A stretch of DNA of 36,492 nucleotides. Source: Deltaproteobacteria bacterium. Its GTDB lineage: Bacteria; Myxococcota_A; Polyangia; Haliangiales; Haliangiaceae. Below, piece by piece: positions 1-36,492 of this stretch (position 1 is its first letter; every line of letters starts with the position of its first letter). A program made the position numbers and the translations under genes. Below the pieces are notes generated by a model. It had not been told where the DNA came from. It saw nothing but the letters and a program-made list of their open reading frames with translations, and searched no databases. The stretch lies in the NCBI GenBank assembly GCA_005887925.1, contig VBLP01000424.1, forward strand, positions 1-36,492, given 5' to 3'.

Positions 1-528
1 TGCTCGCGTGGCGGCCCGATCTCTCTATCTTCTTTCGCCTGCTTGATGCATTGTAAGGTGGCGATGGCCTCCCGATGCCATTCTGCACGGGATAGGTCGG
101 ACGACTCTCAACCATGAACCTCATCAAGGAGCCAGTCAGAGCGAAATTCGGTGGGGCGATCGTATCGGGATCAACCCGACGCTTGAGCTGCGCCCTGCAA
201 ACTCGTTAGTTGCACTCGCGGAATTAGTAGCCGTACTGCAATTTTCACGCCCAGCTATCGCTTGATTTGGGTCTAGAGGGGGCGGGAAGGCCCCCTATCG
301 ATCGACCGGTTGATGGGCCTGGTGCCGCACGAGTTCAAGGCGCTGATCTGCACGCGACCGTGACCGCGTGCGACGTGCCTCATGTGCCGGAGCGGCGACG
401 CAGCGCGCGGTCCGGGCGCCTTCGCACACCGCGCGATGCCGCGCGCGTGACGTTCCGAGACCCGCAACAACCCGAGGTGCGATCTGGTCCGTGGCTTGCT
501 GTATCTCGGCTCATTGGAGGTTTGCCCT
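1..528. other. Left-edge region without a confident gene
   Basis: No convincing gene is seen here. The first 260 bases are visibly richer in A/T than the rest of the window. On the minus strand one frame stays open from about 210 to the window edge and another from about 114 to the edge (reading ESSDLSRAEWHREAI and on). Either could be the start of a gene leaving the window, but I recognise neither. A hairpin with 7-bp arms AGGGGGC/GCCCCCT lies at 277-296 without a T-run. From about 300 on, the DNA has the high GC of the genome and simply leads to the Shine-Dalgarno at 516-520. Confidence 0.4.
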
Positions 529-816
529 ATGAGTCGCCTAGCTTCTCTTGGTTTGGTCATCGCTCTCGCGCTCGGTGCACCGGCAGTCGCGTCGGCGGCG
601 CCCGCGCGCGAGACCGCGACGCAGGTGTCGCCGGCATCCGACGCCAAGGCAGCGCCAGCACCAGCGCCCGCCTCCGCCCGGGACTCGTCCAGCTACGCGC
701 AGCGCGAGCAGCAGGACAAGCAGGTCGCCGGCTACGAGGGCGGTAACGTGGTTGTCATCACCGCCTCGGGGACAGCGCTGCTTGTCGCGCTCCTGATCCT
801 CCTGATCGTGATCTAG
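529..816 (+). CDS. Small exported protein with Gly-Gly motif and C-terminal membrane helix
   Basis: This is a 95-residue protein of no family I can name. A signal peptide (about residues 1-24, ending ASA-AP) is followed by an Ala/Pro-rich stretch (25-55), a short charged segment with YAQREQQDK, a Gly-Gly pair at 71-72, and a very hydrophobic end (74-95) that finishes without basic residues. The start is fixed by GGAGG at 516-520, 8 nt before ATG 529; an upstream in-frame ATG at 496 would put the signal peptide inside the protein. The next gene, a C39-type peptidase, begins only 4 nt after the stop. C39 peptidases normally cut after Gly-Gly, so I infer that this protein is the partner or substrate of its neighbour. 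The product could be the released Ala/Pro-rich part or the hydrophobic tail. Function is otherwise unknown. Confidence 0.75.
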   Translation: MSRLASLGLVIALALGAPAVASAAPARETATQVSPASDAKAAPAPAPASARDSSSYAQREQQDKQVAGYEGGNVVVITASGTALLVALLILLIVI

Positions 817-820
817 CTGC

Positions 821-1417
821 ATGCAGCGGCCAGGTCAGCCCCCGGCTCGCGTCGCCGGGCTCGTGATCGCGATCGTCGGCCTGGCGTGCCAGCTGCCGTA
901 CACCGGCGGCGCACGCCCGGTCAGCCCAGATACCGTCGGGGATGGTTGGTACCGAGCGGCGGCGACTCCGGTCGTCCGCCAGCAGCAGGAGACGGATTGC
1001 GGCCTCGCCGCGCTCGCCATGGTCGCGGGCGCGTGGGGCCGGCGGTGGTCCGTCGACGATCTGAGCCGCCGGCTGCCACCGAGCAAGCGCGGCGTCAAGC
1101 TGGGTGACCTGCGGGACCTCGCGCGCACGCGCGGGCTCGAGGCCTACGCGATCCGGGGCACCACCGGCGATCTCGCCAGCGAGCTGTCGCACGGCCGCCC
1201 GGTCGTGCTCGGCCTGCTCCTGCCCTACGATCGCGGCCACAACGCCAGCCACTACGAGGTCGCGGTCGCGATGCACCCCGGCGACGGCTCGGTCGTGACG
1301 ATCGATCCCGCCTCGGGGCAATGGCGGCAGCGCACGCGCGCCGTGCTCGACCTCGAGTGGAAATCGGCGGGGTTCGCCACGCTCGTGGTCGTCGGCGACC
1401 GCCAGGCCGCGCGGTGA
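821..1417 (+). CDS. Stand-alone C39-family cysteine peptidase, exported
   Basis: The 198-residue protein has an N-terminal hydrophobic segment (11-23, ending LAC, a weak lipobox) and one papain-like C39 domain (about 50-192). The visible catalytic set is complete: Gln54 six residues before Cys60 in TDCGLAALAM, His144 in SHYEVAV, and Asp162 in IDPASG. C39 domains in bacteriocin ABC exporters remove Gly-Gly leader peptides. Here there is no ABC transporter or second domain, and the export signal places the enzyme outside the cytoplasm. It starts 4 nt after the stop of the Gly-Gly protein gene and has no Shine-Dalgarno of its own, so translation is probably coupled. A cysteine protease of another clan with similar motifs is the alternative; the catalytic pattern makes C39 likely. 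Confidence 0.8.
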   Translation: MQRPGQPPARVAGLVIAIVGLACQLPYTGGARPVSPDTVGDGWYRAAATPVVRQQQETDCGLAALAMVAGAWGRRWSVDDLSRRLPPSKRGVKLGDLRDLARTRGLEAYAIRGTTGDLASELSHGRPVVLGLLLPYDRGHNASHYEVAVAMHPGDGSVVTIDPASGQWRQRTRAVLDLEWKSAGFATLVVVGDRQAAR

Positions 1418-1462
1418 CGAGCGGCCGCAATGCTTCTCGATAGATCGACCCGGCCTGCGGTG

Positions 1463-1471
1463 TGCTAGCGT
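1463..1471 (+). promoter_or_regulatory. Extended -10 promoter, probably leaderless
   Basis: TGCTAGCGT holds a TGn extension and a -10 hexamer TAGCGT whose first base is 14 nt before ATG 1480. No Shine-Dalgarno precedes the ATG, so transcription should start at or next to the start codon. The same arrangement at identical spacing occurs before the gene at 20749. No clear -35 box is seen. Confidence 0.45.
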
Positions 1472-1479
1472 CGCGGCGC

Positions 1480-2377
1480 ATGGCCAAGCTCCTCGAGTAC
1501 AACGCGACGCTGACCGAGCGCGTCGACATCACCGACGCGCTCACTCTGTTCCGGGTCACGCCCGATCAGCCGCCGGCCCAGCAGCCGTGGTTCACCCCGG
1601 GCCAGTACTGCGTCCTCGGCCTCAACAACGTCGAGAAACCCGAGCTCGGCTCGGTCCGCCGCTCGATGTCGATCGCCTCGGCGCCCGAGGACCAGGGGCC
1701 CGTCGAGTTCTACATCCGCTGGGTCGCCAAGCCCGAATCCGATAACCCGCTCACCCACCTGCTGTGGAAGATCAAGACCGGCGACCGCGTGTACATGCGC
1801 GCCGTCGCGGCCGGCGTGTTCACCGTCAAGGACACCGTCGGCGCCGACGACCCGCGCCTGCGCGTCATGGTCGCCGCCGGCACCGGCTCGGCCCCGTTCC
1901 CGCTGGGTCCTCTTGCACGGCGCATCGTACCCCGCCGACCTCGGCTACCGCGACGAGCTGCTCCAGCTCGTCGAGCGCCATCACCTCAAGTACTGGGGCA
2001 CCGTCAGCCGGCCCAGGGAGGCGCCCGACTGGAAGGGCGACACCGGCCGCGTCGAGGCGTTCTTCGATCCGTCCCGGCTCGACGACCTCGAGCGCCGGCT
2101 CGGCTTGCCGCCCGGCGGCTTCGCCCCCAGGAACGTCGCGATCTTCATCTGCGGTCTCACCGGCACGATCACCGGCACGATCATCCCGCTGCTCGATCGC
2201 GGCTTCGTCCCCGACTTCAAGCGTATCCGCGAGGCGCTCGGCGTCCCGGCCGACGTCAAGGACTCGGTGTTCTACGAGCAGTACGACACCGAGCCGGTGA
2301 TCAACATCAAGGACCCCAGCGTCGTCGAGCCGCTGCGCGCCCGCATGCAGGCCGGCCTGGCGAGGCTGTCGGGCTAG
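1480..2377 (+). pseudogene. Ferredoxin-NADP reductase-like flavoprotein, frameshifted
   Basis: Two frames together encode a 298-residue reductase of the FNR superfamily, which moves electrons between NAD(P)H and ferredoxin or flavodoxin through FAD. The first part (1480 to about 1899) has an FAD-binding barrel with RRSMSIASAP, as in the family motif RxYSxAS, and ends with the nucleotide-binding motif VMVAAGTGSAPF. The second part (about 1900-2377) continues RWVLLHGASYPADLGYRDEL and has IFICGLTGTITGTI, the usual C-terminal NADP-site motif. The frame changes by one extra C in the CCC run at 1899-1901; removing it restores a continuous family-length protein. No other lesion is visible, so a sequencing error or a very recent mutation is likely. 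ATG 1480 is chosen because of the -10 box 14 nt upstream; the in-frame codon at 1462 lies inside that promoter. Confidence 0.8.
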
Positions 2378-2439
2378 CAGAACACGGTCCTGCATCACCG
2401 CTTCTCGTGGGCGATCACATTCGCCTCGTTGCCTGTGAA

Positions 2440-2468
2440 TTGCTTACAAGCGTCACCAAGCTTACAGT
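2440..2468 (+). promoter_or_regulatory. Promoter with direct repeats GCTTACA
   Basis: A -35-like TTGCTT (2440-2445) and a -10 TACAGT (2463-2468) are 17 bp apart, and the -10 begins 14 nt before ATG 2477, so the transcript would be leaderless. Two direct copies of GCTTACA (2442-2448 and 2460-2466), 18 bp apart, overlap the -35 and -10 boxes. They could be binding sites on one face of the helix for a regulator that blocks RNA polymerase. The regulator is unknown. Confidence 0.4.
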
Positions 2469-2476
2469 GTAGAAGG

Positions 2477-3218
2477 ATGACCGACGAGGAGATCGCAGCC
2501 CTGGTACGCGGCGACGAGAGCGACCGGGTCGAACGCAAGGAGTCGCTGTCCGATCGCGTGCGGAAAGCGATCTGCTCGTTCGCCAATGATCTCGCGGGCC
2601 ATCGCCGTCCGGGCCTCGTGGTCATCGGCCAACGCGACGATGGCTCGTGCGTCAACCTGACGATCAATGATCAGCTGCTTGCCACGCTCGCCGGGATCCG
2701 CGTCGAAAGTGCGTTCGCGCCGTTCCCCGCGATCGATGTGAAGCGGATGACCATCGATGGCTGTGATGTAGCGGTCGTCGTGGTGCATCCGTCGTCGTCG
2801 CCGCCGGTCCGGTATGATGGGCGCATCTGGGTCCGCGTCGGTCCAACGACACGGATCGCGACGCCGGAAGAAGAGCAGCGCCTCTCAGAGAGACGGCGAG
2901 CATCTCACTTGCCATTCGACGTGCAGGCCGTCGCCGCGACGTCCTCGAGGAAAACCATCGCCGGCCGGAACAGCAGCTCGCGGCCCTCCGGCTCGTCACC
3001 CCCGATGGAGAACCGACCGTCGTGGGGATCCTCGTGCTGGCGAGTGACCCGCTGCGGTTCCTCCCAGGCGCGTACATCCAGTTCGTGCGTTTCGATGGCA
3101 CGGAGCTATCCGCCTCGCCATCGCGAACAAGCGCCTTGCCGCTAACGGCAATCCACCTCTTGAATATGACGTGCAGAGCAGCTATGTCTGCGTTCGCCTG
3201 AAGCGGGGCTCGTCATGA
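2477..3218 (+). pseudogene. AlbA_2-domain ATP-binding protein, decayed by two internal lesions
   Basis: The N-terminal reading (2477 to about 2930) is an AlbA_2/Schlafen-like nucleic-acid-binding domain: ESDRVERKESLSDR, then ICSFANDLAGHRRPGLVVIG, and ending near RIWVRVGPTTRIATPEEEQRL. The frame then changes near 2925-2935, and the next segment reads VLEENHRRPEQQLAALRLV, VVGILVLASDPLRFLPGAYI and QFVRFDGTEL (to about 3104). A second jump leads to GAIRLAIANKRLAANGNPP and a C-terminus ending KRGSS at 3218. From memory of the family (AlbA_2 plus RecG-like C-terminal ATPase region), about 30 residues are missing at the first join and well over 100, including most of the ATP-binding part, at the second. 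The stop overlaps the ParA-like start in ATGA. Base composition is less GC-rich than neighbours. This is a relic of a larger gene, not a functional one. Confidence 0.75.
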
Positions 3219-4291
3219 TCCCTACCATCGGGTTTTTCAATAGCAAGCGTGGCGTCGGCACCACCTCGCTCGTGTATCACCTGGCATGGATGTACGCCGA
3301 CCAAGAGTATCGAGTTCTCGCCGTGGATCTGGATCCGCAGGCCGATCTCACGGCAGAGATGGTGGATGTGGAGCGACTGGAGGCCCTGTGGTCATCCGGA
3401 GGCGGCGACACGATCTATGGGGCCCTCCGTCGAGCCATGGAAGGAGGCGACCAGATCGCGTCACCGCATCGCGAGTCGATCGCTGGTAATCTGGAGTTGC
3501 TGGCCGGCGATCTCTCCATCTCGGATTTCGAGGACGAGCTGGCCTCGCAGTGGAGCCGCTGTCTCGATGGCAACGAGCACGCATTTCGGGCTGTCACCGC
3601 GTTCCATCGCTGCATTCAGGAGGCCGCCGAGGCGGCCCTGGCCGATGTGATCCTCGTCGATCTGGGTCCGAATCTCGGACCGATCAATCGCGCGGCGCTC
3701 CTGGCCTGCCACCATATCGTGGTGCCCGTCGCACCTGACCTCTTCGCGCTGCAGGGGTTGCGAAATCTCGGCCCGGTGGTGTGCCGGTGGCACGACGAAT
3801 GGCAAGAGCGCGTCTCGCGGAGCCATCTTGCTGGTATCTCGCTTATCAAAGATACTATGAGACTTGCTGGTTATGTCGTGTTGCAGGGCGCTGTTCGGCT
3901 GGACCACCCGATGCATTCGCCAGAGGGATGGTGGCGTCCGACACCGGCCGCCGATGCAATCGGTCCGCGCGGTGATGGTCCCGCTTCGTCGGCTCGCACC
4001 TGGATCAGCGTGATCCCGGACGTGTATGCCACCGCGACGGGCTTGATGAACCCAGCTGCCGAACCGTCCAGTGATCCGCACTGCCTCGGCCTGCTCAAGT
4101 GGTACGCGAGCCTGATGCCTATTGCGCAGGAAGCGCGCAAGCCAGTCTTTCATCTGCGTCCAGCGGATGGCGCGCTCGGCGCGCATGCGGTGGCAGCTCG
4201 TGAGGCTCGCAAGGACTACAAGGATCTGGCCGATCGAATCGGTGCTGCAACCTGGCATCCTGGCAAGCCATCGCGGGCTGCTCAACGCTGA
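3215..4291 (+). CDS. ParA/MinD-like ATPase with altered Walker A
   Basis: The 358-residue protein belongs to the deviant Walker A ATPases that partition or position DNA and proteins. The P-loop reads SKRGVGTTSL (10-19): signature Lys11 is present, but the lysine of the usual GKT is Thr16 (codon ACC). Switch I VDLDPQADLT (Asp38, Asp40) and Walker B ILVDLGPNLG (Asp149) are intact. The middle (about 210-265) holds a Pro/Gly-rich stretch that looks inserted relative to related proteins as I recall them. The C-terminal part has CLGLLKWYASLMPIAQEA and FHLRPADGALGAHA, a pattern of chromosomal ParA-like proteins without a ParB partner. The start overlaps the AlbA_2 gene stop by 4 nt, so the two formed an operon. 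No parB or parS-like element is seen. The Walker A change and the decayed partner make normal ATP hydrolysis doubtful. Confidence 0.8.
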   Translation: MIPTIGFFNSKRGVGTTSLVYHLAWMYADQEYRVLAVDLDPQADLTAEMVDVERLEALWSSGGGDTIYGALRRAMEGGDQIASPHRESIAGNLELLAGDLSISDFEDELASQWSRCLDGNEHAFRAVTAFHRCIQEAAEAALADVILVDLGPNLGPINRAALLACHHIVVPVAPDLFALQGLRNLGPVVCRWHDEWQERVSRSHLAGISLIKDTMRLAGYVVLQGAVRLDHPMHSPEGWWRPTPAADAIGPRGDGPASSARTWISVIPDVYATATGLMNPAAEPSSDPHCLGLLKWYASLMPIAQEARKPVFHLRPADGALGAHAVAAREARKDYKDLADRIGAATWHPGKPSRAAQR

Positions 4292-4370
4292 ATGTGATGA
4301 CCTCACATCCGAGGCTCCCGCAGAGCGGAGTGCCAATGTGCCAATCACGATGTCGAATGAGCGATCATAG

Positions 4371-7300
4371 CTAATCCAGGCGCGGGATCGGCGGGACCTC
4401 GATCGTGATCAGGTTCACGCCGTCGGGGAGCGCCGCGCAGATCACCTGGATGCGGTCGAGGTGTGCGTAGAACCTGCGCTCGAGCTGGGCATCGGAGAAC
4501 TCGGGCAAGCCGAGCGCGCACGCGCTGGCGTCGTCGGGCACGCCGGTCATCGTCGCGAACAGGTCGCCGGGCTTGGCCGCGGCCACGATGTCCTTGGGGG
4601 CGTGCTCGCCGTCGAGCTGGCGCGCGAGCCGGATGCTGCCGCTGCGGAACCGCCGGGTCATCTCGAGTGCGTTGCTCGACGCGACGCGGCCGGGCAGGAT
4701 GACGACTTCGACGTTGGCGAGCCGGGTGTTGACGGTGTTGCGCACCAGGACGTGGACGACCCGGGTCGGCTTGACGAGCGACAGCGCGACGCCGCGCACG
4801 ACGGGGCCGCGGACCCGGGCGGTGGCGCCGCCGGTGACCATATCGCCGACGCCGTCGATCGCGGCCAGCACGCGGAGCTCGCCGCGCGGCACGCCATCGA
4901 CGGCGAACGAGCCGTCCGCGGCGACCGGCGCGAGGAGGGCGTAGCGCGACCGGGCCGGCCACGCGAGGTCCTTCACCATGATCGCGACGTTGGCGGCGGG
5001 CCGGCCGGCGAGATCGACGCGGCCTTCGAGCCGGCTGGTCGGTGCGAGCGCGAGCCGGAGGTCCTCACCGGCCGCGACCGGCGGCGAGCGGCGGTCGGCG
5101 AGCTCTGCGATCACGATCGCGTCCTCGATGGCGTCGGGGATCTCGAACCGGCCGTCCGCGCCGGTCGTGGCGCTGCGGATCGTGTCGCGGTCGGTGAAGC
5201 CGCCCGCCGCGCCGACCGAGTCGCCGCGCAGTGAGCGGCCCGCGGTCACGGTCGCCCCGGCTACCGGGTTGCCCCGGCGGTCGACGACCACGCCGGAGAC
5301 CCGCTGCGGCGGCGTGTTGGGCAACGCGCGCGCCAGCCGATCGAGCGTGGCCCGCGCGGCGGCGACATCGCCCTGCGCGAACGCCCACTCCGCGGCTCGC
5401 GCGTCGATCGCGCGAACGATCTCGTCGGAGGCGCCGAGCTCGCGGACCGCGCGGGTGCGCCACGCGGCGAGCTGCCCGGGGATCGCGGCGAGATCGTCGC
5501 GGTTGGCGCGGATCTGGCGCAGCGCGAGCACGGCGAGGCCGGCGGTGAGCTCGGGGCGCAGCCGGCCGCGCGCGGCGAAGCCGTCGATCGCCGCGCCGCC
5601 CCGCGCGATCGCCTCCTCGAGGTTGTCGACGCGCCGGGCGACCTCGACGCGCATGAGGTCGACCTGCGCGATCAGGTCGCGCTGGGCGACCCGGCGGGCG
5701 GCCGCGTCGGCGAGCCGCAGCTTGGCGGTCACCGCGGCGCTCAGCCACTCGTTGCCCATCATGTGCTGCGCCGTCGAGATCGCGGTCTCGGCGAGCACGC
5801 GGTCGTCGCCGCAGCGCTCGGCCTCCTGCTGTGCCTCATCGAGGTGACGGCTGCGCTCGGCGAGGGTCTTCTCGGTGTCGGCGGCGAGCAGGTGAGCGAG
5901 CGACGATGCGCACGGGTCGGGCTCGGCGCGCGCGACCAGCGCATCGGCCGCGGCGGTCAGAACCGGCGCCGGCGCCGCGGTGCGCGCGAGCCAGGCGGCC
6001 ATGACCTCGCGCAGCTCGGGCGAGGTGTTCATCATCAGGCGCGGCGCGCGCGGCAGCTCGCAGACCCGGGGATCGATGAGCAGCGCACCGGCGTCGACCT
6101 GCGTGCCGCGGTTGACCCGCACCGCGCGCGCGACCGCGTCGATCCGGGCCAGCACACCGTCGAGACAGACCAGCTGCGGTGCGCGGACGACCGGCGCGAC
6201 CTGGCAGGCCACCGCCCGCGCCGTGCGCCACGCGGCGATCTCGGTGTCGAGCTGCCGGGCGGCGACGGTCTGGCCGGCGTCGGCGTGCCCCGGCGGCCAC
6301 ACCTGCGCCGCATCGAGCACCGGCGGCTCGCAGCGCGGGCCGACCAGCTCGTCGCCGGCGCGCATCGCCACGACGAGCACCACCGCGCCGACCAGCGCTC
6401 CGCCGGCGATCGCCAGCGCGACCCCGGGGCGGCGCTCGACCCGCACGATCCGCGCGAGCAGCGCGTCCATGTTGGGCCAGCGCTGCGCCGGATCGGGATC
6501 GAGCCCGCGCCGCAGGATCGCGCGCAGCCGGCGCGGGATCCGGGAATCGTCGAGCGCGGCCGGACCGAGCGCGGCCTGGCTGCGCAGCTCGTCGAGCGTC
6601 GGCCCGCGATACGGTCGCTCACCGGCGAGCGCTTCCCACAGCGCCACGCAGAATGCGTACTGATCGGTCGCCGGGGTGACCGCGCCGTGGTCCCACTGCT
6701 CGGGCGCCATGTAGGCCGGCGTGCCGAGCAGCGAGCCGGTCGCGGTGATCCCGGTCAGCGAGCTCGGCGTGCCGACCGGCAGCGTCATCGCCGCCTGCGC
6801 CCGGCTCGACGCCAGCTCGCCGAGGTCGCGCAGCGCCGGCAGCGCGGCCTGGGCCTCGCGCGCCAGGCCGAAGTCGGTCACGACGATCCGGCCGTCGCGG
6901 CTGCGCAGCACGTTGTGCGGCTTGAAGTCGCGATGCACGATGCCGGCGGCATGCGCGGCGGCGAGGCCGCGCCCGGCGGCGACGAACGCCGCGACGATCT
7001 CGACCGGCCGCCGCGTTTCGGCGCGCAGCCAGTCGGCGAGGGTCTCGCCCTGGATCAGCTCCATCGCGACGTAGTCGCGGCCGTTCGCGGTGCCGACCTC
7101 GTGCACCGTGACCACGTTGGGGTGCGCCAGCCGCGCCATCGCCCGCGCCTCGCGGAGCAGCCGATCCTTGGCCTCGAGACCGGGTGCGGCGACGCGCAGC
7201 ACCTTGAGCGCGATCCGGCGCTCGAGGTCGGGATCGAACGCCGCGTGGACCACGCCCATGCCGCCCGAGCCGAGCTCGCGCTCGAGCCGGTAGCGGCCGA

Positions 7301-7427
7301 GCGATGCCCCGAGCGCCTCGGCAGGCTCGGGCCGCCCCGTCGATGAGATCGGCGCGGTGGCGGTACGCCCTAGGTCGTCACCCTGGCTCGGATCGCTCGC
7401 CACCGCGGCAGGATAGCGCACCGACAT
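4371..7427 (-). CDS. Receptor-like Ser/Thr protein kinase with carboxypeptidase-regulatory-like domains
   Basis: The 1018-residue protein has a Hanks-type kinase domain (about 45-325): glycine loop GSGGMG (53-58), Lys75 in ALKVL, catalytic HRDFKPHN (165-172), DFG (185-187) and GTPAYMAPEQ after an activation segment lengthened by about 40 residues. A single membrane helix (about 335-356) follows. The outer part contains a long helical region with many Arg/Ala and a few Cys (about 360-710, possibly TPR-like) and then beta-rich carboxypeptidase-regulatory-like repeats starting RVSGVVVDRRGNPVAGATVT. The architecture is a sensor kinase with its sensing part outside the membrane. ATG 7427 is chosen because longer starts overlap the upstream MerR gene and add an Arg-rich tail. 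It is convergent with the ParA-like gene. Substrate and signal are unknown. Confidence 0.85.
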   Translation of the reverse strand: MSVRYPAAVASDPSQGDDLGRTATAPISSTGRPEPAEALGASLGRYRLERELGSGGMGVVHAAFDPDLERRIALKVLRVAAPGLEAKDRLLREARAMARLAHPNVVTVHEVGTANGRDYVAMELIQGETLADWLRAETRRPVEIVAAFVAAGRGLAAAHAAGIVHRDFKPHNVLRSRDGRIVVTDFGLAREAQAALPALRDLGELASSRAQAAMTLPVGTPSSLTGITATGSLLGTPAYMAPEQWDHGAVTPATDQYAFCVALWEALAGERPYRGPTLDELRSQAALGPAALDDSRIPRRLRAILRRGLDPDPAQRWPNMDALLARIVRVERRPGVALAIAGGALVGAVVLVVAMRAGDELVGPRCEPPVLDAAQVWPPGHADAGQTVAARQLDTEIAAWRTARAVACQVAPVVRAPQLVCLDGVLARIDAVARAVRVNRGTQVDAGALLIDPRVCELPRAPRLMMNTSPELREVMAAWLARTAAPAPVLTAAADALVARAEPDPCASSLAHLLAADTEKTLAERSRHLDEAQQEAERCGDDRVLAETAISTAQHMMGNEWLSAAVTAKLRLADAAARRVAQRDLIAQVDLMRVEVARRVDNLEEAIARGGAAIDGFAARGRLRPELTAGLAVLALRQIRANRDDLAAIPGQLAAWRTRAVRELGASDEIVRAIDARAAEWAFAQGDVAAARATLDRLARALPNTPPQRVSGVVVDRRGNPVAGATVTAGRSLRGDSVGAAGGFTDRDTIRSATTGADGRFEIPDAIEDAIVIAELADRRSPPVAAGEDLRLALAPTSRLEGRVDLAGRPAANVAIMVKDLAWPARSRYALLAPVAADGSFAVDGVPRGELRVLAAIDGVGDMVTGGATARVRGPVVRGVALSLVKPTRVVHVLVRNTVNTRLANVEVVILPGRVASSNALEMTRRFRSGSIRLARQLDGEHAPKDIVAAAKPGDLFATMTGVPDDASACALGLPEFSDAQLERRFYAHLDRIQVICAALPDGVNLITIEVPPIPRLD

Positions 7428-7470
7428 CGATCGTCTGATGATCCCGGGCCGGGTTCGCGTTGCGTGCCGC

Positions 7471-8217
7471 TCACGGGCTGACCGCGATCGCGTCGCGGAG
7501 GAACCGGGCAAGGCCGGGGCCGCCCTTCTTGTCGAGCGTCGCGGTGAAGCGCGGGTCGGCGACGTACATCTCGCCCAGGCCCCTGTGCATCTGCGAAGAG
7601 CACGGATAGAACCAGCGGTCGATGTGCTTTCTGTGGTCCTCGACCGCGGCCTGGACCGCGGGATCGGACGCCGCCGCGCCCTGCTGCATCAGCTGTCCGA
7701 TCCGGGTGTAGATCTCCTCGCTTTCCTTGCGGATCGCCTCCCATTCCGGCTTGCCGTACTGCTTGGTGCGCCGGCTCGCCTCGTGGTACGCGGGGGTGCT
7801 GCCCCATCGCTCTCGGGCCTCGTCCTCGTGGTCGGCCGGGTTGAAGCCATCGAACATCGCCTTGAAGTCTTCGGGTTGCATCGTCCTGTCCTCCTCGAGC
7901 ACCTCCAGCGCGGCATCCACGGCGGCGAGCATCGCGTCGATCCGCGTGCGCCGCTCCGCGAGCATCCCGCGATGCTTGCGGAGCAGCGCCGCGCGATCCG
8001 CCGACGCATCTATCGCGGGCCCGATGTCGTCGAGCGGCACGCCGAGCTCGCGGAGCACCAGCACCTGCTGGAGCCGCAGCACGTCGCGCTTGTCATAGAG
8101 CCGGTAGCCCGCCGCCGTCCGCTGCGACGGCCGGATCAGCCCGATCTCGTCGTAGTGGTGCAGCGCGCGCACCGTCACCCCGGTCAACCGGGATAGCTCT
8201 CCGACCGTGAATGCCAT
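7471..8217 (-). CDS. MerR-family regulator with TipAS domain
   Basis: The 248-residue regulator has a MerR winged helix-turn-helix (1-70: FTVGELSRLTGVTVRALHHY, then GLIRPSQRTAAGYRLYDKRD), a dimerisation helix (about 75-110), and a TipAS-like domain (about 115-247: FNPADHEDEARERWG, AYHEASRRTKQYGKPEW, and a C-terminal MYVADPRFTATLDK). TipAS domains bind thiopeptide and other ligands, and TipA activates its own promoter. The promoter found just upstream matches that model. ATG 8217 is preferred to ATG 8235 because the latter lies inside the -10 box, and GAGGA sits just before 8217. The gene is divergent from the EF-hand gene and ends 43 nt before the kinase start. The ligand here is unknown. Confidence 0.9.
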   Translation of the reverse strand: MAFTVGELSRLTGVTVRALHHYDEIGLIRPSQRTAAGYRLYDKRDVLRLQQVLVLRELGVPLDDIGPAIDASADRAALLRKHRGMLAERRTRIDAMLAAVDAALEVLEEDRTMQPEDFKAMFDGFNPADHEDEARERWGSTPAYHEASRRTKQYGKPEWEAIRKESEEIYTRIGQLMQQGAAASDPAVQAAVEDHRKHIDRWFYPCSSQMHRGLGEMYVADPRFTATLDKKGGPGLARFLRDAIAVSP

Positions 8218-8233
8218 GGGTCCTCGTGATCGC

Positions 8234-8264
8234 ACCGTGCGGCCTCACGCCGCGTGAGGGTCAA
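8234..8264 (-). promoter_or_regulatory. MerR/TipA-type promoter and operator
   Basis: On the minus strand, -35 TTGACC (8264-8259) and -10 CACGGT (8239-8234) are separated by 19 bp, the over-long spacing typical of MerR-activated promoters. The spacer holds a perfect inverted repeat, CCTCACG-N3-CGTGAGG (8243-8259). As I recall, the Streptomyces tipA promoter has the same layout: TTGCAC, a CCTCACG/CGTGAGG palindrome, 19-bp spacing and a weak CAGCGT -10. This strongly suggests autoregulation by the gene at 7471-8217. Confidence 0.75.
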
Positions 8265-8380
8265 GCGGGTTCTGCAGCCTCGCACTGCGGATCTTGCGGC
8301 ACGGACCGGCAGCCGGCACGCAGATCCGCCGACTTGGCGCCGGCACGTGCGTTGCGATAGCGCCACACCGGAGGAATCCC

Positions 8381-8764
8381 ATGTTCACCAAGCTGAAACT
8401 CGCACTCTTGATCGCCGCTCCCCTCGCCGGAGCGGCCACCTACGCCGTCGCCCAGCCCGATGCGTCCGGTCCGCCGGGCCGCGCGGAGCTGCTCCAGAAG
8501 TTCGACAAGAACGGCGACGGCAAGCTCGATGACGCCGAGCGCGCCGACATGCGCGCGGCGTTCAAGGCCAGGCGCGCCGAGCACCGCCAGGCGATGCTGT
8601 CGCGGTTCGACAAGAACGGCGACGGCAAGCTCGACGATGCCATGGACAGCAACGGCGACGGCAAGCTGAGCCTCGACGAGTTCAAGGCCGGCGCCGGCAA
8701 GGCCGGGCTGCATCGCCACGGCCGCCACGGCCAGGGCGGCCACCGCACGAGCAAGACGCGCTGA
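8381..8764 (+). CDS. Exported EF-hand calcium-binding protein
   Basis: The 127-residue protein begins with a signal peptide (about 1-24, ending VAQ) and has three EF-hand loops: DKNGDGKLDDAE, DKNGDGKLDDAM and DSNGDGKLSLDE. The second and third loops almost abut, with only the loop residues between them, so they cannot both be complete helix-loop-helix units; the layout resembles calerythrin-like or dockerin-like short loops. The tail is His/Gly/Arg-rich (LHRHGRHGQGGH), which could bind metal. GGAGG at 8370-8374 is 6 nt before ATG 8381 and decides the start over an upstream in-frame ATG at 8294. The gene is divergent from the TipA-type regulator, so it could be regulated from the same intergenic space. 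Role unknown. Confidence 0.85.
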   Translation: MFTKLKLALLIAAPLAGAATYAVAQPDASGPPGRAELLQKFDKNGDGKLDDAERADMRAAFKARRAEHRQAMLSRFDKNGDGKLDDAMDSNGDGKLSLDEFKAGAGKAGLHRHGRHGQGGHRTSKTR

Positions 8765-8783
8765 GCCGGGTATGCTGCCGGCG

Positions 8784-10067
8784 ATGCTGCCCCGCCGTGT
8801 CCAGCCGCTCGCCGGGTGGTCGATCGTCGCCGCGTTCGCCTTGATCGGCGCGGCCCTGCTCGCCACGGTGTGGAGCACGCGGGCGTCGATCCTCAACGCC
8901 TCCGATGCGGTGCGCTGTGGCCAGGCCGACGCGGTCGAGCAGGCCGTGCGCGCCGAGCTCGCCGATCTCGACGGCGCGCCGACCGAGCAGGACCTCGACA
9001 AGATCGTGCACGAGCTCCACGGCGACGGCCTGCGCTACCTCGCGATGGTCGAGGGCCGCGGCCGGCTCGAGATCCTCGCGGCGGCCGGGACGCCGGTCGG
9101 CGCCGGCAGCGCCGACCTGTTCGCGCCGAGCCGGCAGGTCGGCTGCACGATCGACGAGATCCGCGGCCGGCTGCGCATGGAGCTGCGCTCGCTGCGCCGG
9201 CTCAAGGCGGGCGGCCGCACGCCGCGCTTCGTGATCGAGGTCGAGCCGGTGCAGGCCACCCATCTGCGCGAGGCGGCGAGCTTGACCCTCGGCGTCGGCG
9301 CGCTGGCCGCCGCGGCGCTGCTCGGCGTCGCGTTCGTGCTGATCCGGCGCGAGGCCCGCCGCCGGGCCGACGCCCAGGCGCGCGAGCGCGAGCGCCGGCT
9401 CGCCAGCCTCGGTGAGATGTCCGCGGTCCTCGCCCACGAGATCAAGAACCCGCTGGCCTCGCTCAAGGGCAACGCCCAGCTGCTCGCCCGGATGCTGCCC
9501 GGCGGCGACAAGCCGCGCGCCAAGGCCGACCGCGTGGTCGACGAGGCCAACCGGCTCGAGCAGCTGACCAACGACCTGCTCCAGTTCGTGCGCACCGGCA
9601 CGATCAACCGCGCACCGGCCGATCCCGCGCAGCTCGCGCGCGACGCCGCCGCGACGGTGCGCAGAAAGCTCGACCCCACCGCCGATGACTCCCAGGTCAT
9701 CGGCAGCGGCCCGTCGATCACCGTCGATGCCGGCCAGGCGCCGGCGACGTGGCCGCTCGACGCCGGCCGGATCCGCCAGGTCCTGATCAACCTGCTCGAC
9801 AACGCCATCGCCGCCGGTCCGCCGGTCACGGTCGCGCTGCGCGGCGAGGGCGACCGCCTGATCCTCGAGGTCGCCGACCGCGGCCCGGGAGTCGCCGAGG
9901 ACGACCGCGAGAAGATCTTCGAGCCGTTCTTCACCGGCAAGACCCAGGGCACCGGCCTGGGCCTGGCGATCGTGCGCCGCGTCGTCGAGCTGCACCGCGG
10001 CACGATCGCTGTGCAGCCCAACCCCGGCGGCGGGGCGACGTTCCGCGTCGAGATCCCCCGGAGCTAA
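8784..10067 (+). CDS. Membrane sensor histidine kinase
   Basis: The 427-residue protein has two membrane helices (about 12-33 and 165-187) around a periplasmic sensor region of about 130 residues with three Cys, then HisKA with phospho-accepting His218 in [20 protein letters not shown], and HATPase_c with the N box [16 protein letters not shown]1 [19 protein letters not shown] and G2 [18 protein letters not shown]. It resembles NtrB/ZraS-type kinases that pair with NtrC-family regulators, and such a regulator follows 35 nt later. ATG 8784 is preferred because TATGCT (8771-8776) forms a -10 box 13 nt upstream, while the alternative ATG 8772 falls inside that box. No Shine-Dalgarno is visible for either start. 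The signal sensed is unknown. Confidence 0.9.
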
Positions 10068-10102
10068 GCGATCGTCCGGGCCTGGGGCATACTTCGCCAG
10101 CC

Positions 10103-11348
10103 ATGGCACGTATCCTGGTCGCCGACGACGAACCCGGCCTGCGCGAATTCATCACCGATTCGCTCGAGCTCGACGACCATGCCGTGGTCCCGGCCAAGGA
10201 CGGCCGCGAGGCCGCCCGCCTGCTCGACGAGCGCGGCTTCGATCTCGTGCTGACCGATCTCAAGATGCCGGGGCTCGACGGTATGGCCCTCCTGCGCAAG
10301 GTCCGCGCCGAGCAGCCCGAGGTCGAGGTCATCATGATGACGGCGCACGGCACGGTCGACAACGCGGTCGAGGCGATGAAGCTCGGCGCGTTCGAGTACC
10401 TGCAGAAGCCGCTGTCCGGCCCCGACGAGCTGCGCCTGCTGGTGGCGCGCGCGCTCGAGCGCCGCGGCCTGCGCGACCGGGTCGACGGCGCGGAGCGCCG
10501 CACCGAGACCTCGGGACCGCCCCTGACCTACGGCGACCCCGTGATGCGCCCCGTGGTCGAGGCGATCGAGAAGGTCGCGCGCACGGCGGCCACGGTGCTG
10601 CTCCTCGGCGAGAGCGGCACCGGCAAGGAAGTCGCGGCGCGCGCGATCCACGCGCAGAGCCCGCGCACGACGCGGCCATTCATGGCGATCAACTGCGCCG
10701 CGCTCAGCGAGCAGCTGCTCGAGAGCGAGCTGTTCGGCCGTCGGCGAGCTCCGCCCCGAGCTGCAGGCCAAGCTCCTGCGCGTGCTGCAGGAGCGCCGGT
10801 TCGAGCGGGTCGGCGGCACCCGCACGCTCGAGGTCGACGTCCGCTGGATCGCGGCGACCAACCGCGACCTGCGCGCGATGATCGACGGCGGCCGGTTCCG
10901 CGAGGACCTCTACCACCGGCTCGCGGTGTTCCCGATCAAGCTGCCGCCGCTGCGCGACCGCAGGATCGACCTCCTGCCGCTCGCCCGCGCGCTGCTCGAG
11001 CGCATCGCGCGCGACCTCAAGCGCACCATGCCGCGGCTGACCCCCAGCGCCGCCGCCCGGCTCGAGTCGGCGAGCTGGCGCGGCAACGTCCGCGAGCTCG
11101 CCAACACCCTCGAGCGCGCCGCGATCCTCGCCGACGGCGACGCGATCGACGCCAGCCACATCTGGCTCGAGGATGGCGGCAGCCGGCCGCTGCCCAAGAC
11201 CGACGAGGTCCGCCCGCTGGCCGAGCTCGAGCGCGAGGCGATCCTCCACGCGCTCGACGTCGTCGGCGGCAACCGCAAGCGCGCCGCGGAGCTGCTCGGC
11301 ATCGGCGAGCGCACGCTCTACGACCGGCTCAAGAAGTACGACGACTGA
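10103..11348 (+). pseudogene. NtrC-family sigma-54 response regulator with internal deletion
   Basis: The gene encodes a receiver domain ([13 protein letters not shown], phospho-acceptor Asp in [20 protein letters not shown]), the start of an AAA+ sigma-54 activator domain ([39 protein letters not shown]), the rest of that domain in another frame ([59 protein letters not shown]), and an Fis-type helix-turn-helix ([20 protein letters not shown]). At about 10738-10741 the sequence jumps from LFG straight to the GEL that normally follows Walker B. About 30 residues, including the sigma-54-contacting GAFTGA loop and Walker B, are missing, and the frame shifts. As given, the gene cannot make a working activator. 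A CATACT -10-like box lies 15 nt before ATG 10103. It forms a two-component pair with the preceding kinase. Confidence 0.85.
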
Positions 11349-11429
11349 CCCGCCCGCGCCGTCGGCAGGGCCCGCTCGGCCCATCCCGGAGGATCCGGCG
11401 GCCCACCGGGCGATCGGCGATACGCCCCC

Positions 11430-11461
11430 GGGGCATTTGGCCCCGACTGCGGAATCCGCAG
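11430..11461 (+). terminator. Two tandem hairpins without T-run
   Basis: GGGGC-N5-GCCCC (11430-11444) and CTGCGG-AAT-CCGCAG (11447-11461) stand side by side about 80 nt after the regulator stop. No T-run follows, so they are only a possible transcription end or mRNA-stabilising structure. Confidence 0.25.
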
Positions 11462-11565
11462 GACCGTGAACTGCGGCATCTGCAGTCGGCCGGCAAACCG
11501 CCCCTCAACCCATTAGAATTACTTGGCCAAGTGCCGGCACGGCGGATGCTCTATCAGGAGGCATG

Positions 11566-12144
11566 ATGCTCAAACTCATCCCCTTCACCGCTCTCGCGCT
11601 CGGCCTCTCGAGTGGTGTTGCGCTTGCCGACCATCGCGGCGGCGACCATCGCGCCGCTGTCATCGACCATCACAGCGCGCCGCAGGTCGTCCGCGATCAG
11701 CGCGACGTCCGCGGCGGCGACTGGCACCGCGGCGCCGTCGTGCGGGACAGCCGCCCCTACTACGGCGGCAACCGCGTCTACGGCGGCAACCGCGTCTACG
11801 GCGACAACCGCGTCTACGGCGACAACCGCGTCTACGGCGGCAACCGCGTCTACGGCGGCAACCGCGTCTACGGCGGCAGCCGCGTGGTCATCCGCAACGA
11901 GCGTTCCTACCCGTACTATCACAACGTCGTTCGCCGCCCGATCTACGTGTCTCGGCCGTTCATCGGCCACCGCTACTTCGACTACTACCGTCGCCCGTCG
12001 CTGATCATCGAGAACTACGGTCCGCGCGACGGCTACTACTGGGTCCCCGGCCAGTGGACCTGGGACGGCTACGAGTGGCTGTGGCAGCCCGGTCACTACG
12101 AGCCGGATCCGAACTACGTCGACAGCTACTACGACAGCTACTAG
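11566..12144 (+). CDS. Exported Tyr/Gly-rich repeat protein with WxPGxW motifs
   Basis: The 192-residue protein has a signal peptide (about 1-21, ending ALA-DH), a His/Arg-rich segment with many charged residues, seven tandem copies of a YGGNRV-type hexapeptide, and a C-terminal part with YYWVPGQWTWDGYEWLWQPG, the aromatic WxPGxW pattern seen in YXWGXW and BcpO-like outer-surface proteins. It ends DSYYDSY. A soluble or surface-attached role is inferred from the signal peptide and composition. AGGAGG at 11556-11561 precedes two adjacent ATG codons (11563 and 11566); 11566 gives the better spacing of 4 nt. A strong intrinsic terminator follows 80 nt after the stop, so this is a single-gene unit. 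Function unknown. Confidence 0.8.
   Translation: MLKLIPFTALALGLSSGVALADHRGGDHRAAVIDHHSAPQVVRDQRDVRGGDWHRGAVVRDSRPYYGGNRVYGGNRVYGDNRVYGDNRVYGGNRVYGGNRVYGGSRVVIRNERSYPYYHNVVRRPIYVSRPFIGHRYFDYYRRPSLIIENYGPRDGYYWVPGQWTWDGYEWLWQPGHYEPDPNYVDSYYDSY
11761..11886 (+). repeat. Seven 18-bp tandem repeats inside a coding region
   Basis: Seven head-to-tail copies of TACGGCGGCAACCGCGTC, each encoding Tyr-Gly-Gly-Asn-Arg-Val. Copies 3 and 4 read GAC (Asp) for the second Gly, and copy 7 reads AGC (Ser) for Asn. The near-identity at DNA level, including third positions, points to recent expansion or copy-number change by slippage. Confidence 0.95.
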
Positions 12145-12225
12145 CGAGCGCTCGTAGCGCAAGCCGGGCGTCGACCGCGACGACGGCTACCCACGATACC
12201 TGGTGGTGCCAGTCACCCCGGTAAC

Positions 12226-12264
12226 AGCGGCGGTTGCCCCGCGGGTAACCGCCGCTGGCTTTTT
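12226..12264 (+). terminator. Intrinsic terminator after the repeat protein gene
   Basis: A perfect 10-bp stem AGCGGCGGTT/AACCGCCGCT (12226-12235 and 12247-12256) with an 11-nt loop is followed by GGC and TTTTT (12260-12264). This is a textbook rho-independent terminator for transcripts reading on the plus strand. The T-run ends only 18 nt before the msrB start. Confidence 0.85.
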
Positions 12265-12281
12265 GGCGTATGCATGGGCGT

Positions 12282-12737
12282 ATGACCACGCCGCGCACCT
12301 CGCGCTCCGGTTTCGACCTCACGCCGCTGTCCGCCGACCGCATCACCGCCCTCGCAGCCGAGTTCTCTCCCGAGGAGCGGCACGTGATCCTGCACCAGGG
12401 CACCGAGCGCCCGTTCTGCGGCCTCTTGCTCGATAACAAGCAGGCCGGCACGTACACCTGCCGGCTGTGCGGGCTGCCGCTGTTCCGCTCCGACGCCAAG
12501 TTCGAGTCCGGCACCGGCTGGCCCAGCTTCTTCCAGCCGTTCGATCCGGACCACGTCGCCGAGCTCGGCGATCACGGCCACGGGATGCTGCGCACCGAGA
12601 TCCGCTGCAAGCGCTGCGATGCGCATCTGGGTCATGTGTTTCCCGACGGCCCGCCGCCGACCCGCCTGCGCTATTGTCTGAACTCGGTGTCGCTGTCGTT
12701 CGTCGTTGCGGGCCAGCCCACGCCGCTGCGCAGCTGA
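12282..12737 (+). CDS. msrB: Peptide-methionine (R)-S-oxide reductase
   Basis: The 151-residue enzyme reduces the R form of methionine sulfoxide in proteins back to methionine. The family motifs are all present: first zinc pair CRLC in [22 protein letters not shown], second zinc pair CKRC in [19 protein letters not shown], and the catalytic Cys in [13 protein letters not shown]. Length is normal for a single-domain MsrB, and there is no signal peptide, so it is cytoplasmic. The start codon at 12282 lies 13 nt after the first base of a TATGCA -10-like box (12269-12274), with no Shine-Dalgarno; an upstream in-frame ATG at 12270 lies inside that box. It stands alone, insulated by the terminator just upstream. 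Confidence 0.93.
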
Positions 12738-12930
12738 CCGCCGCGCGCCCGCGCGCGATCACGCGCACGCTGGCGGGATCTCCCCGCCGCGGTAGACATC
12801 GCGGTGAGATCGTTCACGGTTGTCGGAGCCGCGAGTTTTTTTCGCGCAGCCGCACGCGCGCTGTCGATCCGGCCCGCCGTCGTTCGACCTCCTGGCGCAA
12901 CGAACAAGCAACCAGACCAGGAGAACTGCG

Positions 12931-13605
12931 ATGTCGATTCCCACCGGCCGCTTTGTATGGTTCGAGTACGTATCCGGCGACGCCAGGAAGGCCCAGGGCT
13001 TCTTCGGCGAGCTGTTCGGCTGGAGCACCCGGAGCGTGCCCATGCCCGACGGCGACTACACGATGATCGCCGCCCCCGACGGCAAGACGATCGGCGGCTA
13101 CTTCGCAGCGCCCGAGGGCGCCGCCAAGGCCAGCTGGCTGCCCTACCTGCAGGTCGCCAGCGCCGCGGACAGCGCCGCCAAGGTCAAGAAGCTCGGCGGC
13201 ACGGTGATCAAGCCGCCGTTCAAGGTCGCCGACATCGCCACGATGGCGGTGGTCGCCGACCCGCTCGGCGCGGGGCTCGCGCTGTGGCAGCCGACCAAGG
13301 CCGAGGATCCCGGCCAGCCCGCGGCCGGCTTCACGGTCAACAAGATGGAGATGCCCGGCATGGGCACCTACAACGTCCTGGAGAGCGACGGGCAGGGCCG
13401 CGCCGGCATCATGCCGCAGCCGATGCCCGAGGCGCCCCACCTGTGGCTGCCCTACGTCAAGGTCGCGAGCGCCGACCAGACCGCCGAGAAGGCCAGGCGG
13501 CTGGGCGCCAACGTCGTCGTCCCGCCGACCCAGATCCCCAACGTCGGGCGGTTCGCGATCTTCGTCGACGCCCAGGGCGCCGGTACCGGCATCCTCCAGC
13601 CGTGA
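12931..13605 (+). CDS. Two-domain VOC (glyoxalase/bleomycin-resistance) family protein
   Basis: The 224-residue protein consists of two vicinal-oxygen-chelate domains: 1-120 beginning GRFVWFEYVSGDARKAQGFF and GELFGWSTRS, and 125-224 with WLPYVKVASADQTAEKARRL. The pattern KAQGFFGELFGW is typical of a subfamily annotated as glyoxalase or hydroxylase in Actinobacteria and Myxococcota, whose substrates are unknown. AGGAG at 12919-12923 precedes ATG 12931; longer in-frame starts lack such a site. Its stop lies 39 nt before the stop of the convergent STN protein gene. The exact reaction cannot be read from the sequence. Confidence 0.88.
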   Translation: MSIPTGRFVWFEYVSGDARKAQGFFGELFGWSTRSVPMPDGDYTMIAAPDGKTIGGYFAAPEGAAKASWLPYLQVASAADSAAKVKKLGGTVIKPPFKVADIATMAVVADPLGAGLALWQPTKAEDPGQPAAGFTVNKMEMPGMGTYNVLESDGQGRAGIMPQPMPEAPHLWLPYVKVASADQTAEKARRLGANVVVPPTQIPNVGRFAIFVDAQGAGTGILQP

Positions 13606-13644
13606 CGGCCAGATCGCCGCACCGTGATCGCGCGGCGGCGCGAG

Positions 13645-14001
13645 CTACTTCCTGCCGGGCGACGCCGGCTCGCGCGTCACGACCAGGATGTTGCCATCGA
13701 CCGTGATCGCCAGGTGATGCAGCCTGGCCACGGCGCACGCGACGGCGTCCCACGCGACGCGGCGCAGGTGCAGCGTGACCTTGCCGGTGACGTCGTCGGG
13801 CACGACCAGGTTGACCCGCGCGGTGTCGGCGATCAGCCGGAACACGTCCTGGAGATCGGCGCCCTTGACGTCGAGATCGATCGCGGCGCCGTGATGCCGC
13901 ACGCCCTGCGCACACAGGTCGCGGCGTGGCTCGTCGCGCGGCTCGCCGTGCGCGACCGTCGCGATCATCGCCGCGAACAGCATTGCGAGCAGCGGCCGCA
14001 C
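13645..14001 (-). CDS. Small exported protein with a lone secretin/TonB short N-terminal (STN) domain
   Basis: The 118-residue protein has a signal peptide (about 1-19, ending AHG) and one STN-type domain: IDLDVKGADLQDVFRLIADT, NLVVPDDVTGKVTLHLRRV and LAITVDGNILVVTRE. In PilQ and GspD this domain precedes the secretin barrel; here the protein ends straight after it, so no secretin pore or FpvA-like barrel is present. It could be a periplasmic accessory to a secretion system or a fragment that took on its own role. The start is GTG 14001, 23 bp from the divergent GTG of the DNA ligase gene, with a TACACT -10 box 13 nt upstream. Confidence in the domain is good, in the role low. Confidence 0.75.
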   Translation of the reverse strand: MRPLLAMLFAAMIATVAHGEPRDEPRRDLCAQGVRHHGAAIDLDVKGADLQDVFRLIADTARVNLVVPDDVTGKVTLHLRRVAWDAVACAVARLHHLAITVDGNILVVTREPASPGRK

Positions 14002-14008
14002 CGGACCC

Positions 14009-14018
14009 AGTGTACCGT
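14009..14018. promoter_or_regulatory. Overlapping divergent -10 boxes
   Basis: AGTGTACCGT contains TACACT on the minus strand (14014-14009), 13 nt before GTG 14001, and TACCGT on the plus strand (14013-14018), 12 nt before GTG 14025. The two -10 boxes overlap by 2 bp inside a 23-bp gap between divergent start codons. Both transcripts would be leaderless, and the two polymerases could not bind together. Confidence 0.5.
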
Positions 14019-14024
14019 GCCGAG

Positions 14025-15110
14025 GTGACCTTGCAGCTGCCGTTTCAACCGCCGATCGAGCCGATGCTCGCCAAGGCCACCGGCGAGCTGCCGACCGAGG
14101 GCACCGGCTTTGTCTACGAGCCGAAATGGGACGGCTTCCGCGCGCTGGTCTACAAGAGCGGCGACGAGGTCTACCTCCAGAGCCGCGACCTCAAGCCGCT
14201 CGGCCGCTACTTCCCCGAGCTCGAGGCCGCGCTGCGCACCGGCCTGCCCGATCGCTGCGTGCTCGACGGCGAGATCGTCATCGCGACCGCCGGCCGGCTC
14301 GACTTCGACGCGCTGCTCCTGCGCATCCACCCCGCAGCGAGCCGGGTCCAGATGCTCGCCGAGCAATCGCCATCGTCGTACATCGCGTGGGACCTGCTCG
14401 CGTCCGACGACGACGATCTCCGCGAGCGGCCCCAGATCGAGCGCCGCGCCGCGCTCGAGCGCGCCCTCGCCGGCGTGAAGCCGCCGATCCACGTCACCCC
14501 CGCGACCCGCGATCGCAGCATCGCCGCCGACTGGTTCGATCGCTTCGAGGGCGCCGGGCTCGACGGCGTGGTCGCCAAGCCCGAGGCCCTGCCCTACACG
14601 CCGGGCAAGCGCGTGATGCTCAAGATCAAGCACCAGCGCACGGCGGATTGCGTGGTCGGCGGGTTCCGCTGGTACAAGGGCGGCAAGGGTACCCTCGTCG
14701 GCTCGCTCCTGCTCGGGCTCTACGACGACACCGGCCGGCTACATCACGTCGGCGTGACCTCGGCGTTCACCCGCGAGGTCCGCGCCGAGCTCGCCGCCAA
14801 GCTCGCGCCGCTGCGCGACGGCGCCCGCGAGGTCCACCCGTGGCGCGACTGGGCCGAGTGGCAGGATCAGGAGACCGAGCAGCGCCTGCCCGGCGCGACC
14901 AGCCGGTGGAACCGCGGCAAGGACCTGTCGTGGGAGCCGATCCAGCTCGGCCTGGTGTGCGAGGTCGCATTCGAGCACCTCCAGGGCATGCGGTTCCGCC
15001 ACGCCGCCAAGTTCAAGCGCTGGCGGCCCGACAAGCCGCCGAGCGCGTGCCGCTACGATCAGCTCGACGAGACTCCCGCCTACGAGCTGCAGAAGATCTT
15101 CGGCGGCTGA
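14025..15110 (+). CDS. ligC: ATP-dependent DNA ligase, LigC type
   Basis: The 361-residue enzyme seals nicks using ATP. The nucleotidyltransferase domain (1-215) carries motif I EPKWDGFRAL (Lys34 takes the AMP), motif III-like DRCVLDGEIVIA, motif IV GLDGVVAKPEALPYTPG and motif V VMLKIKHQRTADCVVGGFRW. The OB-fold (about 220-340) includes HHVGVTSAFTREVRAELAAK and ends FRHAAKFKRWRPDKPPSACR. Length and motifs match LigC, which backs up NHEJ or excision repair in Actinobacteria; no polymerase or nuclease domain is attached. GTG 14025 is chosen because a -10 box lies 12 nt upstream and an earlier start would run into the divergent gene. The LigD-like polymerase protein lies 3 kb away on the other strand; Ku is not in this window. 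Confidence 0.92.
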   Translation: MTLQLPFQPPIEPMLAKATGELPTEGTGFVYEPKWDGFRALVYKSGDEVYLQSRDLKPLGRYFPELEAALRTGLPDRCVLDGEIVIATAGRLDFDALLLRIHPAASRVQMLAEQSPSSYIAWDLLASDDDDLRERPQIERRAALERALAGVKPPIHVTPATRDRSIAADWFDRFEGAGLDGVVAKPEALPYTPGKRVMLKIKHQRTADCVVGGFRWYKGGKGTLVGSLLLGLYDDTGRLHHVGVTSAFTREVRAELAAKLAPLRDGAREVHPWRDWAEWQDQETEQRLPGATSRWNRGKDLSWEPIQLGLVCEVAFEHLQGMRFRHAAKFKRWRPDKPPSACRYDQLDETPAYELQKIFGG

Positions 15111-15270
15111 TCCAGGACAGCGATCGCGAGCAGCGCGCTGCGATCATCGCGCTCGTCCGCGATCGGCAATCGCAGCTGCGCGATCGTGCCGTCGCGACGA
15201 GCCGGCTGGCGGGGAATATCCGGATCGCCCTGCGTCATCCGCAAGAACCAGGCACCCACAGCGAGTGCGG

Positions 15271-15291
15271 CGCTGGCAAGCCTTGCCAGCG
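15271..15291. repeat. 21-bp perfect palindrome upstream of the Kelch lipoprotein gene
   Basis: CGCTGGCAAG-C-CTTGCCAGCG is a perfect inverted repeat with 10-bp arms, ending 9 nt before the AGGAG Shine-Dalgarno (15301-15305) and 22 nt before ATG 15314. It could be an operator or an mRNA hairpin that shields the ribosome site. No T-run follows, so it is not an intrinsic terminator. Confidence 0.6.
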
Positions 15292-15313
15292 CAGGATGAC
15301 AGGAGCGGAATCG

Positions 15314-17434
15314 ATGGCATCGTACGCAAAGGTAGGGCTCGGCGCGATCACCGCGCTGGGCATCGCAGCACTTCCGGCATGTCAGACGTCCGGGTCCGGA
15401 GACGGCGAGTCGCTCGATGCGACGCACCACCTCGGCCAGCTTCGCGCGGCGTTCCGCATCACCCAGGTCCCCGATGGTGGCCTCGTCCCGGTGATCGGCG
15501 ACTCGATCGCTGCCGGCTACGAGCAGCGGGGCGCGGCGCTTCACATGACCAACCCCGCGGCGGCCGAGCTCGACCTCGCGCTGCCGGCGAGCGCCGACGG
15601 AGCACGCCGCTTCACCAGCGCCGGCGTCGCGATCTCCGCGCGCCTGCGCGCCGCGCCCGCCGCCGCCGAGATCGCCGGCGGCTACGTCATCTACCGCGAG
15701 GCGCTCGGCGATCGCACCTCGATCATCGAGCAGGCGCGCCCCGACGGCGTGGAGGACTTCTTCTACTTCCCCGCGCGGCCGGCCTCCGAGGCGCTCGCGT
15801 TCGACGTCGATCTCGAGGCCGGTGTCGGCGGGCTGCGCCTGGTGGCCAACACGCTCGAGATCCTCGACGCCGCTGGCGTCCCGCGGCTGCGCGTCAACCC
15901 GCCGGTCGCGGTCGGTGCCGACGGCGCCGCCATCGCCGCAAAGCTCGCCGTCGCCGGCTGCGCGGTCGACACCGATCCGGCGATCCCCTCGCGGGTGCGT
16001 ACGCCGCCCGGTGCGAGGTCGTGCCAGCTCCATCTGTCATGGACCGGCGTGACCTACCCGGCGCTCGTCGATCCCACCTGGGTCACGACGGGGACCATGG
16101 CGTTCGCGCGGCCGTATCCCGCGTCGAGCACGGTCATCGACGACCATCGCGTCCTGGTGACCGGCGGCTACGACGCCACCACCGGCGCTCACAACAGCGC
16201 CGAGATCTGGGACGCATCGACCGGCGTGTGGACCGTGACCGGCAGCATGACCGATCGGCGCTACGACCACCAGCAGGTGCTGCTCGGCACCGGCAAGGTG
16301 CTGGTCACCGGCGGCCTCAACGCAGTGACGCCGTTCGTCGCGTCGTCCGAGGAGTACGATCCGTCGACCGGCACGTGGAGCCACCGCGCCGTGATGGCGA
16401 ACGCACGCGCGCGCTTCCCGCTCGTCGTGGTCGCCGGCGCGCCGGTCGTCCTCGGTGGCCTCGGCCCGGCCGGCGCGCTCGCCGCGTGCGAGAAGTACGA
16501 CGCGGTCGGGCACACCTGGTCGGCGTTCGCGTCGATGGCCACGCCGCGCGGCGGCGCCGCGGCCGCCAGCAACGGCCCCAACGCGTTCCTCGTGACCGGC
16601 GGCCAGCAAGGCTCGGCCTGGCTCAACAGCACCGAGCTCTACAGCACCGCGGCCGGCGCGTTCTGGCCCGGCGCGCCGATGCTCGGAAAGCGCGCCTACC
16701 ACACCGCGAACCCGGTGACCGGCAACCCGCGCGTCCTGATCACCGGCGGCTCCGACAGCACCGGCTATCTCAAGACCGCCGAGGCCTACTTCGGCAGCTT
16801 CGTGTTCCCGCAGCCCGGCTCGTGGAGCGCGGTCTCCGACATGTCGATGCCGCGCATCGCGCACCAGGCCGTCAACCTCTCTCCCGGCCGGGTGATGGTC
16901 TGCGGCGGCATGCAGACCACCGCCGGTGCCAACACCAAGACCTGCGAGACCTTCGACACCTTCACCTTCGCCTGGTCCGCCGACTGCGACATGACCACGC
17001 CGCGCGACGGCTTCACCATGCTCACCGTCCCGTCGCTCACCAGGGAGCTCGCCGCCGGCGGCCGCACCCTGGCCTCCGCCGAGCTCAGCTGCCACCACGA
17101 CAAGTGCACCAGCGGCATCCCGCTCGTCGGCACGTCCAGCGCCTGCATCTCGTCGATCTGCAGCACCGATCCGTTCTGCTGCACCACCGCCTGGGACGCC
17201 CTCTGCATCCAGGAGGTCCGCACGATCTGCGGTAGCCTCACCTGCCCCGAGTCCGAGGGCAGCTGCCCGCACCCGCTGTGCACGCCCGGCGCGGCGCTCG
17301 CCTCCGGCTGCGACAGCGGCACGGCCGGCTGCGCCGCCTCGATCTGCGCCACCGATCCGTACTGCTGCACCACCGCGTGGGACAGCATCTGCGTCGGCGA
17401 GGTCGCCTCGATCTGCGGCAAGAACTGCAACTGA
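15314..17434 (+). CDS. Kelch-repeat lipoprotein with two C-terminal Cys-rich repeats
   Basis: The 706-residue protein has a lipoprotein signal (LPAC, Cys23) followed by a Gly/Ser linker. Residues about 40-255 form an uncharacterised beta-rich domain seen before Kelch repeats in myxobacterial surface proteins (DFFYFPARP; LHLSWTGVTYPALVDPTW). About 258-590 are Kelch motifs with repeated VLVTGG and EIWDASTGVW, EEYDPSTGTW, EKYDAVGHTW, ELYSTAAGAF, predicting a propeller. The end holds two copies of a Cys-rich unit, IC-x2-DP[FY]CCTTAWD and C[IV]-x-EV-x2-IC. The start at ATG 15314 is set by AGGAG 8 nt upstream; ATG 15296 is in frame but badly placed. A surface lipoprotein, possibly adhesive or enzymatic, is inferred. 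It ends 33 nt before the convergent toxin gene. Confidence 0.85.
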   Translation: MASYAKVGLGAITALGIAALPACQTSGSGDGESLDATHHLGQLRAAFRITQVPDGGLVPVIGDSIAAGYEQRGAALHMTNPAAAELDLALPASADGARRFTSAGVAISARLRAAPAAAEIAGGYVIYREALGDRTSIIEQARPDGVEDFFYFPARPASEALAFDVDLEAGVGGLRLVANTLEILDAAGVPRLRVNPPVAVGADGAAIAAKLAVAGCAVDTDPAIPSRVRTPPGARSCQLHLSWTGVTYPALVDPTWVTTGTMAFARPYPASSTVIDDHRVLVTGGYDATTGAHNSAEIWDASTGVWTVTGSMTDRRYDHQQVLLGTGKVLVTGGLNAVTPFVASSEEYDPSTGTWSHRAVMANARARFPLVVVAGAPVVLGGLGPAGALAACEKYDAVGHTWSAFASMATPRGGAAAASNGPNAFLVTGGQQGSAWLNSTELYSTAAGAFWPGAPMLGKRAYHTANPVTGNPRVLITGGSDSTGYLKTAEAYFGSFVFPQPGSWSAVSDMSMPRIAHQAVNLSPGRVMVCGGMQTTAGANTKTCETFDTFTFAWSADCDMTTPRDGFTMLTVPSLTRELAAGGRTLASAELSCHHDKCTSGIPLVGTSSACISSICSTDPFCCTTAWDALCIQEVRTICGSLTCPESEGSCPHPLCTPGAALASGCDSGTAGCAASICATDPYCCTTAWDSICVGEVASICGKNCN

Positions 17435-17467
17435 GCGCGCGTCTGCGCGTCGATCGCCTGTACTCGG

Positions 17468-17824
17468 TTATCCGCGCATCCCTGGCTCGAGCACCAGGCA
17501 CAGACCCTGCCAGATCTCGGCAAGGCGCTCGCGAGACACCCGCCCGATCTTGGCCGAGAGGCTCGCTCGATCCAGCGTGGCGATCTGCGTGACATTGACG
17601 ACGGAGGCCTTGGGAAGTCCCGCCTCTCCCTTGCGCAGCCGGACGTTACCGGGCTGCGCTTCGTAGCGAAGCTGCGACGTGAGCATCACCACCACCACCG
17701 TATTCAGCCTTGTCCGGTTGAAGCGGTCATGCTGGAGCACCACAGCGGGGTGACGTCCTCCCGGTGAGGAATCGTCCGGCGCAGGCAGGTCGATCCACAC
17801 CACATCGCCCTGCTCGACTACCAC
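17468..17824 (-). CDS. mazF: MazF/PemK-family toxin
   Basis: The 118-residue protein matches the MazF/PemK ribonuclease toxins, which cut mRNA at short sequences. It reads GDVVWIDLPAP near the start, the family core HPAVVLQHDRFNRTRLNTVV and VVMLTSQLRYEAQPGNVRL, then KASVVNVTQIATLDRASLSA and the C-terminal helix ERLAEIWQGLCLVL. The start is GTG 17824; it overlaps the antitoxin stop by 7 nt, and no ATG is available in frame near here. The pair is transcribed from the inverted-repeat promoter region at 18035-18058. The gene converges with the Kelch lipoprotein gene. Family assignment is firm; cleavage specificity cannot be read from the sequence. Confidence 0.9.
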   Translation of the reverse strand: MVVEQGDVVWIDLPAPDDSSPGGRHPAVVLQHDRFNRTRLNTVVVVMLTSQLRYEAQPGNVRLRKGEAGLPKASVVNVTQIATLDRASLSAKIGRVSRERLAEIWQGLCLVLEPGMRG

Positions 17825-18021
17825 CGACTGCCCTTGGCGACCTTTGCCAGCACCTTGGCATCGACCCGGCGACTGATCTCTCGGTCGCTGCGAGCGCGCG
17901 CGAGGAGCACGAGCATCTGGGTGATGAACCGGCTGCGGTTCTCGCCGCGCTGCGCAGCGGCAGCATCCACCTGGGCGAGCACATCCTCGGGGACAGAGAT
18001 GGCGATTTTCCTGACCGGCAC
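17818..18021 (-). CDS. Ribbon-helix-helix antitoxin
   Basis: The 67-residue protein reads RKIAISVPEDVLAQVDAAAA and then RGENRSRFITQMLVLLARAR, a ribbon-helix-helix DNA-binding fold like the MazE and CopG antitoxins, followed by a flexible, basic C-terminal tail (DAKVLAKVAKGSRW) that would block the toxin. The start is GTG 18021 with GGAG 5 nt upstream (18027-18030); no in-frame ATG fits. It overlaps the toxin gene by 7 nt, so the two are translated together. The antitoxin should bind the inverted repeat 14 nt upstream and repress the operon, as RHH antitoxins usually do. The type (MazE versus other RHH) is not certain. Confidence 0.85.
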   Translation of the reverse strand: MPVRKIAISVPEDVLAQVDAAAAQRGENRSRFITQMLVLLARARSDREISRRVDAKVLAKVAKGSRW

Positions 18022-18034
18022 GTTGGCTCCGAGC

Positions 18035-18058
18035 TGGTATTCCAGGAGCAGAATACCA
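18035..18058 (-). promoter_or_regulatory. Inverted-repeat operator of the toxin-antitoxin operon
   Basis: TGGTATTC-N8-GAATACCA is a perfect inverted repeat with 8-bp arms, centred about 26 nt before the antitoxin start. On the minus strand it includes TGGTATTCT, an extended -10-like element. The layout is that of an autoregulated RHH antitoxin promoter: the antitoxin dimer would cover the -10 box. Confidence 0.65.
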
Positions 18059-18100
18059 CATGTTAGACGGCCGACCTCGTGCCTGTCTGCTTCCTTGCCC

Positions 18101-19411
18101 TCACGTGGCGTCTGACTCTTCCGGCTCGTCTTCCCAGCCGGCGTATTCGGTCTTCCAGTCGTAATCGGGGTCGGGGGGCTCGGGCGGCGGGCGCTCGGCC
18201 TCGGGGACGTTCCTGAGGTTGATGCGGACGCGATACCACGCCGTTGCCCGGCCGCGGTTGGTGTCGACGAGCACGTGCTCGGGAGCGAGGTACGGGACGA
18301 TGCCGGGGTGCCTCGCCTTCCAGCGCTCGAGGCCGGCCAGCGCGTCGGCCTTGTGCTTGGCCTGGGCGATCGTGATGACCGGCAGCTTCTCGCGCGGCGG
18401 CCGGGCGGCCCCGCGAGCGCGCGAGGGCTGGACGCGCGGCGCCTCGCCGGCGACCTTCTCGAAGTGCGGTGGCCAGGGCGCGTCGGCCTGGCCCTCGGCC
18501 TTCTGGCGCGCGGCGAGCTCGAGCAGCGACTCGATCGAGCCCGGGGCGTCATCGATGCGCGCGTGGGCATCGCCGCGCGCGGCGAACAGCGCCGGCACCG
18601 TGCGCAGCGTGTAGTCGTGCGGATCGCTCGCGAGCAGGTCGTCCCACGACAGCGGCATCGAGACCCGGGCATCGGGCGTCGGCCGCACCGAGTACGCGCT
18701 CGCCGTCGTGCGGTCGCGCGCGTTCTGGTTGTAATCGAGGAACACGCCGTGGCGCTCCTCCTTCCACCACTTCGCGGTCGCGATGCCCGGTGCCCGGCGC
18801 TCGACCTCGCGCGCGAACGCGAGCGCGGCGCGCCGGACCTCGGCGAACGGCCAGGCGGGCCGGATCCGGACCCAGATGTGCACGCCGCGCGAGCCCGAGG
18901 TCTTGGGCCAGCCGACCAGCCCGTGGTCGTCGAGCACCGACCGCGCGACCCCGGCGACCTCGAGGATCTGGCGCCACACCACGCCGGGCACCGGGTCGAG
19001 GTCGATGCGGAGCTCGTCGGGGCGGTCCATGTCCTCGCTGCGCACCGCATGCGGATTGAGGTCGATGCAGCCGAGGTTGACCACGTAGACCAGCTGCGCG
19101 GTGTTGTTGACCACGACCTCATCTGCGTGGCGGCCCGACGGGAACGTGAAGGTCGCGACCTCGACCCACTCCGGCCGCCTGGTCGGCGCGCGCTTCTGGT
19201 AGAACGGCTCGCCCTCGGCGCCGTCGACGAACCGCTTCATGATCTGCGGCCGCCGCGCCACGCCGCGCAGCACGCCGTCGGCGACGGCGAGGTAGTACTG
19301 CACCAGCTCGAGCTTGGTGATCCCGGCCCGGGGGAAGTAGATCTTGCCGGGGTTCGACACCGCGACGTCGTGTCCCGCCAGCGACAGGGTCTCCTGCTTG
19401 GCCTTTGCCAC
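18101..19411 (-). CDS. LigD-type polymerase domain protein (NHEJ primase-polymerase)
   Basis: The 436-residue protein belongs to the archaeo-eukaryotic primase superfamily polymerases of NHEJ, which fill DNA ends. The polymerase domain (about 1-290) begins VAVSNPGKIYFPRAGITKLE and carries the catalytic aspartates in RIDLDPVPGV, SGSRGVHIWVRIRP and FLDYNQNARDRTTASAYSVR. No ligase or nuclease domain is attached. The last 130 residues form an extension with KLPVITIAQAKHKADALAGL and WYRVRINLRNVPEAERPPPE, a conserved tail seen in stand-alone polymerase-domain proteins of Actinobacteria and Myxococcota as I recall. The start is GTG 19411 with AAGGA 7 nt upstream. The partner ligase is probably LigC at 14025; no Ku gene is in the window. 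Confidence 0.9.
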   Translation of the reverse strand: MAKAKQETLSLAGHDVAVSNPGKIYFPRAGITKLELVQYYLAVADGVLRGVARRPQIMKRFVDGAEGEPFYQKRAPTRRPEWVEVATFTFPSGRHADEVVVNNTAQLVYVVNLGCIDLNPHAVRSEDMDRPDELRIDLDPVPGVVWRQILEVAGVARSVLDDHGLVGWPKTSGSRGVHIWVRIRPAWPFAEVRRAALAFAREVERRAPGIATAKWWKEERHGVFLDYNQNARDRTTASAYSVRPTPDARVSMPLSWDDLLASDPHDYTLRTVPALFAARGDAHARIDDAPGSIESLLELAARQKAEGQADAPWPPHFEKVAGEAPRVQPSRARGAARPPREKLPVITIAQAKHKADALAGLERWKARHPGIVPYLAPEHVLVDTNRGRATAWYRVRINLRNVPEAERPPPEPPDPDYDWKTEYAGWEDEPEESDAT

Positions 19412-19446
19412 GCGGCGATCCTTGCACGAACCGCGAGCCGCCGCGC

Positions 19447-20508
19447 TCAGCGGCCGTCCCGCACCGCGCGGTCCTCGGCCTTCTGCGCCGTCTTGTCGTC
19501 GGCTTTCTGGGCCGCCCGGTCCTCGGCCTTCTGCGCCGCCTGGTGCTCGGTCTCCGCCTTGAATTCGGATTCATGGGCGAGCATCGCCGCCGCCGGGCTG
19601 GTCTCGCGCCGGACATCGGCGAGCACGTCGTTGATCTCGGCGCCGAACAGGATCGCGATGTTCGACAGCCACAGCCAGGTCAGGAAGATGATGCCGCCCC
19701 CGAGCGCGCCGTACGTCGCCTCGTAGCTGTTGAAGTGGCCGAGGTAGAGCCTGAAGCCGTAGCTGATCCCCAGCCAGAGCAGCACGCCGACGATCGCGCC
19801 GGGCGTGAAGATGCGGAACGGCGCGTTGGTGTCCGGCAGGAACTTGTAGAGGACCGCCCACACCACCATGACGAGGAGACCGGCCCCCGCCCACCGACCG
19901 ATGCCCCACGCGGTGTCGAACATGCTGCCCAGGCCGAAGCGGTCGGCGAGCCAGTGACCGGCGACCGGGCCGGCGACGAGCAGGCCGAGCGCCAGCACGA
20001 CGACGATCGCCACCCCGAACGTGACCGCGATGGCGATCACCTGGCGTCGCCACCACGGCCGGGTCTCCTGCTTGTTGAACATCGCGTTGAGCGCGCCCAT
20101 CAGCGAGCTGGCGCCGCGCGAGGCGCCCCACAGCGCGAGCGCCGCGCTGCCGATCGCGAAGCCGGTGTGCGCCGCCTTCATCAGCGAGACCACCTGCGTG
20201 GTCACGACCTCGGCGGTCGCGGGCGGCATCGCCTCGGTCGCCATCGCCAGCCCCTGCAGCACCACGTCATCGGGGAGCACCAGCAGCGCCAGCGTCACCA
20301 CGAACACCAGCATCGGGAACAGCGCGAGGATCGCGTAGTACGCCATCATCGCCCCGACATCGGTGATGTTGTCGTTGACCAGCTCGCGGGCGAGCCCGAC
20401 CACGAAGCGCTTCACCTTGTTGCCGGCGTGCGGCCTGCCCTCGGTTGCGCGAGGGCGCCCGCCCAGGGACTCGGTGATCGGCTGCTTTTCCACGGCGCTG
20501 CTGGCCAC
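19447..20508 (-). CDS. YihY/BrkB-family inner-membrane protein
   Basis: The 353-residue protein matches the YihY/virulence-factor-BrkB family: six membrane helices (from about 55 to 280), with the family landmarks ITDVGAMMAYYAILALFPML near the start and ALGGGIIFLTWLWLSNIAIL at the end of the membrane part. The C-terminal 70 residues are hydrophilic, with repeated AQKAEDR/AQKADDK units, probably a coiled coil in the cytoplasm. Members are called tRNA-processing RNase BN in old databases, but this was an error; their function is not settled. The start is GTG 20508; a second GTG 15 nt on is possible. The gene follows the tRNA-Arg gene on the same strand and may be read from that promoter. Confidence 0.88.
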   Translation of the reverse strand: MASSAVEKQPITESLGGRPRATEGRPHAGNKVKRFVVGLARELVNDNITDVGAMMAYYAILALFPMLVFVVTLALLVLPDDVVLQGLAMATEAMPPATAEVVTTQVVSLMKAAHTGFAIGSAALALWGASRGASSLMGALNAMFNKQETRPWWRRQVIAIAVTFGVAIVVVLALGLLVAGPVAGHWLADRFGLGSMFDTAWGIGRWAGAGLLVMVVWAVLYKFLPDTNAPFRIFTPGAIVGVLLWLGISYGFRLYLGHFNSYEATYGALGGGIIFLTWLWLSNIAILFGAEINDVLADVRRETSPAAAMLAHESEFKAETEHQAAQKAEDRAAQKADDKTAQKAEDRAVRDGR

Positions 20509-20537
20509 GCACAGATCGAGAGCAGCGAGTATGCCAG

Positions 20538-20610
20538 CGCGCCCAGCAGGAATCGAACCTGCGACCTACCGCTTAGAAGGCGGTCGTTCTATCCGTTGAA
20601 CTATGGGCGC
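20538..20610 (-). tRNA. tRNA-Arg (anticodon TCT)
   Basis: On the minus strand a 73-nt cloverleaf is seen: acceptor GCGCCCA/TGGGCGC with discriminator G, D stem GTTC/GAAC, anticodon stem ACCGC/GCGGT with loop CTTCTAA (anticodon TCT), a 5-nt variable loop, and T stem GCAGG/CCTGC with loop TTCGATT. All stems pair fully. CCA is not encoded. TCT reads AGA and AGG codons, which are rare in this high-GC DNA. Confidence 0.97.
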
Positions 20611-20731
20611 GAACCGCTCGGCGACGGAGGTCTCACTTTGACCCAGGTCGGCCGATCTCTCAAGCCGGTCGCGGACCGCCAGTGTGTCCGCGTCCTTGCG
20701 CGTGCGCGGAGCGATGGTGGCGCCGGCCGCG

Positions 20732-20740
20732 TGCTAGCTT
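20732..20740 (+). promoter_or_regulatory. Extended -10 promoter, probably leaderless
   Basis: TGCTAGCTT with -10 hexamer TAGCTT, first base 14 nt before ATG 20749, is the same layout as at 1463-1471. No Shine-Dalgarno is present before the ATG. Confidence 0.45.
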
Positions 20741-20748
20741 CGTGGGGC

Positions 20749-21477
20749 ATGCGCACCGCGCGGCTCCGCGTCCCGGCCGAGATCCTCGGAGCGGTCGCGA
20801 TCTGCGTGCTCGCAGGGCTCGGGGCGCTCGCGTGCGGCAACAGCGAGCGCGAGGGAGCGGAGGCGGCGCGGCAGAAGGCCGAGGCCGAGGCGAAGGCCAA
20901 GGCCGCCGCCGCCCCGGCCACGCGGATGGCGACGCCGGTGCCCGGCCAGGCCCACGTGCCGTGCGCCCAGCTGATCGATCCTGCGGTGTTCCAGACCGCG
21001 CTGGGCGAGAAGCAGCCGCTCGGGGTCAAGGACGTGACCAGGAGCGAGCCGGACGCGGCGGCCTCGTGCTCGCTCTTGCGCGGCGGCAAGCGCCCGACCG
21101 AGGCCGAGCAGAAGGCGCTGCTCAAGAAGGAAGGCAAGCTCGGCGTGCTGCCCGGCGACGAGCTGTGCAACATCACCGCGTACTGCTCGACGATCGAGGA
21201 TGCCGAGCGGTTCAAGGCCAGGTGCAAGCTCGGCAAGGATCAGGACGACGAGTCGCTGGGTAGCTATGCCTGCGTGCGCATCGTCGCGGTCGGCGCGGCC
21301 GACGTGAAGGTGTTCCGGCTGCTCGATGACGACACGCGCTGCATCCTCAGGATCCGCGGCGGGCCGAGCAACACCGACAACGAGATGATCCAGAGCTGCG
21401 CCAAGACCGCGCGCGACTCGATCGGCCCGGCGCAGATCAAGGTCGAGGCGGCCCCGCCCGCGGGCTCGGCGAGCTGA
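20749..21477 (+). CDS. Putative lipoprotein of unknown function
   Basis: The 242-residue protein has an N-terminal hydrophobic segment (about 9-28) ending LGALAC (Cys29; the lipobox is imperfect), then an Ala/Lys/Glu-rich helical stretch (31-60) and a globular part with six Cys (PCAQLIDPAVFQTALGE, ASCSLLRGG, ELCNITAYCST, RCKLGK, ACVRIV, RCILRIRGG). The Cys spacing suggests several disulfides, fitting a periplasmic or outer-membrane location. I recognise no family. ATG 20749 follows a -10 box at 14 nt; the in-frame upstream codon at 19405 and others would run through the tRNA and are not real. It ends 2 nt from the stop of the convergent gene; both stops lie in the palindrome TGACGTCA. Confidence 0.8.
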   Translation: MRTARLRVPAEILGAVAICVLAGLGALACGNSEREGAEAARQKAEAEAKAKAAAAPATRMATPVPGQAHVPCAQLIDPAVFQTALGEKQPLGVKDVTRSEPDAAASCSLLRGGKRPTEAEQKALLKKEGKLGVLPGDELCNITAYCSTIEDAERFKARCKLGKDQDDESLGSYACVRIVAVGAADVKVFRLLDDDTRCILRIRGGPSNTDNEMIQSCAKTARDSIGPAQIKVEAAPPAGSAS

Positions 21478-21479
21478 CG

Positions 21480-21821
21480 TCAGGTCTTGGAGATCGTCAG
21501 GCCGGTGATGCAGCGGAACGGCTTGCCCTTGTAGTCGGTCATGACGTACTCGAGCGTGACCTGGTACTCGGAGCGAAACGCCGCGAACAGGAGCTGCACG
21601 CTCGTGTCCGACAGCTCGCGGCCCTTGCACTGCAGGCCGCCCCAGCGGTAGTTCCACTGCGCCTTGTCGTGGTCGAGCCAGACCGCGCCGTGAAACAGCT
21701 TGTAGCTGGCGTCGCCCGGCTCGAGCACCATGAGCTGGGCGATCGACGACGTCGCCGTGGTATCGGCACGGGCGGAGAGCGGGAGACCGGACAGCGCGCA
21801 GACCAGCAGGAGACGCCGCAT
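21480..21821 (-). CDS. Small exported protein of unknown function
   Basis: The 113-residue protein has a signal peptide (about 1-18, ending ARA-DT) and a compact body with LMVLEPGDASYKLFHGAVW, WNYRWGGLQCKGRELSD and EYQVTLEYVMTDYKGKPFRC, containing two Cys. I know no family for it. ATG 21821 is chosen because the signal peptide starts there; the in-frame codon at 21863 adds 14 charged residues in front. No good Shine-Dalgarno is seen. It is convergent with the lipoprotein gene at 20749 and lies 55 nt after the stop of the metallopeptidase-like gene on the same strand, so the two could be cotranscribed. Confidence 0.65.
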   Translation of the reverse strand: MRRLLLVCALSGLPLSARADTTATSSIAQLMVLEPGDASYKLFHGAVWLDHDKAQWNYRWGGLQCKGRELSDTSVQLLFAAFRSEYQVTLEYVMTDYKGKPFRCITGLTISKT

Positions 21822-21876
21822 CACGATATGGTTGTCCCTGTCGGATCGCGGCGCAAGTCGCAACGGCGGATCCCGA

Positions 21877-23371
21877 TCAGCGCCGGCGCCGCCGCACCAG
21901 GCCGAGCGCGACCGCGGCCAGGCCGAGGTTCACCCACCACGTGGTACTGCCGCCCTCCACGCTGCAGCAGCCGCCGCCCACGCTGTCGAAGAAGCACACC
22001 CCGGAGCCGGGACCAGCGCCGTTGGCCTGACACGTCAGCCCCTTGGGGCAGGCGTCGGCGACGCCCAGGCTGCACGGCTGCGTACAGATCTGCTCGTCCT
22101 TGGTGCCGGTGCACAGCCCCGACTTGCAGAACTGCGCGTACGAGCAGCTCGCGCCGATCTCGCCGGACGGCGGATCCCAGAAGCACTTGCCGGACTCGCA
22201 CTTCTGGCCCTTGGCGCAGGCGCTCGCGCTGGTGCATGCCGCGCCCTTGGTCAACGTGACGATGGCGGACTCGGTCTTGACCCCGAGATCGTCGTACGCG
22301 ATCGCCTGGACGTCGACGATGCTGTCCGGGAGGTCGGGCGGGACGTGGAGGGCGTAGCTGTCCGGGTTGAGCTGGCCGCGCGTGCCGAACGCGGTGCACG
22401 GCTCGTCGGACCACTTGTAGGCGTTGAAGTACAGCTCGACGTGCGCCACGCCGCGCTGCGCCCCGGCCTGCGCGCTGATGACCGATCGGGTTGCCCGCGC
22501 CGAACACCCCGAGGATCTTGAGGTGCGAGTTCTGCGTCGCGCCGCACTTGCACGGCCGCGTGGTGTTCTCGCCGCAGTCGGCGTCGGCGTTGCGGAAGAA
22601 CTTCTGGCCGCCGCAGTCGACCCGGTAGGTCATCGGGTCGTTGCACGCCGAGTGGCCGTTCGACGCGAAGGCGGTGAGGAACGAGTACTCGTGATCGAGG
22701 CCGTAGGCGTGCGCGCTCTCCTGCGCGGCGGTCCAGCAGATGTTCAGGATGTTCGCCGTGATGTCGGCGGTCTTGGCGTGGTGGTTGGCGAACGAGAACG
22801 AGATCACGTTGTCGATCGCGCGGCAGTCGCTGGCGAGCGGCGCGACGCCGAGGATGTCGGGCGACAGCCCGATATCGCCGGGCTGACCGGCGATGACCGC
22901 CATGTGATAGAACAGGCCGGAGGTCGGCTTGACGTCGGTGACCGTGACCGCGTACGGCGAGTAGACCTCCCGCATGCACGTGGCGAGCATGTTCCACTCG
23001 GCGTCGGCGGCGGCGCCGGTCAGGCCCGCGCTGCTGGCGAACTCGCTGACCGTCGACTCGGCCTTCGTCGGGATCGACGACGTGTTGGTCTGGGCGTTGT
23101 TGGCGCCGCCGTGGATCGCGCAGCCGCCCCGGCAGCGCTCGAGGTAGAGCGTCTGCGAGACCAGCGCGTTGGGGTTCGCGTACCAGTCGATCGGCGTGTC
23201 GACGGCGACGCGGCGGCCCGGCAGCCCGGTGACCGTGGTGGATCCGGGGGCCGACGGCGGCGCGCTGGTCGAGGGCTCGGCGGCCGCCACCGCGCACCCG
23301 GTCAGCAGCGCGGCAGCGAGGCTCAGGAGCGAGCAGGCCGGGTGTACCGCGCGGACGAGACGCCGGTTCAT
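21877..23371 (-). pseudogene. Metallopeptidase-like lipoprotein with MYXO-CTERM tail, frameshifted
   Basis: Two frames join to a protein of about 497 residues. The first (23371 to about 22484) has a lipoprotein signal (LTGC, Cys26) and a metzincin-like core, AAQESAHAYGLDHEYSF, where the usual first His of HExxHxxGxxH is Gln217, followed by ACNDPMTY. The second (about 22482-21877) continues VISAQAGAQRGVAHVELYFN, then Cys-rich repeats (KGQKCESGKC, FCKSGLCTG, CPKGLTC) and ends GGGCCSVEGG, a membrane helix and RRRRR, a MYXO-CTERM-type tail. The frame changes by one extra base in the CC at 22482-22483 (plus-strand numbering); the lesion is single. ATG 23371 follows a TATAGC -10 box at 13 nt. The core may be an inactive or altered peptidase. 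Confidence 0.75.
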
Positions 23372-23425
23372 TCCCACCGCTATACTACGCAGCCACCACA
23401 GCGTCAGCGGGATCCGTCACGGTTA

Positions 23426-25258
<1,833 letters not shown>

Positions 25259-25377
25259 ATCGTCCTGGGGACGGTTGTGCCCACCCCGGCCTTGCGTGTA
25301 GGCCCGATCATTGGTAGCAATCCCGCGCCCTTATCCGGGCGCTTTCGGGGCGCTTCAGGGCTTATGGGAGACGCTTC

Positions 25378-27519
25378 GTGTTCACCGACCTGTCCAAAGT
25401 CCGCAACATCGGCATCTCGGCTCACATCGACAGTGGCAAGACTACACTGACGGAGCGGATCCTGTTTTACACCGCGCGGATCCACCAGATCCACGAGGTC
25501 AAGGGCAAGGACGGCGTGGGTGCCAAGATGGACTCGATGGAGCTCGAGCGCGAGCGCGGCATCACGATCCAGTCGGCGGCCACGTACTGCCAGTGGCCGC
25601 CGGCGGAGCGCCCGCGCGGCGTGATGCCGGTCCCCAGCTCGCCGATCAAGGCGCAGCACCACATCAACATCATCGACACCCCGGGCCACGTCGACTTCAC
25701 GATCGAGGTCGAGCGCTCGCTGCGCGTGCTCGACGGCGCGATCATGGTGCTGTGCGGCGTCGCGGGCGTCCAGTCGCAGAGCTACACCGTCGATCGCCAG
25801 ATGCGGCGCTACAAGGTGCCGCGCATCGCGTTCGTCAACAAGCTCGACCGCACCGGCGCGAACCCGTACCGCGTGCGCGACCAGCTGCGCGACAAGCTCA
25901 AGCTCCACCCCGTGATGATCCAGATGCCGATCGGGCTCGAGGACCAGCTCGAGGGCGTGATCGATCTGATCGAGATGTGCGCGTTCAAGTTCTACGGCGA
26001 GAACGGCGAGATGATCGAGCGCGGTCCGATCCCGGCCGAGCACATGGAGCAGGCCGACAAGCTGCGCCACGAGATGCTCGATCACCTGTCGCTGGTGTCC
26101 GACGAGCTGACCGAGGCGATCCTCGAGGACCGGACCACGCCCGAGCTGATCCGCAAGTGCCTGCGCCAGGCGACGATCGCGCTCAAGTGCACGCCGGTGA
26201 TGTGCGGCTCGGCGCTCGGCAACAAGGGCGTCCAGCTGCTGCTCGACGGCGTGTGCGCGTACCTGCCCGAGCCGCGCGACGTCGAGAACATCGCGCTCGA
26301 CCTCGACAAGAACGAGGAGCCGCTGGTCCTGGAGTCCAACCCGGACAAGCCGCTGGTCATGCTCGCGTTCAAGCTCGAGGACGGCCGCTACGGCCAGCTG
26401 ACCTACGTCCGGATCTACCAGGGCCTGATCCAGAAGGACGACTACGTCGTCAACACGCGCAGCGGCAAGAAGGTCAAGGTCGGCCGGCTGGTCCGGATGC
26501 ACTCCGACGACAAGGAGGAGATCACCGAGGCCGGCGCCGGCGACATCTGCGCGATGTTCGGCGTCGACTGCAACTCGGGCGACACGTTCACCGACGGCAA
26601 GGTCAACCTCGCGATGAGCTCGATGTTCGTGCCGTCGACGGTGATCTCGGTGGCGATCAAGCCCAGGGACTCGGGCGCCGAGATCAACATGTCCAAGGCG
26701 CTCAACCGCTTCACCAAGGAAGACCCGACGTTCAAGTGCTGGGTCGACCCGGAGTCGAGCGAGACGATCATCGCCGGCATGGGCGAGCTCCACCTCGAGG
26801 TCTACATCGAGCGCATGAAGCGCGAGTACAAGGCCTCGGTCGTCACCTCGCCGCCGCAGGTCGCGTATCGCGAGACGATCAGCCAGCGCGTCGAGTTCAG
26901 CTACACGCACAAGAAGCAGACCGGTGGCTCGGGCCAGTACGGCCGGATCGCCGGCTTCGCCGAGCCGTTCGACGGCGATTTCGAGTTCGTCGACGAGATC
27001 CGCGGCGGCGCGATCCCGCGCGAGTACATCCCGTCGTGCGAGAAGGGCTTCAAGTCGATGATCGGCAAGAGCCCGCGGCTCGGCGTGCCGGTCGTCGGCC
27101 TGCGGGTCACGATCGACGACGGCCAGGCCCACGCGGTCGACTCGAGCGACATCGCGTTCCAGGAGGCCGCGCGCGGCGCGTTCCGCGACTTCTTCCCGCG
27201 CGCCAGGCCCAAGATCCTCGAGCCGATCATGAAGCTGTCGGTCGAGGGCCCGTCGGAGTTCTCGGGCAACATCCTGTCGACGATCATGCAGCGCCGCGGC
27301 GTCGTGATCGGCTCGACCGAGGAAGAGGGCATGTGCCGGGTCGACGCCGAGGTGCCGCTCGCCGAGATGTTCGGCTACTCGACGCCGCTGCGCAGCTCGA
27401 CGCAGGGCAAGGCCGAGTTCACGATGGAGTTCTCCCGGTACGCCGAGGTGCCGACCCACCTCTCCGAGGAGCTGCTCGCGAAGGCCGCCAAGGCCAAGGC
27501 CGAAGCGGCCAGGAAGTAG
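25378..27519 (+). CDS. fusA: Elongation factor G, mitochondrial/SPD type
   Basis: The 713-residue GTPase moves tRNAs and mRNA through the ribosome after each peptide bond. G1 AHIDSGKT (15-22), G2 RGIT (60-63), G3 DTPGH (100-104) and G4 NKLD (154-157) are present, then domains II-V, with domain [18 protein letters not shown]1 has Ser where most bacterial EF-Gs have Ala, and [20 protein letters not shown] matches the group containing mitochondrial EF-G1 and the spd EF-G1 of spirochaetes, planctomycetes and deltaproteobacteria. About 20 residues (74-93, Pro-rich) are inserted between G2 and G3. The start is GTG 25378 with GGGAG 7 nt upstream. The gene stands alone, away from the usual str operon, which fits a spd-type paralogue. 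Confidence 0.93.
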
Positions 27520-27691
27520 CGCGCGGCCGGCTTGCCAGGCTGGCACTCGTGGCAAAACGCCCCAGGGTCGCCTCCAGCGGTTCTGCACGGCTATCTGGCC
27601 GGCGCGGTCTGACACAGACCTGACGGCGCGGCCGCCGGCCGCCGGTAGACCGGACGGCGTGCACTGCACGTTCTAGCTGCCCGGAGGTCCC

Positions 27692-28747
27692 ATGCGCCAC
27701 GCTACCGGTCTACTCGCGATCTCGCTCGCCCTCGCCACCACCGTGTTCGCCGATACCCCGAAATCACCGCCGCCGCCGCAGGCCGGCAAGGATCCGGCGG
27801 CGCTGTCCGATCACACGGCGCTGCTCGCGCCGATCCAGGTCCAGAGCCTGACCCTGACGCCGATCGTCGCGACCGGCCCGGCGGGCACGGACGAGGATCA
27901 GCTGCTCGTGCTCGACGAGGCGATGGCCGCCAAGCAGGTCCGGATCCAGGAGATCGCCGACGGCAGCGTCAATAGCCTGACCTTCATCAACAAGGCCGGC
28001 CACCCGGTGTTCGTCATGGCCGGCGAGGTGATCATCGGCGGCAAGCAGGACCGCATCATCGGCCGCAACACCGTGATCCCGCCGAACACCACGCAGGCGG
28101 TCCCGGTGTACTGCGTCGAGCATGGCCGGTGGACGGGGGAGACCAAGGAGTTCACCACCGCCAAGGCGCTCGCCCACGGCCGGCTGCGCGGCAAGGCCAG
28201 CTACGCCGCCCAGCAGGACGTGTGGAACGAGGTCTCGGCCAAGAACGCCGCGCGCAAGACCACCAACGCCTCGGACACCTACCGCAAGGTCGCGCAGCAG
28301 CAGTCCGACGGCACGCTGGCCGAGATGGAGAAGCAGGTCGACGCCGCGCTCGGCAAGCTCCCGGCGGCGGACCGCAGCCGCATGGTCGGCTACGCCGTCG
28401 CGCTCAACGGCGCGGTCGCGACCGTCGACGTGTTCGGCTCGCCCGCGCTGTTCAAGAAAGTCGAGACCAAGCTGGTACGGTCGTACCTGACCGAGGCGGT
28501 CGACATCGCCGTCGCCAGGGACATCAAGCCGCCGACCGCGACCGACGTGAAGACGTTCATGGCCGACGCCGACAAGTCGGCCGAGCAGAAGTCGTACGAC
28601 ACCTCGGCGGCCGAGACCGTCGTCGGCAGCGGCATGCGCGCGTCCAAGGCCAAGGTCGGCTACAAGCTGCGCAAGGCCCCACCGAACGCCGAGGCCAAGC
28701 CCGACAAGGCGGCGCCGACCGTCTACGAGAACTACCAGGCCAAGTGA
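27692..28747 (+). CDS. Exported ARPP-1-domain protein
   Basis: The 351-residue protein has a signal peptide (about 1-20, ending VFA-DT) and an ARPP-1 domain (also DUF6569): DEAMAAKQVRIQEI, FVMAGEVIIGGKQDRIIGRN, TVIPPNTTQAVPVYCVEHGR and W. ARPP-1 domains were described near ADP-ribosylglycohydrolase- and rhodanese-related genes, but their biochemical role is unknown. After about residue 240 the protein is helical and Lys/Ala-rich, ending in a low-complexity tail. GGAGG (27683-27687) is 4 nt before ATG 27692. The upstream 170 nt after the EF-G stop contain only short GC-rich inverted repeats and no gene. No partner gene can be named from the context. Confidence 0.75.
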   Translation: MRHATGLLAISLALATTVFADTPKSPPPPQAGKDPAALSDHTALLAPIQVQSLTLTPIVATGPAGTDEDQLLVLDEAMAAKQVRIQEIADGSVNSLTFINKAGHPVFVMAGEVIIGGKQDRIIGRNTVIPPNTTQAVPVYCVEHGRWTGETKEFTTAKALAHGRLRGKASYAAQQDVWNEVSAKNAARKTTNASDTYRKVAQQQSDGTLAEMEKQVDAALGKLPAADRSRMVGYAVALNGAVATVDVFGSPALFKKVETKLVRSYLTEAVDIAVARDIKPPTATDVKTFMADADKSAEQKSYDTSAAETVVGSGMRASKAKVGYKLRKAPPNAEAKPDKAAPTVYENYQAK

Positions 28748-28814
28748 CCGCGGCGGGCCAGGCCCGCGGACCGGCGAGCGAGCGATTGCGGTGCAGCGCC
28801 GCGCGGAATGGATC

Positions 28815-28820
28815 TATCGT
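28815..28820 (+). promoter_or_regulatory. -10 box of the acyl-CoA ligase gene
   Basis: TATCGT begins 12 nt before ATG 28827, with no Shine-Dalgarno between, matching the leaderless layout seen elsewhere in the window. Confidence 0.35.
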
Positions 28821-28826
28821 GGCGCC

Positions 28827-30434
28827 ATGACCAGCACGACCAGCACCATGATGGACGTCCCGCTGACGATCGATCTGATCGTCGACCGCGCCGAGCGCTG
28901 GATGGGCGATGGCGAGGTGGTGTCGCGCAGGCCCGACAAGCGCCTGACGCGCACGACGTATCGCGCCGTGGTCGAGCGCGCGCGGCGGCTCGCCCGGGCG
29001 CTGATCGGCGCCGGGATCGCCAGGGGCGATCGGGTCGCGACGCTGATGTGGAACCACAGCGAGCACCTCGAGGCGTACTTCGGGATCCCGCTGGCCGGCG
29101 CCGTGACCCACACGCTCAACCTCCGGCTGCACCCCGACGAGATCGCCTACGTCGCCAGCGACGCCGGCGACCGCATCGTGATCGTCGACGATGTCCTCGT
29201 GCCGCTGCTCGACAAGGTGATCGCGGCCGGCGGCCGGTTCGAGCGCGTGATCGTCGTCGGCAACCCGGGCGACCACGAACCCTACGAGGCGTTCCTCGCC
29301 GGCGCGCCCGACGCCGCGCTGCCGCTGCTCGCCGAGACCGACCCGCTGGCCACCTGCTACACCAGCGGCACCACCGGCAAGCCCAAGGGCGTGGTGTACA
29401 GCCATCGCTCGACCTTGCTCCACACCCTCGTGGCGGCCCTGCCCGACGCGCTCGACCTGTCGCGCGGCGACACGCTGCTGCCGGTCGTGCCGATGTTCCA
29501 TGTCAACGCGTGGGGCCTGCCGTACGTCGCCGCGATGACCGGCGCCAAGCTGGTGTTCCCCGGCCCCCACCTCGATCCGCCGAGCCTGCTCGACCTCCTG
29601 GCCGGCGAGCGCGTCACCGTCGCGGCCGGCGTCCCGACGATCTGGCTCGGGATCCGCGAGGCGATGGACGCCGCACCCGACCGCTGGAAGCTGATGCCCG
29701 GCCTGCGCATGATCGTCGGCGGCTCGGCGGCGCCCGAGCAGCTGATCCGCGACTTCGATCGGCTCGGCATGACCCTGCTCCACGCCTGGGGGATGACCGA
29801 GATGTCGCCGCTGGGCCTGGTATCGCGCGTTCCGCCCGAGCTCGCCGACGCCGACGAGGCGACGCGCTACCGGATCCGGGCCAGGCAGGGCGTGCCGCCG
29901 CCGCTGGTCGACCTCCGCATCCGCAACGAGGCCGGCGACGTGCCGCGCGACGACAAGACCAGCGGCGAGATCCTGTGCCGCGGCCCGTGGATCGCCGGCT
30001 CGTACTTCCATGGCGCCGCCCCCGAGAAGTGGACCACCGACGGCTTCTTCCGCACCGGTGACGTCGCGCGGATCGACCAGCACGGCTTCGTGCAGCTCAC
30101 CGATCGGATCGCGGATCTGATCAAGAGCGGCGGCGAGTGGATCGCATCCCAGGAGCTCGAGAACGCGCTGATGGGCCACCCGGCGGTCCGGGAGGCCGCC
30201 GTCATCGGCGTACCGCATCCGAAATGGAGCGAGCGGCCGGTCGCGTTATACGTGCTCAAGCCCGGCGCGACCGCGTCGGCCGACGAGCTACGCGCGTTCC
30301 TGGCCGCCCGGTTCCCGAAGTTCTGGCTTCCGGATGCGTTCGAGGAGATCGACGCCATCCCGCGCACCTCGGCCGGAAAGTTCCGCAAGACCGAGCTGCG
30401 GCAGCGCTACCAGGGTCACTTCGCCCCCAGGTGA
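28827..30434 (+). CDS. Fatty-acid-CoA ligase (AMP-dependent synthetase)
   Basis: The 535-residue enzyme activates a carboxylic acid, probably medium- or long-chain fatty acid, by adenylation and thioester formation with CoA. The core motifs are present: P-loop CYTSGTTGKPKGVVYSH (about 176-192), MFHVNAWGLPY, HAWGMTEMSPLG, the adenylate-binding FFRTGDVARIDQHGFVQLTD, the hinge DRIADLIKSGGEWIASQELE, and the catalytic Lys in PRTSAGKFRKTELR. Length is normal. The early part (RRLARALIGAGIARGDRVATL) matches long-chain acyl-CoA synthetases of the FadD type used in beta-oxidation. ATG 28827 is preferred because a -10 box lies 12 nt upstream; an in-frame codon at 28791 lies before it. Exact substrate is uncertain. 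Confidence 0.9.
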   Translation: MTSTTSTMMDVPLTIDLIVDRAERWMGDGEVVSRRPDKRLTRTTYRAVVERARRLARALIGAGIARGDRVATLMWNHSEHLEAYFGIPLAGAVTHTLNLRLHPDEIAYVASDAGDRIVIVDDVLVPLLDKVIAAGGRFERVIVVGNPGDHEPYEAFLAGAPDAALPLLAETDPLATCYTSGTTGKPKGVVYSHRSTLLHTLVAALPDALDLSRGDTLLPVVPMFHVNAWGLPYVAAMTGAKLVFPGPHLDPPSLLDLLAGERVTVAAGVPTIWLGIREAMDAAPDRWKLMPGLRMIVGGSAAPEQLIRDFDRLGMTLLHAWGMTEMSPLGLVSRVPPELADADEATRYRIRARQGVPPPLVDLRIRNEAGDVPRDDKTSGEILCRGPWIAGSYFHGAAPEKWTTDGFFRTGDVARIDQHGFVQLTDRIADLIKSGGEWIASQELENALMGHPAVREAAVIGVPHPKWSERPVALYVLKPGATASADELRAFLAARFPKFWLPDAFEEIDAIPRTSAGKFRKTELRQRYQGHFAPR

Positions 30435-30572
30435 GCAAGCGCTGGGCGAATACGCCCGCCCGTACGAGCGCCCGAGCACGCATGCACGGTGGCAAGCACT
30501 GCCGCCCCGCGCCGGGCACATCGCGTCATGGCGCCGCTCGTGCACGACCATGATCGCGCAGTTACGCAGACG

Positions 30573-30617
30573 GCTCATCAAAAACCGGATTGCCCGCCCG
30601 CGATGGCGCTCATCAAA
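30573..30617 (+). repeat. Two direct repeats GCTCATCAAA
   Basis: GCTCATCAAA occurs at 30573-30582 and 30608-30617, 35 bp apart, in the AT-richer gap before the deacetylase gene. A promoter-like TACGAT follows at 30620-30625. A regulator site is possible, but the evidence is only the repetition. Confidence 0.25.
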
Positions 30618-30669
30618 TGTACGATGCTTCGATGATGGCGCACGCTTGTCCGATCCCAGCAGAGATCCT

Positions 30670-31317
30670 ATGAACAAGGCAGTGGTCACCTCCGTACGCG
30701 CGCTGATGAAGAACGCGGTCTACGACGCGTTCCCGGGCGTGCGCCGGCGCGGCCCCGCCACGTCGCGCCGAGTCGCGCTCACCTTCGACGATGGTCCCGA
30801 CCACCTGACCGAGCGCTACCTCACCGTGCTCGACGAGCTCGGCGTCCCCGCCACGTTCTTCCTGCTCGGCGCCCGCGCCGCCAGCCGGCCCGACCTGGTG
30901 CGCGAGTATCGCCGCCGCGGCCACCAGATCGCCGGGCACGGCTTCGACCACAAGCGATTCAGCACGATGGGCCGCCGCGAGCTGCTCGAGCAATGCGCGC
31001 GGACCGAGGCGGCGCTCGGCGGCCAGCTCAGCGGCCGGCCGTGGGTTCGCCCGCCGCACGGCTCGCTCGACGCGACGTCGCTGATCCACCTGGTCACCGC
31101 CGGCTACACCGTCGCGATGTGGTCGCTCGATCCGCGAGACTACGGCACGACCAGCGCCGCCGACGTCGTCCAGGGCTGTGCCGGGATGACCGCGGGCGAC
31201 GTGGTGCTGTTCCACGAGGGGCAGGACTGGACGCTCGAGGCGCTGCCCCGCATCGTCGCGGACCTCCAGGCCGCCGGCCTGGAGTGCGTGACCATGCACG
31301 ACCTGTTTGCGACCTGA
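30670..31317 (+). CDS. Polysaccharide deacetylase (NodB-like)
   Basis: The 215-residue enzyme has a NodB homology domain of the carbohydrate esterase family 4, which removes N-acetyl groups from chitin-, peptidoglycan- or exopolysaccharide-type sugars. Visible motifs are TFDDGP (38-43, metal Asp41 and catalytic Asp40), GHGFDH (His90 and His94, metal ligands), RPPHGS, SLDPRDYG and GDVVLFHEG with the catalytic His. There is no signal peptide or membrane helix at the start, which is unusual for an enzyme acting on the wall, so it may act in the cytoplasm or be exported by other means. ATG 30670 is used because upstream in-frame DNA reads Arg-rich and non-coding. No Shine-Dalgarno is clear. It converges with the DUF4340 gene. 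Confidence 0.87.
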   Translation: MNKAVVTSVRALMKNAVYDAFPGVRRRGPATSRRVALTFDDGPDHLTERYLTVLDELGVPATFFLLGARAASRPDLVREYRRRGHQIAGHGFDHKRFSTMGRRELLEQCARTEAALGGQLSGRPWVRPPHGSLDATSLIHLVTAGYTVAMWSLDPRDYGTTSAADVVQGCAGMTAGDVVLFHEGQDWTLEALPRIVADLQAAGLECVTMHDLFAT

Positions 31318-31649
31318 CGGGCGGCCGCAGCGCTCGACGGCGCGATGACCCGCAGCGCCACGTCTTCATGACCTCGGGAGATCGATCTGTCACGGCCCCG
31401 GCGCACGGCTCCGCATGCATGTCGGGCATGGCGCCCGAGGCAGAGCGCGGAGAAGACTACGTACACGCGCACCGCGCCGTGGGCTGCTACGCGAATGGGC
31501 GTCGTGGCAGCGCCTGCCGAATCACTACCGACGCATGCGTGGACGGTCCTTGCCCCGACCCCATCCGCTCGCGGGCGCCCACGGCGGGCCGCGTTGACGC
31601 CCTGCGAGCGCGACTCGACACCGCATCGATGGTCGATTCAGGATTGCCC
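31318..31649. other. Intergenic region between convergent genes
   Basis: The 332 nt between the deacetylase stop and the DUF4340 stop hold no gene I can support: open frames are short and Arg/Ala-rich, with no Shine-Dalgarno or -10 box in the right place. Inverted repeats are frequent but none carries a T-run, so terminators for the two genes could not be assigned. Confidence 0.5.
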
Positions 31650-32867
31650 TTAACGGCCCGCCGAGCCGGTCGCCGGTCGTGCAGAGGGTGGCGGCGCAGT
31701 CGGCTGCTTGGCCGCCGCGCCGGGCGGCGTCGGTGCCGGCTGCTTGGCCGCCGCTCCCGGACCGGGACCACCGGGTGGCGTCGGCACGGGCGGCTTCGCC
31801 GCCGATCCTGCCGCACCTGGCGCACCCGGCGGCTTCGCTGCGGATCCGGATCCAGCGCCGGGCATCGGTGCCGGGGGCGGCGGCGGCTTCTTGATCAGCT
31901 TGTCGCGGTCGGCGCCGATCAGCTCGTCGAGCCGCGACTTGTCGACCATCGCGGCGCGCGACAGGCTGCGGTCGTGGACCCAGAACGAGTTGCCATCGGC
32001 GATCACGTCGAGCACGGTCGGCGCCGGGGCCGTTGACCCGCTCGCCTTGCGCTCGATCGTGATCGTCGCGGTCGGCCTGGACGCGTCGCGCTTGGGATCG
32101 CCCGGTGCGGTCAGCTCGAGCCCGATGACCTGGCCGACCAGCCGGTCGATCGCGGTCTCGTCCACCGACTCGCCGGCGGCGAGCGCGATCGGTGCACCGC
32201 CGAGCGCCACGCCGCCCGCGCTGCCGCTGCCCGCGCTGCCGGCCGCAGGCGGCGGCGGAACCGAGCGCGCCAGCTCCATCGTCCCCGACTCGCGCTTCAC
32301 GACGAGCCGGGCGACGTCGTCGCGCGGGATCTTCACGTAGCTGGTGTCGATCCACTGCCGCGGCTCGCTGCCGGCGGTGAACGCCGAGATCCCGGTGACC
32401 GCGTAGACCTTGTCCTCGGTGCCGAGCCGCACCGCGGTGCGACGCGCCCCGGCCGCGGCCCCGAGGTACAGGACGAGGTCCTTGCCGTCTGCGGTGATCA
32501 CCAGCTTGCGCTCGTAGTCGCTCTTGTCGACCTTGAGCTGCTTGTGCCGGCTCGACTGGCTCGCGATCGGCGCGGCCGCCGCGATCTTGGTGATCGGCGT
32601 CAGCACGTCGTTGACCTTGGTCTGATCGGCCGGATAGTCGAACCCCGACGCCAGCACCCAGCTCGCGTCGCGCTTGACGAGATCGATCGGCTTGGCGGTC
32701 TCGCTGGTGAACACCTGGAGCCGCGTCACCTTGGCGGCGTCGAACCCGGGCACCAGCGGGTGCTCCTTCAGCGCTCCGCTGTCGGAGCCCCGGACCAGGA
32801 CGATCACGGCCAGGACCACCTGCACCGCGAGCACCGCGAGCAGGATCTTGTGGAATCGCGTGAGCAT
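31650..32867 (-). CDS. DUF4340 protein of the GldFG-type ABC operon
   Basis: The 405-residue protein has an N-terminal membrane helix (about 8-26) and a DUF4340 region: VTRLQVFTSETAKPIDLVKR and ASWVLASGFDYPADQTKVND, DLVLYLGAAAGARRTAVRLG and DKVYAVTGISAFTAG. DUF4340 proteins almost always follow GldF/GldG-type ABC transporters; their job in the complex is unknown. The C-terminal 80 residues are Pro/Ala/Gly-rich with repeated AAKPPGAPG and AAKQPAPTPPG units, perhaps a spacer through the cell wall. The start lies 1 nt after the stop of the upstream gene, so the operon is tightly packed. Low-complexity repeats at the end may vary in length between strains. Confidence 0.85.
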   Translation of the reverse strand: MLTRFHKILLAVLAVQVVLAVIVLVRGSDSGALKEHPLVPGFDAAKVTRLQVFTSETAKPIDLVKRDASWVLASGFDYPADQTKVNDVLTPITKIAAAAPIASQSSRHKQLKVDKSDYERKLVITADGKDLVLYLGAAAGARRTAVRLGTEDKVYAVTGISAFTAGSEPRQWIDTSYVKIPRDDVARLVVKRESGTMELARSVPPPPAAGSAGSGSAGGVALGGAPIALAAGESVDETAIDRLVGQVIGLELTAPGDPKRDASRPTATITIERKASGSTAPAPTVLDVIADGNSFWVHDRSLSRAAMVDKSRLDELIGADRDKLIKKPPPPPAPMPGAGSGSAAKPPGAPGAAGSAAKPPVPTPPGGPGPGAAAKQPAPTPPGAAAKQPTAPPPSARPATGSAGR

Positions 32868-32868
32868 C

Positions 32869-35676
32869 CTAGACCTCCTTGACGATGATCGGCTGGATCG
32901 CGGCGCGCCGCACCAGCGCGAGGGCGACGACCAGCCCGAGCGCGAGCCCCGCGATCATGACGTTGCCGATGATCCAGCGGTCGCGCGACTTGACCTCGAC
33001 GGTGAGCGCGCGGGCCGCAGCGCTGCGCGACCGGATCGCGAGCAGGTCGGTATCCGCGAGCGACCAGTCGACCGCGTTGTGGACGAGCTCGACGTTGGCC
33101 TTGGTGAAGTCGGAGTCGAGCTGCTCGACCAGCAGGTCCGAGGCGAAGGCCGAGGATCCGAACACGGCGATCCGGGTGTCCGGCGGCGAGTGTTCGAGCA
33201 GCCGCTGGCCGGCCGCGTCCTTGTCGGCGCTGTCCTTGGCCTGATCCTTGGGCTTGGCCACGCTGCTCGTGAACCCACCGATGATCGACACCGCCATCAC
33301 CTGGCTGCTCTTCTTGTCGGTGTCCTTGGGGCCGGGGAAGCCGAGCTCGGGATACTTCAGGGTGTCGGGCTGGACGTTGGTGGTCGTGGTCAGCCACGAC
33401 TCGCCGGACGAGCGCAGGAGGACGTCGACGCGGTGCTCGTCGTCGCCGGCCTTGGTCTCGGCCTTGACCGGCGAGGCCCAGTGCATCACCGAGCCGGCCA
33501 GCCCGCCGGTGATCACGCTCGACGACGAGATCCGGTCGCCGTCGATCTTGAGGAAGAACGGATATGGCACCTGCTTGATCTCGCGGATCATCATGCCGTT
33601 GCCCAGATCGCGCTCCTGCGGCACCGGGAACGTGTCGCTCCTGGTGTCCATCACCATCTGGTCCTCGACCGTGATGCCCCATTTCTGGAACGCCTGCTCG
33701 AGCCCGGTGGTCACCTTCTCGACCGTGATCCCGCCGCCCATGCCGGGGGCGAGCCGGTAGCGGCCGGCGAGCACGACCAGCGCGCCGCCGCGCATCACGA
33801 ACTGGTCGAGGTTCTCGATCGACCTGGCATCGAGCGACGCCGGCCCCGCGAGCACCAGCGCCTCGATGTCATCGGGCACCGGCGACGTCAGCGCCACGTC
33901 GCGGACCTCGTAGTTGCCCTGCAGCGCGCGGCGCAGCGCGCGGAACGACTGCGGCGGCGGCATCTCCTGCGGCGGCATGCCCTGCATCGGCGGCATCGGC
34001 GGCGGCGCAGGCGGCGACCACAGCCCGACCACGCGGGTGAAGCCCGGCGCGGCGCGCTTGAGGCCGTCCATGATCGCCGTCTTGAGGTCCGCCTCGCCGT
34101 GGTTCTGCGGCACGGCGATCCGGACCAGGTGGTTGCCGACCTGGACCAGCAGGTTGAAGTAGTAGACTTGGCCCGAGAAGAAGTCCTGGTACGGCCGCAG
34201 CCCGAACTTGGTGAACAGCTCGCGCATCTCGGTCTCGCCCTTGGGCTCGACCTGGGTGAACGCCAGCTTGCCGCCGGACTGCTTGGTCAGCTCGTCGACC
34301 ACCTTCTTCAGCTTGTCGGGCGCGTCCTTCCAGTTGTCGGGCAAGGTCTTCGGCGTGACGTACGCCGTCAGCTGGATCTTGCCCGGGGACGCGAACAGCG
34401 CATCGACGCTCGAGAACTCCGCCACCGTCTTCTTGATCGTCTTGGTCAGCTCGTACTCGGGGTTCTTCAGCGTGACCTCGACGTCGCCGATCTCGACCGC
34501 GCGCACCGCGATCATCTCGTTGAGGCCGATCACCGCGTGGTGATCGCCGTACTCGATCGCGATCGCGAAGTAGGCGTTGACCACCGATTGCTCGGTCTGG
34601 GTCGCGAACCGCAAGGGCGTTGGATCGATGCCGAAGCGCTCCTTGGCCTCGCGCTTGGCCTCGTCGGACTCGGTCGGATCGATCATCTCGACCCGGACCT
34701 TGCTGCCGCCCGCGATGCGATACTCCTCGAGCAGATCGCGGAGCTGCGGCACCAGCGGCTCGAGCTTGGGGTGGCTCTTGTCCGAGAAGTAGCCGCGGAT
34801 CAGCAGCCGCTCGTCGAGCCCCGCCAGGATGCTGCGCGTCGAGTCCGACAGGCTGTACGCGCTGTCCTGGGTCAGATCGATGCGCGCGCGGCGCACCGGC
34901 GCGAGCCACACATCGAGCGCGATCGCGTTCGCGGCGATCAGCACCACCGCGAGCACCGACCCGACGCGGCGGGCGTGGCCGCGCGACCCGCGACCCCAGG
35001 TCAGCCGCTCGAGCAGCACCACGTTGAGCGCGATGCCCGTCGCCATGATCCCGCCGTAGTAGGCCAGGTCGCGCAGGTCGAGCACGCCGCGCGCGACGCT
35101 CTCGAACCGCGCCCCCGTCCCGAACAGCTGACCGATGTTGCCGAGCCGGCCGACCAGGTACGTCACCACGCACACCGCGGCGGTGGCGATGAACGCGACG
35201 ATCTGGTTCTCGGTCAGCGCCGACACGCAGCCGCCGATCGACAGATACGCCGCCGACAACAGCAGCGCCGCGAAGTAGCCGCCGATCACCGGGCCGATGT
35301 CGAGGTTGCCCATGCGCGAGATCGTGATCGGCAGGCCCAGCGTCAGGCCCAGGGCGACCGCGATCAGCACCATCGCCGCGAGGAACTTGCCGGCCACGAG
35401 CTGCCAGCGCGGCACCGGCAGGGTCAGCAGCACCTCGAGCGTGCCGGCGCGGCGCTCGTCCGCCCACAGCCGCATCGACAGCGCCGACACCAGGATGATC
35501 AACAGCAGCGGCATCCGGTTGAACAGCGGCCGCAGGTCCGCGAGGCCTCGCGCGAAGAACTTGTCCAGCACGAAGAACACGAACAGCGCCGCCGCCAGGA
35601 ACACCGCGAGGAACACCCCCGCGATCGCGGAGTTGAAGTAGCCCCGCAGCTCTTTCTTGATGATCGTCTTCATCAT
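32869..35676 (-). CDS. GldF-GldG fusion: ABC-2 permease plus auxiliary transport protein
   Basis: The 935-residue protein fuses two units that are separate in Bacteroidetes. The first (1-250) is a six-helix ABC-2-type permease: KKELRGYFNSAIAGVFLAVF, SALSMRLWADERRAGTLEVL and LTLPVPRWQLVAGKFLA. The second (about 250-935) is a GldG-type region with a membrane anchor, RARIDLTQDSAYSLSDSTR, a thioredoxin-like or sugar-binding-like body, and a final helix WIIGNVMIAGLALGLVVALA. GldA-GldF-GldG was described in gliding motility and gut colonisation, but most homologues have no known substrate. ATG 35676 overlaps the ATPase stop (ATGA), so translation is coupled. It works with the ATPase upstream and the DUF4340 protein downstream. 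The substrate here is unknown. Confidence 0.85.
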   Translation of the reverse strand: MMKTIIKKELRGYFNSAIAGVFLAVFLAAALFVFFVLDKFFARGLADLRPLFNRMPLLLIILVSALSMRLWADERRAGTLEVLLTLPVPRWQLVAGKFLAAMVLIAVALGLTLGLPITISRMGNLDIGPVIGGYFAALLLSAAYLSIGGCVSALTENQIVAFIATAAVCVVTYLVGRLGNIGQLFGTGARFESVARGVLDLRDLAYYGGIMATGIALNVVLLERLTWGRGSRGHARRVGSVLAVVLIAANAIALDVWLAPVRRARIDLTQDSAYSLSDSTRSILAGLDERLLIRGYFSDKSHPKLEPLVPQLRDLLEEYRIAGGSKVRVEMIDPTESDEAKREAKERFGIDPTPLRFATQTEQSVVNAYFAIAIEYGDHHAVIGLNEMIAVRAVEIGDVEVTLKNPEYELTKTIKKTVAEFSSVDALFASPGKIQLTAYVTPKTLPDNWKDAPDKLKKVVDELTKQSGGKLAFTQVEPKGETEMRELFTKFGLRPYQDFFSGQVYYFNLLVQVGNHLVRIAVPQNHGEADLKTAIMDGLKRAAPGFTRVVGLWSPPAPPPMPPMQGMPPQEMPPPQSFRALRRALQGNYEVRDVALTSPVPDDIEALVLAGPASLDARSIENLDQFVMRGGALVVLAGRYRLAPGMGGGITVEKVTTGLEQAFQKWGITVEDQMVMDTRSDTFPVPQERDLGNGMMIREIKQVPYPFFLKIDGDRISSSSVITGGLAGSVMHWASPVKAETKAGDDEHRVDVLLRSSGESWLTTTTNVQPDTLKYPELGFPGPKDTDKKSSQVMAVSIIGGFTSSVAKPKDQAKDSADKDAAGQRLLEHSPPDTRIAVFGSSAFASDLLVEQLDSDFTKANVELVHNAVDWSLADTDLLAIRSRSAAARALTVEVKSRDRWIIGNVMIAGLALGLVVALALVRRAAIQPIIVKEV

Positions 35677-36492
35677 GGCGCCACCTGTCCTGCGCGTTCG
35701 GCGAGGTCGCGGAACACGCGCTCGAGAGTCTTGGGCTCGGGCCGGAGCTCACCGATCTTCCAGCGCGTCGTGCGCAGCGCGTCGAACAGCGCCGGGCACA
35801 GATCGTCCGACGTCCCCGACGTCACTCGCCAGCGCGTGAAGTCGCCGGCGCTGCCGCTGGACTCGACCGAGGTCACGCCGGTCACCTTGCGGAGCACGTC
35901 GGCGACGCCGCTCGCCCCCGACTCGACCGCGACCACCGCCGCGTTGGCGTTGCGCAGCTCGGCCAGCTTGGCGTCGGCCCGGAGCTCGCCTTGCATGATC
36001 ACCAGCACCCGCTCGCAGGTCGCCTCGACCTCCGACAGGATGTGGGTCGACAGGAGCACCGTCGCCGTCTTCGCCAGCCCGACGATCAGCTCGCGGATCT
36101 CCACGATCTGCGCCGGGTCGAGGCCGGTCGTCGGCTCGTCCAGGATCAGGATGTCCGGCTGGTGGATGATCGCCTGGGCGATCCCCACGCGCTGCCGGAA
36201 GCCCTTGGACAGGGTCCCGATCGGCTGGATCACGCGCTCGGTCAGCCCGGTCGCCCGGATCACCTCGATCATGCGGTCGCGACGCTGCTCGACCGGCACA
36301 CCGCGCATCGCCGCCATCATCTCGAGGTACTCCTGAACCAGCATCTCGCCGTAGAGCGGTGCGCTCTCGGGCAGATAGCCGATCCGGCGCTGCGCCGCGA
36401 TCGGGCTCGCGACCACGTCGATGCCGTGGACCCGGACATCGCCTTCGTCCGGCTCGAGGTACCCCGTCAGGATCTTCATGAGCGTGGTCTTG
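35673..36492 (-). CDS. ABC transporter ATP-binding protein, GldA-type (5' end cut by window)
   Basis: The gene enters from the right edge, so its start is missing. The first visible residues are KTTLMKILTGYLEPDEG, the end of Walker A. Q-loop region GYLPESAPLYG, signature LSKGFRQRVGIAQAII, Walker B ILILDEPTTGLDP and the switch His in LLSTHILSEVEATCERVL are present. The C-terminal 90 residues form an extra domain (RADAKLAELRNANAAVVAVE and on), common in GldA-like and multidrug-exporter ATPases. Its stop overlaps the permease start by ATGA. It supplies energy to the GldFG-type transporter. Confidence 0.92.
   Translation of the reverse strand, partial: KTTLMKILTGYLEPDEGDVRVHGIDVVASPIAAQRRIGYLPESAPLYGEMLVQEYLEMMAAMRGVPVEQRRDRMIEVIRATGLTERVIQPIGTLSKGFRQRVGIAQAIIHQPDILILDEPTTGLDPAQIVEIRELIVGLAKTATVLLSTHILSEVEATCERVLVIMQGELRADAKLAELRNANAAVVAVESGASGVADVLRKVTGVTSVESSGSAGDFTRWRVTSGTSDDLCPALFDALRTTRWKIGELRPEPKTLERVFRDLAERAGQVAP

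Follow-up and report, generated by a model that had tools for sequence, protein, structure and literature searches.

How is a short, apparently exported protein processed if its Gly-Gly motif lies directly before a hydrophobic C-terminus and its gene is followed by that of a stand-alone C39 peptidase? C39 domains cut after Gly-Gly and normally reside within ABC exporters, which cut leaders while pumping peptides out. The locus that raises this question is located in a window (the whole stretch of DNA analysed here, 36,492 nt) that makes up one contig from an assembly of 12.2 Mb with a completeness of 81%. The initial annotation held that the peptidase processes its neighbour outside the cytoplasm and releases either the Ala/Pro-rich part or the tail; taken as a whole, this interpretation is partly supported by the analysis described here. 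It is considered quite probable that the two genes are a dedicated protease-substrate pair which works outside the cytoplasm, with a putative cut after Gly72.

The gene pair and its surroundings

516 to 520, + strand: GGAGG, 8 nt 5' of the ATG at 529, likely serving the small gene as ribosome-binding site (read from the sequence)
529 to 816, + strand: small GG-tail protein, 95 aa, predicted to be Sec-exported, with a C-terminal membrane helix (19 homologues aligned; dN/dS below 1)
529 to 600, + strand: region of the signal peptide, roughly residues 1-24 (by eye, without a predictor)
601 to 690, + strand: variable Ala/Pro-rich linker (mean pairwise identity 0.25, the lowest among the four segments)
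694 to 744, + strand: putative recognition block YAQREQQDKQVAGYEGG, residues 56-72 (most conserved segment, 0.47; position counts)
739 to 744, + strand: Gly71-Gly72 of the small protein, within the block YAQREQQDKQVAGYEGG
745 to 813, + strand: hydrophobic tail of 23 residues (73-95), without a basic end, running to the stop (sequence and alignment)
814 to 816, + strand: stop codon of the small gene
817 to 820, + strand: intergenic gap of 4 nt between the small gene and the peptidase gene
821 to 1417, + strand: stand-alone C39 cysteine peptidase, predicted lipoprotein, 198 aa (Pfam match, alignment, structure model)
887 to 889, + strand: Cys23, predicted lipid-anchored residue (invariant 20/20; lipobox check)
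980 to 982, + strand: Gln54, catalytic set (invariant 20/20 and 28/28)
998 to 1000, + strand: catalytic Cys60 (invariant 20/20 and 28/28)
1112 to 1114, + strand: Arg98, aligned with the leader-groove residue Ile59 of PCAT1 (28/28 of this type; alignment counted by hand)
1250 to 1252, + strand: His144, catalytic set (invariant 20/20 and 28/28)
1304 to 1306, + strand: Asp162, catalytic set (invariant 20/20 and 28/28)

The small protein starts with what resembles a signal peptide, continues with an Ala/Pro linker and the block YAQREQQDKQVAGYEGG, and finishes in a hydrophobic end of 23 residues; its length of 95 residues, the signal, the Gly-Gly at 71-72, the tail and the coordinates are all as initially annotated. 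With a dN/dS of 0.23-0.51 in 11 chosen pairs of relatives, the small ORF has the appearance of a genuine gene. The tail measures 21-26 residues in 34/34 small proteins and a basic end is mostly missing.

The description of the downstream gene as a C39 peptidase, 4 nt away, with a full set of catalytic residues and an export signal is borne out by the sequence and by Pfam (Peptidase_C39, PF03412, 52.7 bits with a cut-off of 22). Gln54, Cys60, His144 and Asp162 are invariant in 20/20 aligned orthologues as well as in 28/28 sequences of this type, the dN/dS of the gene is 0.07-0.27 in the same 11 chosen pairs, and the best fold matches of the structure model (pLDDT 91.1) include, going by the match titles, both C39 peptidases and phytochelatin synthase. 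The export signal consists of a hydrophobic N-terminus ending at Cys23, which is invariant in 20/20. A strict lipobox ([LVI][ASTVI][GAS]C) is found in 13/30 sequences and a looser form in 24/30, counts in which L049 and L051 are scored as misses with a Cys upstream of the aligned one being taken there; the box of the window's own peptidase, GLAC, fits the loose form only. Judging from this N-terminus, the peptidase is probably lipid-anchored via Cys23.

The absence of an ABC exporter, which the initial annotation had also put forward, holds for the immediate neighbourhood, where no C39 ABC exporter was seen beside the pair, but not for the genome, whose other contigs carry three further C39 frames, of which two include an ABC membrane domain.

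On the upstream side, positions 304-360 match only 19 residues (666-684) of a methyltransferase-like protein of 685 aa with 84% identity, the full version of which sits upstream in related genomes; bases 1-303 have no match to this protein at E 1e-3. The gene following the pair (1450-2368) is reductase-like with a weak NAD_binding_1 match (18.8 bits, cut-off 22) and is split over two frames, with a switch between 1832 and 1899 that reflects a frameshift or an assembly error, its fragments being 83% and 74% identical to the relative at L111. Further downstream, there is an ORF with a Schlafen AlbA_2 domain followed by a ParA/MinD-like ATPase (2477-4291) and, on the minus strand, an ORF for a serine/threonine protein kinase of 1046 aa (4371-7511). 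No flanking gene family was seen in more than 10/20 loci, several of which are short contigs: the reductase-like gene is found in 10/20 and the methyltransferase-like gene in 8/20 loci, and neither gives a hint towards function.

Pairing and co-occurrence in related genomes

A search for GG-tail neighbours of peptidase homologues had been suggested as a check, and its outcome favours the pairing: a GG-tail gene lies directly upstream in 31/32 full-length relatives of this type (19/20 in a first set, 10/10 in a scan of GTDB genomes and 2/2 in a phylum-wide search). The first set stems from 95 relative genomes, 20 of which contain a full-length orthologue (E 1.4e-24 or better), with the remaining matches at E 1.4e-9 or worse and mostly in long frames. 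The neighbour filter applied here asked for a small upstream ORF with a hydrophobic end (19/20) without requiring GG, and all 19 ORFs carry [FY]xGG; the filter for the GTDB set (10/10) did require GG. The exception is L010 in genome G004, a peptidase without such a neighbour, where the tail gene is located on another contig.

The GTDB scan returned 51 loci, made up of 16 repeats of the first set, 10 new close relatives and 25 distant ones. All ten new relatives, which come from eight genomes and have E-values of 2e-23 or better save one at 3e-23, are paired; among the 25 distant loci (E 2e-9 or worse) a GG-tail ORF is found only at L084, where it is of the PA2779 type compared below, and PA2779 genes are present at L067 and L070, too. 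The phylum-wide search covered 282 genomes at E <= 1e-12 with at most the best 11 candidates per genome, and within this scope at least 35 genomes matched, most of them in long frames, with at least four new full-length relatives, among them L164 and L165 with the window's type of partner and L166 and L167 with a PA2779-type partner. The peptidase gene at L165 has one in-frame TGA, and the shorter frames with partial matches at L174, L181, L182 and L186 showed no tail gene. Two fen Myxococcales genomes contain two complete pairs each (L051/L057 and L052/L054), and a contig-end piece of a second pair was seen in G027.

Across the 95 genomes, the tail gene is present in 20/20 genomes with the peptidase and in 1/75 without it, the latter being G014, with a completeness of 59% (Fisher p 1.2e-19, with genomes counted as independent of kinship). 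The tail gene was searched for with profiles covering either the entire small protein or its C-terminal 45 residues, one search scoring the best 55 candidates per genome and the other scoring all, and a few matches on long frames were left out (one in G019 with E 4e-4 on a frame of 580 aa; two with E 7e-4 to 8e-4, in G025 and at a second place in G045, on frames of 350 and 478 aa). As the profile was built from 19 of the 20 peptidase genomes, the weight of this result lies on the 75 negatives, on G004 and on the extra copies.

There is usually one tail gene per genome (18/21 tail-bearing genomes, with two in three genomes, a count that leaves out the weak matches in G025 and at the second place in G045), and on these numbers the idea that the tail is a general sorting tag was rejected. 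Unlinked second tail genes occur in the peptidase-bearing genomes G020 and G053, which suggests substrates acting in trans. No C39 motif was seen beside any of the unlinked or second tail genes (L105 in G020, L106 in G014, L107 in G004 and L108 in G053), three of these four have VYIGG or IYIGG following the GG, and the ORFs following L105 and L106 matched no Pfam family. A chance origin of the GG was rejected as well: the tail signature, defined as [FY]xGG with a hydrophobic end of 18-30 residues, is found in 19/2132 stop-terminated frames of at least 60 aa from the window and 19 relative loci, all 19 directly before the C39, compared with 0/305 frames in 13 loci around C39 domains of long frames.

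A putative recognition block, a proposed cut and its alternatives

In solved C39-leader complexes, according to the available excerpts of two reports, the leader positions -4, -7 and -12 occupy a hydrophobic groove and the GG enters a narrow active site, with Gly-Gly, Gly-Ala and Gly-Ser as typical motifs (PMC6363468, PMC6959990). The leader taken as reference here is L(-12)xxxE(-8)L(-7)xxxxGG with a hydrophobic residue at -4. In the 34 small proteins counted (19 + 10 plus five additional copies, with L164 and L165 left aside), Gly is found at -1 and -2 and Phe/Tyr at -4 in 34/34, and -7 is A/V/L/I in 32/34 (20/34 without Ala); a hydrophobic residue (V/L/I/M/F/Y/W) at -12 is found in 0/34 and Glu at -8 in only 2/34. 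To judge from these counts, the C39 leader code is followed in part, namely in the GG and positions -4 and -7, not in the hydrophobic -12 and Glu at -8. Glu is present at -13 in 30/34 and Tyr at -17 in 29/34.

Ala55 and Ile59 of PCAT1 lie against leader positions -7 and -12 (PMC6959990, as far as the excerpt goes). In an alignment counted by hand, Ala55 aligns with Leu94 of the window's peptidase, a position that is hydrophobic in 28/28, and Ile59 aligns with Arg98. The latter position is Arg in 28/28 sequences of the window's type, in 0/9 exporter-like domains and in 0/32 of the PA2778 type, where it is L/I/V/M in 31/32. The loss of the hydrophobic residue at -12 is thus accompanied by a new charge on each side, Glu(-13) in the substrate and Arg98 in the enzyme, and a contact between Arg98 and Glu(-13) is proposed from these three sequence groups, with 4/34 substrates being without Glu(-13).

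In the proposed mechanism, the small protein would be exported by the Sec pathway and lose its signal peptide, and the C-terminal helix would keep it in the inner membrane with the N-terminus in the periplasm. The C39 enzyme, presumably held to a membrane by the lipid on Cys23, would dock on YAxRE..(A/L/V)xx(F/Y)xGG directly over the membrane surface and cut after Gly72 at the periplasmic face. Such a cut would leave a hydrophobic peptide of 21-26 residues in the membrane and free an Ala/Pro-rich peptide of about 45 residues. The block is the best conserved segment (mean pairwise identity 0.47), the linker the least (0.25) and the tail lies between them (0.34), which weakly favours an N-terminal leader with the tail as product. 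By analogy with C39 exporters, too, the N-terminal side would be a discarded leader and the tail the product, a direction that is given just a small preference over one in which the N-terminal part is what is released.

Alternatively, the small protein could be a membrane anchor or an inhibitor of the peptidase rather than its substrate, with the GG serving as a hinge or pseudo-substrate. It would fit such a role that the docking-like block is the most conserved segment, and conserved pairing suits an inhibitor, too. The peptidase, however, seems to be lipid-anchored itself, and additional, unlinked tail genes would be odd for a 1:1 inhibitor, so that this explanation appears rather unlikely.

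The similarity of the fold to phytochelatin synthase as well as to C39 peptidases would suit another explanation, as phytochelatin synthase is a papain-like enzyme which forms acyl intermediates and performs transpeptidation. Cys60 would then cut after Gly72 and form a thioester with the Ala/Pro part, which would be passed on to a surface amine, making the peptidase a ligase-like, sortase-like enzyme with one substrate. The combination of a motif with a C-terminal membrane helix does resemble sorting signals, but tails mostly without a basic end, usually a single tail protein per genome (18/21 tail-bearing genomes) and a would-be displayed part that is the least conserved segment speak against sorting, which is judged decidedly unlikely. 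A Sec-dependent, bacteriocin-like system in which the freed tail is a membrane-active peptide aimed at other cells is very unlikely, for even though C39 enzymes normally release the part after the GG (PMC6363468, in the excerpt available) and the tail is short and hydrophobic, no third gene occurs in more than 10/20 loci and hence no constant immunity gene (a weak argument, most flanking genes being unnamed), and tail length varies little where variation would be expected of competing toxins.

PA2779/PA2778 and other known systems

The gene pair has a counterpart in public family models. The PA2779 family (NF033919, Pfam DUF6627) and the C39 peptidases of the PA2778 family (NF033920) have the same two-gene layout, and PA2779 is like the small protein of the window in having a site with Gly directly ahead of a C-terminal helix and a C39 gene downstream. 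The idea of a two-gene module found in the initial annotation is supported by the pairing in 31/32 relatives and, in part, by the leader code, but its layout is not unique, as it is already annotated as PA2779/PA2778 in Pseudomonas-like bacteria.

The PA2779 model scores over its cut-off in 31/143 Gammaproteobacteria-like genomes. Of the 33 loci chosen by this model (3 from the distant GTDB loci and 30 from the 143-genome search), 31 have a C39 gene downstream, and none was seen downstream at L147 and L149. At L084, which belongs to an Oligoflexales genome, a PA2779/DUF6627 protein (77.5 bits, cut-off 40) lies beside a PA2778-like C39, and the phylum of the window likewise includes PA2779-type pairs, at L166 and L167. 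A different C39, short, stand-alone and seemingly exported, with frames of 190-221 aa, was observed in Halieaceae and other gammaproteobacterial MAGs (L079-L083), where the neighbour scan found no GG-tail neighbour.

The small proteins of the two types are not connected by family models: 0/19 members of the window's family match NF033919 or PF20332 at E <= 0.1, and NF033919 gave 0 matches in the 95 relatives, with 14 control genomes also negative. Homology of the two families is not recognisable at profile level, where a comparison aligned 8 columns with a probability of 8.7 and paired the GG with AG. Among 32 PA2779-type tails from 35 loci (the 33 loci plus L166 and L167), 16 have a literal GG and 11 others read PAGA or PAGS. 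Counted back from PAG in 31 of the 32 tails (L132, without PAG, was left out), hydrophobic residues (VLIMFYW) are found at -4 in 27/31, at -7 in 31/31, at -11 in 30/31 and at -14 in 28/31, and the positions between these, from -13 to -5, are hydrophobic in at most 4/31 at any place. This spacing would suit a leader-like helix, in a register where the cut may fall after AG or after G[GAS], and the hydrophobic residues at -4 and -7 are common to both types. In many PA2779/DUF6627 proteins (L133-L162) the helix is followed by a region resembling TDxxGxTxxFPF, which is missing from the window's type.

The peptidases are closer to each other. NF033920 is the best NCBIfam match of the window's peptidase, at 30.7 bits below the cut-off of 150, and 20/20 relatives match this model at E <= 0.01, the best of them at 5.3e-18. 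A tree was computed from 74 C39 domains, with a bootstrap that is not fully settled and with L164 labelled PA2778 despite a small gene of the window's type; in it, the PA2778 and window types stand together against exporter-like domains with a support of 99/95, each on its own side (96/92 and 100/99). Besides the Arg98 of the window's type, Asp162 sets the two apart, being kept in the window's type and replaced by Ser/Thr in PA2778 types (30/32). Because layout and peptidase tree agree and, on the other hand, the small proteins are not recognisably related and the scores remain below cut-off, the window's module is best described, on the sequences, as working like PA2779/PA2778 without being a member by family models.

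In the literature searched, no functional study of PA2778/PA2779 was found. The locus names appear only as hypothetical or annotated genes in the accessible parts of three papers (PMC3985676, PMC10155442, PMC3697988), and the accessible part of a classification of papain-like proteinases (PMC10318531) names neither PA2778 nor DUF6627.

Compared with the C39 ABC exporters PCAT1, ComA and LahT, the window's peptidase is of the same family and fold, has the same catalytic residues and shares the leader code in part, but lacks an ABC domain and has an export signal. Unlike in C39 exporter substrates, the recognition block is positioned between a signal peptide and a terminal helix. A short motif with a terminal membrane helix and an envelope protease are also features of GlyGly-CTERM/rhombosortase and MYXO-CTERM/myxosortase, as described in the available portions of PMC3237569, PMC6219818 and PMC11980579. 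Rhombosortase and myxosortase are intramembrane proteases, however, whereas the enzyme of the window is a C39 with a lipobox, and in contrast to sorting tags a genome usually holds a single substrate of its type, whose tail mostly lacks a basic end and whose motif contains no Cys.

The kind of module described here is therefore already contained in public family models, with the window's pair as a divergent counterpart of PA2779/PA2778; new are the divergent type itself, the tight pairing, the leader-like code which both types would present at the membrane and the hypothesis of an Arg98/Glu(-13) contact. As a tentative extension, C39 peptidases may have given rise to a second branch in the envelopes of Gram-negative bacteria that does without an exporter, in which the double-Gly code would be read on a membrane-proximal block of Sec-exported, tail-anchored proteins by two co-adapted types, a proteobacterial one (PA2779/PA2778) with an all-hydrophobic helix and the window's type with Glu(-13) facing Arg98, each yielding a matured membrane peptide. 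If this is true, a widespread set of exported, exporter-free C39 peptidases, each dedicated to a membrane-peptide partner, would mean that envelope peptides can be matured by another route, and the window's pair suggests a possible role for the PA2779/PA2778 genes.
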